A DNA stretch of 64,000 nucleotides from Eubacteriales bacterium mix99. GTDB taxonomy: Bacteria > Bacillota > Clostridia > Caldicoprobacterales > DTU083. The DNA lies in contig CP121690.1 in NCBI GenBank assembly GCA_038396605.1, positions 2,140,500 to 2,204,499 of the forward strand, read 5' to 3'. Position numbers and translations under genes: made by a program. The notes below the pieces were generated by a model that saw nothing but the letters and a program-made list of their open reading frames with translations, searched no databases and had not been told where the DNA came from. Shown piece by piece: positions 1-64,000 of the stretch (the stretch's first letter is position 1; each line of letters starts with the position of its first letter).

Positions 1-2
1 TA

Positions 3-1007
3 TCCAATGCACTGAACGGGATGCCCAATGTAGGGGAGAAAACCCGGCAGCGGGTTATTGACTCGGCGAAGGAATTAAATTATGTACCCAATTTGAATGC
101 AAAACTGATGAAAAAGAGGAAAACAAACAATATCGGTCTTTTCCTGCCCAATTTTCACACAACGTTTTATACCCGTCTGGTTCAGGAAATGTATTCCGCC
201 TGCAGCAATGCAGGGTTTGCCATGCTGGTGCATATCAGCGATTCCTATACCAGCCGGCGCCTGGCTGCCACGATACTTTCCTCCAATATTGACGGCGCTG
301 TCATCCTCAATGAGAATCTGCTGGATAAGGATGTAGGCGTGTTGGAAAGCAAAAAGATCCCCTATGTTTTTCTGGATAAACAGGTAGCCGGGAACAAACT
401 GTCCAGTGTGCTGGTCAACAATGAAATGGGTATCACCCAGGGTGTGGAATATCTGGTCCATACCGGGCACAAGCGGATTGCGTTTCTGAAGGGTACGAAC
501 AATTTTGACAGCGTTGAGCGTTATCAGGCGTTTCAGCAGGCCATGCGGCATTTTAAACAGCCCATCGATCCGGAATGGATGATTCAGGGATATTTTGAGG
601 AGAATGCTGCCTACAGCGCTGTCCGGGGTGCAATGTCCCATCTTGCCTTCCGGCCGGATGCCATTTTCTGTGCCAATGACGAAATGGCAGTGGGCTGCCT
701 GCGTGCCTTGCAGGATTTGAAGATTGCCGTGCCGGAACAGATGAGTGTCATGGGCTTTGACGATGGAGACGCCGTGCTGCGCTGTGATTCGTCTTTGACC
801 ACCGTTCGGAATCCCACGTCCAAAATCGCCCGTCAGTCCGTGGAGGAGCTGCTGCGTCTGATGCAGCCGGAAACAAAAGGGCAGATGTCCCGGATCAAGA
901 CGCAGCTGGTGGTTCGGGCTTCCTGTGCGATCCGCTTTTCCGGGGATCTGCACAAGCCTGCGGACAATATCACGGATCCGGAGGAGGATGTCCTGAATGA
1001 TGATTGA
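3..1007 (+). CDS. LacI-family transcriptional regulator, 5' end outside the window
   Basis: The frame is open from base 3 and already reads the end of a LacI helix-turn-helix and hinge (SNALNG, then EKTRQRVIDSAKELNYVPN), so the true start lies upstream; the ATG at 21 is internal. The rest is a periplasmic-binding-protein-like sensor domain with the usual landmarks: IGLFLPNF, a YLVHTGHKRIAFLKG segment, FCANDEMAVGCLRAL and MGFDDGDAV. Family knowledge: these proteins bind a sugar-type ligand and repress nearby catabolic genes. Its stop overlaps the start of the GH5 gene by 11 bases, so the two are probably cotranscribed and the regulator likely responds to a product of that enzyme. Ligand unknown. 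Confidence 0.93.
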   Translation, partial: SNALNGMPNVGEKTRQRVIDSAKELNYVPNLNAKLMKKRKTNNIGLFLPNFHTTFYTRLVQEMYSACSNAGFAMLVHISDSYTSRRLAATILSSNIDGAVILNENLLDKDVGVLESKKIPYVFLDKQVAGNKLSSVLVNNEMGITQGVEYLVHTGHKRIAFLKGTNNFDSVERYQAFQQAMRHFKQPIDPEWMIQGYFEENAAYSAVRGAMSHLAFRPDAIFCANDEMAVGCLRALQDLKIAVPEQMSVMGFDDGDAVLRCDSSLTTVRNPTSKIARQSVEELLRLMQPETKGQMSRIKTQLVVRASCAIRFSGDLHKPADNITDPEEDVLNDD

Positions 1008-2268
1008 ACAGAAGAAGGTTATACCGCAGTCTGGGCATGCGGCGCTGACGGAGGAGGATTTTTTGGAAGGCAAGGACGGAAAGCTCTTCAACCGCAGAGG
1101 GGAACTGGTTGTGCTGCGGGGAACCAACCTGGGAGGGTGGCTGATTCAGGAAGCATGGATGTGTCCGCTGGCGAAGCCTGATAAGGCCTGGGGCAGCTGG
1201 GATACCCTGCATGCCCTGGAGCAGCGGGATTTTACGGAGAAGCAGGTTCTCGGATTATTTGACGCCTATCAGGACAACTGGATCACGGAAAAGGATTTGG
1301 ATAAGATTGCGTCCATGGGGATGAATTGTGTCCGGGTGCCGTTCTGGTATCGTAATTTTCAGAAGGACGGCAACGGAACCTATTATGGCGACGAAAACAT
1401 GGATGAAAATCCTGGCTTTCAACGTCTGGACTGGCTGGTGGAGCAGTGTGCGAAGCGTGGAATGTATGTCATTCCGGATATGCACGGTGCGCCGGGCTTC
1501 CAAAGCGACGACCACAGCAGCGGACGTGTTGGGGTAAGCGGGCTGTTTGAGGACACCGAATCCGGAGAGAAATACCGTCTTCTTACGATTGAGCTGTGGA
1601 CGCGCATTGCAGAGCGGTATAAAAGCGAAGCAGCTGTGGCGGCTTATGATTTGCTGAATGAGCCGATGAACGGTTTTGATGCCCTGCGCAAAAGTGATGC
1701 CAAGTTATGGAATATGTATGATCGGATCATCCGTGCCATACGTGAAGTGGATCCGGAGCATGTCATTTCGGTGGAAGGGGTATGGGAAATAAACAATCTG
1801 CCGGATCCCCGTTCCTATGGCTGGACAAATATGCTGTATCAGACACACAACTATAACTGGAAAACGGAAGAGGTGGATCAGAAAATCCGCGACATCAGGG
1901 ATCGGGCCGATTGGAAAGTGCCGGTACTGGTGGGAGAATTTCAGAGCGGAGGAATATGGGATTACGCATTGTCCGCTTATAACCGGGAAGGCATCAGCTG
2001 GGCCACATGGACTTATAAAGGGGCAAAAAGTACATTAGACGACTGGTTCCTTTATCGCAATCCCTTCACTGAGGTTGTTGATCCGGAGACCGACAGCTAT
2101 GATCGAATGATGGAGGTATGGAGTTCAGGGCAGACAGAAAATGGTTATTCTCCGGATGCCAATCTGATTGAAAAATTAACGGAGTACACGGACGGGCATG
2201 TGGACGATTCGAGGGACAAAAGGATATATTCATGTATACCGGAGGATTCCCATCAGCAACAAAATTGA
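997..2268 (+). CDS. Glycoside hydrolase family 5 enzyme (exo-beta-glucanase/cellulase-like)
   Basis: A 423-residue TIM-barrel glycosidase without a signal peptide, so probably cytoplasmic and acting on imported oligosaccharides or glycosides. The start of the barrel reads LRGTNLGGWLIQEAWM, typical of exo-1,3-beta-glucanase-like GH5 proteins. The acid/base glutamate is in LLNEP (Glu222) and the nucleophile glutamate in LVGEF (Glu314); the conserved NCVRVPFWY and QTHNYNW stretches are also present. Translation is probably coupled to the LacI gene through the 11-base overlap. The -35 of the next promoter overlaps its stop codon. Substrate is not deducible; a beta-glucoside is the best guess. Confidence 0.9.
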   Translation: MMIEQKKVIPQSGHAALTEEDFLEGKDGKLFNRRGELVVLRGTNLGGWLIQEAWMCPLAKPDKAWGSWDTLHALEQRDFTEKQVLGLFDAYQDNWITEKDLDKIASMGMNCVRVPFWYRNFQKDGNGTYYGDENMDENPGFQRLDWLVEQCAKRGMYVIPDMHGAPGFQSDDHSSGRVGVSGLFEDTESGEKYRLLTIELWTRIAERYKSEAAVAAYDLLNEPMNGFDALRKSDAKLWNMYDRIIRAIREVDPEHVISVEGVWEINNLPDPRSYGWTNMLYQTHNYNWKTEEVDQKIRDIRDRADWKVPVLVGEFQSGGIWDYALSAYNREGISWATWTYKGAKSTLDDWFLYRNPFTEVVDPETDSYDRMMEVWSSGQTENGYSPDANLIEKLTEYTDGHVDDSRDKRIYSCIPEDSHQQQN

Positions 2269-2292
2269 CAAACGGCAGAATGATGCTATAAT
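2265..2292 (+). promoter_or_regulatory. Sigma-A promoter of the Gfo/Idh-isomerase pair
   Basis: TTGACA at 2265-2270 and TATAAT at 2287-2292, spaced 16 bases; both hexamers match consensus. The -35 overlaps the GH5 stop codon. Confidence 0.85.
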
Positions 2293-2322
2293 AAACAAGG
2301 AAACAGAATTGTTTCATACTTT

Positions 2323-2340
2323 TATGTAAGCGCTTACATA
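2323..2340. promoter_or_regulatory. LacI/CcpA-type operator, perfect 18-bp palindrome
   Basis: TATGTAAGCGCTTACATA is a perfect palindrome with the central CG usual for LacI-family operators. Its core fits the catabolite-responsive-element consensus TGWNANCGNTNWCA. It lies about 30 bases downstream of the TATAAT and ahead of the ribosome site at 2356, where a bound repressor would block transcription. The binder may be the window-edge LacI protein, the LacI protein at 6126 or a CcpA encoded elsewhere. Confidence 0.8.
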
Positions 2341-2367
2341 TCATGCGAGTATGAGAGGAGGAAAGTT

Positions 2368-3525
2368 ATGGATAAGGTTCGGATCGGCATTATCGGAATC
2401 GGCGGAATGGGCAGCAATCATGCCTCCTATCTCTCCAGAGGGGACATTCCCAATGCGGAGCTGACTGCGGTATGCGATATCAATCCCGAACGGTTGAAAT
2501 GGGCAAAGGAGCATCTTGGTGACAAGGTTCAGAGGTTTGACAACTCAGAAGCGTTTTTTGCTTCCAGAGCCATGGATGCGGTTATGATTGCCACCCCACA
2601 TTATTTTCATCCCCCGCTGGCAATCCGCTCCCTGGAGCTGGGATACCACACCCTTACGGAAAAGCCGGCCGGCGTTTATACCCGTCAGGTCCGGGAGATG
2701 AACGAAGCCGCTCAGAAAAGCGATCGGGTATTCGGCATTATGTATAATCAGCGGACCAATCCCCTGTATCAGAAGGTACGGGATCTGGTCAGGTCCGGGG
2801 AACTGGGGGAAATCAAAAGGACCATCTGGATCATCACCAGCTGGTATCGTTCCCAGAGCTATTATGACTCCGGCGGATGGCGGGCCACCTGGGGAGGAGA
2901 AGGCGGCGGCGTGCTGCTGAACCAGGATCCCCATCAGCTGGATCTGTGGCAGTGGATGTGCGGGATGCCAAAGAGAGTGCGGGCGTTCTGTGCCTTCGGC
3001 AAATATCACAATATTGAAGTGGAAGATGACGTCACGGCCTATGTGGAATATGAAAACGGTGCGACCGGCCTGTTTGTCACCACGACAGGAGAGACGCCGG
3101 GGACCAACCGGTTTGAAATCTCTGCGGACCGTGGGAAACTGGTAGTGGAGGACGGAAAGATTACTTTCTGGCGCCTGAGGGTCCCGGAACGGCAGTTCAA
3201 TGCGGAGTATAAGGGTGGATTCGGCGAACCCGAATGCTGGAAGTGTGAAATTCCTGTCCGGGGAAAAGCCACAGAGCACAAAGGCATTACGAAAAACTGG
3301 GTTGAGGCCATATTGAAGGGCACGCCTCTGCTGGCGCCCGGCATCGAAGGAATCAACGGCCTGCAGATTTCCAATGCAATGCATCTGTCTGCCTGGACAG
3401 ATGACTGGGTGGACATTCCTGTGGATGAGGATCTGTACTATGAGAAACTGCAGGAGAAAGTTAAAACTTCCACCTTCAAAAAGACAGCAGGCAGCAGTAC
3501 CCTGAATGTGGACGGTACGTTCTGA
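2368..3525 (+). CDS. Gfo/Idh/MocA-family oxidoreductase
   Basis: A 385-residue NAD(P)-dependent sugar or cyclitol dehydrogenase-like protein. The N-terminal Rossmann fold has the dinucleotide loop GIGGMG at residues 10-15, and the family EKP signature is at residues 98-100 (TEKPAGVY). The C-terminal half is the alpha/beta substrate domain, with the GGGVLLNQDPHQLD stretch that usually carries the catalytic His/Asp. It has its own promoter and operator and a good AGAGGAGG site, and is followed after 21 bases by a xylose-isomerase-like protein. That pairing is common in inositol, keto-sugar and C-glycoside pathways. Substrate unknown. Confidence 0.93.
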   Translation: MDKVRIGIIGIGGMGSNHASYLSRGDIPNAELTAVCDINPERLKWAKEHLGDKVQRFDNSEAFFASRAMDAVMIATPHYFHPPLAIRSLELGYHTLTEKPAGVYTRQVREMNEAAQKSDRVFGIMYNQRTNPLYQKVRDLVRSGELGEIKRTIWIITSWYRSQSYYDSGGWRATWGGEGGGVLLNQDPHQLDLWQWMCGMPKRVRAFCAFGKYHNIEVEDDVTAYVEYENGATGLFVTTTGETPGTNRFEISADRGKLVVEDGKITFWRLRVPERQFNAEYKGGFGEPECWKCEIPVRGKATEHKGITKNWVEAILKGTPLLAPGIEGINGLQISNAMHLSAWTDDWVDIPVDEDLYYEKLQEKVKTSTFKKTAGSSTLNVDGTF

Positions 3526-3546
3526 TCCTGGGAAAGAGGTGTATTC

Positions 3547-4326
3547 ATGATGAATTATCCAAAAATTGCAGCGCAAATGTATACCGTACGGGAGTTTACA
3601 AAGACTCCATCTGCCATCCGGGAAACCCTGAAAAAGATCAGGGAGGCAGGATATGATGCCGTGCAGGTGTCTGCTATCGGCCCCATCGGGCATCAGGAAA
3701 TGAAGGATCTGGCTGATGAATTCGGCCTTACCATCTGTGCAACCCATATCAGCTTTGACCGGCTGGAAAATGATATGAAAGATGTGATCGCCCAGCATAA
3801 GCTTTGGAACTGCCATTATGTGGGCATCGGCTCCATGCCCGGCAATTATCAGGCAGATAAGGATGGATTGGTGTCCTTTGCCAAAAAGGCATCGGAGTAT
3901 GGCAGAATTCTGAAGGATAACGGATTGCAGCTCATCTATCACAATCACAACTTTGAATTCCGGAAGTTCGGCGGGGTGACCGGCATGGAAATCCTGCTTC
4001 AGGAAAGCGATCCTGCGGCACTGGACTTTGAAATCGACACCTATTGGGTCCAGCATGGCGGAGCGGATCCCATCGAATGGATCAATAAGGTAAAAGGCCG
4101 CATGGATGTTGTCCATTACAAGGATATGGTCATGGCGGATGTCGGCAAGGAACGCAGGCAGATCATGGCGGAGATCGGGGAAGGAAATTTGAACTGGAAG
4201 GGCATTACGGAGGCCTGTGCGAAGAACGATGTAAAGTGGGCCTGCGTGGAACAGGATGTCTGCCAGCGTGATCCCTTTGAGAGCCTTGCGATCAGCAGGC
4301 GGAATCTGAAACAAATGGGCCTGTAA
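3547..4326 (+). CDS. Sugar phosphate isomerase/epimerase family protein (xylose-isomerase-like TIM barrel)
   Basis: A 259-residue AP-endonuclease-2/xylose-isomerase-like barrel. Visible landmarks are AAQMYTVREF at the N terminus, LIYHNHNFEF in the middle, DTYWVQHGG and VHYKDM, whose His, Asp and Glu residues form the metal centre in this family. The gene forms a two-gene unit with the preceding dehydrogenase and ends at a strong terminator. Relatives isomerise or epimerise keto-sugars, act as inosose dehydratases, or cleave 3-keto-glycosides; sequence alone does not separate these. Start taken at 3547; the adjacent ATG at 3550 is equally possible. Confidence 0.9.
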   Translation: MMNYPKIAAQMYTVREFTKTPSAIRETLKKIREAGYDAVQVSAIGPIGHQEMKDLADEFGLTICATHISFDRLENDMKDVIAQHKLWNCHYVGIGSMPGNYQADKDGLVSFAKKASEYGRILKDNGLQLIYHNHNFEFRKFGGVTGMEILLQESDPAALDFEIDTYWVQHGGADPIEWINKVKGRMDVVHYKDMVMADVGKERRQIMAEIGEGNLNWKGITEACAKNDVKWACVEQDVCQRDPFESLAISRRNLKQMGL

Positions 4327-4349
4327 AAGGCGGAACAAGGAAAATAAAA

Positions 4350-4394
4350 AGGCACTGCGGGCATTGCATTGAACGGCAGTGCCTGTCTTTTTTT
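4350..4394 (+). terminator. Rho-independent terminator
   Basis: AGGCACTGC at 4350-4358 pairs perfectly with GCAGTGCCT at 4376-4384 and is followed by GTC and seven T. It ends the Gfo/Idh-isomerase unit. Confidence 0.9.
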
Positions 4395-4418
4395 ATGGGA
4401 TTGCGGCGATGCCTTTTT

Positions 4419-4450
4419 CATGTAATCATGTAATCATGTAATCATGTAAT
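4419..4450. repeat. Four tandem copies of CATGTAAT
   Basis: Four exact copies of the 8-base unit CATGTAAT run head to tail, then a T-rich stretch. They sit between the upstream terminator and the OYE gene. The unit resembles a half-site of the palindrome at 2323-2340 (ATGTAA), but no protein can be assigned. Confidence 0.9.
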
Positions 4451-4524
4451 TTTTTTCATCTTATTTATTTCTTTTGGCAGGAACTTCATCTTTTTCATCG
4501 AATAGTTTAATAAGAAGAAGAAAA

Positions 4525-4544
4525 CGATTGCACAATCGATTGCA
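4525..4544. promoter_or_regulatory. Candidate LacI-family operator ahead of the OYE gene
   Basis: CGATTG, two bases, then CAATCG forms an inverted repeat (4525-4538), which overlaps a second palindrome CAATCGATTG (4533-4542) with the central CG favoured by LacI-family proteins. It lies about 50 bases before the start codon. The LacI gene at 6126 follows this enzyme, so local control is plausible. Confidence 0.55.
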
Positions 4545-4596
4545 GAAGATGAAATCACAGATATCTACGAGATAAATCACGATCAGGAGGTGCGTC

Positions 4597-5952
4597 ATGA
4601 CAGTGCATCAGCGTTTTGATATGGACACATTGGAACGATTTAAGCATGCAATGGCGGATAACGGTGTGGAGCTTCCGTTGTCGGAGGATTGGGCGGTTCT
4701 TTCCAGTCCATTGTCGATTGGCGGGAAAACCATCCCCAACCGATTGGCCATTCAGCCCATGGAGGGGTGCGACGGAGAGGAAAATGGATCCCCGAATGAG
4801 CTGGCTTTTCGCCGGTACGAACGGTTTGCAAAAGGCGGGGCCGGACTTATCTGGCTGGAGGCGAACGCGGTGACCCAAAACGGCAGAGCCAATCCCAGAC
4901 AATTTTATCTGACTCCCCGGACACAGGACGGATTCCGGGAGCTGTGCTCCCGGATCCGGGACAGCCGGTCTCCGGAGGATCAACCGTATACTGTGCTGCA
5001 GCTGACCCATTCCGGGCGCTACAGCCGGCCGGAGGGGAAGTCGGAGCCTGTGATTGCGGCCCGGAATCCCTATCTGGACGGACCGGATATGAGCGACGAC
5101 TGCGTGATTACGGACTCCGGGCTGGAAGCATTGGAAGACAAATATGTGGAGGCTGCCGTTTTGGCGCAGAAGGTTGGATTTGATGCGGTGGATGTGAAGG
5201 CTTCCCACCGATATCTGATTTCCGGACTGTTATCTGCCTTTACCCGTGAAGGAAAATACGGCGGTTCCTTTGAAAACCGCACCCGCTTTCTGTTGAATAT
5301 TGTGGAGAAAATCCGGGACCGTCTGGGAGACAGCATGGCGATTGCCGTGCGGCTGAATGCCTGCGATGGCATTCCGTATCCTTACGGGTGGGGAGTGGAT
5401 CGGGAGGATTATCGGGTGCCGGATTTGTCCGAACCGAAAAAGCTGGCCCGAATGCTTTGGGAGAGAGGCGTCCGCATTCTGAATGTAACATGCGGCAATC
5501 CATACTATAATCCGCATATCAATCGGCCCTATGACCTGGGATTCTACACTCCTCCGGAGCATCCCCTGGTCAGCACGGAGCGGCTTTTGCGCTGCGGCAG
5601 GGAGATTCAGAAGGCGGTGCCGGAGATGATCGTCATGGGAACGGGCCTCAGCTGGCTGAGGGAATACGGCGCCATGGTTGCTGCCGGAGCCATTGGCAAA
5701 GGCTGGTTTCAACTGGCTGGATTTGGCCGGCAGGCCATAGCTTATCCGGACTTTCCCCTTGATATCTTCCGGGAAGGCGGGATGAAACGCTCCAAATGCT
5801 GTATTTCCTGCAGCAAATGTTCGGAAATCATGCGATTTGGCGGAAAAACCGGATGTGTGGTAAGGGACAGCGGGGTATATGCACAGCAGTACCGGGAATG
5901 CCGGGGCGGGAAACCCACGCTGATTGACAAGCGCCTGGCGGAACATGTCTAG
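4597..5952 (+). CDS. Old Yellow Enzyme-type NADH:flavin oxidoreductase with C-terminal Cys cluster
   Basis: A 451-residue FMN-binding TIM barrel of the OYE/2,4-dienoyl-CoA reductase group. Typical segments: NRLAIQPMEGCDG near residue 48, ERFAKGGAGLIWLEANAV, LQLTHSGRYSRP, SHRYLISGLLSAFTRE (family DxHxxHxYLxxQFLSP position, changed here) and a C-terminal GKGWFQLAGFGRQAI phosphate loop. A cluster C-x2-C-x2-C-x11-C follows, close to the 4Fe-4S ligand pattern of DCR/BaiCD-type enzymes. The usual C-terminal FAD/NAD domain is absent, so electrons must come from a partner. Family members reduce enones and enoates. Start fixed by AGGAGG at 4585. Confidence 0.9.
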   Translation: MTVHQRFDMDTLERFKHAMADNGVELPLSEDWAVLSSPLSIGGKTIPNRLAIQPMEGCDGEENGSPNELAFRRYERFAKGGAGLIWLEANAVTQNGRANPRQFYLTPRTQDGFRELCSRIRDSRSPEDQPYTVLQLTHSGRYSRPEGKSEPVIAARNPYLDGPDMSDDCVITDSGLEALEDKYVEAAVLAQKVGFDAVDVKASHRYLISGLLSAFTREGKYGGSFENRTRFLLNIVEKIRDRLGDSMAIAVRLNACDGIPYPYGWGVDREDYRVPDLSEPKKLARMLWERGVRILNVTCGNPYYNPHINRPYDLGFYTPPEHPLVSTERLLRCGREIQKAVPEMIVMGTGLSWLREYGAMVAAGAIGKGWFQLAGFGRQAIAYPDFPLDIFREGGMKRSKCCISCSKCSEIMRFGGKTGCVVRDSGVYAQQYRECRGGKPTLIDKRLAEHV

Positions 5953-6028
5953 AGTCAGGTCGTCCGGGACGGACATGGGATGATGGAAGAATATGACAGA
6001 CGAATAAACTGGAGTCAGGTCGTCCGGG
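5952..6028. repeat. 17-bp direct repeat, two copies 60 bp apart
   Basis: GAGTCAGGTCGTCCGGG occurs at 5952-5968, starting on the last base of the OYE stop codon, and again at 6012-6028. The gap between the OYE and LacI genes holds little else. It may be a local duplication or a paired protein-binding site. Confidence 0.85.
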
Positions 6029-6125
6029 GATGGGTGGAGCAAATAGATAAACAGGGCAGAGGAAGCAGACAGATAAATAAGGCAGAGAAAGCAGAACAGG
6101 AAGCATGGAAAAAGGGAACGGTCAG

Positions 6126-7172
6126 ATGATTACCATAAAGGATGTGGCAAGGGTCGCCGGAGTATCCGCCAGCACGGTCTCCAGGGCGCTCAGCGGGAGA
6201 ACTCCGGTGGAGGAATCCACCCGGAGAAAAGTGCTGGAAGCAGCCCAAAAGCTGAATTATCAGCCAAATGCACTGGCAAAGGGACTGAAGGAAGGCCGGA
6301 CCGGGACCATCGGCCTGATCGTTCCCAATATTTGCAATCCGGTGTTTCCGCTGGTCTCCAGGGGGGTGGAAGATACCGCCAGGAAGTTCGGATATACGGT
6401 GATATTATGCAATACCGATGAAGATGTGAACATTGAAATGGAATACATTCAGAAACTGCGGAAGAAATGGGTGGACGGGATCATTCTGGCCACGTCGGGG
6501 AAGCAGAGCGGGCACATTACGGAATTAAAGGACAGTGGTTTGCCCGTTGTCCTGCTGATCCGCAGGCTGGAGGATCGTGTGGATGCGGTGGTTGTGGATC
6601 ATATCGAAGCGGCGCGGCAAGCGGTTGCCTATCTGATCCGGACCGGTCACAGGAAAATTGCCATGGTAAACGGGGATCAGGGACTGACACTTTACCGGGA
6701 GCGGTTTCAGGGTTATCTGCGAGCATTGCGGGAGTCCGGTCTTGCCTTTGATCCATCCCTTGCTCTGGAGATTCCGGATGTTCAGAATTGTTATGAATCC
6801 GTACTTGAATTTCTTGCAGCCCGGCCTGCACCGGACGCTGTGTTTGCCGCCAGCGATCCCATGGCACTGCAGGTGATGCGGGCTGTGAAGGATGCCGGGT
6901 ACCGGGTTCCGGATGATATTTCGGTGATGGGATTTGACGATCTGGAGTCCGCCCCGTTTCTGGATCCTCCGCTGACCACCGTGCGCCAGCCTTTATATCA
7001 AATGGGGGCAGCTGCCGCGGAGCGGATTATTTCACAGATTGAAGGGAAAGCGTCCACTTCGGAAGAGAGCGCACCGTTTGTACGTGTGATGAATACGGAG
7101 CTCATTGTGAGACAATCGACAAGGGACAGAAAGAATCAATGCATCATGGAATCAGAGAATCGGCATGAATAA
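6126..7172 (+). CDS. LacI-family transcriptional regulator
   Basis: From the ATG at 6126 the protein opens with the standard ITIKDVARVAGVSASTVSRALSG helix-turn-helix region, followed by the hinge (NYQPNALAKGLKEGRTG) and the sensor domain (IGLIVPNI, LIRTGHRKIAMVNGD, FAASDPMALQVMRAV, VMGFDDLESAPF). An in-frame ATG at 6105 would add seven residues, but the HTH normally starts near residue 3, so 6126 is preferred. Length 348 is normal. It lies between the OYE gene and the SDR-FAD-Gfo genes in the same direction, so it probably regulates this cluster, perhaps through the site at 4525. Confidence 0.93.
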   Translation: MITIKDVARVAGVSASTVSRALSGRTPVEESTRRKVLEAAQKLNYQPNALAKGLKEGRTGTIGLIVPNICNPVFPLVSRGVEDTARKFGYTVILCNTDEDVNIEMEYIQKLRKKWVDGIILATSGKQSGHITELKDSGLPVVLLIRRLEDRVDAVVVDHIEAARQAVAYLIRTGHRKIAMVNGDQGLTLYRERFQGYLRALRESGLAFDPSLALEIPDVQNCYESVLEFLAARPAPDAVFAASDPMALQVMRAVKDAGYRVPDDISVMGFDDLESAPFLDPPLTTVRQPLYQMGAAAAERIISQIEGKASTSEESAPFVRVMNTELIVRQSTRDRKNQCIMESENRHE

Positions 7173-7186
7173 AGGGAGGAATCGCA

Positions 7187-7960
7187 ATGAATCAAAAAAC
7201 GGCAGTCGTAACCGGCGGAAGCCGGGGAATCGGTCATGCCATAGCCCTGCAGCTGGCACAGGAAGGCTATAAACTGGCAATTATGGATATCAATTACAAG
7301 GAAAAGGTTCGGGACAATCTGGAGCAGATCCGTTCCGTGAACGGCAATTTGTTTTATTTCCATGGGGACCTCGGCTCCTCTCAGGATCGGAAAGTCTTTG
7401 CACGGGAAGTTCGGGAAAAATATGGCAGGGTGGATGTCCTGGTGAACAACGCCGGTGTTGCCCCCAAAGTACGGGCGGATCTTCTGGAGATGACGGAGGA
7501 GAGTTTTGATTTTGTCATCGGCATCAACCTGAAAGGGACATTTTTTATGACCCAGGCCATTGCAAAGGATATGCTGAAGGCAAAGGCCCAGGATCCTGCC
7601 TTCCGTCCCGTTATCATCACCATATCCTCCAATTCGGAATACACTTCCTCCATCAACCGGGGAGAATACTGTATGTCCAAAGCCGGATTGGGAATGATGA
7701 CCAAACTCTTTGCGGACCGACTGGCCGGGGACGGTATTCCGGTGTATGAAATCCGGCCCGGCATCATCCGGACCGATATGACAAAGACGGTCTCGGAAAA
7801 GTATGACCGGATGATTTCGGAAGGTCTCCTTCCGATCAGGCGCTGGGGAGAGCCGCAGGATATCGCCAATGCCGTGTCCGCCCTTTGCTCGGGAAAGCTG
7901 GCTTACACCACCGGCCAGGCCATCGATGTGGACGGCGGGTTTCATATCAGGAGGTTATAG
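7187..7960 (+). CDS. SDR-family oxidoreductase (3-ketoacyl-ACP-reductase-like)
   Basis: A classical 257-residue short-chain dehydrogenase. The NAD(P) loop TGGSRGIG is at residues 9-16, the NNAGVAP motif follows, the catalytic serine lies in TISSNS (about 147-148) and the YxxxK motif is Tyr161/Lys165. The C terminus ends GQAIDVDGGFH, as in most classical SDRs. It starts 15 bases after the LacI gene behind GGGAGG, and its end carries the ribosome site of the next gene. It could oxidise or reduce a hydroxyl/keto group on the same substrate handled by the neighbouring flavoproteins. Substrate unknown. Confidence 0.93.
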   Translation: MNQKTAVVTGGSRGIGHAIALQLAQEGYKLAIMDINYKEKVRDNLEQIRSVNGNLFYFHGDLGSSQDRKVFAREVREKYGRVDVLVNNAGVAPKVRADLLEMTEESFDFVIGINLKGTFFMTQAIAKDMLKAKAQDPAFRPVIITISSNSEYTSSINRGEYCMSKAGLGMMTKLFADRLAGDGIPVYEIRPGIIRTDMTKTVSEKYDRMISEGLLPIRRWGEPQDIANAVSALCSGKLAYTTGQAIDVDGGFHIRRL

Positions 7961-7962
7961 CC

Positions 7963-9954
7963 ATGAAAGAGGAACGCATTTCCCTTTGCGGGCGCAGCAT
8001 CCGGACCTTTTCCCTGAATACGGTGGTGGTGGGATCCGGTGCGGCGGGTCTGAATGCCGCGGACCGGCTGGTTCATTTTGGGCAGAAGGATATCGCTCTG
8101 ATAACGGAAGGCTGGAACATGGGGACTTCCCGGAACACCGGCTCCGACAAGCAGACCTATTATAAGCTGACATTGGGCGGTGATACCCCGGACTCCGTCA
8201 TGGGTATGGCAGAAACGCTTTTTGACGGAGGGGCCATGGACGGTGATATTGCCCTGGCGGAAGCCGCCATGTCAGTGGGGTGCTTCCACCATTTGGTGGA
8301 AACAGGGGTTCCCTTTCCCCATAACCGCTTTGGGGAATATGTGGGTTATCAAACCGACCATGATCCGCGGCAGCGGGCCACATCCGCCGGCCCCCTGACT
8401 TCCAGAATGATGACAGAGTGCCTGCAGAAGCAGGTACTGCAGGAAAAGATACGGATTTTTGACGGATATCAGGCGATTGCCGTACTGACCGACCGGGGCA
8501 AAAGCCACGCCGTGGGGCTGCTGGCCCTGGACCGGAATCATCCGGAAAACCCCGATGACCGATATGTGATATTTCGCTGCACCAACATTGTTTATGCCAC
8601 CGGCGGTCCGGCCGGGCTGTACCGCACTTCGGTCTATCCCGAAAGTCAGACCGGCGGGACTGGCATTGCCCTGGAAGCCGGCGCAAAAGGCAAAAACCTG
8701 ACGGAGTCCCAGTACGGGATTGCTTCGATCCGGTTCCGGTGGAATTTGTCGGGCACCTATCAGCAGGTGTTGCCGCGCTATGTTTCCACAGAAAAGGATG
8801 GCAGTGACGAAAGGGAGTTTCTCCTGGATACCTTTCCGGATGCCGGGAAAATGCTGGACGCGATATTCCTGAAAGGGTATCAGTGGCCTTTTGATCCGGG
8901 AAAAGTGCTGGAATTCGGCTCTTCCCTGATCGACATCCTGGTTTATCGGGAAACCGTGCGGAAAGGGCGCAGGGTTTTTCTGGATTATACCCGAAACCCG
9001 GCGGGTCCCTCCGGCGGTGATCTGAATTTTGATATTCTGGGAAGGGAAAGCCATGCCTATCTGAAGAATTCCGGCGCCCTGTTCGGGACGCCGATAGAGA
9101 GGCTGAGACACATGAACCAACCTGCCGTGGATCTTTACCGGGATCACGGGATTGACCTGGAGGAGGACTATCTTGAAATCGCCGTGTGTGCCCAGCATAA
9201 CAACGGCGGCCTTTCCGGCAGTCTCTGGTGGGAAAGCAATCTCCTCCATTTCTTCCCGGTAGGCGAGGGAAACGGCAGCCATGGCATTTATCGCCCGGGA
9301 GGCAGTGCCCTGAATTCCGGACAGGTGGGAAGTACCCGGGCAGCTCAGTACATTGCCGCGAACTATTCAGACAAGCCCATGACTTGGGAGAGCTTTCTGC
9401 AGGAGACAGGGCCGGTCCTGGAAACCAAAATCCATCTGGGGGAGGCTCTGCTGGAAAAGACGGATCCGGAGAGCAATGTCCGGCAGATGAGGGAGCGAAT
9501 TGGCAGGCGAACTTCGGATGCAGGAGCTCATATTCGGTCCCTTTCAGGGGCACAGGCCGCCCTGGAAGAAGCCAAAGGGGACCTCGCCTCTTTCCGGGCG
9601 CAGACCTGTCTGTCTTCTCCTTCGGAACTTTATTATGCTTATCAGAATCTGGATCTGCTGATTACGCAGATTGCCTATCTTTCCGCCATTGTGGATTATA
9701 TCCGTCAGGGAGGAAAGAGCAGGGGCTCTTATCTGATTGCGGATCCGCAGGGACAGCTGCCTGCGGAAGGACTGGAGGAAAGCTTCCGCTTTTCCGTATC
9801 CGATGATGCTTTTCTGTCGGATCAGATTCAGGAGGTATCCTATGAGAACGGCAGCTGCAGCATGCATTGGCGGCCGGTCCATCCCATTCCAAAAGAAAAC
9901 GATTGGTTTGAAAATGTCTGGGCGGATTACCGGAAGGGAAACATTCTGCGATGA
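7963..9954 (+). CDS. FAD-dependent oxidoreductase, fumarate reductase/aspartate oxidase type
   Basis: Start placed at the ATG at 7963, two bases after the SDR stop and behind AGGAGG, giving 663 residues; the frame is also open upstream but overlaps the SDR. The FAD loop VGSGAAG is at residues 23-29. Further landmarks of the flavoprotein-subunit superfamily are ATGGPAGLYR, TGGTGIALEAGAKGKNL, and a late HNNGGLSGSLWWES...GEGNGSHG block where relatives have GGxxxD and GExxxxGxHG. Several of these are altered, so this is a diverged subgroup; fumarate, urocanate or similar enoate reduction is possible but not shown. No signal peptide seen, so cytoplasmic. Confidence 0.85.
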   Translation: MKEERISLCGRSIRTFSLNTVVVGSGAAGLNAADRLVHFGQKDIALITEGWNMGTSRNTGSDKQTYYKLTLGGDTPDSVMGMAETLFDGGAMDGDIALAEAAMSVGCFHHLVETGVPFPHNRFGEYVGYQTDHDPRQRATSAGPLTSRMMTECLQKQVLQEKIRIFDGYQAIAVLTDRGKSHAVGLLALDRNHPENPDDRYVIFRCTNIVYATGGPAGLYRTSVYPESQTGGTGIALEAGAKGKNLTESQYGIASIRFRWNLSGTYQQVLPRYVSTEKDGSDEREFLLDTFPDAGKMLDAIFLKGYQWPFDPGKVLEFGSSLIDILVYRETVRKGRRVFLDYTRNPAGPSGGDLNFDILGRESHAYLKNSGALFGTPIERLRHMNQPAVDLYRDHGIDLEEDYLEIAVCAQHNNGGLSGSLWWESNLLHFFPVGEGNGSHGIYRPGGSALNSGQVGSTRAAQYIAANYSDKPMTWESFLQETGPVLETKIHLGEALLEKTDPESNVRQMRERIGRRTSDAGAHIRSLSGAQAALEEAKGDLASFRAQTCLSSPSELYYAYQNLDLLITQIAYLSAIVDYIRQGGKSRGSYLIADPQGQLPAEGLEESFRFSVSDDAFLSDQIQEVSYENGSCSMHWRPVHPIPKENDWFENVWADYRKGNILR

Positions 9955-10093
9955 CAATGAATTCGTATGAAATGGCTCTATGGACAGAGTTTTAAGGCGG
10001 GAGGGCCATATGCTGGCAATAAGTCCGTATGGAATGAAAAGGACGATACAGTTGCAGGGAAATCAGCAGATCAGAACAGAAAGGAAGGGGAAA

Positions 10094-11272
10094 ATGGAGG
10101 AGAAAACATCTATTTTGCTGGTGGGAATCGGAGGATACGGAAATACCTATGTGAACGCCTTGCTGGATCATGGCAGGGAGCATCACGCAGAGATTGCAGG
10201 GGTGGTGGATCCTTTTCCGAAAGGATGCCGGAGATATGATGAAATAAAACGGGCAGGGATTCCCCGGTACGATACCATGGAGGATTTTTACCGCTCCGGA
10301 AAGGCGGATCTCGCTGTCATTTCGTCCCCCATTCATTTTCACTGTGCGCAGGTATGCATGGCCCTGGAGAAGGGAAGTCATGTACTGTGTGAAAAGCCCA
10401 TCAGCGCTATGCCGGAGGAAGCCAGGAAGATGATGGAGGTTCAGAAATCCACCGGGCTGTTGGTGGGGATCGGCTTTCAATGGTCCTTCAGCCGGGCGGT
10501 TCGTGAATTGAAGGAGGATATCCGGCAGGGAGACCTGGGAAAGCCGGTGCTGCTGAAAACCATGATCCTCTGGCCCAGGGACAAAAACTATTTTGCCCGG
10601 AGCTGGGCAGGGAAGATGAGCGACGGACAGGGTCATATGATTCGGGACAGTGTAGCCAACAACGCCACGGCGCATTATCTGCACAATATGTTTTATGTAT
10701 TGGGGGACAGGGAAAATACCGCTGCGGTTCCGGCAAAGGTGGAGGCGGAGCTGTACCGGGCCAACAAAATCGAAAACTTTGATACGGCAGCAGTTCGGGT
10801 TACCACCGCCTTCGGCGCAGAACTGCGCTATTACGCCACCCACGCGGTAAACCGATCCCTGGGGCCGGTTTTCAAATATGAGTTTGAAAATGGCACCGCT
10901 TATTTTGACGGTCCGGAGAGCGGGAAAGGGATCACCGTCCGTTTTTGGGATGGCAGGGAGAAGTCGTATGGGGATCCCAACCGCAATGCGGCCAATAAAC
11001 TTTGGATCATGATGGATGCCGTTCATGGTAAGGGCAGAGTTCCCTGCGATCTGCATACGGCTTATTCCCATGTGCTGTGCATTGATGCCATGCAGCGTTC
11101 CGTTCCTAATATTCCGGATTTCCCGGACGCCGTCCGGCGTTACGATAAGGAGAAGGAAATCGTCTGGATTGACGGCCTTTATGAGCGAATGAATGATTGC
11201 TGCGCGAAAGGCATTTTGCCTTCGGAAGCCGGTGCCGAATGGGCAGTACGGGGAAGACAGATTATACTGTAA
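10094..11272 (+). CDS. Gfo/Idh/MocA-family oxidoreductase
   Basis: Second member of this family in the cluster. The start at 10094 is chosen because AAGGAAGGGG precedes it and the Rossmann strand follows at once (SILLVGIGGYGNTYV); upstream ATGs would add an unconserved tail. Length 392. The EKP signature is present (LCEKPISAMPEEA), as is the GFQWSFSRAV segment at the substrate side. The C-terminal domain contains RDSVANNATAHYLHNM, where this subgroup often places its catalytic His. It lies 140 bases after the FAD protein in the same direction and probably belongs to the same operon. Substrate unknown. Confidence 0.9.
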   Translation: MEEKTSILLVGIGGYGNTYVNALLDHGREHHAEIAGVVDPFPKGCRRYDEIKRAGIPRYDTMEDFYRSGKADLAVISSPIHFHCAQVCMALEKGSHVLCEKPISAMPEEARKMMEVQKSTGLLVGIGFQWSFSRAVRELKEDIRQGDLGKPVLLKTMILWPRDKNYFARSWAGKMSDGQGHMIRDSVANNATAHYLHNMFYVLGDRENTAAVPAKVEAELYRANKIENFDTAAVRVTTAFGAELRYYATHAVNRSLGPVFKYEFENGTAYFDGPESGKGITVRFWDGREKSYGDPNRNAANKLWIMMDAVHGKGRVPCDLHTAYSHVLCIDAMQRSVPNIPDFPDAVRRYDKEKEIVWIDGLYERMNDCCAKGILPSEAGAEWAVRGRQIIL

Positions 11273-11422
11273 GAAAAAATTCAAAGATTTAAAATGCTGC
11301 CGGGCTATGTTGCTTTTGTGTCTTATAGAAGCGCATTGGGAGATGTTGAGACATTTATCAGAGCAAATATCAATTAGATTGCTCCGTTGTTTTGCAACAC
11401 TGTTCCTCTATTTTTGTGAAAC

Positions 11423-11451
11423 TTGACACGATTTACGGCTTGGAGTATATT
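11423..11451 (+). promoter_or_regulatory. Sigma-A promoter before glpP
   Basis: TTGACA at 11423-11428 and TATATT at 11446-11451, spaced 17 bases. The predicted start site (about 11458) is only a few bases before the ATG at 11465, so either the transcript is nearly leaderless or translation starts further inside. Confidence 0.7.
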
Positions 11452-11464
11452 AAAGAGGCAGCGG

Positions 11465-12058
11465 ATGCCACACCGAATTGGAGGGGAACGTCTCATCAGT
11501 GAATTGTTGGAACGGTTGCAGGATAACCCGATTATAGCGGCAGTGCGCGACGACGAAGGAATGAAGGCGGCATTGATTTCTGAGGTTACGGCGATCTTCC
11601 TGCTGAATTCTGACATCTTCAACCTGAAGTACCTGGTGAAAGAAATCCAGGAAAGAGGCAAAAGCGCTTTTGTCCATATGGATTTTGTGGAAGGCCTGGG
11701 AAGTGACGGAAGGGCAGTGGACTATATTGCGGAAAAGATGCAGCCGGACGGGATCATCAGTACGCGGGGGAATCTGATTCGCCGTGCCAAAGAGAAGGGA
11801 CTTTTTGCCATACAGCGCTTTTTTCTTATTGACAGTCAGTCCTATCGTACCGCGATCCGGCAGGTTCAGTCCGGAAAACCGGATATGATAGAGATCATGC
11901 CGGGAGTAATGCCGGATGTGATCAGCAGGATCTGCAAAGAGGTGCACATACCTGTCATCGCCGGAGGATTGGTGGATTCCAAGTGCGACATCATTGGGAT
12001 TCTGAAGGCCGGTGCCGTGGGAGCATCCATTGGAAAGATTGGTTTATGGAGTTTATAG
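11465..12058 (+). CDS. glpP: Glycerol-3-phosphate-responsive antiterminator
   Basis: A GlpP-type RNA-binding antiterminator of about 197 residues. Matches to the family are DNPIIAAVRDDEGM near the start, IFLLNSDIFNLKYLV, AFVHMDFVEGLGSDGRAVDYI, PDGIISTRGNLIRRAKEKGL, IEIMPGVMPDVI and the end IPVIAGGLVDSK followed by GASIGKIGLW. Family knowledge: with glycerol-3-phosphate bound it lets RNA polymerase read through leader terminators of glp genes. The ATG at 11465 has GAGG six bases upstream, but the promoter is very close; conserved sequence begins around 11500, so the exact start is open. A leader terminator follows at 12113-12133. Confidence 0.93.
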   Translation: MPHRIGGERLISELLERLQDNPIIAAVRDDEGMKAALISEVTAIFLLNSDIFNLKYLVKEIQERGKSAFVHMDFVEGLGSDGRAVDYIAEKMQPDGIISTRGNLIRRAKEKGLFAIQRFFLIDSQSYRTAIRQVQSGKPDMIEIMPGVMPDVISRICKEVHIPVIAGGLVDSKCDIIGILKAGAVGASIGKIGLWSL

Positions 12059-12112
12059 GCCTGGAATAACAGAATAATTTGTGCGGAGAAAACGGAGTCA
12101 CAAAAAGGAACG

Positions 12113-12133
12113 GACAGAAGCCTGTCTTTTTTT
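12113..12133 (+). terminator. Leader terminator, possible GlpP antitermination target
   Basis: GACAG, loop AAGC, CTGTC and seven T form a short rho-independent terminator between glpP and the glycerol-phosphate dehydrogenase genes. It lies 54 bases before the next start codon. The preceding purine-rich GCGGAGAAAACGGAG segment could be the RNA bound by GlpP. It may instead simply end glpP transcription. Confidence 0.65.
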
Positions 12134-12186
12134 GCGTACTCTTTTTTATTTGATTTTGCTTGAAATTATGGATGGGGGTAGGACAA

Positions 12187-13647
12187 ATGGTTTATGACGC
12201 AGCGGTGATTGGCGCCGGAGTGACAGGAGCCTTTATCGCCAGGGAGCTTTCCCGATATCAGCTGAACGTCTGCCTGCTGGAAAGGGAAGAAGATGTGGCC
12301 ATGGGGACCACCAAGGCAAACAGTGCCATCGTGCATGCAGGCTATGATGCAAAGCATCGTACTTTGAAGAGTCTTCTGAATGTACGGGGAAATGCGTTGA
12401 TGGAGCAGGCCACCCGGGAGCTGGGGGTTCCGTTCAAACGGATCGGTTCGCTGGTTCTGGCATTCAATGAAGAGGATCGGGCGGTTCTTGAGCAGCTGTA
12501 TCAGAACGGGATTCAGAACAAAGTGCCCGGTCTTCGGCTGCTGAATGCAAAGGAGACAGTCGCCATGGAGCCCAATGTATCCCACCGGGTGGTGGGATCC
12601 CTTTATGCGCCGACAGCAGGTATTACCTGTCCCTATGAACTGGCTCTGGGAGCCGTGGAAAATGCCGTTCAGAATGGGGTGGATCTGAAGCGGAACTGCA
12701 GCGTACTGGATATCCGAAAAGAAAAAAGCATGGAAAAGGGGCAGGAGAATTTTGTGTTGACGACGGAGCAGGGAGAAATCCGTGCATCCTATCTGGTTAA
12801 TGCTGCCGGGGTTTATGGTGAGGTTGTATCGGAGATGGTGCAGGAGAGGAGCTTTACCATTCATCCCAGAAAAGGGGAATACCTGCTGTTGGATAAAAGC
12901 CAGGGCAATCTGGTTCATTCCGTGATTTTTCAGACGCCGACCAAAATGGGAAAAGGTGTCCTGGTGGCGCCTACCGTGGACGGCAATCTGTTGACGGGGC
13001 CCACAGCCCTGGACGTTTCAGAAAAGGACGATGTCGGCACGACGGCGGAAGGACTGGAAAAGATAAGAAAAGAAGCAGGCAAATCCGTGCCGGATATTCC
13101 ATTCCGCGATGTCATCACCTCCTTTGCCGGGCTGCGCGCAACCCCGGACACCGGAGACTTTATTATAGAAGCATCCGGGACAGTAAAAGGCTTCCTGAAT
13201 GTGGTGGGAATCGAATCGCCCGGGCTGACCGCAGCCCCCGCCATAGGGGAATATGCGGTGGACCTTTTAGGGAAGGAAGGGCTGCCGCTGGTTCCCAGGG
13301 GCGATTTTCAGCCTGTCCGAAAACCCGCCGTTCGATTCCGGGAACAGACGGATGAGGAAAAGCAGAGGCTGATCCGTGAAAATCCTCTGTATGGAAATGT
13401 GATATGCCGGTGCGAGATCATTACGGAGGGAGAAATCGTGGACAGCATCCGGAGGCCGGCAGGCGCCAGGAGCCTGGACGGAGTCAAGCGGAGGACCCGG
13501 GCCGGGATGGGCAGATGCCAGGGCGGATTTTGCACGCCCAGAGTGACAGCCATCCTTGCAAGGGAACTGCGGATACCGGAAGAAAGAGTGACAAAAAAAG
13601 GTAAAGGATCCGAATTATTGGCGGAAAAGAGGGGGCCATCATGCTGA
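12187..13647 (+). CDS. FAD-dependent glycerol-3-phosphate dehydrogenase-like protein (GlpA-like) with BFD-type Fe-S domain
   Basis: Start at 12187, behind GGGGGTAGG, giving 486 residues; an upstream TTG would only add nine. The FAD loop GAGVTG is at residues 9-14, followed by the DAO fold with TTKANSAIVHAGYD. The C terminus carries a BFD-like 2Fe-2S domain with ligands Cys407, Cys409, Cys444 and Cys449 (ICRC and GRCQGGFC). This is the Clostridia-type GlpA relative, which oxidises glycerol-3-phosphate to dihydroxyacetone phosphate; L-2-hydroxyglutarate oxidase is a less likely alternative. Its stop overlaps the next gene by seven bases, implying a complex with the two following products. Confidence 0.88.
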   Translation: MVYDAAVIGAGVTGAFIARELSRYQLNVCLLEREEDVAMGTTKANSAIVHAGYDAKHRTLKSLLNVRGNALMEQATRELGVPFKRIGSLVLAFNEEDRAVLEQLYQNGIQNKVPGLRLLNAKETVAMEPNVSHRVVGSLYAPTAGITCPYELALGAVENAVQNGVDLKRNCSVLDIRKEKSMEKGQENFVLTTEQGEIRASYLVNAAGVYGEVVSEMVQERSFTIHPRKGEYLLLDKSQGNLVHSVIFQTPTKMGKGVLVAPTVDGNLLTGPTALDVSEKDDVGTTAEGLEKIRKEAGKSVPDIPFRDVITSFAGLRATPDTGDFIIEASGTVKGFLNVVGIESPGLTAAPAIGEYAVDLLGKEGLPLVPRGDFQPVRKPAVRFREQTDEEKQRLIRENPLYGNVICRCEIITEGEIVDSIRRPAGARSLDGVKRRTRAGMGRCQGGFCTPRVTAILARELRIPEERVTKKGKGSELLAEKRGPSC

Positions 13648-14990
13648 AAGTGGATTTGGCAGTGATCGGTGGTGGGCCGGCAGGACTGGCTGCTGCCCTG
13701 GAAGCCAGGAAGAATGGAATCGAAAAGGTTCTCATCCTGGAAAGGGATAAGGAATTGGGCGGTATTCTGCAGCAGTGCATTCATAACGGGTTTGGCCTCC
13801 ATTATTTTGGCGAGGAACTGACCGGCCCGGAATACGCCGGACGGTTTGTGGAACAGGTGGAGGAACAGGGGATTCCGTATAAATGCGATACCATGGTGCT
13901 GCATCTCAGTCGGGATCGGACCATTACCGCGATCAACCGAACCGATGGGCTGATGAAAATAAAGGCGAAGGCTGTGGTGCTGGCCATGGGGTGCAGGGAA
14001 CGGACAAGGGGTGCCCTGAATATTCCGGGTTTCCGGCCGGCCGGGATCTATACCGCCGGTACTGCTCAGCGGTTTGTCAATATGGACGGGTATCTTCCTG
14101 GCCGGAAAGTTGTCATCCTGGGTTCGGGCGATATCGGGCTCATCATGGCAAGACGGCTGACTCTGGAAGGTGCGGAAGTCCGGATGGTCTGTGAGCTGCT
14201 TCCTTACTCCGGCGGCCTGAACCGAAACATCGTGCAGTGCCTGGAGGATTACCGGATTCCCCTGAAACTCAGCCATACGGTGACCAACATCTTCGGGAAG
14301 GAACGGCTGGAAGGGGTTACCGTTGCACAGGTGGATTCCAGCCGGCAGCCCATCCGGGAAACGGAAGAATATGTTCCCTGTGATACCCTGCTTTTGTCCG
14401 TGGGACTGATTCCGGAAAATGAGCTTTCCAAAGAAGCCGGTGTTCCGCTGGACCGGCTTACCTCCGGGCCGATTGTGAAAGAGACCATGGAGACCTGTGT
14501 GAAAGGCATTTTTGCCTGTGGCAATGTGGTGCACGTTCACGATCTGGTGGACTTTGTAACCCGGGAAAGCATTACCGCAGGCCGCTGCGCAGCCGAATAT
14601 ATTCTGAAGCATAATGATGCGGGAAGCGTTTCGGATGAAGGCAGAAAAACAGGCAGATCCGTACAGGATCAGAAAACGGATGAGGCAGCAGAAGCAGGCC
14701 GCCAAAGCGACGGGATTCAAACGGTGGCTGCGAATGGCATCAAATATGTCGTGCCCCAGTACGTCAGTCGGGGAGAGCATCCGGAGGGACTCAAACTGTT
14801 TTTCCGGGTGGATGGGATTTACCGGAATGTCCGTATCGCGGTGCAATGTGAAGATCATGAGATTTATTCTGTTCGAAAGAGAAAAGTTGCGCCGGGGGAG
14901 ATGGAGACTCTAACCCTGAAGCCGGAGCTGGCGGGGGATCTGGATCCCTGCAGAGAGCTCCGTGTTGAGCTTGTTTCTCAGGACAAATGA
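13641..14990 (+). CDS. NAD(P)/FAD-dependent oxidoreductase (GlpB-like role)
   Basis: A 449-residue pyridine-nucleotide-disulfide-fold flavoprotein. The FAD loop GGGPAG is at residues 10-15 and a second dinucleotide loop GSGDIG is at 161-166; the late FACGNVVHVHDLVDFV stretch is the usual second FAD contact. No redox-active CxxC is seen, so it is not a thioredoxin-reductase-type enzyme. After about residue 340 there is a charged linker and an extra domain of roughly 100 residues. It overlaps the GlpA-like gene and precedes a DUF1667 gene; the trio is widespread in Firmicutes next to glpK and probably passes electrons from glycerol-3-phosphate to NAD or quinone. Confidence 0.87.
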   Translation: MLKVDLAVIGGGPAGLAAALEARKNGIEKVLILERDKELGGILQQCIHNGFGLHYFGEELTGPEYAGRFVEQVEEQGIPYKCDTMVLHLSRDRTITAINRTDGLMKIKAKAVVLAMGCRERTRGALNIPGFRPAGIYTAGTAQRFVNMDGYLPGRKVVILGSGDIGLIMARRLTLEGAEVRMVCELLPYSGGLNRNIVQCLEDYRIPLKLSHTVTNIFGKERLEGVTVAQVDSSRQPIRETEEYVPCDTLLLSVGLIPENELSKEAGVPLDRLTSGPIVKETMETCVKGIFACGNVVHVHDLVDFVTRESITAGRCAAEYILKHNDAGSVSDEGRKTGRSVQDQKTDEAAEAGRQSDGIQTVAANGIKYVVPQYVSRGEHPEGLKLFFRVDGIYRNVRIAVQCEDHEIYSVRKRKVAPGEMETLTLKPELAGDLDPCRELRVELVSQDK

Positions 14991-15076
14991 AAGGAAATGG
15001 GATCATCTGTCAGACGTGTACCCACAGGTGAAAGGATTCATAGACCATACCATTCGAAAGCGAGGAGGGTTTGTTC

Positions 15077-15505
15077 ATGGAAGAGAGAAAACTGACTTGT
15101 ATCGTCTGCCCCATGGGCTGTCAGTTGAATGTCACCCTGAATGGTGATACGATTAGCCGTGTAACAGGAAATGGCTGCAAAAGAGGCAGTGCTTATGCGC
15201 GGGAGGAGTGCACCGCGCCGAAGCGGGTGCTGACGACAACGGTTCCCGTTGCGGGCGGGGCTTTTCCTCTTGTATCGGTAAAAACGGAGCGAACTGTGCC
15301 AAAGGAGAAGATCCGGCAATGCATGGAGGAAATTCATCGCATTCATGCATTCGCGCCGGTCCGGATCGGGGATGTTCTGCTGGACAATGTATGTGGCACC
15401 AACGTCCATGTGGTGGCTACGCGGAATGTTCCGGCTGCCAGTATGAAGGCAGAAAGCCCGAAGGTACGGAATGAGGATAGCAGGCATGGACCTGCAGCCA
15501 TGTAA
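15077..15505 (+). CDS. DUF1667 domain protein with four-cysteine motif
   Basis: A 142-residue cytoplasmic protein. The start at 15077 is fixed by GAGGAGGG seven bases upstream. The N terminus has Cys8-x2-Cys11-x3-Cys15 and Cys34 in GNGCKRG, an arrangement suited to an iron-sulfur cluster, then the conserved KRVLTTTVPVAGG segment. The family is found with GlpA-like and NADH-oxidase-like flavoproteins in Firmicutes glycerol operons, and is thought to be the small electron-transfer part of that complex, in the place of GlpC. The last 25 or so residues are poorly conserved. Confidence 0.9.
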   Translation: MEERKLTCIVCPMGCQLNVTLNGDTISRVTGNGCKRGSAYAREECTAPKRVLTTTVPVAGGAFPLVSVKTERTVPKEKIRQCMEEIHRIHAFAPVRIGDVLLDNVCGTNVHVVATRNVPAASMKAESPKVRNEDSRHGPAAM

Positions 15506-15540
15506 ATGGAAGGGAAATAAAAACCGGAGGTGGGGCTGTA

Positions 15541-16926
15541 GTGAAACAGGACCGAATGCAGGAGACAGGGTTTTCCAATCTGCCGTTAAGCGGGCTGCTG
15601 AGGGAGGAAGGCTTTGCGTGTCGCTGCGGAAAGCATCATCATACCGATGTAAGGGAAGTCCGAATCGGGAAAGGGGTATTGCGGCAATTGCCGGAGATTG
15701 TAAAAAAGTATGGCGGGACAAAGCCTTTTCTCCTTTCCGACCGGAATACGTATGCGGCAGCGGGAAAAGAAGCAGAGTCCGTTTTGAAGGAAAGCAGCAT
15801 GGATTTTATGGGCTTTTCTTTTCCCCGGGAGCACCTGGAGCCGGATGAATTTTCCGTCGGCCAGGCTGCCATAAATTTTGACCGGAGCTGCGACTTTATT
15901 GTGGGGATTGGTACCGGTACCATCAATGATATCAGCAAGATGCTTTCCAAAGTGACCGGCCTTCGGTATCTGATTGTGGGGACCGCCCCATCCATGGACG
16001 GGTTTGCATCCAACACCTCTTCCATGATCGTAAACGGCGTGAAGGTATCTTTGGACAGCGCCTGTCCGGTTGCCATTCTGGCAGATCCGGATGTGGTGTG
16101 CCAGGCTCCCATGAAGATGCTTCAGGCGGGATTGGGAGACATGCTGGCCAAATACGTAAGTATCTGTGAATGGAGGATCTCCCATCGGATCAATGGGGAA
16201 TATTATTGTGAAGAGGTGGCTGCCCTGGTGCGGCGCTCCCTGAAAAAGTGTGCGGAGTCCGCCGGCGGATTGGCGGACAGGGATCCGAAGGCTGTGACGG
16301 ATGTGTTGGAAGGCCTGATATTGTCCGGGATTGCCATGGGATTTGCCGGCATTTCCCGTCCGGCGTCCGGAGTGGAGCACTATTTTTCACATGTCTGGGA
16401 TATGCGCGCACTGGAGTTTCACACAGGCAGTGATCTTCACGGCATTCAGGTCGGAATCGGCACCATATTGGCCCTGAAGGTCTACGAAAGGATCCGGACC
16501 ATTCAGCCGGACCGGATAAAAGCTTTGGAATATGTGAACCGGTTTGATATGAAAAGGCACAACGCGTTTCTGAAGGAATTCCTGGGTTCCAGCGCCGGCA
16601 GTCTGATCCTTCTGGAAAAGAAGGAAGGAAAATATGACCGGGAGAAACATGCAAAGCGCCTGGACATCATCCTGGAAGGGTGGCAGGATATTCTGGATAT
16701 CATGGAGGAAGAGCTGCCGCCGCGATCCGAAGCCGTTGCCCTGCTGCAGTCTGTCGGAGCGCCTGTGGATCCGGAAGCCCTGGGGCTTTCCGGGGAAGTG
16801 GTCCGGAAAACGTTTCATGCAACCAGGGATATCCGGGATAAGTACAATGCCAGCCGCCTTCTGTGGGATCTGGGAATGGCGGAGGATGTCGCAGATGCCC
16901 TTTGGCCCTGTGAATTCATGCAGTGA
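15541..16926 (+). CDS. egsA: sn-glycerol-1-phosphate dehydrogenase
   Basis: A 461-residue EgsA/AraM-type enzyme of the iron-containing alcohol dehydrogenase/dehydroquinate synthase fold. It interconverts dihydroxyacetone phosphate and sn-glycerol-1-phosphate with NAD(P)H. Family marks: KGVLRQLPEIVKKYG, VGIGTGTINDISK (nucleotide loop), TAPSMDGFASNTSSM, QAGLGDMLAKY and the metal-binding histidines in EHYFSHVWDM and FHTGSDLHGIQVG. The start is a GTG at 15541 with GGAGG ten bases upstream. It lies inside the glycerol-3-phosphate block, just before glpK. Products of opposite glycerol-phosphate chirality from one locus are unusual; sugar conjugation of G1P-derived lipids or archaeal-type heptaprenylglyceryl lipids are known uses. 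Confidence 0.9.
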   Translation: MKQDRMQETGFSNLPLSGLLREEGFACRCGKHHHTDVREVRIGKGVLRQLPEIVKKYGGTKPFLLSDRNTYAAAGKEAESVLKESSMDFMGFSFPREHLEPDEFSVGQAAINFDRSCDFIVGIGTGTINDISKMLSKVTGLRYLIVGTAPSMDGFASNTSSMIVNGVKVSLDSACPVAILADPDVVCQAPMKMLQAGLGDMLAKYVSICEWRISHRINGEYYCEEVAALVRRSLKKCAESAGGLADRDPKAVTDVLEGLILSGIAMGFAGISRPASGVEHYFSHVWDMRALEFHTGSDLHGIQVGIGTILALKVYERIRTIQPDRIKALEYVNRFDMKRHNAFLKEFLGSSAGSLILLEKKEGKYDREKHAKRLDIILEGWQDILDIMEEELPPRSEAVALLQSVGAPVDPEALGLSGEVVRKTFHATRDIRDKYNASRLLWDLGMAEDVADALWPCEFMQ

Positions 16927-16932
16927 ATCAAA

Positions 16933-16961
16933 TTGACTTTGCCTTCCCATGCCTGTAAAAT
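16933..16961 (+). promoter_or_regulatory. Sigma-A promoter of glpK
   Basis: TTGACT at 16933-16938 and TAAAAT at 16956-16961, spaced exactly 17 bases. The leader to the start codon is about 30 bases and holds no hairpin, so this promoter should escape GlpP-type attenuation. Confidence 0.8.
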
Positions 16962-16998
16962 AATATTGGAAGTTACAGGAGATGAGGGAGGGCAACGC

Positions 16999-18483
16999 AT
17001 GAAAAAATACATACTGGCACTGGACGAGGGGACAACCAGCTGCCGTGCCATTTTGTTCAACCGGGAGGGAGCGGAAGTCGGTTCCGCTGCCAGGGAATTT
17101 CGCCAGATTTATCCCAGGCCTGGGTGGGTGGAGCACGATGCGGAGGAGATCTGGCAATGCCAGCTGGGCAGGATCCGTACGGTATGGAAGGACTGCCATG
17201 TATCGGCGGAGGAGATTGCCGCCATCGGCATTACGAACCAGCGGGAGACCGTGGTGGTATGGGACCGCAGTACGGGAAAACCGGTGGGGAATGCGGTGGT
17301 GTGGCAATGCCGCCGGACCGCTTCCATTTGTGAGGATCTGAAGCAAAAAGGGCTGGGAGAAGCGATTCAGCAGAAAACCGGTCTGGTGATTGACGCTTAT
17401 TTTTCCGGCACCAAGATCAAATGGATCCTGGATCAGAATCCCGGTCTGCGGGAACGGGCAAGGCGGGGAGAAATCCTGGCCGGGACCATGGATACCTGGC
17501 TGATCTGGAATCTGACCGGGGGGAAAAGTCATGTCACGGATGTCACCAATGCTTCCCGGACCATGCTTTGCAATATACGGGATCTGTGCTGGGATGAAGA
17601 GCTCCTGAAGCTGCTGGACATCCCGCGTGCCATGCTGCCGGAGATCCGGACGTCCAGCGGATATCTGGGAACGACGGATCCGGCGCTGTTTGGCGCGGAG
17701 ATTCCCATAACCGGAGCGGCAGGGGATCAGCAGTCCGCCCTGTTCGGTCAGGCCTGTTTTGAAACCGGGGCATCAAAAAGCACCTATGGGACCGGCTGCT
17801 TTCTGTTGATGAATATCGGGGAGAAGCAGATTCTGTCGTCCCATAATCTGCTTACCACCATTGCATGGGGGATCGGCGGGAAAACCGAGTATGCCCTGGA
17901 GGGAAGCGTTTTTGTTGCCGGCGCAGCGGTCCAGTGGCTCAGGGATGAAATGGGACTGATCCGGACAGCTGCGGAAAGTGAGAAACTGGCCATGTCTGTA
18001 CCGGATACGCAGGGTGTTTATATGATACCGGCCTTTGTCGGACTGGGGGCTCCCTACTGGGATATGTATGCACGGGGTGCCCTGTTCGGCATAACGCGTG
18101 GGGTGAACCGGAACCATATTGTGCGCGCCGTGTTGGAATCCATTGCCTATCAGGTACGGGATATCCTGTCCGTCATGGAGGAGGACTCCGGGATTCATCC
18201 GGCTGCTCTGAAGGTGGACGGGGGAGCATCGGCAAATAACTTCCTGATGCAGTTTCAGTCGGATATCCTGAACGTTCCCGTGATCCGTCCGGCCAATGTG
18301 GAGACCACCGCTCAGGGAGCGGCATTTCTGGCCGGGCTGGAAGCAGGGTTCTGGAAGGATAAAAAGGAGATCCAAACGATATGGCAGGCGGAAAGGGAAT
18401 TTGTTCCGCAGATGGAGGACGCCGAGAGAACAGAAAAATATATGGCATGGAAAAGGGCCGTCAACAGCTGCCGGAGCTTTTGA
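16999..18483 (+). CDS. glpK: Glycerol kinase
   Basis: Phosphorylates glycerol to sn-glycerol-3-phosphate with ATP. Start at 16999 behind GAGGGAGGG, giving 494 residues, the usual size. FGGY-kinase marks: [13 protein letters not shown] (ATP loop), [49 protein letters not shown], the phosphate-binding [13 protein letters not shown], and the C-terminal [19 protein letters not shown] and [13 protein letters not shown]. It has its own promoter 38 bases upstream and ends at a strong terminator, closing the glycerol block. Confidence 0.97.
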
Positions 18484-18507
18484 CAGCTCTTTAGCCTTAA
18501 ATATATC

Positions 18508-18552
18508 GCACCCAGGAAGCAGCCGAAAGGCTTCTTTTGGGTGCTTTATTTC
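18508..18552 (+). terminator. Rho-independent terminator after glpK
   Basis: GCACCCA pairs with TGGGTGC, with an inner GAAGC/GCTTC stem, followed by TTTATTTCTT. Confidence 0.85.
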
Positions 18553-18564
18553 TTCAATTTACTA

Positions 18565-18592
18565 TTGAATTTATAATTGTATAGGGTATAAT
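18565..18592 (+). promoter_or_regulatory. Sigma-A promoter of the SurA-N-like gene
   Basis: TTGAAT at 18565-18570 and TATAAT at 18587-18592, spaced 16 bases, in an AT-rich stretch that begins straight after the glpK terminator. Confidence 0.75.
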
Positions 18593-18660
18593 TTAATCAG
18601 GAACCAAAACTTGTCACAGGAGTCTTAAATCTTGAAATTGGTTAGGAAGGAGTTTTTCTG

Positions 18661-19296
18661 ATGAAAAACAAAAAAAGATTTGGATTCATTTTGGCATTAG
18701 CTCTTTTAGTTTCAGCACTTTTCATATTCATCGCAATTGCTTTTAAAGATGATCCATTTACAGTGCTTGGGAAGTTTTACAAGGGTAACATCGAAAGAAA
18801 GGCAGAAGTTGATGATAGCAAAGTGTTAGCTACGGTTGGCGGCAAAAGGATAACTCAAAAGTTAGTAGATGACTATAAGATGTCTTATGAAATTTTTGGT
18901 GACAAAAAATCGGAGGAAGAAATAATAAAGAAGATTGCAACCGACATATTATTGACGAAGGAAGCACAAGAACACAATATCACTGTAAGTGACGATGAGG
19001 TAAGCAAGGTAATTGAGGATCAGATGAAACTTCTAAAAAAAACAACAACCTATAAAGAATTTCAGAATTATCTTTCGGGAGCTGATATTACGGAAGAGGA
19101 GTACATTAAAATAGTAACGCCAATTTACAAAAAGCTGATTATACAGGGTACCTATAAAAACAAAATATTAAAGCCGGATTTTAAAGAAAAAAACAACGAT
19201 ATTTCGGAAGCGGAGTTTCATAACGCCTTTGAAGATTACTACCAGAAATATAAAGAAAAATTGTTTGATAATGCAGAAATAAAATATCTTAATTAA
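18661..19296 (+). CDS. Exported or membrane-anchored SurA-N-like protein lacking a PPIase domain
   Basis: A 211-residue protein with a positively charged start and one hydrophobic segment (residues 7-28, FGFILALALLVSALFIFIAI), without a lipobox cysteine, so a signal anchor is likely. It then reads KVLATVGGKRITQKLVDDY and DILLTKEAQEHNITVSDDEV, the pattern of the SurA/PrsA N-terminal chaperone domain. The parvulin domain that normally follows is missing; the protein ends in a lysine-rich helical tail. Base composition is clearly more AT-rich than glpK or sdaA, suggesting transfer. The immediately following ABC remnant makes a role beside a lost transporter or bacteriocin system possible. Confidence 0.8.
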   Translation: MKNKKRFGFILALALLVSALFIFIAIAFKDDPFTVLGKFYKGNIERKAEVDDSKVLATVGGKRITQKLVDDYKMSYEIFGDKKSEEEIIKKIATDILLTKEAQEHNITVSDDEVSKVIEDQMKLLKKTTTYKEFQNYLSGADITEEEYIKIVTPIYKKLIIQGTYKNKILKPDFKEKNNDISEAEFHNAFEDYYQKYKEKLFDNAEIKYLN

Positions 19297-19447
19297 AGGC
19301 TTTTCAATTGTTCAAACCATTGAGAAACTGAATAAAGAAGACAGGCTGACCATTGTGTGGATTACACATCGGGACAGGACTTTGGAGAAGGCTACCCGAG
19401 TTGTGAACTTAAACCAGTATGATAGAAGAAAGGATGGGATTGCATGA
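19283..19447 (+). pseudogene. C-terminal remnant of an ABC transporter ATPase
   Basis: No start codon is available, but the frame reads TIEKLNKEDRLTIVWITHRD and then TLEKATRVVNLNQYD before a stop at 19445. This is the region after the Walker B motif in ABC ATPases, including the switch-histidine motif (ITH). About 50 codons remain; everything upstream, including Walker A, is lost. It abuts the SurA-N-like gene and marks a deletion joint. Confidence 0.75.
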
Positions 19448-19605
19448 TTAAGATGGAACCGGAGGGGAGTGAATGCTCCTGGAAGGCAGAATAGATTAGT
19501 GCACGGATAGCTAAGCAAATGAACGCAACAGTGCGAATTAGTCAGGAAAAAAGCCATATTCTGATATAGTAAGGAATACGGCGTTATTTTTGCATGGTAT
19601 AGGAT

Positions 19606-19634
19606 TTGACATACCAGGTGACAGGCTGTATAAA
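19606..19634 (+). promoter_or_regulatory. Sigma-A promoter of the exported protein gene at 19710
   Basis: TTGACA at 19606-19611 and TATAAA at 19629-19634, spaced 17 bases, leaving a leader of about 70 bases before AGGAGGG and the start codon. Confidence 0.75.
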
Positions 19635-19709
19635 TAAATTAGAAGATATTGGTATGGTTTGTTGGAATAATGTCTGTACCGCCACAGTGGCAAGTAAAAG
19701 GAGGGTACC

Positions 19710-20312
19710 ATGAAAGGTTGGAAATTCTCTAAAGTTCTATGTGTGTTGTTGACTTGTCTTATACTGCTGGCGATGGCGGTACTCATGCGGGGCAATCGAA
19801 TGCCGGCAGCAGCGAAACAGGAGGAACCTGTGCAGCACGGTATGGATTCCGTTGGATACGCATCTGATTCCGGCTCCACGTATTTGGGTACAGACCATGT
19901 GGCGGAATCCGGGGAATTATCGCCAGGACTGAATGTAGAAGTATTACTGGAGGAGTATTCACTTGGTATGAACAGTGTACCAGGCTTTCCGTTTCGAATT
20001 GACGTGGCAGATGGAATGGAGTATGATCCTGTTTTACAGTCTATAAATGTATCGGTGGACAGAGGAGAGCTGAATCAGTGGAATCGTGAGACAGGCATTG
20101 TTGTGTCAAAAGGGCGGTCTGATAGTGTGTCCAGGGGGGAAACCCTTTACTGGTCTCCCTTGGATGGCCAGACTCCCATGGAGATCAGCAAAGCTACAAT
20201 ATCCATCGAGGCAACTTTCGATAACACTGTGATTGGAAGGCAACAGATCCATTTAATCCGGGATGAATCCGGTAATTACCATGCAAAAGTTGAAAAGTCT
20301 GAGCCGGCATAA
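19710..20312 (+). CDS. Exported protein of unknown function
   Basis: A 200-residue protein I do not recognise. The start follows AAGGAGGGTACC. Residues 7-25 (SKVLCVLLTCLILLAMAVL) form a signal peptide or anchor; a cysteine occurs in it but not in a convincing lipobox. The mature part is beta-rich, with FRIDVADGMEYDP, SINVSVDRGELNQW, TLYWSPLD and ISIEATFDNTVIGRQQIHLI, resembling a small immunoglobulin-like or sortase-substrate-type fold without an LPxTG motif. It has its own promoter and terminator, so it is a single-gene unit, convergent with the lipoprotein gene that follows. Confidence 0.8.
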   Translation: MKGWKFSKVLCVLLTCLILLAMAVLMRGNRMPAAAKQEEPVQHGMDSVGYASDSGSTYLGTDHVAESGELSPGLNVEVLLEEYSLGMNSVPGFPFRIDVADGMEYDPVLQSINVSVDRGELNQWNRETGIVVSKGRSDSVSRGETLYWSPLDGQTPMEISKATISIEATFDNTVIGRQQIHLIRDESGNYHAKVEKSEPA

Positions 20313-20330
20313 CTTGCCGGCCTTTCTTCT
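20303..20330. terminator. Terminator between convergent genes
   Basis: GCCGGC at 20303-20308 pairs with GCCGGC at 20316-20321, followed by CCTTTCTTCT. It overlaps the stop codon of the upstream gene and could also help to end the minus-strand lipoprotein gene. Confidence 0.75.
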
Positions 20331-20340
20331 ATATTAAGCA

Positions 20341-21258
20341 CTATTTGATTTGTTCCAGGTTACCGATCAGAATATCTCCCTTGATTTTTGCGAGGTTGAT
20401 TTTCTTTTTGGAAACCACGTAATTGAAGTCATACAGAGCAGCATCAATTTTGCTGTTCAGATCCGAATCAGGTTTGGATATCTTGACTTTGGCTTCCTGC
20501 CAGGCGGGTTTCATTTCTTTCAGCAGCGGTTGGGTCTTTTCCCATTGGTTCTGCTGACCGTACAGAATGATCTGTCTTGCCAGGCTTTTTACTTCCTTTA
20601 CTTCCGGTGGCTGATCATGGGAATAAAGTTTGAGAAATTCCGGGTAATGGGAATACAGGCTGTTTGCCGCAATCAGCGTTTTTTCTTCATTGCGGGCCAT
20701 AATTTGCTCTGTCAGGGCAATCAGCTGCTCTTCAAAGCTTTTCATTGTTTCCGCCATGGCACCATCAGACTTTGCCTTCGGCTCGTATGTGTTCCAGTTT
20801 CGATGGAGGGATTCCGATGTGGATTCCAGTTCCGTCCAGTCCGGTAAAGGGACAGGCTTTGGAGTTTCCTGCGGCCCCTGCTCTTTTTGCCCTTTTTCCT
20901 TTTGCTGTCCTTCGTTTTGATCATTTTGCTGATCCGGCTTCCGGATATCCTCATCATCATCCTGGCCCTGCTGCTTTGTCTGTTCTGATGTCTGTCCGGA
21001 ATTACTTTGGTTGGAGGGGTGCTGTTGTTCCCTCTTCTGTTTCGCTCTCTTTTCCCGGACATCCTCCAGGTCCCCGATCATTTTGTCTGTATCTTCTTCC
21101 ATCTGGCTGAGTGCCTTGGGAGGATTCTTTTTATGATCTTTTTCCTCCTTCGGCGCCTTCGGCCGGAGTATGCCGCATCCTGCAACCATCAGGACTATAA
21201 GAATGCCAGTCAAAGCATATTTTGCACATTGGGCAAATTTACCATTCAATCCAATCAC
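20341..21258 (-). CDS. Lipoprotein of unknown function with a charged, low-complexity linker
   Basis: A 305-residue protein with a clear lipoprotein signal: hydrophobic stretch ending in VLMVAGC (lipobox, Cys28 or so). Residues about 40-135 are low-complexity, rich in Lys, Glu, Gln, Asp and Pro, probably a flexible stalk through the wall. The C-terminal 165 residues are helical and compact (YPEFLKLYSHDQPPEVKEV, IDAALYDFNYVVSKKKINLA), a fold I do not recognise. No motif suggests an enzyme. Likely an envelope structural or sensor-accessory protein. Confidence 0.85.
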   Translation of the reverse strand: MIGLNGKFAQCAKYALTGILIVLMVAGCGILRPKAPKEEKDHKKNPPKALSQMEEDTDKMIGDLEDVREKRAKQKREQQHPSNQSNSGQTSEQTKQQGQDDDEDIRKPDQQNDQNEGQQKEKGQKEQGPQETPKPVPLPDWTELESTSESLHRNWNTYEPKAKSDGAMAETMKSFEEQLIALTEQIMARNEEKTLIAANSLYSHYPEFLKLYSHDQPPEVKEVKSLARQIILYGQQNQWEKTQPLLKEMKPAWQEAKVKISKPDSDLNSKIDAALYDFNYVVSKKKINLAKIKGDILIGNLEQIK

Positions 21259-21540
21259 CTCGATTTTAGTATTTCCACCTGCAACGGATTCATTCTTGCC
21301 TTCGCATATGACAGACCATATTGCAGCGCAAATAGGAAAGCACCAGATATATTAACAGATATGGAAGAAATCCGTAGGATTTGTGAGAATTACTAAGCAT
21401 ACATATGAATGCGCCTTGATATAAATAGTGTTGGGTATAAAATAATAAATGAAGGTTATTCATTTTATTTAGTTTTAGTACTCACTTGGAATATTTTTGA
21501 TGGCATAATAGACGAGACATAAAACATATTTGAAAGGCAG
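21259..21540. other. AT-rich gap without a recognisable gene
   Basis: It separates the minus-strand lipoprotein gene from the ABC-2-like pair. Short TATAAA-like boxes occur near 21436, but their spacing to a -35 is poor (14 bases). No hairpin with a T run is seen. Confidence 0.5.
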
Positions 21541-22380
21541 ATGTACAGCTTGGAATTTACAAGACTTATCAGGACAGAAGTTCATTCTCTGCTGAAGAGA
21601 CGGGAATTTCTGATTGTCATGACGATTAATCTGGTATGGATGATCGTGCCGTTTTTGATGGATTGTATGAAATACTATCAAACGGAGATAACATATATTC
21701 CTCCGGCAAATGAATTATGGGTCGGTTTTCATAATCATATGGGTGAGGCCTATTATTTGTTCCTTTTGCCTTTGCTGCCAGCTTTGGTCTATGCGGATAC
21801 CCATTATCTGAATTTGAAAACAGGGATGTATAAAAACATATATAGCCGCTGCAGGAAAAGCACTTATATTTTAGCCAAAGGCGTCGTGATTTTGGTTTCC
21901 GGTTTTATAATCGTGTTTCTGCCATTGCTTCTCAACCAGCTTTTATGTTTCCTTATTGCTCCTCTTCACAGCACCAGGAATAGTTTAGGCGGCTGGCCTG
22001 CCTATACTTCTTATCCAACTTACACGCTGCTGTTTGAATCTCTTTTCCTCAGGAAGCCATATTTATATAATTTTCTGTATATGGCTATGGCAAGCGTCCT
22101 GGGCAGTATGTCTGCGCTGTTGTCCTATGCGGTTTCCTTCCTCAACGGGCAAAGCAGGCTGATCGTTGTTGCCACGCCTATGATTATTTATGTTGTCTGG
22201 AATTTTACAGCTGCGTTTTTATTAGGAGATGAATATTCCCTGTATGCTTATCTGTTTGGGGGAGGAGTCGCCGATCTGATGCCTTCCTATTTTTTCTTCT
22301 GTATGGCTCTTTGCCTCATGGTATGCCTGGCAATTATCTTTATGAAAGGCGTATTTAAAAAGGATGAACTGCACAACTGA
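21541..22380 (+). CDS. Multi-spanning membrane protein, ABC-2-type permease-like
   Basis: A 279-residue protein with about six hydrophobic segments (near residues 25-40, 72-86, 109-138, 176-200, 208-224 and 250-269). A charged N-terminal region, LIRTEVHSLLKRREFLI, matches the start of ABC-2 permeases that follow bacteriocin-export ATPases. It is followed after 21 bases by a second membrane protein and then by a truncated ATPase, the order of a lantibiotic-immunity or small export system. With the ATPase broken, the transporter is probably non-functional unless an ATPase from elsewhere serves it. Confidence 0.75.
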   Translation: MYSLEFTRLIRTEVHSLLKRREFLIVMTINLVWMIVPFLMDCMKYYQTEITYIPPANELWVGFHNHMGEAYYLFLLPLLPALVYADTHYLNLKTGMYKNIYSRCRKSTYILAKGVVILVSGFIIVFLPLLLNQLLCFLIAPLHSTRNSLGGWPAYTSYPTYTLLFESLFLRKPYLYNFLYMAMASVLGSMSALLSYAVSFLNGQSRLIVVATPMIIYVVWNFTAAFLLGDEYSLYAYLFGGGVADLMPSYFFFCMALCLMVCLAIIFMKGVFKKDELHN

Positions 22381-22407
22381 TTTCTGAAAAGATGGAAGGA
22401 AATGAGC

Positions 22408-23217
22408 ATGCGAATACATAGAATACATAAAACTTATTTTTTTAAATTGCTGATCGGAATATTTCTTGCATTTGTCGTCGGAGGATCTGTAATCCCATTC
22501 GTTTCAGAGAAACCCTACTATGAGTATTTGTTTTTGATCAGCTACGGCGGGATCCGTCTTCCCGTAGAGGATGGCTGGGCGTATATCAACTTATTGCTGG
22601 ATTCATTGGTATCCCAGATTTTGCTGATCTTTCTTCTTGCAAATTATATGTCAGACGATTTCAGCACCTGTTCTGTTTATATCTTTACACGAAGCAACCG
22701 AAAAGGGGCTTGGTTTTTACATAAATGTACGGACCTGTTTTTTCTTGTGGCTCTGTATTATATTCTGCAGTTTGCGGTACTGATTGTAGTCGGGAGAGTT
22801 CTAGGCAGACTTACGATATCGGACCCTGCTGCTTTCTGGCATATTATTCTTTCTGAGCTGGCCCTGCTGGCAATGTTCTCTTTTTGTTATGTCCTGACAG
22901 TGAATGTCTTGTCTTTGAAAATGGGGACGCATTACGCTTATTTGTTTACCGTACTTTTAGCTGTCGTATTTTCGGTATTGCCAATGCTTTTTCAAAACAG
23001 TACAGCAGTAAAATTTCTTCCTTTTTCCCAGAGCATGCTGGTATGGCACGACAGTAAGAAACTTGCCCTGTACCGTGATTTTGTTGGAAGCTGCATACCT
23101 CATTTTACGATTTTGTTCTCGTTGCTATATCTTATCGTTTTGATTGGTATTCTGCTGCTTATCGGCATACATCTTGTAAAAAATATAGAAATTATGGGAA
23201 GCGAAAGGAAGGATTGA
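22408..23217 (+). CDS. Multi-spanning membrane protein, ABC-2-type permease-like
   Basis: A 269-residue protein from the ATG at 22408, chosen because GGAAGGAA lies six bases before it; the ATG at 22402 sits directly on that site. About six hydrophobic segments are visible (KLLIGIFLAFVVGGSVI, SQILLIFLLANYM, FFLVALYYILQFAVLIVVG and others). It probably pairs with the preceding membrane protein as a heteromeric permease. Three bases separate its stop from the truncated ATPase gene. Confidence 0.75.
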   Translation: MRIHRIHKTYFFKLLIGIFLAFVVGGSVIPFVSEKPYYEYLFLISYGGIRLPVEDGWAYINLLLDSLVSQILLIFLLANYMSDDFSTCSVYIFTRSNRKGAWFLHKCTDLFFLVALYYILQFAVLIVVGRVLGRLTISDPAAFWHIILSELALLAMFSFCYVLTVNVLSLKMGTHYAYLFTVLLAVVFSVLPMLFQNSTAVKFLPFSQSMLVWHDSKKLALYRDFVGSCIPHFTILFSLLYLIVLIGILLLIGIHLVKNIEIMGSERKD

Positions 23218-23220
23218 CGG

Positions 23221-23562
23221 ATGAAAGCAATTCGTATGATTCATGTAAATAAGGAAATAAAAAGAAGACCTATTTTGAATGACATTAATCTGTCTCTGGA
23301 CAGCAGCAGGATATATGGATTTCTTGGGCGGAACGGTTCCGGCAAAACGATGCTTTTTCGGGCTATATGCGGACTGATTAAACCCACATCGGGAGAAATA
23401 TATGTCTTTGATAAAAAGCTGGGATCGGACATTTCCTTTCCCGAAAGTCTTGGTGTGATTATAGAAAACGTCGGGAGTATTTCTGGAGCTATGCATTTAT
23501 TCTGCAGACTGTATTATTGCAGTAACCATATTGAACCTGGTTCTCAGCCTATTTACTCATGA
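23221..23562 (+). pseudogene. ABC transporter ATPase, truncated after the first third
   Basis: Residues 1-82 are a normal ABC ATPase start: Walker A GRNGSGKT, ICGLIKPTSGEIYVFDKKLG and a GVIIEN stretch where the Q-loop region should begin. After that the sequence has no ABC match and stops at 113 residues, without signature motif or Walker B. The same DNA in the next frame encodes a permease tail (23489-23704). The gene is therefore cut by a deletion that joined it to another gene. It completes a permease-permease-ATPase row with the two preceding genes. Confidence 0.85.
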
Positions 23563-23704
23563 CAGCTCTCTTTTGAGGGACGCAATACTGCCGTTCACCA
23601 TTCTGTTTGCTGTTTTCATTGCTATCTCCTATTGGACCGCCAATCGAATGATCCGGTTTCTTCAATCCGACAGTATATACTCTGTCCTCCGACGGGAGGA
23701 ATAA
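23489..23704 (+). pseudogene. C-terminal remnant of a membrane permease
   Basis: In the +1 frame relative to the truncated ATPase, the codons up to the stop at 23702 read LFTHDSSLLRDAILPF, a hydrophobic span ILFAVFIAISYW, then ANRMIRFLQSDSIYSVLRREE. A last membrane helix with a short basic tail ending in LRREE is typical of FtsX/ABC-type permease ends. The part before this is lost. Confidence 0.6.
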
Positions 23705-23728
23705 CATAACAAGAGATAAGAACGCCCT

Positions 23729-23759
23729 AACCCGGTTTTTACGAAGCAAAAACCCGGGG
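23729..23759. repeat. Imperfect inverted repeat
   Basis: CCCGGTTTTT and AAAAACCCGGG face each other around ACGAAGC, with one bulged base. No T run follows outside the stem. It lies between the permease remnant and the antitoxin pseudogene, and could be a relic of a mobile-element end or a hairpin terminator. Confidence 0.5.
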
Positions 23760-23823
23760 GAATTGTTGATAAAATAAGGCCAGAAGGCAAACCCTGGATT
23801 TCAGTAGAAGGAGGCTGTGCAAC

Positions 23824-24134
23824 ATGATCACCATTCGACCTGTTTCAGATTTAAGAAATAAATTCACGGAAATTGAGACACCGTAAAAAAGGGTGAGCCT
23901 GTTTATCTCACCAGAAATGGCTACGGCTCTATGGTTGTACTCAGTCTGGAACAATACGCCGCACTGACAGATGAAATCGAATTGAAGCTTGATGAAGCAG
24001 ATAAAGCCGTGGCAGCGGACAGTACCCGTTATACGGAGGATGAAGTTTTCAACAGAGTGAGGGAGCGCATCTATGAGGGAATACAGCGAAAAAAGAAGTT
24101 CTTCGGAACTGCTTTTTTGTATACGGACACCTAA
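23824..24134 (+). pseudogene. YefM/Phd-family antitoxin gene with a frameshift
   Basis: Behind AGGAGG, the ATG at 23824 opens ITIRPVSDLRNKFTEIE, the standard start of Phd/YefM antitoxins, then hits TAA at 23884. The next frame continues the same protein, KKGEPVYLTRNGYGSMVVLS and LEQYAALTDEIELKLDEADKA, to 24134. A single net base loss just before the stop explains this. The A6G run at 23885-23891 lies after the stop, so programmed slippage cannot rescue it. No intact RelE/YoeB-type toxin follows; only short open stretches remain. Confidence 0.85.
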
Positions 24135-24617
24135 GTTTACGATCAAATATGTGAAATATTTTACATTCTCCGCGATTTATACTATAATAAAAAAGCAGTC
24201 TGTTTATTGAAACATTTTTACATAATCGTATAGATGCATAGCTATTCTTTTCTATGAAGGAACGGAGGATCCCGCCACCCGGCCATCGGAGGCAAAGACA
24301 GCATGTCCGGCAGTTTTGAGGACCGGGACGTTCCGCCTGCCGTGACGGCTTTTGCCCTGTGTCCGTGCTGTGCGGAGGACGTTCTGTCCCCGGAGTTCAA
24401 ACGGGCGGACAGTCCGGTGGTACTGGTTCGTCTGGATCGGAAGGAAGGCGCACTCCGAACGAATCGGGAAAAATGTTGCAAAGAATGCGCCGGGATACAA
24501 GGATCAGATGATTTTCCGGTCCGGCGTGGAATATTTTCGTTAAGGACATACCTGGCCTGTCCGAAAGGGCTTTTCCGGGTGAAGAACCAATGAGTGCGTG
24601 AATAGGAGGCAGATCTG
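24135..24617. other. Gap with AT-rich then GC-rich part, no recognised gene
   Basis: Up to about 24250 the sequence is AT-rich; from 24265 it becomes strikingly GC-rich. A 96-codon open frame at 24303-24593 contains ALCPCCAEDV and EKCCKECAG, a cysteine pattern suggestive of zinc binding, but it has no ribosome site and no known relative. A competing frame reads GRKAHSERIGKNVAKNAPGY. Neither is convincing. Confidence 0.4.
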
Positions 24618-25631
24618 ATGTTGACTGGGAAGCGTTGTATTCGTTCCGCTTCGGTGATTTCCCTGACTTTGCTGCTCTTTATTTTGGCGGGATGTGTCTT
24701 GTTTCCAAAGGAGGAGGAGGTACTGGCTCCTCCGCTTATGAAGCCGGTGGAAGTATCCTACAGCACCGTAAAGGCAAAGCGGGAAGATATTGTAAAGACC
24801 ATTCAGGGTTCTGCCAGCTTTGTATCCACGGAGAGCAAATATGTGTACTTTTCGGCTCGCGGAGGGAGACTGAAGGCAATCTATGTCAAACAGGGGGACA
24901 AGGTGAAGAAGGGCGATCTTCTGGCGGAGCTTTATACCGATGAGGTGGAAAGCCAGATCAAACAGCAGGAACTCCTCCTGCGCAAGGCACAGATCACGTA
25001 TGAGCAAATGAAGGAAAGCGGTGCCGATAAATATGAACTGGAGAAAGCCTACATTGACAGCAAAATCGCCGAACTGCAGCTCAAAGAGCTCAAAAAGCAG
25101 AAGGAGCAGTCCCGGCTGATATCGGATGCGGAAGGAACTGTCACTTACGTGGATACGAATATCGGTCCCGGAGACAACGTGGATGCCTTTCAGAATCTGG
25201 TACGGATTGCAAATCCGAAGGATCTGTACCTGGCGTATTCGGGCACCGATCTGTCCAGTTTTCCCATGGGGGCAAAAGTGGACGTTACCATAGGCGATAA
25301 GGGGTACCAGGGGCAGGTAATCCTGACACCGGCCAATGTTCCTTCGGATGCGGAGGAAAGCCTGAAGGAGCAGATCGGCATTTCCATAAAGGATCTGCCG
25401 AAAGATGTGGAAATGGGGGACAATGCTAAAATCGCCCTGATACTGGATGAAAGCAAGGATGCCATTGTTCTGCCCAGGCAGGCGGTACGCAATTACATGG
25501 GCCGGAAGTATGTAAACATCCTGGAGGACGGTCTGAACAATGAACGGGATGTGGAGACCGGCATTGAAACTGCCACGGAGGTGGAGGTACGCAAGGGAGT
25601 GGAAGAAGGAGAGGAAATCATTCTTCGTTGA
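24618..25631 (+). CDS. Membrane-fusion lipoprotein (HlyD/MacA-like efflux adaptor)
   Basis: A 337-residue extracytoplasmic adaptor. Signal peptide ends in LFILAGC, a good lipobox, so it should be anchored to the outer face of the membrane. It then has the half-motifs of a lipoyl/barrel-sandwich domain (GGRLKAIYVKQGDKVKKGDLLAEL before, AEGTVTYV after) flanking a helical hairpin (ESQIKQQELLLRKAQITYEQ), and a beta-barrel region (AKVDVTIGDKGYQGQV). AGGAGG precedes the start. It heads an operon with a giant FtsX-like permease and two ATPases, so it probably couples that transporter to the outside. Confidence 0.9.
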   Translation: MLTGKRCIRSASVISLTLLLFILAGCVLFPKEEEVLAPPLMKPVEVSYSTVKAKREDIVKTIQGSASFVSTESKYVYFSARGGRLKAIYVKQGDKVKKGDLLAELYTDEVESQIKQQELLLRKAQITYEQMKESGADKYELEKAYIDSKIAELQLKELKKQKEQSRLISDAEGTVTYVDTNIGPGDNVDAFQNLVRIANPKDLYLAYSGTDLSSFPMGAKVDVTIGDKGYQGQVILTPANVPSDAEESLKEQIGISIKDLPKDVEMGDNAKIALILDESKDAIVLPRQAVRNYMGRKYVNILEDGLNNERDVETGIETATEVEVRKGVEEGEEIILR

Positions 25632-25643
25632 GGGGGAATACTC

Positions 25644-28493
25644 ATGATTCGTATGGTTTTGCGCAAGATGTGGAACAACCCCTGGATGATGGCCTGCCTT
25701 TTGATCGGTTCGATCCTCGCCGTGGCAATGGTCAGCAGCATTCCCATGTATACGGACGGGGTACTGCAGAGGATGCTCACCGGGGAGTTGGAGGATTATC
25801 AGCTGGATACCGGGTATTATCCGGGCAGGTATCAGGTCAGCGGAAGCTTTTATTCCAACTATGCCCAGGAAGACCGGGCAAAGGCCTACCGTATGCTGGA
25901 CCGGACGATAACAAAAGAGCGGATACCGGAAATCCATCTGCCGGTCATCAGCAGCGCAAGGACGGTTACCATGGACTACTTTGCCGCACTGCCGGAGGTA
26001 AAGAGGGAGGAAGATCCGGAAAGACGGAATGTAAAAATAGACGGGTTACAGGGACTGGGGAAGCATGCAAAAATACTGCATGGACGGCTGTTTTCCGGAG
26101 AAAAGCAGGGAGACTGCTATGAGGTTGTTGTCACAGAGCAGGCAATGAAGGATCTGGACCTGCGTCTGGAGGAAACCTATGTGACCACTGATCTGGTGAA
26201 GAGGGTTTCCAGGCCCCTGAAATTCAAGGTGGTCGGGGTATTTGGCATGAAGGATCCGCAGAACCCCTATTGGTTTCAAAATCTGTCAGCTTACAAGTCC
26301 AGCTTTCTGATGGATTTTGACCGGATGATACAGGATTTTGTCCGGGAGGATTCCCCGCTTCTTTCCGATGCCCAGTGGTATTTTGCCTTCGATTACCATG
26401 CCATGACACTGGATGCCATGAAAGGGGTGCTGGATGCAGGCAAAATCCATAAGGCTTATTTTGACGAATACCGGAGTTTGGAATGGAAGTTTCCGGTCAA
26501 TTCCATTCTGGAGAAATACAGCATCCGGGAAGCTCAGCTGAAGCGGACCCTGTGGATGCTGCAGGTACCGATTTTGCTGATGCTGGCCTTTTATTTGTTC
26601 ATGGTTTCCCAGCTGATCATCGGGAACGAGAGAAAGGAGATCGCGGTCCTGAAAAGCAGGGGCGGGAGCGGACTGCAGGTTTTTGGCAGCTATTTTCTGG
26701 AGAGCCTGATCCTGGGGCTGACAGCTCTTTTGCTGGGCCCGCCGCTGGGAATGTTTCTTTGCAATATTCTGGGCGCCTCCAATGGATTCCTGGAGTTTGT
26801 CCAGAGGACGGCACTGCCCATCCGCCTGTCTCCGAAAGCTTATCTGTATTCCCTGTGGGCGGTTCTTTTGTTCATGCTGACGATGCTGATCCCGGCCTCC
26901 TTTGCTTCCAGGACCAATATTGTCCGGTATAATCAGAAAAAAAGCCGGGGAAGCAGACAGCCGTTCTGGAAAAGATTCTATCTGGATATTGTGCTGCTGG
27001 GCGTTTCAATATATGGACTGTATACTTATCACATGCGGCAGAATATCCTGCATATGACGGATGTGGAGGCATCTGCCGTCTCGGTGGATCCCCTGCTGTT
27101 CGTGATCTCCACTTTGTTCATTCTCGGAGCAGGGCTGGTTTTCCTGAGGATTTATCCGCTTCTGATCCGGTTTGTTTTCTGGTTGGGAAAGAAGAAATGG
27201 TCTCCCGTATTCTATGCCTCCTTTATCCAGGTAGGCCGGTCCGGCGGGCAGAACCAGTTTCTGATGCTGTTTCTCATCATGACATTGTCCATCGGGATCT
27301 TCAACGCCAATGCAGCCCGAACCATCAATACAAACTATGAAGAACGCATTCGGTATGAAAACGGGGCGGATATCGTGGCGGAGGCCTATTGGCCCAACAA
27401 TGCCCCTGCAGAGGATCTGGGGCCTTCCATGGGGGAGGAGCCTTCCGCTGATTCCGCGAAGGAAGAACCCATTGAATATCAGGAGCCGCCTTTCGGGCCA
27501 TTTGAAAATCTGAAGGGAATCCGGGAGGCAACCCGGGTATTTGTAAAGGACGGCGTCCACGTTTCCGGTATGGACAAGGAAGCCAGCCGCGTTCAGCTTA
27601 TGGGAATACTTCCGGACGAGTTTGGAAGGATTGCGTGGTTCCGAAGCGGTTTGCTCCCTCATCACATCAATGAATATCTGAACTTAATGGCACAGGATCC
27701 CCGTGCGGTTCTGCTTTCTTCTTCCTTTCGGGAGAAGTATGAGGTAAAGGAAGGCGATTCCGTATTTCTTACCTGGGGGGATCAGGGGATGATGGAATGT
27801 GTCGTTTATGCCTTTGTGGATTACTGGCCAGCGTTTAATCCAAACCAGAGGGATCAGCAGAAGGAAAAGCCCGAGTTTGCGGTGGCCAACTACTCCTATA
27901 TCCGATCCGGGATGGCATTGGAACCATATCAGATATGGCTGGACAAGGTACCGGATGCCAAAAGTGAAGAGGTGTACAACGATATCAAAAAGAAGGAAAT
28001 TGAAGTCGTTTCCCTGAAGGATACGGATCAGGCTATTATACAGATGAAAAAGGATCCGATGGTCCGGGGAATCAACGGGGTGCTGACCCTGGGCTTCATC
28101 GTAACCATGGTGATCTGCATGACGGGATTTCTTATTTACTGGATTCTGTCCATTCAAAGGCGGGCGCTGAACTTCGGCATTTTCCGCGCCATTGGATTGT
28201 CCGGACGCAAAGTCATCGGCATGCTGGCCTGTGAGCAGTTCCTGATTTCCGGCTTGTCCATTGGAATGGGAATTGTCATCGGTTTGGTTTCCAGCGGGTG
28301 GTTTGTCCCTCTTCTGCAGATTGCCAACAACACGGCGGAACAGGTACCGCCCTTTCATGTGGTCGCCAGCCCAATGGATTTTATACGGATCTTTGGAGTG
28401 GTTTTCCTCATGCTGGCGGTCTGCCTGCTGGTGCTTGGCGTCCTTGTTTCGAGGATCCGCATTGCACAGGTCATAAAACTTGGCGAAGACTGA
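25644..28493 (+). CDS. Large FtsX-like ABC transporter permease
   Basis: A 949-residue membrane protein starting 12 bases after the adaptor gene. It has an N-terminal membrane helix (MMACLLIGSILAVAMVSSI), a long extracytoplasmic domain, a first FtsX block around residues 290-440 (LLMLAFYLFMVSQLIIG, ERKEIAVLKSRGGSG), a further helix pair, a second extracytoplasmic domain with an acidic stretch near residue 600, and a final FtsX block from about residue 805 (ALNFGIFRAIGLSGRKVI, then FLMLAVCLLVLGVLV). This two-block layout is that of LolCE/MacB/BceB-like permeases acting on lipids, peptides or lipoproteins. Cargo unknown. Confidence 0.9.
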   Translation: MIRMVLRKMWNNPWMMACLLIGSILAVAMVSSIPMYTDGVLQRMLTGELEDYQLDTGYYPGRYQVSGSFYSNYAQEDRAKAYRMLDRTITKERIPEIHLPVISSARTVTMDYFAALPEVKREEDPERRNVKIDGLQGLGKHAKILHGRLFSGEKQGDCYEVVVTEQAMKDLDLRLEETYVTTDLVKRVSRPLKFKVVGVFGMKDPQNPYWFQNLSAYKSSFLMDFDRMIQDFVREDSPLLSDAQWYFAFDYHAMTLDAMKGVLDAGKIHKAYFDEYRSLEWKFPVNSILEKYSIREAQLKRTLWMLQVPILLMLAFYLFMVSQLIIGNERKEIAVLKSRGGSGLQVFGSYFLESLILGLTALLLGPPLGMFLCNILGASNGFLEFVQRTALPIRLSPKAYLYSLWAVLLFMLTMLIPASFASRTNIVRYNQKKSRGSRQPFWKRFYLDIVLLGVSIYGLYTYHMRQNILHMTDVEASAVSVDPLLFVISTLFILGAGLVFLRIYPLLIRFVFWLGKKKWSPVFYASFIQVGRSGGQNQFLMLFLIMTLSIGIFNANAARTINTNYEERIRYENGADIVAEAYWPNNAPAEDLGPSMGEEPSADSAKEEPIEYQEPPFGPFENLKGIREATRVFVKDGVHVSGMDKEASRVQLMGILPDEFGRIAWFRSGLLPHHINEYLNLMAQDPRAVLLSSSFREKYEVKEGDSVFLTWGDQGMMECVVYAFVDYWPAFNPNQRDQQKEKPEFAVANYSYIRSGMALEPYQIWLDKVPDAKSEEVYNDIKKKEIEVVSLKDTDQAIIQMKKDPMVRGINGVLTLGFIVTMVICMTGFLIYWILSIQRRALNFGIFRAIGLSGRKVIGMLACEQFLISGLSIGMGIVIGLVSSGWFVPLLQIANNTAEQVPPFHVVASPMDFIRIFGVVFLMLAVCLLVLGVLVSRIRIAQVIKLGED

Positions 28494-28571
28494 TGGCACC
28501 AATGGGATGACAATGCCGGAAACAGCGCATTACTGAAGAATCAGGAAGCCTTACAGGTCAGGGGGGATTTT

Positions 28572-29252
28572 ATGTTGCAGATCATTCGGGCAGAAAATTT
28601 GTCCCGGGAGTTTCCATCCGGGCGGGAAGTGGTCCATGCGCTGAGGGAGGTCCATATGGAGGTGGAGTCCGGCGCGCTTACCATTCTGCGCGGCCGTTCC
28701 GGTTCCGGAAAAACCACCCTCATCAATCTGATCGGGGCTTTGGATCAGCCGACGGCAGGCCGGATCTGGTTTGACGGACAGGAGATCACAGGGCTTTCTG
28801 AGGGAAAGCGGGATGAACTGCGAAAAAATAATATGGGATTTGTGTTTCAATCCATTGCGTTGATTCCCATGATGTCCGCTTATGAAAATATAGAATTTGG
28901 CCTGCGGGTTGCGGGGTTTGATCCGGGGGAAAGGAAGGACCGGGTAGAAGAATGCCTTTCCCTGGTGGGCCTTCAGAAGCGAATGCATCACCGGCCCCAG
29001 GAGCTGTCCGGCGGGGAACAGCAGCGTGTTGCCATTGCCAGGGCCATTGCCCACCGGCCGAAGGTTGTATTTGCAGATGAACCCACTGCGGAGCTGGATA
29101 CCAACATGGGGCTGCAGGTGATAAAGGTTTTCAAGGATTTGGTGCAGCAGAAAGGCCTGACTGTTGTCATGACAACTCATGATCCCAGCATGGTCGGGAT
29201 AGCGGACCGGGTCTATACCCTGGAGGATGGCAGGATTTCGGGCAGGACATAA
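28572..29252 (+). CDS. ABC transporter ATP-binding protein (LolD/MacB type)
   Basis: A complete 226-residue ATPase: Walker A GRSGSGKTT near residue 40, Q-loop FVFQSIAL, signature [15 protein letters not shown], Walker B VVFADEPT and switch histidine in MTTHD. It matches the MacB/LolD/FtsE group that works with FtsX-like permeases, and follows one directly. GGGGGG at 28560 serves as ribosome site. A second ATPase follows; the pair may act as a heterodimer. Confidence 0.93.
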   Translation: MLQIIRAENLSREFPSGREVVHALREVHMEVESGALTILRGRSGSGKTTLINLIGALDQPTAGRIWFDGQEITGLSEGKRDELRKNNMGFVFQSIALIPMMSAYENIEFGLRVAGFDPGERKDRVEECLSLVGLQKRMHHRPQELSGGEQQRVAIARAIAHRPKVVFADEPTAELDTNMGLQVIKVFKDLVQQKGLTVVMTTHDPSMVGIADRVYTLEDGRISGRT

Positions 29253-29297
29253 GAGAGCAGAAAAGCATTCAGTACCATGGATTCAAGGAGGGGCCAT

Positions 29298-30200
29298 ATG
29301 ATTCTTTGCGGGAACCTGGTAAAAATCTATAAGGCTGCAGATCTGGAGGTCGTTGCATTGCAGGGACTGGACCTCACGGTGGAGGACGGGGAACTGATGG
29401 CCATTATCGGCAACAGCGGCAGCGGCAAATCCACCCTGCTGAACATGCTGGGCGGACTGGACCGGCCTTCAGCAGGTACCCTGATCGTGGACGGCAGGGA
29501 TCTCCTGAAATTTGATGAAAAGGAATTAATCCGATACAAAAGGGAAACCGTCGGGTTTGTCTGGCAGAACAGCGCCAGGAATCTGATCCCTTATCTGACA
29601 GCATTGGAGAATGTGGAGCTGCCCATGCTTTTGAATGGCAGGGCAAAGCGGGAGCGGTCGCTGGAGCTGCTGGATATGGTCGGCCTCTCCCAGAAGCGGA
29701 ACAGCAAGCTGAGTCAGCTGTCCGGCGGAGAACAGCAGCGCGTCGCCATTGCCATTGCTCTGGCAAACAATCCCAGACTGCTCCTGGCGGATGAGCCGAC
29801 CGGCTCCGTCGACACCCGGACCGCAGATCAGATTCTGGATGTCTTTCGGGAATTTAACCGGGCGTATGGCGTGACGGTTGTCATTGTTACCCATGATCGG
29901 CGCCTGTCCAGGAAAGTGGATCGGGTGGTGGCTATACGGGATGGAAGGACCAGCAGCGAATTTATCCGCAGGAAATCCTATGCGGAGGAGATTGCAGAGA
30001 TGAAACAGTCCATTGGCGGTTTTGAGACCATTGATGAGGAATCCCATGAGGAACTGGCGGTAGTGGACCGAAGCGGCAGGCTCCAGATACCGAAGGAATA
30101 TCTGGAAGCCCTGGGCCTGAAGGATAAGAATAAGATCAAAGTGGAACTGGAAGAAAACCGGATTATCCTGATGCCTCCCGATGCGGCTGGAAAGAAATGA
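29298..30200 (+). CDS. ABC transporter ATPase with a C-terminal AbrB-like domain
   Basis: Start at 29298, fixed by AAGGAGGGG; 300 residues. Residues 1-220 or so are a normal LolD/MacB-type ATPase: Walker [45 protein letters not shown]. After a linker (about 221-250), residues 254-294 read [20 protein letters not shown] and [18 protein letters not shown], the beta-loop-helix-beta pattern of AbrB/SpoVT/MazE swapped-hairpin domains. In AbrB this unit dimerises and binds DNA; here it may dimerise the ATPase or tie transport to transcription. Same operon as the preceding ATPase and permease. Confidence 0.9.
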
Positions 30201-30774
30201 ACCTGGCTATTCTTTCAGCGATCCTACCAGTACCCCTTTCATAAAATATTTCTGCAGGAACGGATAAAGACACAGGATAGGAACTGTTGAGACAATTCTT
30301 GTTCGAATGCAGGGACTTCATCCAATCTTTGTAGCCATTCTGATAATAACGCTTAAAAAAGCTGCGGCTGTCCAGACCGATTGTACTGGAGAGTATATAA
30401 TCATACTGTGGCAGGTAAATATAACAGGTTTTGATATCTTCATACCCGGTTACCAGATCGGCCAGAAATTTTCGAATTTCATATTCCGTATAGTGGTCCC
30501 GCTGAGTCGACTTTGCATAGTCTGTAACAACATTGGAAGCAGAGACCTTGTATGCCAGACTCTCCGCATTGGAAAACGTATTGGCGATTTTATTGATAAT
30601 ACTCTGAAAGTTGGTGTTTTTCGCATCTTCCATCTGGGATTGAATGATTTTATGTGCGGAAGATATAGTAATCATATATGCGGATAACAAAATAGAGATC
30701 AGAATGATAGCCGATAAAAAAAGAGAAATAAATATTGGAATTTGGGACCGTTTTTTTGCGTTGAAGATGACCAT
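30163..30774 (-). pseudogene. Truncated membrane sensor (AraC/YesN-associated cache type), fused out of frame to a permease tail
   Basis: From the ATG at 30774 (behind AAAGGA) the protein has a basic start, one membrane helix (IFISLFLSAIILISILLSAY) and an extracellular region (SAHKIIQSQMEDAKNTNFQS, KTCYIYLPQYDYILSSTIGL, YYQNGYKDWMKSL) as in carbohydrate-responsive AraC regulators or sensor kinases of Clostridia. It then runs into foreign sequence near 30305, where the natural reading frame is that of an ABC permease. The second membrane helix, HAMP and HTH or kinase parts are absent. Its stop lies inside the end of the convergent ATPase gene. Confidence 0.8.
30207..30305 (-). pseudogene. C-terminal remnant of an LplC-type carbohydrate ABC permease
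   Basis: On the minus strand, in a frame shifted from the sensor, the codons read RTRIVSTVPILCLYPFLQ, then KYFMKGVLVGSLKE and a stop at 30207. This is the highly conserved end of LplC/YtcP-type sugar ABC permeases. Only 32 codons remain. It shows that DNA between a sensor gene and a downstream sugar transporter was deleted. Confidence 0.85.
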
Positions 30775-30928
30775 TGCTTTTTTCCTTTCTACAGTTCGTC
30801 TCTCCTTTGATTTACAAATAAATCCAGACTGCATGGGCCCCTTCCGGTTTTTGCTGCTTGATGTACCATTTCAATATTAACATGTTGCTGCCCAATTGTA
30901 TACGGTGTTTTTGTGCATGTCGGGCGGC

Positions 30929-30941
30929 AGCGGATGATTTG
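30929..30941. repeat. Left copy of a 13-bp direct repeat flanking the IS element
   Basis: AGCGGATGATTTG abuts the left terminal inverted repeat and recurs exactly at 32630-32642, next to the right end. This is the arrangement of a target-site duplication. Confidence 0.85.
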
Positions 30942-32629
30942 TGTGAATAGAAAAAGTACCTTCCAGAGTCAAAAGCCCCATAAAAGATGAAGGGGTAAGT
31001 TCCGGAAAGGGCTTGGAATAGAGGCTTGAAGAGATGATATTGAAGGTGTGGAAAGTGTGAAATTGATAAAAATGATCAATTGGAAGAAAATTTGGGCATG
31101 GCAAACAGACCTGAAAAAAATTAAAATTTCAAAGCTGAAAGATTAAATTCCACAAGTCAAAGATGAGCTGGAGTTGTCTGTGTACCGCCGGAAATAAATG
31201 CTGCAAAAGGTTGGGACTGTAGTTATTCCGCTATTTTGCGAAAATAAGTTCCGGTTTCAGCACTACATCATCACGATCTATTTCTCTTATGTTCAGAACC
31301 TTCGGCACGTCCTTACCGTAAAGAAAGCAAAAGACCTCAAAAGGTGTTTTATCACCAAGGGACTTTCGGGGTGCCGAATTAATGTGGGAAAACATAAGAT
31401 CAATGCTTTCCTGCGTTAGACCGCTGAGGGGATAAGAGTTCGGGATGATATCACGCACGTAGTTGTGGTTGTTTTCGACATGTGGCTTTTGGCATGATTG
31501 CATAGGGTCGCAATAGAATATGCTAAGCCGCGAATTGCCGGATGGATTCAACTCAAAAAGTCGGTGCATCTCAAATTCGGGCCCACGGTCTGTGAGCAAG
31601 ACAGGAAATAGTTTGGAGAATTGTTCCGCTCCAAGCTTTTCCTGAAGCCAGTCGATGCTTTTCGCCATGCTCTCACTGGTTTTATGCGGGTGCAGGAACC
31701 CAATCATGAAAGCAGTTTTGGGGAACAGGAAAGTCTGAATGTAAGGCCCTTCCTGACTATTGTAGACGGTATCCATTTCCACTGTTGGCGTTTCCGGATT
31801 TTCAGACAGGAAGTGCAGATAATCGGCGTATTTCCGTCCTTCATAGTTCGCCGGGGCCTTACGTTTTTTGTATTTTTGCCGGAACTGTTTGCGATTGACC
31901 TGTTCCTTGAGGGAAAAGTTGTCTACGCCATACTCTTTGAAGATTCCGCTTTCAATGTAATTATACAATGTCCTTTCACACTGTTTTACCTCTGGGTGCG
32001 CGGAAAGGATCTGATGAATGGACTGCCCTTTCTTAAGCAGGGGAACAAGAATTTGGGCAATGGAGTCACACTCTCCGGTTGTGAGGTTGACGCCCTCGCG
32101 GGTCTCGACAAGATCATCGTGGTATTTCTTATCAGCGGATACCGCGTTGTAGTAATACTTATCGAGATGGCATCCGGGGCTGTCCTTGCATTTGTTGCAG
32201 GCTCCCGGAGATTTGTCACGGCGATTACATATGGGCTCTTCATAGAAGACGCATTTTTTAACGCAGGGCTTTGTTGGGCAGGTGCGCATTTTGGTGCACA
32301 CAATGGGATGATTAAACGGATTGCGGGGTTTAAATCTGCGGTGCTTCCTGATTTCCTTTGCGACGGTGGTGGCATCTTTTCCGATGGTCCGTGCAATGGA
32401 TGATTTGGTGGAATTGTTTTCAATTCCAACCTGGATGATCTTTCTGTCCTCCAAAGATAGATGAGTATTGTCATGAAGCAGTTGTCTCTTCATAATCATT
32501 GGCCTCCTTTGGCGGTACACCTTCATTATGAACTGTGGAACCTGGATTTGCAATCTTATTCTGGAATTTACCGTAAGACTTACGTCCAATGAGGTCGCTT
32601 GACTCTGGATGTTACTTTTTCTATTCACG
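30942..32629 (-). mobile_element. IS30-like insertion sequence with 30-bp terminal inverted repeats
   Basis: The ends are inverted copies of one sequence: GTGAATAGAAAAAGTA, three bases, then TCCAGAGTCAA. They lie at 30943-30972 on the plus strand and 32599-32628 on the minus strand and match at 28 of 30 positions. The 1.69-kb element holds one transposase gene on the minus strand. It is flanked by exact 13-bp direct repeats, longer than the 2-3 bp normally made by IS30 elements. About 260 bases between the transposase stop and the left end hold no recognised gene. Confidence 0.85.
31231..32493 (-). CDS. IS30-family transposase
   Basis: A 420-residue DDE transposase from the ATG at 32493, behind AAAGGAGG; the frame is open further upstream but those codons are not family-like. 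N-terminal HTH: LSLEDRKIIQVGIENNSTKS, TIGKDATTVAKEIRKHR. A cysteine-rich insert (about residues 65-115, with CxxxxCPTKPC and GACNKCKDSPGC) looks like a zinc-binding knuckle, known in a Clostridia subgroup of this family. The catalytic triad is Asp in VEMDTVY, Asp in LLTDRGPEF and Glu in HVENNHNYVRDIIP. The gene looks intact and so possibly active. Confidence 0.93.
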   Translation of the reverse strand: MKRQLLHDNTHLSLEDRKIIQVGIENNSTKSSIARTIGKDATTVAKEIRKHRRFKPRNPFNHPIVCTKMRTCPTKPCVKKCVFYEEPICNRRDKSPGACNKCKDSPGCHLDKYYYNAVSADKKYHDDLVETREGVNLTTGECDSIAQILVPLLKKGQSIHQILSAHPEVKQCERTLYNYIESGIFKEYGVDNFSLKEQVNRKQFRQKYKKRKAPANYEGRKYADYLHFLSENPETPTVEMDTVYNSQEGPYIQTFLFPKTAFMIGFLHPHKTSESMAKSIDWLQEKLGAEQFSKLFPVLLTDRGPEFEMHRLFELNPSGNSRLSIFYCDPMQSCQKPHVENNHNYVRDIIPNSYPLSGLTQESIDLMFSHINSAPRKSLGDKTPFEVFCFLYGKDVPKVLNIREIDRDDVVLKPELIFAK

Positions 32630-32642
32630 AGCGGATGATTTG
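32630..32642. repeat. Right copy of the 13-bp direct repeat flanking the IS element
   Basis: Exact second copy of AGCGGATGATTTG, directly outside the right terminal inverted repeat. Confidence 0.85.
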
Positions 32643-32664
32643 CATCTGCCCCTGCATTTTTCCA

Positions 32665-32693
32665 TTGACAGGAGGAAAGATCTCGTCTATGCT
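32665..32693 (+). promoter_or_regulatory. Sigma-A promoter of the serine dehydratase operon
   Basis: TTGACA at 32665-32670 and TATGCT at 32688-32693, spaced 17 bases. The leader of about 155 bases contains three copies of AATAAACAG (32734, 32771 and 32810) and two of AGATTATGT. Confidence 0.65.
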
Positions 32694-32856
32694 TGAACTG
32701 GCAGGAAATTGGGCCGAAAGATTATGTGGGCCCAATAAACAGCTAAACGGTGAAGATCACGGCAGATCCAAATAAACAGACAAATGGCGAGAGATTATGT
32801 ACAGGATTAAATAAACAGGATGGGAAGAATAAAAGTGGACAGGAGGAAACGCGGGG

Positions 32857-33516
32857 ATGAATGCATTTGATATCATCGGCCCGGTGATGATTGGGCCTTC
32901 CAGTTCTCATACTGCCGGCGCTGTACGGATTGGGAATGTTGCCCGCAATATATTCGGGAAGCAGCCGGACAAAGCGGAGATTCGTCTTTATAATTCCTTT
33001 TCCGGGACAGGAAAGGGCCATGGTACGGATAAGGCATTGATTGCGGGAATCCTGGGTTATGCTCCGGATGACGGCAGAATTGCAAATGCCTATGAAGAGG
33101 CAAAGCAAGTGGGAATGAAGCCGGTGGTTCGGTTTTTAGGGGATAATCCTTCATTTCATGTCAATACGGCGGAGCTTTTTTTGCAAAAGGGGAAGGATAA
33201 GATGAGGATTACCGGAAAATCCGTTGGGGGCGGACGAATTGTAATCACCCGGATTGGCGAATATGAGACGGAATATACCGGGGATTATCCCTGTCTGATG
33301 ACCGTTCACAGGGATGTTCCCGGTGTAGTCTCAGAGGTGACCGGTTATCTGGCAAGGATGAAGGTGAATATCGCCTTTATGCGATTGTATCGAACCCAAA
33401 AAGGTTCCAGGGTATTGATGATGGTTGAAACGGACAATCCCATTCCTTTTGAAATAGAGGGACTGCTCTCCAGTCGTCCATATATTGAGAAAGCAGCTAT
33501 TTTACGTGGAAAGTGA
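32857..33516 (+). CDS. sdaAB: L-serine dehydratase, iron-sulfur type, beta subunit
   Basis: A 219-residue subunit of the oxygen-sensitive enzyme that converts L-serine to pyruvate and ammonia. It opens with FDIIGPVMIGPSSSHTAGA, the substrate-loop signature, followed by GTGKGHGTDKALIAGILG. The C-terminal part (YPCLMTVHRDVPGVVSEVTG) is the ACT-like regulatory domain found on the beta subunit of two-part enzymes. AGGAGG precedes the start. The alpha subunit follows after 15 bases. Confidence 0.96.
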   Translation: MNAFDIIGPVMIGPSSSHTAGAVRIGNVARNIFGKQPDKAEIRLYNSFSGTGKGHGTDKALIAGILGYAPDDGRIANAYEEAKQVGMKPVVRFLGDNPSFHVNTAELFLQKGKDKMRITGKSVGGGRIVITRIGEYETEYTGDYPCLMTVHRDVPGVVSEVTGYLARMKVNIAFMRLYRTQKGSRVLMMVETDNPIPFEIEGLLSSRPYIEKAAILRGK

Positions 33517-33531
33517 AAGCGGGGAACAGAT

Positions 33532-34416
33532 ATGAATCGTCTTGATGAAATGGTGCAGTCAGCGGAGCGGGAAAGCCGTACAATATTCGCTTTGGTAAAG
33601 GAGAAGGAAGCACTTTCCATGGGGAAGACAGAGGAAGAAATTGTTTCTGCCATGGAGGAGCGATATGATGTGATGCTTCATGTATACAAGGCAGGCATTG
33701 TGGAAGAAATGAGATCCGTCAGCGGTCTGACGGGTGGGGAAGGACACCGCCTGATGCAGTATGAAGAACAGCACAGGGGTGGGCTTTATCCGAGGGCAGC
33801 GGCCCGGGCTATGGGAATTGCCAATGTCAATGCTTCCATGGGAAGGATTGTAGCCGCACCCACTGCCGGTTCCTGCGGGATTCTGCCGGCAACCCTGATC
33901 TCCCTGGCAGAACAGCATCATAAAAGGAAGGAAGAAGTGGTGAACTGCCTCTTTACGGCATCCTTTATCGGGGAAGTAATCGCAGAAAACGCCAGCCTGT
34001 CCGGTGCGGAGGGAGGATGTCAGGCAGAATGCGGCAGTGCAGCAGCCATGGCTGCCGGGGCTGGTGTGGAGCTGTGCGGCGGGACGCCCGGGCAGGCAGC
34101 CGATGCCTCGGCTTTTGCCCTGGAAGCGGTTATGGGCCTGGTTTGTGATCCCGTTGCCGGGCTGGTGGAATGTCCCTGCATCAAGAGAAATGCATTTGGC
34201 GCAGTTCAGGCTCTTCTGGCGATTGACATGGCTCTGGCCGGCATAAAAAGCGTCATCCCGGCAGATGAGGTGATCACAGCTATGGGAGAAGTGGGCCGAT
34301 CCATGCCGGAATCCTTGAGGGAGACAGCAAAGGGAGGCATTGCCGCTACACCGACAGGTAAAAAGATCGCAGAGCGCCTGACGAAATCCAGCAATCCCCA
34401 TTCCAGGCTATCATAA
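33532..34416 (+). CDS. sdaAA: L-serine dehydratase, iron-sulfur type, alpha subunit
   Basis: A 294-residue catalytic subunit that carries the 4Fe-4S cluster. Family segments: NASMGRIVAAPTAGSCGILP, GAEGGCQAECGSAAAMAAGA, MGLVCDPVAGLVECPCIKRN, with the conserved cysteines of the cluster within them. It probably forms an alpha-beta complex with the preceding subunit, feeding serine carbon into pyruvate. Confidence 0.96.
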   Translation: MNRLDEMVQSAERESRTIFALVKEKEALSMGKTEEEIVSAMEERYDVMLHVYKAGIVEEMRSVSGLTGGEGHRLMQYEEQHRGGLYPRAAARAMGIANVNASMGRIVAAPTAGSCGILPATLISLAEQHHKRKEEVVNCLFTASFIGEVIAENASLSGAEGGCQAECGSAAAMAAGAGVELCGGTPGQAADASAFALEAVMGLVCDPVAGLVECPCIKRNAFGAVQALLAIDMALAGIKSVIPADEVITAMGEVGRSMPESLRETAKGGIAATPTGKKIAERLTKSSNPHSRLS

Positions 34417-34512
34417 GACCTTGTGTCGGAGCTTTCCATTGATCCTCGGGGAGGGAATGAACCGAATGCAGCATTCATAAATTCAGCAAAATGAATTCGG
34501 CACAGTCATTTC

Positions 34513-34541
34513 TTGACATCTTTTCCGCCAATGGATACAAT
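34513..34541 (+). promoter_or_regulatory. Sigma-A promoter of the aconitase gene
   Basis: TTGACA at 34513-34518 and TACAAT at 34536-34541, spaced 17 bases. Its position rules out upstream ATG starts for the aconitase. Confidence 0.8.
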
Positions 34542-34575
34542 GAAACAAAAGAAGAGTAAATCAGGAGGCAATGTT

Positions 34576-36501
34576 TTGGGAAAAAATCTCACGCAGAAAA
34601 TAATTGAAAGCCATCTTATTTCCGGGGAAATGACTGCCGGTAGGGAAATCTCCATTCAAATCGATCAGACACTGACCCAGGACTCAACAGGCACGATGGC
34701 CTATCTTCAGCTGGAAGCCATGAATGTTGGAAAAGTAAAGACGAGAAAATCCGTGGCTTATATCGATCACAATACTCTGCAGGAAGGATTTGAAAATGCA
34801 GACGATCATAAATACATTCAAACGGTAGCGTCCAAACATGGCATTTATTTTTCCCGTCCGGGCAACGGGATTTGCCATCAGGTGCATCTGGAGCGGTTCG
34901 GCCGTCCGGGGTGGACTTTACTGGGTTCGGACAGCCATACACCAACCGGCGGGGGCGTCGGCATGCTGGCCATCGGTGCCGGCGGCCTGGATGTGGCTGT
35001 TGCCATGGCCGGCGGTCCCTATTATCTGACAATGCCCGGAGTCTGCCGGATCCTGCTGAAGGGGAAGCTTCCGCCCTGGGTATCTGCCAAGGACATTATT
35101 CTGAAAGTGCTGCAGATGCTCAGCGTCAAGGGCGGCGTCAATAAGGTCATTGAATATGCCGGCCCCGGTGTCGCTTCCCTGACCGTGCCGGAGCGGGCCA
35201 CCATTACCAATATGGGAGCGGAGCTGGGAGCCACCACATCCATTTTCCCAAGTGATGAGAATACCAGGGAGTTTCTGCGCGCACAGGGCAGGGAAGAGAT
35301 GTGGATGCCCTTGGAGGCAGATGACGATGCGGTATATGATGAGGAACTGGAGCTCGACCTGAGCACGCTCGAACCTCTGACGGCAAAGCCACACAGTCCG
35401 GACAATGTCGGGACGGTGCGGTCGGTGGGGAAGATCCGGGTAAACCAGGTGGCCATTGGCAGCTGTACCAACTCCTCTTATCTGGATTTGATGAAGGTGG
35501 CTGCAATCCTAAGGGGAAAGACTGTCCATCCCGATGTCAGTCTGGTGATTTCCCCGGGTTCCAAGCAGGTGTATACCATGCTGGCGGAAAACGGTGCATT
35601 GGCGGATCTGATTGATTCCGGAGCAAGGATTCTGGAATCCGCATGCGGTCCCTGCATTGGAATGGGGCAGGCTCCGGCATCCAATGCCATATCCCTGCGG
35701 ACGTTCAACCGCAACTTCTACGGACGAAGCGGAACGGTCAGCGCCGGCGTATATCTCGTCAGCCCGGAAACTGCAGCCGTGTCCGCCCTGACTGGTGTGC
35801 TGACGGACCCCCGCGAGTGCGGGGAGCCTCCGGTGATTCCCATGCCCGAATATTTCAGGGTGCACGATAACGGGATCATTCCTCCTGCGGAGGATCCGGA
35901 TTCCGTAACGGTGGTACGCGGCCCCAATATCAAGCCCTTTCCGCTGAATAGGGAACTGAAAGGGCTTGTGAAGGGTACGGTGCTGCTGAAAATGGAGGAT
36001 AATATCACTACGGACCATATTATGCCGTCCAATGCAAAACTGCTGCCGTTTCGTTCCAACATTCCGCATCTGTCCAATTATTGCCTGACTCCTGTGGATC
36101 CCACTTTCCCCGAACGGGCAAAAAAAGCGGGTGGCGGGTTCCTGGTGGCAGGACAGAATTACGGGCAGGGGTCCAGCCGGGAGCATGCAGCGCTGGCTCC
36201 GCTGTATCTGGGGATCAAGGCGGTGATTGCAAAATCCTTCGCCAGGATTCACCGATCCAACCTGATCAATTCCGGCATTTTGCCTCTTACCTTTGCGGAT
36301 CCATCGGACTATGACCGGATCGATTCCGGGGATACCCTGGTAATTGAGCATACGGTGGAGCAGATTCAGGCAGGAGACAGGATGGTTGTACACAATCCAA
36401 CCAAAAATCTGGATATTGTTACGGAAATGCCTTTGTCGGATCGTCTGAAAAAGGTTATGCTTGCAGGAGGGCTGCTGAACGAAACCAGAAAGAAAGTATG
36501 A
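34576..36501 (+). CDS. acnA: Aconitate hydratase
   Basis: A 641-residue aconitase of the compact type with domain order 1-2-3 then swivel, close to the Aquifex/Clostridia subgroup. It isomerises citrate to isocitrate through a 4Fe-4S cluster held by Cys297 (GSCTNS), Cys357 and Cys360 (ACGPCIG). The swivel domain contains the substrate-binding GQNYGQGSSREHAALAP loop. The start is a TTG at 34576 with AGGAGG seven bases upstream; ATGs at 34513, 34531 and 34540 lie inside the promoter. Gene symbol by analogy; no citrate synthase or isocitrate dehydrogenase gene is adjacent, so the pathway is probably for glutamate synthesis. Confidence 0.94.
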   Translation: MGKNLTQKIIESHLISGEMTAGREISIQIDQTLTQDSTGTMAYLQLEAMNVGKVKTRKSVAYIDHNTLQEGFENADDHKYIQTVASKHGIYFSRPGNGICHQVHLERFGRPGWTLLGSDSHTPTGGGVGMLAIGAGGLDVAVAMAGGPYYLTMPGVCRILLKGKLPPWVSAKDIILKVLQMLSVKGGVNKVIEYAGPGVASLTVPERATITNMGAELGATTSIFPSDENTREFLRAQGREEMWMPLEADDDAVYDEELELDLSTLEPLTAKPHSPDNVGTVRSVGKIRVNQVAIGSCTNSSYLDLMKVAAILRGKTVHPDVSLVISPGSKQVYTMLAENGALADLIDSGARILESACGPCIGMGQAPASNAISLRTFNRNFYGRSGTVSAGVYLVSPETAAVSALTGVLTDPRECGEPPVIPMPEYFRVHDNGIIPPAEDPDSVTVVRGPNIKPFPLNRELKGLVKGTVLLKMEDNITTDHIMPSNAKLLPFRSNIPHLSNYCLTPVDPTFPERAKKAGGGFLVAGQNYGQGSSREHAALAPLYLGIKAVIAKSFARIHRSNLINSGILPLTFADPSDYDRIDSGDTLVIEHTVEQIQAGDRMVVHNPTKNLDIVTEMPLSDRLKKVMLAGGLLNETRKKV

Positions 36502-36540
36502 AAATATCATAACAAAAGCATCGTGTGAAAATATCGGGCA

Positions 36541-38469
36541 CTAGGTTGCAGAGGAATCCTGAAGCTTCATCCAATCTTCATAGGCAGCATTCAGCGAAGC
36601 CCTTGCCTCGTTGTACTCCTGCTGGACCTCCAGCATTTTGTCCGCTTGCTGATACAGCTCCGGATCGCATAACTGCTTTTCCAGTCTTCCGGTCTTTTTT
36701 TCCAAAGTATTGATCCGTTCTTCCATATCCTTCAGGCGCTGTGCAGCAGCTTTTTTCTTTTGTCGTTCTTCCCGTTCCTTTTTCTGTTCCTCTTTTCGGG
36801 CTGTCTTCGTTTTTTCTTCCTTCTTCGTTGCCGGAGGGGACTCCTGAAGTTCCTGTCTGGTTCGGATTTCGATATAATCATCATAGTTGCCGGGATATTC
36901 CGTTATCCCGCTTTTTTTAAATAACAGAATGCGGCGGACAATCCGATTCAGAAAATATCGGTCATGGGAGATGACCAGCAGGGTGCCATCATAATCTTTC
37001 AGCGATTCTTCCAGTACTTCCTTGGACGACATGTCCAGGTGGTTGGTGGGTTCGTCCAGGAGGAGAAGGTTTTTTCCTGCCAGCATCAGTTTTGCCAGCA
37101 TGACGCGTCCCCTCTCCCCGCCGCTTGCCTGACAGATGGTTTTATGGACATCGTCTCCCTGGAAAAGGAACAAAGCCAGGGTGTTCCGGATTTGTGTTTC
37201 CGTCTTCTGTGGAAAGGCATCCCACAGTTCGTCCATAATCGTATTGCCCGGATTCAGACTGTCCTGTTCCTGATCAAAGTAACCGATGTCCACCCCGGTG
37301 CCGAAGCGAAACTTCCCGGCGGAGGGGGTCAGCTGGTTCAGCAGGATCCGGAACAGGGTGGTTTTCCCGATGCCGTTGGGGCCGATGATCCCTACCCGGT
37401 CTCCCTTTTTCAGGGAAAATGACACATTTTCAAATAATGTTTTGCCGGCAAACGCCATCTTCAGGTTTTCAGCAGTCAGGATGTCCTTGCCGGAATGTTG
37501 GTCGGCATGGAAGGATATCCGGATCTCTTTCTGCTGCCCCGGCTTTTCCACCGGTATCATCCGGTTCAGGGCTTTTTCCCGGCTTTCCGCTGCTTTAATG
37601 CTCTTTTCCCGGTTAAAGGAACGGTATCGCCGGATGACAGCCTCCTGGCGTTTGATTTCCCTTTGCTGCAGGCTATATTCCTTTTCCTGTGTTTCCTGCT
37701 TTTGATGCTTTTTCCGGTGATAATCACTGTAGTTTCCATGATACAGGGTACTCCGGTGATGTTCCACTTCGAGGATGCAGTTACATAAATGATCCAGAAG
37801 GTACCGGTCATGGGAGATCAGCAGGATGGTGCCGGCATAATCCCTGAGGAACGTCTCCAGCCATTGGGTGGCGTCCAGGTCCAGATGATTGGTGGGCTCG
37901 TCCAGTAAAAGCAGGCTTGGTTTCCGGAGAAGCAGCCTGGCCAGGGCCACTCTTGTTTTTTGACCGCCGCTCAGCTGCCGGATGGGCTGGTCAAAGTCTT
38001 CCACGGAAAAGCCAAGTCCGATGAGGATACCTCTTATTTGGCTTTCATAAAGATATCCATCTTTCGCCTCAAATTTCTCCAGCAGGGAGGCATATTCCCC
38101 GGAAAGGGAGATATAATCCGGATCGTCCGTATTGGTGTATTGAGAGATGGCTCGCTCCACGGAGTGCAGTTTCCTTTCGATTTCCAGGGTGCTTTCATAA
38201 ACGGTAAGAGCCTCTTCCCATATGGTTCGGGAGGAGTCCGCAGCCTCGTTCTGTTTCAGATAGCCGATAGTTAGATTTTTTGCCGTGTAAAGGCTGCCGC
38301 TGTCCGGGGAAAGCTCTCCGGTAATCAGTTTGAACAGAGTGGTTTTGCCGGCTCCGTTTGTTCCCACGATGCCCAGGCGGGATCCTTCCGATACAGAAAA
38401 GCTGATATCGCTCAGGACAGTATTCACTCCGAATGATTTTGAGATTTTGTCACAGGATAATGGTATCAT
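36541..38469 (-). CDS. ABC-F family ATPase (ribosome-associated)
   Basis: A 642-residue protein with two ABC domains and no membrane segments. The first has Walker A GTNGAGKTT, LSGGQKTRVALARLLL and LLLLDEPTNHLDLDA; the second GPNGIGKTT, ASGGERGRVMLAKLML and LLLLDEPTNHLDMSS. Between them lies the basic linker typical of ABC-F proteins (REIKRQEAVIRRYRSFNREK). After the second domain comes a long Lys/Glu-rich coiled coil (about residues 545-635), as in Uup/YdiF. These proteins act on the ribosomal E site; Uup/YdiF-like housekeeping is likelier than antibiotic resistance. Confidence 0.93.
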   Translation of the reverse strand: MIPLSCDKISKSFGVNTVLSDISFSVSEGSRLGIVGTNGAGKTTLFKLITGELSPDSGSLYTAKNLTIGYLKQNEAADSSRTIWEEALTVYESTLEIERKLHSVERAISQYTNTDDPDYISLSGEYASLLEKFEAKDGYLYESQIRGILIGLGFSVEDFDQPIRQLSGGQKTRVALARLLLRKPSLLLLDEPTNHLDLDATQWLETFLRDYAGTILLISHDRYLLDHLCNCILEVEHHRSTLYHGNYSDYHRKKHQKQETQEKEYSLQQREIKRQEAVIRRYRSFNREKSIKAAESREKALNRMIPVEKPGQQKEIRISFHADQHSGKDILTAENLKMAFAGKTLFENVSFSLKKGDRVGIIGPNGIGKTTLFRILLNQLTPSAGKFRFGTGVDIGYFDQEQDSLNPGNTIMDELWDAFPQKTETQIRNTLALFLFQGDDVHKTICQASGGERGRVMLAKLMLAGKNLLLLDEPTNHLDMSSKEVLEESLKDYDGTLLVISHDRYFLNRIVRRILLFKKSGITEYPGNYDDYIEIRTRQELQESPPATKKEEKTKTARKEEQKKEREERQKKKAAAQRLKDMEERINTLEKKTGRLEKQLCDPELYQQADKMLEVQQEYNEARASLNAAYEDWMKLQDSSAT

Positions 38470-38616
38470 AAGGTTCTCCTTCCATGCTTCTAGACTATTC
38501 TATCAAAAACAGCCGGGATTGAAAAGATCTGAAGGTATGCTGTTGAATTATGCCGACAGGCAGATGCTGTCTTCCGAACTTCGGATACTGCTGCCAATTC
38601 GTGATCCTGCTAATGA

Positions 38617-38646
38617 TTGACATTGGATTGCCGGGAATGGTAGAAT
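38617..38646 (+). promoter_or_regulatory. Sigma-A promoter of rex
   Basis: TTGACA at 38617-38622 and TAGAAT at 38641-38646, spaced 18 bases. Confidence 0.75.
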
Positions 38647-38650
38647 TAAA

Positions 38651-38668
38651 TTGTAGAAAAATTAACGT
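38651..38668. promoter_or_regulatory. Weak Rex-operator-like site at the rex transcription start
   Basis: TTGTAGAAAAATTAACGT matches 10 of 14 defined positions of the Rex consensus TTGTTAA-N4-TTAACAA and lies right behind the -10. Autoregulation is common for rex genes, but the match is modest. Confidence 0.4.
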
Positions 38669-38691
38669 AATGAGAGGGGAGGGATTCACAA

Positions 38692-39324
38692 TTGGCAAAG
38701 CAGAAAAATTATGTTTCGGAAGCGGTGATGCGGCGTATTCCAAGATACTACCGTTATTTAACAGACATTGAAAAAATGGGGACGGAACGGATATCCTCCA
38801 GGGAACTCAGTCAGCGTATGAGATTAACCGCTTCTCAGATTCGACAGGATTTCAATTGCTTTGGTGGATTTGGGCAGCAGGGTTATGGCTATAATGTCAG
38901 TGAGCTCCGGCAGGAGCTTCAAAAGATATTGGGCCTGAATATGGACCATCATGTCATTGTGATCGGTGCGGGGAATCTTGGACAGGCCCTTGCCAATTAT
39001 AACGGATTCAAAAAAGATGGTTTTCTTGTCGAAGGGTTGTTCGATATCAATCCCAGGCTGATCGGAATTTCCATCCGGGGCATCAATATTTATGATCTGG
39101 ATGATCTGGAGCGCTTTACAGATCAAAATCCGATCCAGATCGCTGCCATTTGTACTCCCAAGGAAAAAGCCCAGGAAGTTACGGACCGGGTTATCCGCAA
39201 TGGCATTAAGGGAATATGGAACTTTGCGGCGGTTGACATTACCGTTCCGCAGGACGTGGTTGTGGAGAATGTCCACCTGAGTGACAGTCTTTATACGCTT
39301 TCTTTTCGGATGAATGATTATTGA
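38692..39324 (+). CDS. rex: Redox-sensing transcriptional repressor Rex
   Basis: A 210-residue repressor that senses the NADH/NAD ratio and releases fermentation and energy genes when NADH is high. The N-terminal winged helix reads SEAVMRRIPRYYRYLTDIEK, ISSRELSQRMRLTASQIRQD and FGGFGQQGYGYNV; the Rossmann domain has GAGNLGQALANY and ends ENVHLSDSLYTLSFRM, the swapped C-terminal helix. The start is a TTG at 38692 behind GAGGGGAGGG. A likely target in this window is the pgk promoter (site at 50438). Confidence 0.97.
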   Translation: MAKQKNYVSEAVMRRIPRYYRYLTDIEKMGTERISSRELSQRMRLTASQIRQDFNCFGGFGQQGYGYNVSELRQELQKILGLNMDHHVIVIGAGNLGQALANYNGFKKDGFLVEGLFDINPRLIGISIRGINIYDLDDLERFTDQNPIQIAAICTPKEKAQEVTDRVIRNGIKGIWNFAAVDITVPQDVVVENVHLSDSLYTLSFRMNDY

Positions 39325-39372
39325 TGTCCGCTGCTATTTCAAAAATTACATTGACCGGATGAATAGGGACAT

Positions 39373-39408
39373 AGCCCCTTTGGCGGATCAGGGAGGGGCT
39401 TTTCCTTA
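39373..39408 (+). terminator. Terminator after rex
   Basis: AGCCCC(T) at 39373-39379 pairs with AGGGGCT at 39394-39400, followed by TTTCCTTATT. Confidence 0.75.
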
Positions 39409-39492
39409 TTGAACGCAGTTTTGCTTTTCATTTCCCGCAAAGCATATTATAATAAAGGAAGTTTCATGAAGTTTCATGATGAGGTGATAAGT

Positions 39493-40545
39493 TTGTATCC
39501 ATTGTTTTTTCGCCCTGTTTATAAGGAAAGAATATGGGGCGGCAGAAAGCTGTCAGAAAAATATCATAGAAATCTGCCCGACGGCAAAATTGGAGAGAGC
39601 TGGGAGATTGCCTGCCTGCAGAACGGAATGGGCATCATTGTGAACGGTTCGCTGAAGGGGTTCAGCCTGAAGGACGCCATCGACAAATATGGTGAAGAAT
39701 TGCTGGGATCTGCAGTTTATCAGGATCCATACCGCAGGTTTCCGCTTTTGATCAAGATTCTGGACGCTTCGGATGTTCTGTCCGTTCAGGTTCATCCCGA
39801 CAATCAATACGCTGCCCTGCATGAGAACGGAGGATCGGGCAAGACGGAGATGTGGTATGTGATTGATGCCGAGCCGGGAGCCCGGCTGGTGTACGGCGTA
39901 CGCCGGGGAATCTCCAGAGAGGAGTTTCGCAGCAGCCTGGAGCAGGGGAAGCTGGAGGATTGTCTCAGGGAGCTGGAGGTAAAGCCAGGTGATGTGCTGT
40001 ACATTCCGGCCGGACTGGTACATGCCATAGGGGCAGGAATTCTGATTTGTGAGATTCAGCAAAGTTCTGATACCACTTACCGGGTTTACGACTGGAACCG
40101 GGTGGATGCGGATGGCAGGCCCCGGCAGCTCCATAAGGAAAAGGCGCTGGACGTGATTGACTTTGAAGGCAGGTATACCAGGACCGCTCTGTCGGGATTG
40201 ACTCTGGAGGAAGAAGGAGGCCGACGTACTCTGTATGTAGCCTGTGATTATTTTGCCATGGAAAAGCTGGAGATAGACGGAAGCATGAAGCTTTACCTGG
40301 ACGGCAAACGGTTTCAGACCCTGACCTGTGTGGAAGGATCCGCTGTCATTCAATATGAAAGAGGTTCGAAAAATCTGGCATCCGGCAGTTCGTGTCTGAT
40401 CCCGGCTTCCCTGAATTCTTTTGTCCTGAAGGGGAAGGGCACGGTGATCCGCGCCTATGTGCCGGACAAGGAGAGCAATGTTCTGGATCCGCTGAGAAAA
40501 CGGGGCTATACGGAGGAGGATTGGTCCGTGATAGCGGGTTTGTGA
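39493..40545 (+). CDS. manA: Mannose-6-phosphate isomerase, class I
   Basis: Interconverts mannose-6-phosphate and fructose-6-phosphate; a cupin metalloenzyme. From the TTG at 39493, behind GAGGTGAT, it starts YPLFFRPVYKERIWGGRKL, exactly where the family starts, giving 350 residues; an ATG at 39466 would add nine. Zinc ligands lie in LSVQVHPDN (His), the following KTEMWYV (Glu) and IPAGLVHAIG (His). The short Firmicutes type lacks the extra helical domain of E. coli ManA. A TATAAT box at 39448 and a tandem GAAGTTTCAT pair (39458-39477) precede it. Confidence 0.94.
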   Translation: MYPLFFRPVYKERIWGGRKLSEKYHRNLPDGKIGESWEIACLQNGMGIIVNGSLKGFSLKDAIDKYGEELLGSAVYQDPYRRFPLLIKILDASDVLSVQVHPDNQYAALHENGGSGKTEMWYVIDAEPGARLVYGVRRGISREEFRSSLEQGKLEDCLRELEVKPGDVLYIPAGLVHAIGAGILICEIQQSSDTTYRVYDWNRVDADGRPRQLHKEKALDVIDFEGRYTRTALSGLTLEEEGGRRTLYVACDYFAMEKLEIDGSMKLYLDGKRFQTLTCVEGSAVIQYERGSKNLASGSSCLIPASLNSFVLKGKGTVIRAYVPDKESNVLDPLRKRGYTEEDWSVIAGL

Positions 40546-40604
40546 CAGCAGCAGCTTTAGGATAGTGGAATGAATCAGACGGCAGAACCGTTTAGGAGGA
40601 TGAT

Positions 40605-41678
40605 ATGTCGGATCAAGAGGACAGAAAAGACTTTATCGAAGGGGAGTATGAGGTGGTGAACGAAAAGGACGCCCGGGAAGATCCGGGCTCGGGAGGATAT
40701 TATTCTCCGGGTTTTCTGTATATGGATTCCCGTCCGCCTTATGTGACGTATGTTTTTTTGGGACTGAACATCGCCGCATACCTGCTGATGCGCATTGCAG
40801 GGGCGTATTTTAATTTAAATCAAAGTGAGCAGCTGCTGGTGTTTGGAGCAAAGGTCAATGTACTGATCGCCCATGGGCAGTATTGGCGGCTGTTGACTGC
40901 CATGTTTCTCCATGTCGGCCTCCTTCATCTGCTTTTCAACTCCTATGCGCTTTATGTATATGGTCCGGTGGTGGAACGATTGTTTGGCAAGGCAAAGTTT
41001 GCGCTGATTTATTTGTTGTCCGGCCTGACGGGAAGTCTGTTCAGCTATCTGTTCAGTGACAACAGTGCGGCAGGGGCTTCCGGCGCCATATTCGGACTGC
41101 TGGGATCCCTCCTGTATTTCCGGCAGCGGAACAGGGAAGTGTTCCATCGTGTGTTTGGAACGGGTCTGCTGATGGTCATTGGCATCAACCTGTTTTTCGG
41201 AATGGTACAGCCGGGGATTGATAACTGGGGACACATCGGCGGATTGGCAGGCGGTTATCTGGTTGGGAATGCCGTCGGACTTTTCCGGGAAAGCGGATTT
41301 CAGATGAAAAAGCTGCTGACCTGGGTTCTGATCGCCTTGATTTTTCTTTTTGGCTTGTGGTATGGCGGAGAAAAATATAGGATAGGCAGCTATCCCCGTC
41401 TGCCAGGATCCCCCGTACCCGAAGCACCACAGCCGGGGAATAGGAATACCCTGCAGCGTGAGGCTCTTCCAGACAGAGGCATCGATGCGAAGGCTGCTTT
41501 GACAATTCATGGATTAACAGAAAAGGGGAGAGAGGTGCAGGGTGGAAAACGTTTCCATTATAAAATGCGGGGACTACACGTCGGAACAGGTTTATCAGGC
41601 GGTGTCCCGAAGCATTGGGCTTCTGGGCGGTATGGATCATTTTGTGAAGCCGGGCGAGAAGGTATTACTGAAATGTAA
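40605..41678 (+). CDS. Rhomboid-family intramembrane serine protease
   Basis: A 357-residue membrane protease with about seven hydrophobic segments between residues 45 and 255. The catalytic serine is in GASGAIFGLLG and the histidine in GHIGGLAGGYLVG; the HxxxN-like LHLLFNSYALYVYG loop is also present. The N-terminal 40 residues are acidic and cytoplasmic. The last 45 residues are read from DNA that also encodes the start of the DUF362 protein (overlap of 137 bases) and resemble no rhomboid tail, so a natural stop was probably lost by a small indel. Core function should be intact. Confidence 0.9.
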   Translation: MSDQEDRKDFIEGEYEVVNEKDAREDPGSGGYYSPGFLYMDSRPPYVTYVFLGLNIAAYLLMRIAGAYFNLNQSEQLLVFGAKVNVLIAHGQYWRLLTAMFLHVGLLHLLFNSYALYVYGPVVERLFGKAKFALIYLLSGLTGSLFSYLFSDNSAAGASGAIFGLLGSLLYFRQRNREVFHRVFGTGLLMVIGINLFFGMVQPGIDNWGHIGGLAGGYLVGNAVGLFRESGFQMKKLLTWVLIALIFLFGLWYGGEKYRIGSYPRLPGSPVPEAPQPGNRNTLQREALPDRGIDAKAALTIHGLTEKGREVQGGKRFHYKMRGLHVGTGLSGGVPKHWASGRYGSFCEAGREGITEM

Positions 41679-42690
41679 CCTGCTGATGAAAAAGAGTCCG
41701 GAGGAAGCGACGACGACCCATCCGGAAGTGGCGGCGGCTGTTGCCAGGCTGGTCCGGGAGGCCGGTGCCGTTCCAGTTCTTGCCGACAGCCCCAGCGGGC
41801 TTTTCAATGTGCATGCCCTGAGGGTGGTTTACCGGGGATGCGGAATGGAGAAGATCGCCCGGCGGGATCATGTTGCGCTGAATGAAAACGTCGGGGAAAC
41901 GGAGGTTTTCCATCCGGAGGGAAAGATTATCCGAAGTCTGACGGTGATGGAGATCCTTCAGGAAGTCGATGCCGTGATAGACATTGCCAAGCTCAAGACC
42001 CACGGCATGACGATCTATACCGGAGCAGTAAAAAATCTGTTCGGGGTGATCCCAGGGACGGCAAAGGCGGAATATCATCTGCGGATGAAGCGCCTGGAGG
42101 ACTTCTCCAATATGCTGGTGGATATCTGCACCTATGTGAAACCCGTGCTTTCCGTTATGGACGCAGTGGTTGGAATGGAAGGGCAGGGACCTTCCGCAGG
42201 GGATCCCAGGAAGATCGGAGCGATCCTGGCAAGCGAAAGTCCCTTTGCACTGGATGTGGCGGCCTGTTCCATGGTGGGGATTGACCCGGACGCGGTGTGC
42301 ACCATCCAAAGGGCACGGGAAAGGGGACTGTGCAGCAGCCGGCTGCAGGATCTGACATTGCTTGGCGATCCCATGGAGGATCTGCTTGTGCGGGATTTTC
42401 GGATACCGGAACACAAACATGTGGGCATGGTGGAACAATATTTCGGCAAGGACAGCCGGATTGGCCGGTTTATTAACTTTCATTTCGGCCCCAGGCCGGT
42501 TTTTCTCCAGGAAGGCTGCATAGGGTGTGGGAACTGCGCAGGGAACTGTCCGCCAAAGGCCATCACCATGGTGAACCACAGGCCGGAAGTCGATTTGAAA
42601 AAATGTATCCGATGCTATTGCTGCCAGGAGCTGTGCCCGCAGAAAACCGTTGCAATCAAACGCAGCTGGTTGTTCCGGATCTTTCAGTAA
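41542..42690 (+). CDS. DUF362 domain protein with C-terminal two-cluster ferredoxin
   Basis: A 382-residue cytoplasmic protein. It starts at a GTG (41542) behind GAGAGGTG, where the family begins (VSIIKCGDYTSEQVYQAV). The DUF362 domain spans about residues 1-300 (GEKVLLKCNLLMKKSPEEAT, DIAKLKTHGMTIYTGAVKNL). The end holds two 4Fe-4S motifs: CIGCGNCAGNCP and CIRCYCCQELCP. Widespread in anaerobes, the family probably transfers electrons; the partner is unknown. It overlaps the rhomboid gene by 137 bases, which is odd. Confidence 0.92.
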   Translation: MENVSIIKCGDYTSEQVYQAVSRSIGLLGGMDHFVKPGEKVLLKCNLLMKKSPEEATTTHPEVAAAVARLVREAGAVPVLADSPSGLFNVHALRVVYRGCGMEKIARRDHVALNENVGETEVFHPEGKIIRSLTVMEILQEVDAVIDIAKLKTHGMTIYTGAVKNLFGVIPGTAKAEYHLRMKRLEDFSNMLVDICTYVKPVLSVMDAVVGMEGQGPSAGDPRKIGAILASESPFALDVAACSMVGIDPDAVCTIQRARERGLCSSRLQDLTLLGDPMEDLLVRDFRIPEHKHVGMVEQYFGKDSRIGRFINFHFGPRPVFLQEGCIGCGNCAGNCPPKAITMVNHRPEVDLKKCIRCYCCQELCPQKTVAIKRSWLFRIFQ

Positions 42691-42742
42691 AAAGGTCCGG
42701 AATATTCCTTAAGAATGCCGTAAGGCTTATGCTCAATGATAG

Positions 42743-43030
42743 GATCCCGGATTTATTGGTTCCATGAGTGCATACAGAAATTTGAAACTTTTGGCATCTG
42801 TACAGCGGGTTATATCCGATAAAGACATACGCAATACATTGGTTCAGGTCGGATTGGATCCGGACAGCCGGAAGCCGGTACGCAAATATTCGCTGGGCAT
42901 GCGTCATCGTCTTGGAATTGCCCAGGCCATTATGGAAAAGCCCAAATTGTTGGTGCTTGATGAGCCAATGAATGGTCTGGACAAGCAAGGCGTTACGGAA
43001 ATCCGGCAAAATGAACTGAAAAGTTCATGA
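42743..43030 (+). pseudogene. Internal fragment of an ABC transporter ATPase
   Basis: After a stop at 42740 the frame reads DPGFIGSMSAYRNLKLLASV, then KYSLGMRHRLGIAQAIMEKP and LLVLDEPMNGLDKQG, i.e. Q-loop region, signature motif and Walker B of a bacteriocin-export-type ATPase. Walker A is missing and it ends soon after the D-loop. The fragment covers just the part missing after GVIIEN in the truncated ATPase at 23221, so the two may be pieces of related or even the same gene. No ribosome site precedes it. Confidence 0.8.
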
Positions 43031-43064
43031 AAATAATACTAAATAATGCCGCTGTATTCTTTAG

Positions 43065-44645
43065 CTACCGGTGTAGCCCCACCGTGGCAAGGAACTGATC
43101 CAACCCATTCCGGCCGTCGGACGTCACCTTGAATACCCCGGCATCGGTAAGTACCTGCTGACATACGGCTCCCACCTCATTTTTCAGTACGGACTCTGCT
43201 TCCGGTTCGGACAGGCTGCTGCCGTACTGGCTTATCAGCTCCCTGATCCATGTGCTGTGGGAATGCAGCGGATGCTCCGGATCGTCCAGGCGATCCACGC
43301 TTTCCTTTGCCGTTCCGGTCAGGTGTTCCTTCAGGCCGCCCAGCTCTTTCTGCAGCCGTCCCGGCAGGATGAACAGGCCCATCACTTCGATCAGGCCGAT
43401 ATTCTCCTTCTTGATATGGTGCAGCGCCGGATGGGGATGAAAGATCCCCAGAGGGTATTTCTCACTGGTCCGGTTGTTCCGGAAGACCAGGTCCAGTTCA
43501 AAACTTTCATCCGGTTTCCTTCTGGCAATGGGAGTAATGGTATTGTGGGGAATATGATTTCCCTTCGGATCGGTGGTGAAAGCCAGGATCTCACGTTCCG
43601 GATCGGAATATTTCCTCCAGGCGGTCAGGATCCGGAAGGCCAGATCTCCCAGCTTTTCCGGATCGGAGCTGAGCAGGCGAAGCGTGGACATGGGCCAGCG
43701 AACCACAGCTGCCTGAACATCCGGGAACCCGTCGCAGACAAGGGAATATTCCTCATGTGCTTTTTCCATGGGAAAAACGGAACGGCCCCCCTGAAAATGA
43801 TCGTGGTTCAGGATGGATCCGCCGACAATGGGAAGATCCGCATTGGAGCCGATAAAATAGTGGGGGAAGATGTCCAGGAATTGGAACAGGCGGTCAAAGG
43901 TCTCCCGGGTCAGCTTCATGGGGACGTGCTTCTCCTTCAGGACAATGCAGTGTTCATTGTAATAAACATAGGGGGAATACTGGAAGTACCAGGTTTCCCC
44001 GCACAGATCCAGGGGCAGGGTACGGTGCGTCTGGCGGGCAGGATGATCGATTCTCCCTGCGTACCCTACATTCTCCGGGCAGAGCAGACATTTGGGATAG
44101 CCGGATTGAGGAGCGCTTTTGAGTGCAGCGATTTCCCTGGGGTCTTTTTCCGGCTTGGTCAGATTGATGGTGATGTTCAGATTGCCAAAAGAGCTTTTAT
44201 AATCCCATTTCCGGTTTTTTGCAATACGATCCATTCTTATGTAATCGGACTTTCGGCACAGACAATAAAAATAATCCGTTGCGGCACGGATGCCATCCCT
44301 GCGCTGAAAATCCTTGAATTTACGGAGGATCTCGGACGGCCTGGGCAGAAGCAGTCCCATAATACGGGTGTCCAGCAGATCCCGGAAGGTCTGCGTGTTT
44401 TCCTCCAGAATTCCTTTTTCATAGCAGTAGTCCAGGAACTTTTCCAGAATCGGTGTGGCATACTCCGGCACCCTGGTTTTGTCCCATACCTCTTCGGGAT
44501 GGGACAAAGGCTCTCGGATTTCAAGGAAATCCATCAGCCGGTTTCGCATGAAAACCACATCGCTCTCTTCAATCAGCTTATTTTGCACGGCAAAGTGCAG
44601 CAGTTCCTCCATTAAAACCGATCCACGATCTTCATCAGCGTTCAT
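43065..44645 (-). CDS. galT: UDP-glucose--hexose-1-phosphate uridylyltransferase, class II
   Basis: A 526-residue enzyme of the Leloir pathway that exchanges UMP between UDP-glucose and galactose-1-phosphate. It is the long Firmicutes type, clearly different from E. coli GalT. Family segments: FGNLNITINLTKPEKDPREI, YPKCLLCPENVGYAGR, PYVYYNEHCIVLKEKHVPM, GGSILNHDHFQGG (histidines of the active site) and FHPHPALHHIKKENIGLIEVMGL. AAGAGGTG precedes the ATG at 44645. It follows galK on the same strand after about 110 bases containing a hairpin. Confidence 0.96.
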   Translation of the reverse strand: MNADEDRGSVLMEELLHFAVQNKLIEESDVVFMRNRLMDFLEIREPLSHPEEVWDKTRVPEYATPILEKFLDYCYEKGILEENTQTFRDLLDTRIMGLLLPRPSEILRKFKDFQRRDGIRAATDYFYCLCRKSDYIRMDRIAKNRKWDYKSSFGNLNITINLTKPEKDPREIAALKSAPQSGYPKCLLCPENVGYAGRIDHPARQTHRTLPLDLCGETWYFQYSPYVYYNEHCIVLKEKHVPMKLTRETFDRLFQFLDIFPHYFIGSNADLPIVGGSILNHDHFQGGRSVFPMEKAHEEYSLVCDGFPDVQAAVVRWPMSTLRLLSSDPEKLGDLAFRILTAWRKYSDPEREILAFTTDPKGNHIPHNTITPIARRKPDESFELDLVFRNNRTSEKYPLGIFHPHPALHHIKKENIGLIEVMGLFILPGRLQKELGGLKEHLTGTAKESVDRLDDPEHPLHSHSTWIRELISQYGSSLSEPEAESVLKNEVGAVCQQVLTDAGVFKVTSDGRNGLDQFLATVGLHR

Positions 44646-44699
44646 AACAGTCCGTACACCTCTTCTTGATTAGTCTCTTTTTGTTCCAGTTTATACTAT

Positions 44700-44732
44700 G
44701 CAGCCGGAAGGAATCCTTTCCTGTCCGGCTGC
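44700..44732. other. Hairpin between galK and galT
   Basis: GCAGCCGGA at 44700-44708 pairs with TCCGGCTGC at 44724-44732, and the inner AGGAA/TTCCT extends the stem. On the galK-galT transcript no U run follows, so it is not a terminator; an RNA-stability or processing role is possible. Confidence 0.6.
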
Positions 44733-44754
44733 AAAAATGGTCCCGGCATCCGTT

Positions 44755-46080
44755 TCATTCATTCCAATAAGGGTTCAGGTGCAGTGTTCCGAAGGGGCGG
44801 ACATTTAAAATGGTGACCGCTTTGTCTCCGAAGATTTTCTCCATTTGTTCCACATACTCGGCGAGGCAGGAGTCCGGCAGATAAACCTGGATGGTTCCGG
44901 CAAATCCCCCGCCGTGTACCCGGCATGCGCCTTCTCCCTTTTGCCGGATGAAGTTTTCCGTTACCGCCAGTGCCAGGGGGACTCCCTGTTCCTGCGGATT
45001 CTGATTGGAATAACAGTTCTGGAGAAACCGCCAGGAACTGCTGCCGGATTCGTTGACCATATCCAGGAAATCCCGGAACCGGTCTTCCTCCAAAGCTCTC
45101 GCCTGACGAACGACCCTTTGGTCGTCGCCAAAGAAATGCATCGCCCGTAGGATCGCCCGGTCGCCCACCTTTTTCCGGAGAGTCGGGATGTTTTCGATCA
45201 GTTCCTCCATGGTCAGCTCCCGCAGAACCTTTTTTCCCAAAGCCTCTGCCACCTGCTTCATTTCCCGGGGAACGTCTGCATAATCCTGAGTCAGATCGGC
45301 ATGATTCCCGCCGGTGTCCACAACCAGCATGTGGTATCCGTGGGCTGCCGGATCAAAATTGATCTTGCGGATGGCAGGTCTCTCGTTGTCCTTAAAGTCT
45401 ATGGTTATAAACCCGCCAACGGCACAGGCCATTTGATCCATCAGTCCACAGGGCTTCCCAAAGAAGATGTTTTCCGCATATTGACCAACGACGGCCAGCA
45501 AAGCAGGTGCCAACCGGTCATCGTTGTACAGGGCATTCAGAATGGTCCCCAGCAGGACCTCTATGGAAGCGGAGGAGCTGAGGCCGGAGCCTCTGGCGAC
45601 CGAACTGGCTACATACGCCCGGAATCCGCCGATGGAAAAGCCAAGCTGACGGAACCGGGCAGCAATTCCACGGATCAGGGCCGTCGTGGTTTCCTTTTCC
45701 TCCGGTATGGGTTCCAGGGTGCTTAAATCCGCCTGAAATACCTCAGGATAACCTTCGGAACAAATGGTGATTTTGTTGTCCCTGGTTTTTTCTGCTGTGG
45801 CAATGGTATCGAAGTGCACCGCTGCGGCCAGGACATGGCCCGCATTGTGGTCCGTATGGTTGCCGCCCACTTCGGTACGTCCCGGTGTACTGAACAGATG
45901 AATCGGGGCCGACGCATCCGGGAACTGTTCCTGATACGTTTCAATCAGCTTTTGATAACGGGTTATCTGTGTACGTACTGTCTGTTCCTTTCCCCCGTAT
46001 AATTTGGCAAATAGATCCTTCGTTTCTGTACTTTCCAATTGAGCATGAATATTCTGAAAAGAAAAATTCTCCTCGTGCAT
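44755..46080 (-). CDS. galK: Galactokinase
   Basis: Phosphorylates galactose to galactose-1-phosphate. The start at 46080 has AAAGGAG six bases upstream; an ATG at 46101 would add seven residues. Length 441. GHMP-kinase marks: STPGRTEVGGNHTDHNAG (substrate-binding signature, in the Firmicutes variant), VARGSGLSSSASIEVLLG (ATP loop), CGLMDQMACAVGG and, near the end, CRVHGGGFAGTIQVYLP. Together with galT it forms a galactose operon; galE is not in the window. Confidence 0.95.
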   Translation of the reverse strand: MHEENFSFQNIHAQLESTETKDLFAKLYGGKEQTVRTQITRYQKLIETYQEQFPDASAPIHLFSTPGRTEVGGNHTDHNAGHVLAAAVHFDTIATAEKTRDNKITICSEGYPEVFQADLSTLEPIPEEKETTTALIRGIAARFRQLGFSIGGFRAYVASSVARGSGLSSSASIEVLLGTILNALYNDDRLAPALLAVVGQYAENIFFGKPCGLMDQMACAVGGFITIDFKDNERPAIRKINFDPAAHGYHMLVVDTGGNHADLTQDYADVPREMKQVAEALGKKVLRELTMEELIENIPTLRKKVGDRAILRAMHFFGDDQRVVRQARALEEDRFRDFLDMVNESGSSSWRFLQNCYSNQNPQEQGVPLALAVTENFIRQKGEGACRVHGGGFAGTIQVYLPDSCLAEYVEQMEKIFGDKAVTILNVRPFGTLHLNPYWNE

Positions 46081-46344
46081 GTGTGACTCCTTTCCCGGCA
46101 TTGGTTCCCTTGCTTTAGCTATTAATTCCTTTTGATTTTACAGAAAAGCGGCAGCTTTTCTGATTACTTTACGTTTCAGACTCCATTTCGTCGTTTCGTC
46201 AACATTATATCAAAAACTCCTGCTTTTTGCATTATCGTTATTCTGCCTGCGCTACTGTTATTTTTTTTCCTTTTTTGGGTTACGCTATGCCGGAACTGCT
46301 TTATATATCTTATAGATGGATTTCATGAAAGGAGGATCTGTTTT

Positions 46345-47301
46345 ATGGCAGGCAAGGAAATAAATTCGGATAAGGTCTCCATTATCGGAGCAGGTTATGT
46401 TGGAGCCACGACAGCTTTTGCACTGATGACGGGCGGAGTGGTTTCGGAAATTGCATTGATCGATGTCAACGAGAAAAGGCTGGCAGGGGAAGTGCTGGAT
46501 TTAAATCATGGGATTTCCTTTGTACCCCGGGTCCGCATCCGGAAAGGGACATATGAGGACTGCGCGGACTCCAATATCGTAATTATCACGGCCGGAGCAA
46601 GTCAGAGACCGGGCGAAACCCGGATGGATCTGCTGAAGCGCAATATCGATGTGTTCCGGCAGATCGTTCCCGGAATTGTGGAGCAAAACCGGGACTGTAT
46701 CATATTGGTCGTCACCAATCCGGTGGATATTCTGACCTATGCCACTCTGAAACTGTCCGGCCTGCCGGATCATCAGGTGATTGGTTCCGGCACAGTGCTG
46801 GACAGTGCCCGGCTCAGATTTCTTCTCAGTGAGCATTGCCATTTGGCACCTCAGAATGTTCATGCCTATATTATAGGCGAGCATGGGGATACGGAGGTTC
46901 CGGCGTGGAGCATCACCAACATTGCCGGTCTGCCCATTGAACAATTTTGTAAGCAGTGTGGCAGAAACTGTGCGGAGAAGGAAAGGGAAGCGATATTTGA
47001 GGAGGTAAAGAACTCCGCTTACCGCATCATTGAAGGGAAGGGCTCCACCTATTACGCTGTGGCCCTTGCGGTACGCCGGATTGTGGAAGCCATCCTCCGG
47101 AATGAGAATTCCATTCTGTCTGTCTCATCTCTGATGAAGGGGCAGTATGGGGTGGAGGATGTGTGCCTCAGCTTGCCATCCGTGGTCAATGAGAAGGGAT
47201 TGTCCCGCATATTGGAGCTGCCTCTCGGCGAGGAGGAGATCGAAGGATTCCGCCATTCCGCCGGAGTTTTGAAAGAGTTTCTGAAACAGATCGAAATCTA
47301 A
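46345..47301 (+). CDS. ldh: L-lactate dehydrogenase
   Basis: Reduces pyruvate to L-lactate with NADH. The start at 46345 follows AAAGGAGG; the frame is open upstream but those codons are a non-coding leader. Length 318. The NAD loop is GAGYVGATTAFA; the specificity loop ASQRPGETRMDLL has the Gln of lactate (not malate) dehydrogenases; the catalytic signature IIGEHGDTEVPAWS carries the active-site histidine; the conserved VTNPVDILTY is present. Divergent from galK. Rex often controls ldh, but I see no good Rex site in the 240-base gap. Confidence 0.95.
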   Translation: MAGKEINSDKVSIIGAGYVGATTAFALMTGGVVSEIALIDVNEKRLAGEVLDLNHGISFVPRVRIRKGTYEDCADSNIVIITAGASQRPGETRMDLLKRNIDVFRQIVPGIVEQNRDCIILVVTNPVDILTYATLKLSGLPDHQVIGSGTVLDSARLRFLLSEHCHLAPQNVHAYIIGEHGDTEVPAWSITNIAGLPIEQFCKQCGRNCAEKEREAIFEEVKNSAYRIIEGKGSTYYAVALAVRRIVEAILRNENSILSVSSLMKGQYGVEDVCLSLPSVVNEKGLSRILELPLGEEEIEGFRHSAGVLKEFLKQIEI

Positions 47302-47487
47302 AACTTCCTGTGGAGGAATCAGGGCAATTGGTTACTTGCATTATTTACCCCGGCAATATCATCGCCACATAGTTCAACTTTGCTTAATAACTCTCTCTAT
47401 TTCTGCTGTTCTCTTCTATATGGCAATACAACATTACCGGCTTTTAAAAACTGTCGTTTTGGTATAAGATAATAGTGGGGAGATACC

Positions 47488-48690
47488 ATGAAGAGAACAG
47501 TTTTTTTGGTGGATATGAATGCGTTTTTTATCAGCTGCGAGACGACAAAGAATCCGGAGCTGGCGGGACGGCCCGCCGCTGTGGCCGGAGATCCGAAAAA
47601 CCGAAGCGGGATTATCCTGGCAGCCAATTATGAAGCCCGGAAATATGGAGTGAAAACAACCATGCTTCTGCATCGGGCGAGAAAGCTATGTCCGGATATC
47701 CTCCTGGTTCCCCCGGATCATGCCTTTTATGAAAGGAAATCCCGGGAGGTTATGGAACTGTTGTCCCGTTATTCCCCGGTGATTGAGCAGAACAGCATTG
47801 ACGAGGCATGGCTGGATATGACGGGCTGTGAAGCGTTATTCGGTCCCCCACTGGAGTCTTCCCGCCGGATCATGGCGGAAATCCGGAGAAAGCCGGGTCT
47901 GATGTGTTCCATTGGGATTTCGGAAAATAAATTCCTGTCCAAGATGGCTTCCGATATGAAAAAGCCCATGGGTATTACGGAGCTGTGGAAGGAAGATGTC
48001 CCTGAAAAGCTGTGGCCTTTGCCGGTGGGAGCTATGTACGGGGTGGGAACGCAAACGGCGGAAAAGCTGAATGGACTGGGGATTGAAACCATCGGACAGC
48101 TTGCACGCTTCCCGGAGGAGCTTCTGAGGGAGAAATTTGGCAAGGGAGGAACGGAGCTGTACCGGCTGGCCAACGGAATCGATCCGTCGAAGGTGACTCC
48201 CCATGCCGAGCATGAAATGAAATCCATCGGAAGATCCACCACCCTGAGCTCGGATATCCGTGATATCGCAGAAGCCGAGAAAATTCTCTACCGTCTGGCG
48301 GATTCCATCGGCACCTCTGCCAGAAAGCATAAAAAGAAAGGCCGCACCGTGCAGATTACCATAAAGTATTCCGATTTTCATACCATAACCCGGCAGAAAG
48401 GAATCCGTGCCACTTACCTTACGAAGGAGATCTATACAGCCGGTACGGAGCTTTTGCGGCAGAACTGGAACCGGAACAAACCGGTGCGCCTGCTGGGCAT
48501 CAGCATTAGCGGATTTGATGCGGACTCTGCGGCAGATCAGATCTCGCTGTTTGATACACCCGGAGGGGAACAGAATACAAAGCAGGAAAAGCTGGAGAGG
48601 ACAGTGGACCGCATTCGGGAGAAACATGGCGTTTTTGCCATTCGCCCCGCCATATTATTTGATGACAGGGAGGACGAACCGGATACATGA
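47488..48690 (+). CDS. dinB: Y-family DNA polymerase (DinB/Pol IV-like)
   Basis: A 400-residue translesion polymerase. Palm motifs: VFLVDMNAFFISCE (metal-binding Asp) and NSIDEAWLDMTG (Asp-Glu pair). Then come the helix-hairpin-helix thumb (GVGTQTAEKLNGLGIETIGQ) and little-finger domain (TVQITIKYSDFHTITRQ). Residues near 350 read QISLFD, a sliding-clamp-binding motif, so the gene looks functional. GGGGAG lies before the start. No LexA box is visible upstream. Confidence 0.93.
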   Translation: MKRTVFLVDMNAFFISCETTKNPELAGRPAAVAGDPKNRSGIILAANYEARKYGVKTTMLLHRARKLCPDILLVPPDHAFYERKSREVMELLSRYSPVIEQNSIDEAWLDMTGCEALFGPPLESSRRIMAEIRRKPGLMCSIGISENKFLSKMASDMKKPMGITELWKEDVPEKLWPLPVGAMYGVGTQTAEKLNGLGIETIGQLARFPEELLREKFGKGGTELYRLANGIDPSKVTPHAEHEMKSIGRSTTLSSDIRDIAEAEKILYRLADSIGTSARKHKKKGRTVQITIKYSDFHTITRQKGIRATYLTKEIYTAGTELLRQNWNRNKPVRLLGISISGFDADSAADQISLFDTPGGEQNTKQEKLERTVDRIREKHGVFAIRPAILFDDREDEPDT

Positions 48691-48795
48691 ATTCCTTTGG
48701 CTTCTTTTATATTGAAAAATAGGGCTTTTCCGACTTGTCTCCCAACATGTTTTTTCGCCTGTTTTCATAAGATTGTAAAAAGGGGCGTGTGAGAC

Positions 48796-49614
48796 ATGAA
48801 AATAGGATTTGCGCAGACAAAAAGCAGGGAACGGTTTTCGGAAAACCTGGAGGAATGTCTGGACTTCATGACCTTAGCCGGAAAACTGGGAGTGAATCTT
48901 CTTTGCTTCCCGGAGATGCATTTAACGGACTTTTTCCTGTCCCGTGCGGATCATCATTATCCGTTTCAGTATGCGGAAGGGATCCCCGGTCCGACAGTGG
49001 AGCGATTTCAGAAAGCTGCCAGAGAGCAAAAAATGGCAGTCGTCCTGAACTATATGGAACAGTTCAACTATGAATATTACAGCTCCTCTCCCGTCATAGA
49101 CAGTTCCGGCAAGCTATTGGGGGTATCCCGTATGGTACATATTCCCCAGATCATGGGATATTGTGCACAGAGCTACTTTACACCAAGCTGCGGGGATTTT
49201 CAGGTATACAATACGAAATTCGGAAAAGTGGGAGTTCTGGTTTCCTTTGACCGGCATTTTCCGGAAGCGACGCGTGCCCTGACATTGCGGGGAGCTGATA
49301 TTATCCTGATTCCCGGCTTTATCGCGGAAGGACAGGATCCGGATATGTATCGGGCGGAGCTGCGGACCATTGCCTATCAGAATTGTCTGTATGCCGGCAT
49401 GTGCAGCCGTGTGGGAGAGGAGAACGGGACCCGTTTTATTGGAAAGAGCATGCTAGCCGATCCGGATGGGGACATTCTTGTGGAAGGATCCGCGGAATCT
49501 GAACTGGTGGTGGCAGATATTGATCTGGCTGCGGCCCGGCGCCGGCATAAGGAAAACCCCTATCTGACTCTTCGACGGCCGGACGAATATTTATATATTG
49601 TGCGAAACTGCTGA
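48796..49614 (+). CDS. Nitrilase-fold protein lacking catalytic Lys and Cys
   Basis: A 272-residue carbon-nitrogen-hydrolase-fold protein. The fold is well preserved: FPEMHLTDFF, GYCAQSYFTPSCGDFQVYNT, FDRHFPEATRALTLRGADII and NCLYAGMCSRVGEENG. Of the Glu-Lys-Cys triad only Glu40 is kept. Met113 stands where the Lys of the YRKxHIP motif should be (SRMVHIP), and Ser150 replaces the Cys of the ICxDxxFPE motif (VSFDRHFPE). It is therefore probably not an amidase. It may be a regulatory or scaffold pseudoenzyme, or use an unusual chemistry. It lies between dinB and trmL in the same direction. Confidence 0.85.
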   Translation: MKIGFAQTKSRERFSENLEECLDFMTLAGKLGVNLLCFPEMHLTDFFLSRADHHYPFQYAEGIPGPTVERFQKAAREQKMAVVLNYMEQFNYEYYSSSPVIDSSGKLLGVSRMVHIPQIMGYCAQSYFTPSCGDFQVYNTKFGKVGVLVSFDRHFPEATRALTLRGADIILIPGFIAEGQDPDMYRAELRTIAYQNCLYAGMCSRVGEENGTRFIGKSMLADPDGDILVEGSAESELVVADIDLAAARRRHKENPYLTLRRPDEYLYIVRNC

Positions 49615-49731
49615 ACAGACTGCTCAGCCGTGATCCTGCCGCTGTGCCGGAAAAGCATGTCAACATGGATTGCGTTGATTGTTGAAACAAAAGAACCGGA
49701 AACGGTGAATTACAGAAAGCGGGAATTTTTC

Positions 49732-50244
49732 ATGTCATTGAACATTGTATTGGTGGAACCGGAGATTCCACAGAATACCGGCAATATTGCCAGAACATGT
49801 GCAGTAACGGGAGCGGTCCTTCATCTGGTAAAGCCTCTTGGCTTTTCTCTGGAGGATCGCTATTTGAAACGTGTCGGTCTGGATTACTGGCACTTTCTGG
49901 ACATCCGACAGCATGAGTCACTGGACGATTTTTTCAGGGATTATCCTACAGGAGATTTCTATTTTTGCACCACCAAAGGTGAACGTTCCTATACGGAGGT
50001 TTCCTATACGGAAAACAGCTTTCTGTTTTTCGGCAAGGAAACGGCGGGCCTGCCGGAAAACCTGCTGGCTGCCAACTATGATAAGGCCATTCGGATTCCC
50101 ATGATCCCCGGCGCACGGTCCCTGAATCTGTCCAATTCGGTGGCAATTGTTTTGTATGAAGCCATGAGACAGCTTGATTTTACCGGATTGAAGCGGGAAG
50201 GCGCCCTGACCGGGAAAAGCAGCATATGGCATGAGCCGGTATAA
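49732..50244 (+). CDS. trmL: tRNA (cytidine(34)-2'-O)-methyltransferase
   Basis: A 170-residue SPOUT methyltransferase that 2'-O-methylates the wobble base of tRNA-Leu. From the ATG at 49732 it begins LNIVLVEPEIPQNTGNIART, the family signature; then GFSLEDRYLKRVGLDYW, FLFFGKETAGLPENLL and the knot region IPMIPGARSLNLSNSVAIVLYEA, which binds S-adenosylmethionine. Upstream in-frame codons are not conserved. The ribosome site (CGGGA) is weak. Confidence 0.93.
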   Translation: MSLNIVLVEPEIPQNTGNIARTCAVTGAVLHLVKPLGFSLEDRYLKRVGLDYWHFLDIRQHESLDDFFRDYPTGDFYFCTTKGERSYTEVSYTENSFLFFGKETAGLPENLLAANYDKAIRIPMIPGARSLNLSNSVAIVLYEAMRQLDFTGLKREGALTGKSSIWHEPV

Positions 50245-50266
50245 TGCAGCTATTTCCAATGTTTCA

Positions 50267-50294
50267 TTGACATTTCATAATTTTAGGGTATATT
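50267..50294 (+). promoter_or_regulatory. Distal promoter of the glycolytic operon
   Basis: TTGACA at 50267-50272 and TATATT at 50289-50294, spaced 16 bases. It lies about 200 bases before pgk. Confidence 0.7.
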
Positions 50295-50404
50295 ACCAAA
50301 CGGTTAAGATGCGGATGGGATAATAATTATTTAAAGAAAGCACTTGAATTATCATATAAAGGAATATAGAGGATGCGATTGCTCTGCCAACCTGTGCGGC
50401 ACTA

Positions 50405-50433
50405 TTGAATTTTCATTTGCGGTATAGTAAAAT
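50405..50433 (+). promoter_or_regulatory. Proximal promoter of the glycolytic operon
   Basis: TTGAAT at 50405-50410 and TAAAAT at 50428-50433, spaced 17 bases. The predicted start site falls in the Rex-like operator that follows. Confidence 0.7.
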
Positions 50434-50437
50434 AACA

Positions 50438-50455
50438 TTGACAAGGGGTTAACAA
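50438..50455. promoter_or_regulatory. Rex operator
   Basis: TTGACAAGGGGTTAACAA matches 12 of 14 defined bases of the Rex consensus TTGTTAA-N4-TTAACAA, with a perfect right half. It overlaps the predicted transcription start of the proximal pgk promoter. Rex itself is encoded at 38692. Confidence 0.75.
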
Positions 50456-50491
50456 GAGGTGTCATGCAGATTAATTAGAAGGAGTGATCCT

Positions 50492-51679
50492 ATGAACAAA
50501 AAAACACTGGAAGATGTTCCGGTAAGCGGTAAGAAAGTTCTGGTACGTGTGGATTTCAATGTTCCACTGGATAAAGAGCACAATATCACCGATGATACCA
50601 GAATCCGCGCTGCGCTTCCCACTATCCGGTATTTACTTGATCATAATGCGAAGGTGATTCTGATGTCCCATCTGGGAAGGCCGAAGGGAACCGGCTTTGA
50701 ACCGGATTTCAGCATGGCCCCCGTGGCGAAGCGGCTGAGTGAGCTGTTGGGCATGGAAGTTCATGCGGCGGAGGATGTCATCGGGGACAGTGCAAAATCG
50801 CTGACAGGAAATATACAGGAAGGCGAAGTGGTACTGCTTGAGAATCTTCGCTTCCACAAAGAGGAAAAGAAGAACGATCCCGGATTTGCCAAGGAGCTGG
50901 CAGGGTTTGGGGAGGTTTACATAAATGACGCGTTTGGCACAGCTCACCGCGCGCATGCTTCCACGGAGGGCGTAGCTCATTATCTGCCTGCTGCTGCCGG
51001 GTATCTTATGAAAAAGGAACTGGATATTCTGGGTGCGGCTCTGGACAATCCGGAGCACCCGTTCGTGGCAATTCTGGGCGGCGCCAAGGTTTCCGACAAG
51101 ATCGGCGTGATCCGCAACCTGATCAATAAGGTGGATACCCTGATCATCGGAGGAGGGATGGCTTACACCTTTTTCAGGGCAATGGGTTATGAAATAGGGA
51201 AATCCCTTCTGGAGGAAGACAAGGTTGCATTGGCAGAAGAACTGATGCAGGAAGCAAAGGACAAAAATGTGAAATTGCTGCTCCCTTCCGATACGGTGAT
51301 CGCAGAGGAATTCAGCAATGATGCGAAAAATCGGGTCGTCTCAAGCGATGCCATTCCGGCAGGCTGGCAGGGACTGGATATCGGCCCTGCATCCGGGAAA
51401 GAGTTCGGAAGGGAAATTGAAAAAGCAAAACTGGTGGTTTGGAACGGTCCCATGGGGGTATTTGAAATGCCGGCTTTTGCAAAGGGAACCGAAGCGATTG
51501 CCGATGCCATGAGCCGATGTGACGGGACGACAATTATCGGCGGAGGCGATTCCGCTGCAGCCGTAAAGAAACTGGGCTATGGCGACAAGATGACCCATAT
51601 TTCCACCGGAGGCGGTGCATCCCTGGAGTTCCTGGAAGGCAAGGAGCTGCCCGGTGTTGCGGCACTGAACGATAAATAA
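50492..51679 (+). CDS. pgk: Phosphoglycerate kinase
   Basis: Transfers phosphate from 1,3-bisphosphoglycerate to ADP. Start at 50492 behind AGAAGGAG; 395 residues, the normal length. Signatures: [71 protein letters not shown] and the nucleotide loop [15 protein letters not shown]. First gene of a pgk-tpiA-gpmI-eno operon. The gap gene that usually comes first is absent here. Confidence 0.98.
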
Positions 51680-51693
51680 AGGAGAGTGCGGTT

Positions 51694-52455
51694 ATGAGAA
51701 GACCGATTATCGCAGGAAACTGGAAAATGAACAAGACGCCGGACGAAGCTGCCGCCATGATAAAGGAGCTGGTTTCGCTGGTAAAGGACGCAGAGGCAGA
51801 AGTGGTGATCTGTGCGCCGTTTCCTGACATTGCAGCTTTGAAGAAAGCAGCAGCGGGGACCAATATACGGGTCGGTGCGCAGAACATGCACTGGGAAGAG
51901 TCCGGCGCCTTTACAGGAGAGGTCTCCCCGACCATGCTGAATGCGTTGGGCGTTGAATATGTTATCATCGGGCATTCGGAGAGAAGGCAGTATTTTGCCG
52001 AGACCGATGAGACCGTCAACAGGAAGGTTCATTCTGCCTTTGCCCATCATCTGATCCCGATTATCTGCGTCGGCGAGACATTGTCGCAACGGGAGAAGGG
52101 TGTTACCCGCTCCTGGGTGGAAGGACAGGTGAAAGCTGCGCTGAAGGATCTTTCGGTGAGGGACGTGAAGAAATGTGTCCTGGCTTACGAACCCATCTGG
52201 GCGATCGGAACCGGAAAGACGGCTACCAGCAAGGATGCCAATGAAGTGATCGGATATATCCGGAATACTGTGGCCGGGCTTTATGGAAAGGAAGCAGCGG
52301 ATGCCATACGGATTCAATACGGCGGAAGCATGAAGCCCGCAAATGCCACTGAGCTGATGGCCATGCCGGAAATTGACGGAGGCCTGATCGGCGGTGCCAG
52401 TCTGAAAGCAAAGGACTTTTCCGAAGTTGTCCATTACCGGAAACATGCGGAATAA
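51694..52455 (+). CDS. tpiA: Triosephosphate isomerase
   Basis: Interconverts dihydroxyacetone phosphate and glyceraldehyde-3-phosphate. 253 residues. Signatures: IAGNWKMNK (catalytic Lys), [12 protein letters not shown] (catalytic His), the [14 protein letters not shown] loop (catalytic Glu and mobile loop) and the phosphate-binding [10 protein letters not shown] and [10 protein letters not shown]. Fourteen bases after pgk, with its own GGAGAG site. It also links the glycerol block upstream to glycolysis. Confidence 0.98.
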
Positions 52456-52503
52456 AGTCGGGGGTGCGGGCTTCCTGAGAGAAAAGGAATCGAGGAGGAC
52501 GAT

Positions 52504-55360
<2,857 letters not shown>

Positions 55361-55412
55361 AATTTTCGGAAAGCCCGAAAAAGAGTGGAACGGAAACGAT
55401 TGGAAGCAAAAG

Positions 55413-55435
55413 GGGGGGCAAAATGCCCCCTTTTT
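55413..55435 (+). terminator. Terminator of the glycolytic operon
   Basis: GGGGGCA pairs with TGCCCCC around an AAA loop, followed by TTTTT. Confidence 0.9.
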
Positions 55436-55446
55436 GAATGTTATTC

Positions 55447-55475
55447 TTGCTTTTCTGATGTTCCTATGCTAAAAT
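55447..55475 (+). promoter_or_regulatory. Promoter of secG
   Basis: TTGCTT at 55447-55452 and TAAAAT at 55470-55475, spaced 17 bases, right behind the eno terminator. Confidence 0.65.
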
Positions 55476-55506
55476 ATTACTGCTGACTACATAGGGAGGG
55501 ATATGG

Positions 55507-55746
55507 ATGGGTGCGCTGAGAATTACATTGACGGTTGTATTGGCTATTATGGAGTTGTTTTTAATAGTAGTGGTTCTTTTGCAGGAGAGCAAGACCCCGG
55601 GAATATCCGGGACGATCTCAGGTGGAGCAGAGACTTTCTTCGGAAAGCACAAAGCCAGGAGCTATGAAGGAAAGCTTCGTCTGTTGACGAAAGTTTCGGC
55701 GATTGGATTTATTGTGCTTGCGATTGTTTTGTCAATCCTTCAATAA
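55507..55746 (+). CDS. secG: Preprotein translocase subunit SecG
   Basis: A 79-residue protein with two membrane helices (residues about 5-25 and 58-78) and the conserved cytoplasmic loop LLQESKTPGISGTISGGAETFFGK. It is the small subunit of SecYEG. GGGAGGG precedes the start. Its place before rnr, smpB and ssrA is the usual Firmicutes order. Confidence 0.96.
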   Translation: MGALRITLTVVLAIMELFLIVVVLLQESKTPGISGTISGGAETFFGKHKARSYEGKLRLLTKVSAIGFIVLAIVLSILQ

Positions 55747-55754
55747 GTATGGAT

Positions 55755-55790
55755 ATGCGGCAGGGGGAAAAGTCCTTTTGCCGTATTTTG
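55755..55790 (+). terminator. Terminator after secG
   Basis: ATGCGGCA at 55755-55762 pairs with TGCCGTAT at 55779-55786 (one G-U), followed by TTTTGGTTTTG. Confidence 0.7.
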
Positions 55791-56148
55791 GTTTTGCGTT
55801 GCACTGTACTTTTTATTCTGAGTTTACCGCGTTTTTGTTCATCGTCTTTGCTTTCACTGTTATGTACTATCATTTGTTGATGTATTACTCTCCGATCGTT
55901 CTCATTGGATACATTTTTGCTTAATATTGCCCTGGGTGGTTATCCTATAAACAGAATAGCTTTTAAGCAGAATGGATTGATGTATCATTCATGGAAGCTG
56001 CCTGTCCGGATGGTATGTTTTTTCGAACAGTTTTTGAAGGACTCCCCAATGAGTTTATTGGGTAAATAATTAAATAATAGAGAAAGTATGGAAGAGGAGG
56101 AGCTTTGACAAGAAGTGATTCCGATTAATTTGAATTTGGAGGAATGGA
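55791..56148. other. Leader or gap before rnr without a gene
   Basis: AT-rich, with no credible coding frame. A small hairpin, CCCAAT/ATTGGG, lies at 56045-56062 without a T run. An unused GAGGAGGAG site occurs at about 56094, and the real ribosome site for rnr is GGAGG at 56139. I see no known riboswitch. Confidence 0.5.
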
Positions 56149-58305
56149 ATGATTTTAAAGGAAAAGGAAGAAAGAAAAATGGAAAGAAAGGAGGACGGGG
56201 ATAAGGAAGAAAGAATTATGAGTCTGTTGTCTTCCGGAGAAGGGATCCCCCTTTATCCGGATCAGATGATGAAGGAATTGAAAGTTCCGGAGTCTGAGGA
56301 AGGCGTCTTCCTGGATCGGCTGGATGATATGGCGCAAAGAGGCTTGCTCATCCAAACCAAAAAGAAGAAGTATGCCCTGCCGGAGCTGCTTGGCTATCTG
56401 ACGGGTCGGCTGCAGGGAAATGCCAAGGGCTTTGGATTTCTGATCCCGGACAGTGCCGGGGAGGAAGACATATATCTTTCGGCTGAGAATCTTCACGGGG
56501 CAATGCATCACGACCGGATTATGGTCCGACTGCTGAAAAACGACGGAAAATCCAGGGAAGGAGAGGTGGTCCGGGTTCTGGAGCATGCCAATCAGACGGT
56601 CGTCGGGACATTTGAAAAAGATCGGCGTTTTGGATTTGTTGTACCGGACGACAAGAGAATTGGTCAGGATATTTTTATTGCGAAGGATGACATCAATGGC
56701 GCCAGGGACAATTACAAAGTGGTTGCCGAGATCCTGAAGTGGCCGGACAAGCGCCGAAATGCGGCAGGGCGCATTAAGGAGGTGTTGGGGCATAAGGACG
56801 ACGTGGGGACGGATATCCTGTCCATCATCCGACAATACGAGCTGCCAGAGGATTTTCCTGACAAGGTGATCCGGGAGGCGCAGCAGATTCCACAGACTGT
56901 ACCGGAAGAAGAGATCCGGAGAAGGAAGGATTTGCGGAATATGCGGATGGTGACCATAGACGGTCCCGATGCAAAGGATCTGGATGATGCTGTATCGGTT
57001 GAACCGCTGGACAATGGCAATTTCCTGCTGGGAGTGCATATTGCCGATGTGAGTTATTATGTGAGGAAAAACAGTGAGCTGGATCGGGAAGCCTATGCCA
57101 GGGGGACCAGCGTCTATCTGGTGGATCGGGTGATCCCCATGCTGCCAAGGGAACTGTCCAATGGCATCTGCAGCCTGAATCCAAAGGAAGACCGGCTTGC
57201 CCTGTCAGTGCTCATGGAAATCGATCATAGGGGAAAAGTGGTGGACCATCGGATTGAAGAAAGCGTGATCCGTTCCTCGGAACGAATGGTCTACGAGGAT
57301 GTAACCAAAATACTGGAAGAAAATGATCCGGAATTGATGGAACGATATCGTCCCCTGGTCAACGACTTCCGCAATATGGAAATCCTGAGCAGGATCCTTC
57401 GGAAGAAACGAATGCGCAGGGGCAGCATTGATTTTGACCTGGATGAAGCAAAAATCATATTGAATAAGAAAGGAAAACCCGTTGATGTCCGGCCCTATGA
57501 ACGCAGCATATCCAACCGGATCATTGAAGAGTTCATGCTGGTCTGCAATGAAACCGTGGCGGAGTATATGACGGGGAATGAAGTCCCTTTTCTGTACCGG
57601 ATTCATGAAGATCCCACGGCGGAGAAGCTGGAGGAATTCAATGAACTGATCCATAACTTCGGATATCATCTGAAGGGGAGCGGAGAAAAGATCCATCCCA
57701 AGAGCCTTCAGAATTTGCTGGAAAAAGTTCATGGAACCAGGGAAGAAGGCATCATCAGCGCCGTTATGCTTCGTTCCCTGCAGAAGGCGAGATACAGCAG
57801 CGAAAATGCAGGGCATTTTGGGCTGGCTGCCAAATATTATTGCCATTATACCTCCCCCATCCGCCGATACCCGGATTTAGTCGTTCATCGGATTATCAAG
57901 GATTTTATTCATAAACGGATGGATAAAAAGCACAGGGGAATGCTGGCCGGCAGTCTTCCGGAAGCAGCAGATCACTGTTCCGAACGGGAGAAAGTGGCCG
58001 ACGAAGCAGAGTGGGCCACGGAAGATCTGAAAAAGGCTGAATTCATGGCGGACAAGATCGGGGAGGAATATGACGGCATTATTTCCGGCGTAACGAACTA
58101 TGGCATCTACGTGGCGCTGGACAATACTGTGGAAGGCCTGATCCGGATGGTTGATCTGGACGATGATTACTATGTCTATGATGAAAAACATTATTGCCTG
58201 ATTGGTGAACACCGGAGGAAGACCTATTATTTGGGGGACACCATTCGTATCCGGGTGTCCCATGTGGATCTTGCCGCCAGGAATGTGGATTTTGTTCCGG
58301 CATAG
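56149..58305 (+). CDS. rnr: Ribonuclease R
   Basis: A 718-residue 3'-5' exoribonuclease of the RNB family, which degrades structured RNA and works with tmRNA and SmpB in clearing stalled mRNA. Domains in order: N-terminal winged helix (about 20-75), two cold-shock domains (GRLQGNAKGFGFLIPD; GTFEKDRRFGFVVPDD), the RNB catalytic domain (TIDGPDAKDLDDAVSVE with the metal-binding aspartates; SPIRRYPDLVVHRII) and a C-terminal S1 domain (YDGIISGVTNYGIYVAL). The basic lysine-rich tail of E. coli RNase R is missing, as often in Firmicutes. Confidence 0.96.
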   Translation: MILKEKEERKMERKEDGDKEERIMSLLSSGEGIPLYPDQMMKELKVPESEEGVFLDRLDDMAQRGLLIQTKKKKYALPELLGYLTGRLQGNAKGFGFLIPDSAGEEDIYLSAENLHGAMHHDRIMVRLLKNDGKSREGEVVRVLEHANQTVVGTFEKDRRFGFVVPDDKRIGQDIFIAKDDINGARDNYKVVAEILKWPDKRRNAAGRIKEVLGHKDDVGTDILSIIRQYELPEDFPDKVIREAQQIPQTVPEEEIRRRKDLRNMRMVTIDGPDAKDLDDAVSVEPLDNGNFLLGVHIADVSYYVRKNSELDREAYARGTSVYLVDRVIPMLPRELSNGICSLNPKEDRLALSVLMEIDHRGKVVDHRIEESVIRSSERMVYEDVTKILEENDPELMERYRPLVNDFRNMEILSRILRKKRMRRGSIDFDLDEAKIILNKKGKPVDVRPYERSISNRIIEEFMLVCNETVAEYMTGNEVPFLYRIHEDPTAEKLEEFNELIHNFGYHLKGSGEKIHPKSLQNLLEKVHGTREEGIISAVMLRSLQKARYSSENAGHFGLAAKYYCHYTSPIRRYPDLVVHRIIKDFIHKRMDKKHRGMLAGSLPEAADHCSEREKVADEAEWATEDLKKAEFMADKIGEEYDGIISGVTNYGIYVALDNTVEGLIRMVDLDDDYYVYDEKHYCLIGEHRRKTYYLGDTIRIRVSHVDLAARNVDFVPA

Positions 58306-58362
58306 AGCACCGGAAAGCGCATACAGAGGCATGTTGATGGCTTGGCCTGGCTTTTTCGTTCG

Positions 58363-58391
58363 TTGACAGATATCCGGAATTATGTTATAGT
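58363..58391 (+). promoter_or_regulatory. Sigma-A promoter of smpB-ssrA
   Basis: TTGACA at 58363-58368 and TATAGT at 58386-58391, spaced 17 bases. Confidence 0.8.
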
Positions 58392-58456
58392 ATCCAATGT
58401 TAGCGGCAGAATATTGCTGATTTTATAATGTTGGTTCCGATGAAGGTGGATTGATC

Positions 58457-58924
58457 ATGGCAGGGGATGGAATCAAGATAATTGCACAGAATAAAAAGGC
58501 TCGCCATGACTATTTTATCGAGGAAACCTACGAAGCCGGCATGGTATTGATCGGCACAGAGGTGAAATCCATCCGTCTTGGCAGGGTGAATCTGAAGGAC
58601 AGCTATGCCGATGTGAAGCAAGGGGAAGTTTATGTGCACAATATGCATATCAGTCCCTATGAGCAGGGTAACATTTTTAACCGGGATCCGCTGCGGGACC
58701 GGAAGCTACTGCTGAACCGGCGGGAAATCAACAAGCTTATCGGCTATATTCAGCAGAGAGGCTATTCCCTGATTCCGCTGCAGATTTATCTGTCCCATGG
58801 CCTGGTCAAGATGCAGCTGGCAGTTTCCAAAGGGAAAAAGCTCTATGATAAGCGCAGGGATATGGCAAAACGTGATGCGAAGCGTGACATGGAGCGGGCC
58901 TTCCGGGAGCACCAGAAGCTTTAA
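58457..58924 (+). CDS. smpB: SsrA-binding protein SmpB
   Basis: A 155-residue RNA-binding protein that delivers tmRNA to stalled ribosomes. Signatures: [67 protein letters not shown] and the basic C-terminal tail [19 protein letters not shown], which acts in the ribosomal A site. ATG at 58457; AAGGTGG precedes. Four bases after its stop the tmRNA begins. Confidence 0.97.
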
Positions 58925-58928
58925 ATAT

Positions 58929-59285
58929 GGGGGCGTACTGGATTCGACGGGGATAGTAGAAGCGCGAGAAGCGAGCCGCGGATTTCGGGGCCGCGTCAAC
59001 AACCTGAAGCTTAAACACAAACGCTAATAACGATAATAATTTAGCACTCGCAGCTTAAACGCTGTGACGTTCGCCCTGTAGTTCCCGCGCTATAGGTGCC
59101 GGGCGACGATAAGGCGGGGAACCAGCCTGCTTAAGCTTTGCAGCAGGTGGGATTGATGAAGCTACTGAAGCCCGGATCCTGTCAGTGGGAGCCGGGTGGA
59201 GGGAATGTCAAAATGCTGACTGCGCTCGGAGATGCTTTCGCCGATATATCTTCGGACAGGGGTTCAACTCCCCTCGCCTCCACCA
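58929..59285 (+). ncRNA. ssrA: Transfer-messenger RNA
   Basis: Standard one-piece tmRNA. The 5' end GGGGGCGTACTGGATTCGAC pairs with the 3' end, which has the T-arm GGGGTTCAACTCCCC, the acceptor strand and an encoded CCA at 59283-59285. The tag frame is 59023-59058: GCT AAT AAC GAT AAT AAT TTA GCA CTC GCA GCT TAA, giving the degradation tag ANNDNNLALAA. Length 357 is typical. It follows smpB directly. Confidence 0.97.
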
Positions 59286-59289
59286 TCAT

Positions 59290-59343
59290 AACCCCTGCCC
59301 ATATTGATTATTACATTGATATCAATATGGGCAGGGGTTTTTA
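59290..59343 (+). terminator. Very strong terminator after ssrA
   Basis: A perfect 19-bp stem: 59290-59308 (AACCCCTGCCCATATTGAT) with 59321-59339, loop of 12 bases, then TTTTTATTATTTT. Confidence 0.95.
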
Positions 59344-59435
59344 TTATTTTATCAACGGATGCAGACAGGATGTGAAGTAGGCTTTGGCATTGGCGCAGTT
59401 CCGGGCGAAAAATATACCATCCTGCCCGCACAGGC

Positions 59436-59651
59436 TACAGGAATCTTTGCAAGCAATGGAGCCGACTGGACAACGCCGCAAAAATATTTCCCCCTACCAG
59501 CTCGAAATGGGGTACAAAGGTTTTTCGCTTTGTCTGTGAACTGATTGAACCGGTAGACAGTGTGGAAACCTCTGTTATTTTCCTTTCAGCCCTACTGTTG
59601 TTTGAAAGGAAAATGTTATGGGCAGAAATTCAGAGAAGGCTGCACTTATGA
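59436..59651 (+). pseudogene. N-terminal remnant of a condensation-domain/acyltransferase-like gene
   Basis: No start codon is present, but the frame reads KQWSRLDNAAKIFPPTSSKW and then TKVFRFVCELIEPVD, the hallmark opening of the alcohol-acetyltransferase/condensation-domain-like proteins common in Clostridia (LDNAAKIFP...FR...L.EPVD). After EPVD the match decays (SVETSVIFLSALLLFERKML) to a stop at 59649. About 70 codons remain of a gene normally above 400. It lies directly behind the ssrA terminator, a frequent integration hotspot. Confidence 0.75.
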
Positions 59652-59656
59652 CATGA

Positions 59657-59685
59657 TTGTATCACCCCAATAGAAGTGATATACT
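59657..59685 (+). promoter_or_regulatory. Promoter of the aldolase gene
   Basis: TTGTAT at 59657-59662 and TATACT at 59680-59685, spaced 17 bases. Confidence 0.65.
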
Positions 59686-59782
59686 TATTATGGATATATG
59701 AAGTGGGTTTACAGGCTTATTGCCTGACGTAAGGGGTTTGTTGGCTGGGATATCCAAATAATAATAAGCGAGGTGCAAAAGC

Positions 59783-60670
59783 ATGAATCTGGAACAAGCA
59801 GAAAGAATGAGCAAGGGAAAGGGATTTATTGCGGCGCTCGACCAGAGCGGGGGCAGCACACCCAAAGCACTGGCAGCATATGGGATCCCGAAAGGTTCGT
59901 ACTCCGGAGAGAAGGAGATGTTTGAACTCGTACACAAGATGAGGACAAGAATCATAACGAGTCCGGCATTTACTTCCGGGCATATTCTTGGCGCAATTCT
60001 TTTTGAGCAGACTATGGAAAGGGAAGTCGGGGGCATGCCCACGGGGGATTATCTCTGGGAGAAAAAAGGCATTGTTCCGATTTTGAAAGTGGACAAAGGT
60101 CTTGCAGATCCTGAAAACGGAGTGCAGCTGATGAAGCCGATCCCTGATTTGGATAAGCTTCTGGAGCGCGCGGTAAAGCATCATATTTTTGGCACCAAGA
60201 TGCGTTCTGTGATAAAAAGCGCAAATCCGAAGGGCATTGAACAGATCGTTGATCAGCAGTTTGAATATGGCAGGCAGATTTTGGATGCCGGCCTTGTCCC
60301 CATTCTGGAGCCGGAAGTGGATATCAAGAGTCCGGACAAGAAAGAGTCGGAGAGGCTTCTTCGGGATGGTATCCTGAACGGACTCAGGAGCCTGAAGGAG
60401 AACGGGAAGGTTATGCTGAAGCTGTCGATTCCAACAGAGGATAATTTCTATGCGGACCTGATTGAGCATCCCCGTGTTATGCGCGTGGTAGCACTGTCCG
60501 GGGGCTACAGCAGGGAGATGGCAAATGAAAGGCTTGCCCGGAACCACGGGCTTATTGCCAGCTTCTCCAGGGCATTGTCGGAGGGGCTTTCCGCCAAACA
60601 AACCGATGAAGAGTTCCATTCGATGCTTGCTGATTCGATAGAGAAGATCTATCATGCATCCATATCCTGA
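59783..60670 (+). CDS. fda: Fructose-bisphosphate aldolase, class I
   Basis: A 295-residue Schiff-base aldolase of the short bacterial type, cleaving fructose-1,6-bisphosphate. Family marks: [61 protein letters not shown], and [11 protein letters not shown] with the Schiff-base lysine; the phosphate-binding [15 protein letters not shown] is near the end. Own promoter and terminator. It complements the pgk-eno operon; class I aldolases often act when sugar is scarce or in gluconeogenesis. Confidence 0.95.
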
Positions 60671-60732
60671 TCCGTAAGGAGACAGAATAACAAATTTGGA
60701 AGACCAATAAATTGATCAATGAAACAGGAACA

Positions 60733-60779
60733 GATCAGGAGGGTGTTACGCCAGTGACCTGACTTCCCTCCTGGTCTTT
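60733..60779 (+). terminator. Terminator after the aldolase gene
   Basis: GATCAGGAGGG at 60733-60743 pairs with CCCTCCTGGTC at 60766-60776 (one G-U), then TTTAT. The remaining gap to 60988 is AT-rich and shows no other feature. Confidence 0.75.
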
Positions 60780-60988
60780 ATACTGTCTATCTCTATACAG
60801 CATGTCAATATATTATGCTATTTACCGATAATAGTATAAAGAAAATCAAAAAATACATAATGCAGCATAATGCAGCAATAATGAGTGCAGGACAAAGCAT
60901 ATTCTATGGCCTCCTAAACCCTTTTTGAAAACAGACGATATATAAGTATTAGAGAGTTACAGGAGAAATATGGGGGGCTTAGACTTAC

Positions 60989-61996
60989 ATGAGGCATCAA
61001 AACATCAACATCGTAGGTACGGGCATTTATCATCCGAGGCATCGGGTTGGCAACCAATATTTCATTCATCATTTTGAAAAAATGGGTAAAGACGTTTCCG
61101 GTTTATTAAAACATTTGGAGAGGGAATACCGGTATCTGTCAGACGATCCGGATGAAACCGCAGTCACAATGGGCTGTCATGCATGCCTGGCAGCTTTGAA
61201 GAATGCAGGCATCGGCATGGAAGAGGTGGATTTGCTTGTTTTTGCCACAGATACACCGGAATTTACCTCCCCGACCAATGCCATCAAGCTGCTGGACATG
61301 CTTGGCGGACCAAATATACAAATGGCATATGACACCAATTCCAACTGTCTGGGCATGATAACGGCTTTGGACCAGGCCAGCCGGATTCTGATGACGAACA
61401 GACGATTTCACAAGGCTTTGGTCGTCGGCTCCATGTTGTTCAGCTCGGTCAGCAGCAGGAAGGATGTGGTCTCCTATTCCAACTTCGGGGATGCTGCCGC
61501 AGCTGTTGTTTTGAAAAAAGAGGAAGAAGATGAAAAGAGGGGATTCTTGGATTCCGCTCATTACACACAGACTTCCGAATGTGACTGCATACGTATGCCC
61601 AAGGCAGGGTTCTCCAAAGTTATTCGGGATGGAGTGGAACATGACGAAGATAAGAAATGGTATTGGGAACCATTCGATGGCAGTTTTATTTCCGATATCT
61701 GGGAAAGACTCATTCGGGAGCTTACGGAAGACTATCATTTGAAGCCTTCGGATCTTGGACATCTCATTTTTTCCCAGTTTACCGTGCCGGATACCAGGCG
61801 AACGCTGGACAAGCTGGGTATTGGTTATGACAGGACGACATACGTGGGAAAGGAATATGGATACACCGGGACAACAAGCCCGGTTTTGGCATTGGACCGG
61901 GCCCTGAAGACGGGAAAGATCCATAGAAAAGATTATGTTACAATTTGTTCCATGGGATCCGGCACAACGGTCAGCGTTCTGCTGTTCCGGTTTTGA
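60989..61996 (+). CDS. FabH-like 3-oxoacyl-ACP synthase III family protein with altered active site
   Basis: A 335-residue thiolase-fold protein. The acyl-accepting Cys120 is in DTNSNCLGMI. The N-terminal half is FabH-like (INIVGTGIYHPRHRV, DLLVFATDTPEFTSPTNA, SNFGDAAAAVVL). In the C-terminal half the usual HQAN motif is SQFT (LIFSQFTVPD) and the Asn of the YGNTSAAS motif is Thr (YGYTGTTSP), so the decarboxylation residues are missing. It therefore probably transfers or hydrolyses acyl groups rather than condensing malonyl-ACP. A 132-residue protein of unknown function follows after 79 bases. Confidence 0.85.
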   Translation: MRHQNINIVGTGIYHPRHRVGNQYFIHHFEKMGKDVSGLLKHLEREYRYLSDDPDETAVTMGCHACLAALKNAGIGMEEVDLLVFATDTPEFTSPTNAIKLLDMLGGPNIQMAYDTNSNCLGMITALDQASRILMTNRRFHKALVVGSMLFSSVSSRKDVVSYSNFGDAAAAVVLKKEEEDEKRGFLDSAHYTQTSECDCIRMPKAGFSKVIRDGVEHDEDKKWYWEPFDGSFISDIWERLIRELTEDYHLKPSDLGHLIFSQFTVPDTRRTLDKLGIGYDRTTYVGKEYGYTGTTSPVLALDRALKTGKIHRKDYVTICSMGSGTTVSVLLFRF

Positions 61997-62075
61997 CAAC
62001 TTTCCGTATTCTGATATTTGCGGAAGAACCGGATTACGTTGTTTCAAATAATTACAAAAGGCAGGAGAGAGGAAA

Positions 62076-62474
62076 ATGGCAAAATATCAAAAAAACAAGG
62101 CAAATTACGAGATGAATGTGGATCGGGTAAACAAGGTCCTGCATTTAAAGGCAGATGGATTTTTCAATGAAGAAGACGGAAAATCCTTTCTGGAGGACTA
62201 CGACAGGATTGTCCAGACCTTTCCCACGAAAGAGTATGCTCTCATCATCGACGTACCGGATTTGAAGCCATCCGGCAGTAAGGTTGCAGAAATGCTGGGG
62301 ACTTTGCTGCAAAGATATATGAGTGTTTCCTTCCGGAAAAGATATTTGATAACCAAAGGGAATACCATAACTGTTATGCAGTTCAAAAGACTGGGTCAGC
62401 ACATTCCCGGCTGGAAGGATGGAGTGGAGTATGTAATCGATTACGCGGAAGCAATGCAAAAATCCAGAGAATAG
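62076..62474 (+). CDS. Small cytoplasmic protein of unknown function (SpoIIAA-like features)
   Basis: A 132-residue protein without membrane segments. The beta-alpha pattern (VDRVNKVLHLKADGFFNEED, YALIIDVPDLKPSGSKVAEM, KRYLITKGNTITVMQFKRLG) resembles the STAS/SpoIIAA-like fold, where an acidic strand is followed by a serine-containing turn, but similarity is weak. GGAGAGAGG precedes the start. It lies in the same direction as the FabH-like gene and is closed by a strong terminator, so the two likely form an operon and may act together. Confidence 0.75.
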   Translation: MAKYQKNKANYEMNVDRVNKVLHLKADGFFNEEDGKSFLEDYDRIVQTFPTKEYALIIDVPDLKPSGSKVAEMLGTLLQRYMSVSFRKRYLITKGNTITVMQFKRLGQHIPGWKDGVEYVIDYAEAMQKSRE

Positions 62475-62486
62475 GGATGGACTGGG

Positions 62487-62523
62487 AAGCCATTTCTGTT
62501 GTATACAGGAATGGCTTTTTTTC
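62487..62523 (+). terminator. Terminator after the FabH-like operon
   Basis: AAGCCATTTCTG pairs with CAGGAATGGCTT, followed by a run of seven T. Confidence 0.9.
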
Positions 62524-62679
62524 AAAGTAGTTTTTGCAGATGGATCCCATCGCAGGCACAGGTGCCTGTCATATATTTACATAAAATAAAGATGCTCTTT
62601 TGTTCCTGCAGATTCGCTATTCCAAATGTTTTGTGATAGAATATGTGACGGTAAAAATATAAAAAAGGATGCGAACATT

Positions 62680-64000
62680 TTGAAGCTTTCACAAAACCGC
62701 GATATGGACATGTGTAATGGACCCTTATTCAAAAAAATGCTGTTGTTTGCCCTGCCCCTTATGGCAATGAATGTTCTGCAGCTGCTGTTCAATGCTGCTG
62801 ACATTATCGTAGTCGGGCGCTTTTCAGGCAAGGAAGCAATGGCTGCAGTTGGAGCCACAGGGTCTCTGATCAGCCTTCTTGTCAATTTTTTCATGGGATT
62901 GTCCGTTGGTACCAGCGTTATTGTTGCCCAGGAATATGGCGCGGACAGGCCGGATTCCGTAAGCCGGACGGTTCATACTTCCATTGCCATCAGTTCCATC
63001 GGCGGGATCATTGTCATGGTTTTGGGGCTCATTCTCTGTAAGCCATTGCTGGAGCTGATGGGCACTCCGGAGGATATTATTGATCTGTCCACAACTTATA
63101 TGAGGATTTACTTTCTCGGACTGCCGGCCAGTATGGTCTTTAACTTCAGTGCGGCAGTTTTGCGTGCCATAGGCGACAGCCGGCATCCAATGTACTATCT
63201 TACCATTGCCGGTATTGTCAATGTGATACTCAATTTGTTTTTTGTGCTGGTGGTGCATATGAGTGTTGCAGGCGTCGCATGGGCTACGATAATTTCCCAG
63301 TACATTTCTGTGGTTCTGATTCTTCTCTGTTTGTACCGAAGCAACGGAGCCATCCAGTTTATGCCCCGGGAAACACGCATTGACAGGGAGCAGCTGAAGG
63401 AGATTGTGAAAATCGGACTGCCGGCAGGCTTCCAGAATTTCTTGTTCTCTCTTTCCAATGTGACCGTTCAGTCTGCCGTGAATTCCTTCGGGTCCACCAT
63501 GGTGGCAGCCAATTCCGCGGCCAGCAACATCGAAAATCTGGTGGGAACCACGATGAATGCCTATTATAACTCTGCCATTACTTTTACCGGTCAGAATATG
63601 GGAGCGGGGAAGTATAGGCGGATCGATACCATAGCAAAGGTTTCCACGATGTTTGTGTTTGCTACCTGGATTCTTTTAAGCGGTGGCATCATACTGTTCG
63701 GAAAGCCATTGCTTCATATATATACGGCTGATCCGGAGGTGATCCGTTTGGGAAATATACGTCTGAATATCATGATGGCCGTATACTTTACCTGCGGTAT
63801 CATGAACGTGTTTCCAGGCCTTACCCGCGGGATGGGCTACTCCATTCTTCCGATGCTCTGTACGCTGATCGGGGCCTGCATCTTGCGAATCGTATGGATT
63901 TATACTATTTTTGTATGGAAACCGACGATCATGATGCTTTATGCCTGCTATCCGGTTACCTGGGCCCTGGCCGGGCTGGGGCAGGTTGCCAGCTTCTTTT
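62680..64000 (+). CDS. MATE-family efflux transporter, 3' end outside the window
   Basis: The start is a TTG at 62680 with AAGGATG about nine bases upstream (KLSQNRDMDMCNGPLF); an ATG at 62704 is the alternative. The frame stays open to the window end, about 440 codons, so nearly the whole protein is present. It has about twelve hydrophobic segments and the MATE family pattern: LLFALPLMAMNVLQLLFNAA, DIIVVGRFSGKEAMAAVGAT, ALRAIGDSRHPM, GLPAGFQNFLFSLSN, SITFTGQNMGAGKYRRI (family QNxGAxK) and LTRGMGYSILPM. It exports drugs or metabolites using a sodium or proton gradient. Confidence 0.92.
   Translation, partial: MKLSQNRDMDMCNGPLFKKMLLFALPLMAMNVLQLLFNAADIIVVGRFSGKEAMAAVGATGSLISLLVNFFMGLSVGTSVIVAQEYGADRPDSVSRTVHTSIAISSIGGIIVMVLGLILCKPLLELMGTPEDIIDLSTTYMRIYFLGLPASMVFNFSAAVLRAIGDSRHPMYYLTIAGIVNVILNLFFVLVVHMSVAGVAWATIISQYISVVLILLCLYRSNGAIQFMPRETRIDREQLKEIVKIGLPAGFQNFLFSLSNVTVQSAVNSFGSTMVAANSAASNIENLVGTTMNAYYNSAITFTGQNMGAGKYRRIDTIAKVSTMFVFATWILLSGGIILFGKPLLHIYTADPEVIRLGNIRLNIMMAVYFTCGIMNVFPGLTRGMGYSILPMLCTLIGACILRIVWIYTIFVWKPTIMMLYACYPVTWALAGLGQVASFF

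Follow-up and report, generated by a model that had tools for sequence, protein, structure and literature searches.

The described system that best matches the protein discussed here, by sequence, by fold and by NCBIfam model, is N-carbamoylputrescine amidase (AguB or plant CPA), represented by the Medicago enzyme MtCPA (structures 5h8i-5h8l). According to the MtCPA report, its catalytic triad consists of Glu48, Lys121 and Cys158, Lys121 and a backbone amide form the oxyanion hole, and Glu132 adjoins the triad as a second, highly conserved glutamate (PMC4812014). In some members of the superfamily this second glutamate is reported to be essential (PMC6946656). The same MtCPA report describes a C158S variant whose reactivity is strongly diminished and which still binds putrescine (PMC4812014).

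In the window, by which we mean the whole stretch of 64,000 nucleotides that was analyzed, a gene of this superfamily encodes a protein in which three of the four tetrad residues are replaced. The gene and the four positions are as follows.

48796..49614, plus strand: coding sequence of the nitrilase-fold pseudoenzyme, 272 amino acids, identified from the open reading frame, a family search and orthologs.
48913..48915, plus strand: Glu40, the sole tetrad residue kept, codon GAG, aligned to Glu48 of MtCPA.
49132..49134, plus strand: Met113, replacing the catalytic Lys, codon ATG, aligned to Lys121 of MtCPA.
49165..49167, plus strand: Ala124, replacing the second conserved Glu, codon GCA, aligned to Glu132 of MtCPA.
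49243..49245, plus strand: Ser150, replacing the nucleophilic Cys, codon TCC, aligned to Cys158 of MtCPA.

The tetrad was mapped through a phmmer alignment to MtCPA, the closest solved structure by sequence (5h8i/5h8k), and the published numbering was fitted to the chain manually, with an offset of 3. The open reading frame of 272 codons is intact on the plus strand, from an ATG at 48796 to a stop at 49612-49614. Its product is homologous to Pfam CN_hydrolase (PF00795) over the whole domain, with a match spanning residues 3-249 (E 1.7e-44, 152.5 bits against a cut-off of 23.2). The best NCBIfam model is N-carbamoylputrescine amidase TIGR03381, which the protein matches at 148.9 bits, below the equivalog cut-off of 410.25 bits. 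An AlphaFold2 model built from the five available sequences (mean pLDDT 78.8, pTM 0.83) predicts the alpha-beta-beta-alpha fold with a nucleophile elbow and places Ser150 at the elbow position. Compared with solved structures, the model finds MtCPA as its top match (Z 30.4, rmsd 2.7 over 244 residues), and the 50 structure entries among the matches listed range from Z 26.3 to 30.4. The agreement with MtCPA indicates that the fold is kept; together with the CN_hydrolase match it confirms the nitrilase fold that an initial annotation of this DNA had proposed. The loop bearing Ala124 has a pLDDT below 50, so that the placement of this residue rests on the sequence alignment.

Copies of the gene were found in five of the 13 genomes, and three of the nine genera, of the bacterial family (G000, G001, G006, G008 and G009), the four orthologs being 99, 74, 65 and 64% identical to the window protein. 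All five carry the set Glu-Met-Ala-Ser. In place of the Glu-Lys-Cys triad of active nitrilase members the protein has Glu40, Met113 and Ser150, the position of their second conserved Glu is Ala124 in every copy, and, judged by sequence, the catalytic motif of the family is missing. Among 40 aligned relatives from outside the ortholog group, selected for similarity and with near-duplicates among them, the four columns hold Glu in 40/40, Lys in 38/40 (Met in the other two), Glu in 40/40 and Cys in 40/40. The initial annotation had stated that Glu40 is conserved and that Met113 and Ser150 stand in for Lys and Cys. The MtCPA alignment and the five copies agree with it on each of these residues and add a third loss that it had overlooked, that of the second Glu to Ala124. 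The Ala124 codon varies synonymously among the copies (GCA, GCT or GCC); the Ser150 codon is TCC in all five, which leaves no synonymous variation to use there.

Another Lys and Cys in the site had been named in the same annotation as something that could overturn its reading. The invariant Lys (30, 106 and 252) and Cys (37, 132 and 203) of the orthologs lie outside the active-site columns, and by this alignment no displaced Lys or Cys appears to restore the site. Cys37 and Cys203 are also present in L009 and L020, the two relatives with Met at the Lys position, and in the Cys132 column L009, L020, L021, L022 and L026 carry Asn or Asp.

Within the same bacterial family we also observed three more distantly related, NAD+ synthase-like proteins, L077 (G009), L078 (G007) and L074 (G010), in frames of 538-595 amino acids. 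Judged by eye, the N-terminal CN_hydrolase (glutaminase) domain of each has no catalytic Cys, and L074 also has Arg in the columns of the catalytic Glu and Lys. These proteins may use free ammonia. Across the whole superfamily, loss of the Cys is therefore not unique to the window gene.

The loss of the tetrad is accompanied by conservation around it. In five pocket blocks that we picked from motifs (61 positions), 48 positions are invariant in four species, compared with 102/211 elsewhere (p 1.6e-5). In a control with four sets of four full-tetrad relatives, the same blocks have 44, 40, 44 and 34 of 61 positions invariant, and 99, 79, 84 and 73 of 208 are invariant outside them. The pocket blocks of the orthologs are hence at least as well kept as those of presumed active enzymes, in line with the earlier remark that the surroundings of the pocket are preserved; as the blocks are conserved in the control too, part of this conservation may have a structural cause. 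At seventeen positions the orthologs share a residue that none of the 40 relatives has, and seven of these positions fall in the blocks (Met41, Asp45, Ala124, Ser126, Ser150, Gly174 and Ile192). This is no significant excess (p 0.27 when compared with invariant positions and 0.06 when compared with all positions), and the counts do not support a pocket rebuilt by ortholog-specific residues.

The explanation we favor, with somewhat better than even confidence, is that of a selected, non-hydrolytic pseudoenzyme whose old pocket binds a small amide or amine. Its ancestor would have been an enzyme of the N-carbamoylputrescine amidase or carbamoylase-like kind in which, probably in this order, Met replaced the Lys of the oxyanion hole, Ala the second Glu and Ser the nucleophile. 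Lacking Cys and Lys, the protein would have no thioester route and an oxyanion hole devoid of a side-chain donor; lacking the second Glu, it is expected, going by the title of a reference, to misplace a substrate. As its fold and inner pocket are preserved along with Glu40, it would hold a small amide, amine or carbamoyl compound uncleaved and would pass on the bound state via binding or its oligomer state. The idea of a small compound bound uncleaved comes from the tetrad losses taken together with Cys-to-Ser mutants that keep their ligand. Besides the MtCPA variant, these include yeast Nit2 C169S, a structure entry among the fold matches whose title tells of an endogenous peptide-like ligand held by the protein. 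The charge balance of the pocket, which keeps one acid but no longer has the Lys, would point to a ligand that is neutral or cationic. In this proposal, the order of the losses, the lack of hydrolysis, ligand binding and signalling are the parts that we infer. The computed results do not distinguish ligand sensing, the job suggested in the initial annotation, from carrying, scaffolding or a new chemistry. Neither a ligand nor a partner or regulon is indicated, and the neighbour genes point to no clear pathway.

The protein might instead still be an enzyme with altered chemistry, for example an esterase or hydratase, in which Ser150 or a water activated by Glu40 serves as nucleophile and the backbone amide of residue 151 is the only oxyanion-hole donor. 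All five copies share Ser150, Glu40, His115, His154 and Arg153, the sequence surrounding the nucleophile elbow is kept, and pocket blocks as conserved as in full-tetrad relatives would suit a working site; two relatives with Cys but without Lys indicate, moreover, that a Lys-less site can persist. We nevertheless consider this improbable, given that MtCPA C158S is reported as strongly diminished despite its Lys and both Glu (PMC4812014), whereas here Lys and the second Glu are also lost and no substitute Lys or Cys aligns into the site.

A regulatory subunit in mixed oligomers with an active nitrilase-fold paralog, following the prozyme principle, has also been considered. Nitrilase-fold enzymes oligomerize, MtCPA being described as an octamer in which neighbouring subunits wall the active-site entrance (PMC4812014), and the window's own genome encodes L002, a paralog in which Glu, Lys and Cys are present. 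A partner common to all five gene-carrying genomes was, however, not found: among the 17 other CN_hydrolase matches in the family (E 1e-10), inspected by eye, no kind is shared by the five, and G008 has a single such match, of a distant 330-aa type. A regulatory role on a paralog is for this reason not favored, and we regard it as very unlikely.

The surroundings of the gene include the following features on the same strand.

47488..48690, plus strand: upstream neighbour, an open reading frame that is presumably a DNA polymerase IV-like gene, dinB.
48699..48722, plus strand: remnant of a deleted degV 3' end within a scar at 48690-48722, reading GFFYIEK followed by a stop.
49732..50244, plus strand: downstream neighbour, presumably a TrmL-like tRNA methyltransferase gene.

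The trmL gene follows the pseudoenzyme gene in 5/5 genomes that carry the latter, which would accord with a scaffold, chaperone or RNA/protein-binding factor that works through its outer surface and keeps its pocket for stability only. The pocket blocks are structural motifs and are the best-kept part of active relatives as well, and a scaffold role without ligand explains the data nearly as well. Stability alone, on the other hand, would not be expected to fix two buried polar residues, Glu40 and Ser150, and we assign the scaffold a low probability, no higher than that of the regulatory subunit.

The same locus documents that the gene has been retained. In G006, G008 and G009 the order is degV, pseudoenzyme gene, trmL; the G006 degV is assigned as DegV by NCBIfam (264.7 bits) and the copies of G008 and G009 by a tblastn match to a DegV fragment. 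In these three relatives the distance from the end of intact degV to the gene is 74 (G006), 87 and 88 nt, and the remnant in the window ends 73 nt before the start codon; YIEK followed by a stop occurs once in the six frames of the whole window. In all seven relatives that lack the gene and have a trmL match (G002-G005, G007, G010 and G012), an open reading frame that is DegV-like by eye lies directly before trmL, and G011, which is 71% complete, gave no trmL match. Three DegV proteins are encoded elsewhere in the window's own genome. In the window's genus degV is deleted, a scar is left and the pseudoenzyme gene is kept; remnant and intact counterparts together show that this gene outlasted the deletion of the one beside it. 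There is no promoter-like match between 48500 and the start codon, a weak hint that the gene may be transcribed by read-through from upstream.

Further along the window, a 770-aa open frame on the minus strand (51577-53889) runs antisense to genes that we take to be tpiA- and gpmI-like. Its translation matches relatives at the same place, and the frame probably just mirrors conserved coding on the opposite strand.

Selection is also visible in the substitution pattern. The dN/dS ratio (NG86) is 0.031 for the own copy against G001 and 0.057 for G008 against G009, the two pairs used, as dS is saturated between genera. The own and G001 copies are 98.5% identical, compared with 97.0% for enolase, 97.3% for dinB and 93.1% for the ldh open reading frame of the same region. 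Together with the conserved locus, these values indicate a gene kept by selection and not decaying, as had been surmised from the sequence. The initial annotation had also allowed for a sequencing error at both altered codons, and the changes recur in every one of the five copies, including the one at 64% identity. A pseudogene undergoing decay or an error in sequencing, which the loss of catalytic residues taken alone might have suggested, can thus be dismissed on the intact frame, three identical changes in 5/5 copies, dN/dS of 0.03-0.06 and the retention of the gene while the adjoining degV was deleted.

How a selected, non-hydrolytic pseudoenzyme could have arisen was explored through its relatives, which were collected in several scans. 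The order scan found matches at 1e-30 in 6/30 genomes, namely the five and one 30% relative, and a single-sequence scan of a class sample found 4/391 genomes at 1e-35, all orthologs from the five. A profile scan of 398 phylum genomes returned 30 genomes at E 1e-50, among them G744 with the locus L020; a second phylum scan gave eight matches, all of them in the first profile scan, and no new genome. In the class of G744 (15 genomes scanned) only G744 itself matched. Viral contigs held no member of the subfamily and one other nitrilase-fold locus, and plasmids held only relatives below 60% identity, of which the six places fetched all have Lys, Cys and both Glu.

Two of the relatives, L009 (Ignavibacteriae HGW-2; 5992-6813) and L020 (G744; 1501-2313), have Met at the Lys position. 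They resemble the orthologs in this Met and in an MVHI motif at 36-37% identity, but differ from them in retaining Cys and both Glu. With the four catalytic columns left out of the alignment, two trees unite the five copies in one clade (support 100/100 and 100/99), which is the clade sharing both changes that the initial annotation had suggested looking for. They sit in a subfamily of ten rows with L009, L020, L021, L022 and L026 (92/90 and 100/100). L021, L022 and L026 belong to this subfamily with the orthologs, yet possess Glu, Lys, Glu and Cys. Two of these three (context L062-L064) adjoin what we take to be an aminotransferase-like gene, as an amidase might, and presumably permease-like and PrpF-like genes lie near the same two full-tetrad loci. 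This suggests that full-tetrad members of the L021, L022 and L026 type are amidases of transaminase products.

The first tree omitted six near-duplicate rows, and the second omitted these and L010, L036, L042 and L047. A single clade of all Met rows is rejected when L021, L022 and L026 are present (p-AU 0.005 and 0.004) and is recovered at 100/100 once they are left out. The data reject a grouping of the orthologs with L020 (p 0.010) but not one with L009 (p 0.056). All three tree builds gave long-branch warnings, and sampling outside the own phylum was thin, L009 being the sole subfamily locus used from there. According to these tests, either a single origin of Met was followed by a return to Lys in one lineage, or Met has more than one origin. 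Since the state with Met and an intact Cys exists in nature, stepwise loss with Lys first appears the likelier course, though it is not proven. More tentatively, and with less confidence than we place in the pseudoenzyme as such, the lineage may have become a dedicated small-molecule receptor through stepwise loss of catalysis, first of the oxyanion Lys and then of the second Glu and the nucleophile. If so, the relatives with Met and an intact Cys would be surviving intermediates already past normal hydrolysis, and a pocket with a buried Glu40 and no Lys would favor a neutral or cationic amide or amine.

Set beside MtCPA, the orthologs conserve the pocket columns of Glu48, Pro125 and Tyr130 (hand mapping) and differ in the replacement of Lys121, Glu132 and Cys158 in the window protein. 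At the columns of Trp159 and Trp162 the orthologs have Phe/Tyr and His, respectively. The substrate-orienting Glu187 at the entrance of MtCPA, read by hand, does not correspond to a conserved Glu in the orthologs, which makes carbamoylputrescine an unlikely ligand as far as the alignment can tell. Pseudoenzymes have been described in many enzyme families (PMC10211241). A literature search that covered titles and the beginnings of abstracts, with subscription papers mostly outside its scope, found no pseudoenzyme of the nitrilase superfamily among the papers listed. The nearest case there is a poplar gene without the triad, which its authors took for a pseudogene (PMC6196558).

A parallel exists in the pseudoprotease SERA5 of Plasmodium, another organism. 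There a papain-like domain, whose fold differs from that of nitrilases, has Ser where the Cys would be. As in the protein described here, the Cys-to-Ser exchange is natural, and it is reported to go with a non-enzymatic role (PMC4671257). Natural loss of catalytic residues is a known kind of event, and what appears to be new is the triple loss within the nitrilase superfamily together with the existence of half-way relatives. Such a strongly selected case with half-way relatives offers a residue-by-residue test of how a Cys-Glu-Lys hydrolase might turn into a binding protein, and allows one to ask whether the gene is retained when Lys is the first residue to disappear.
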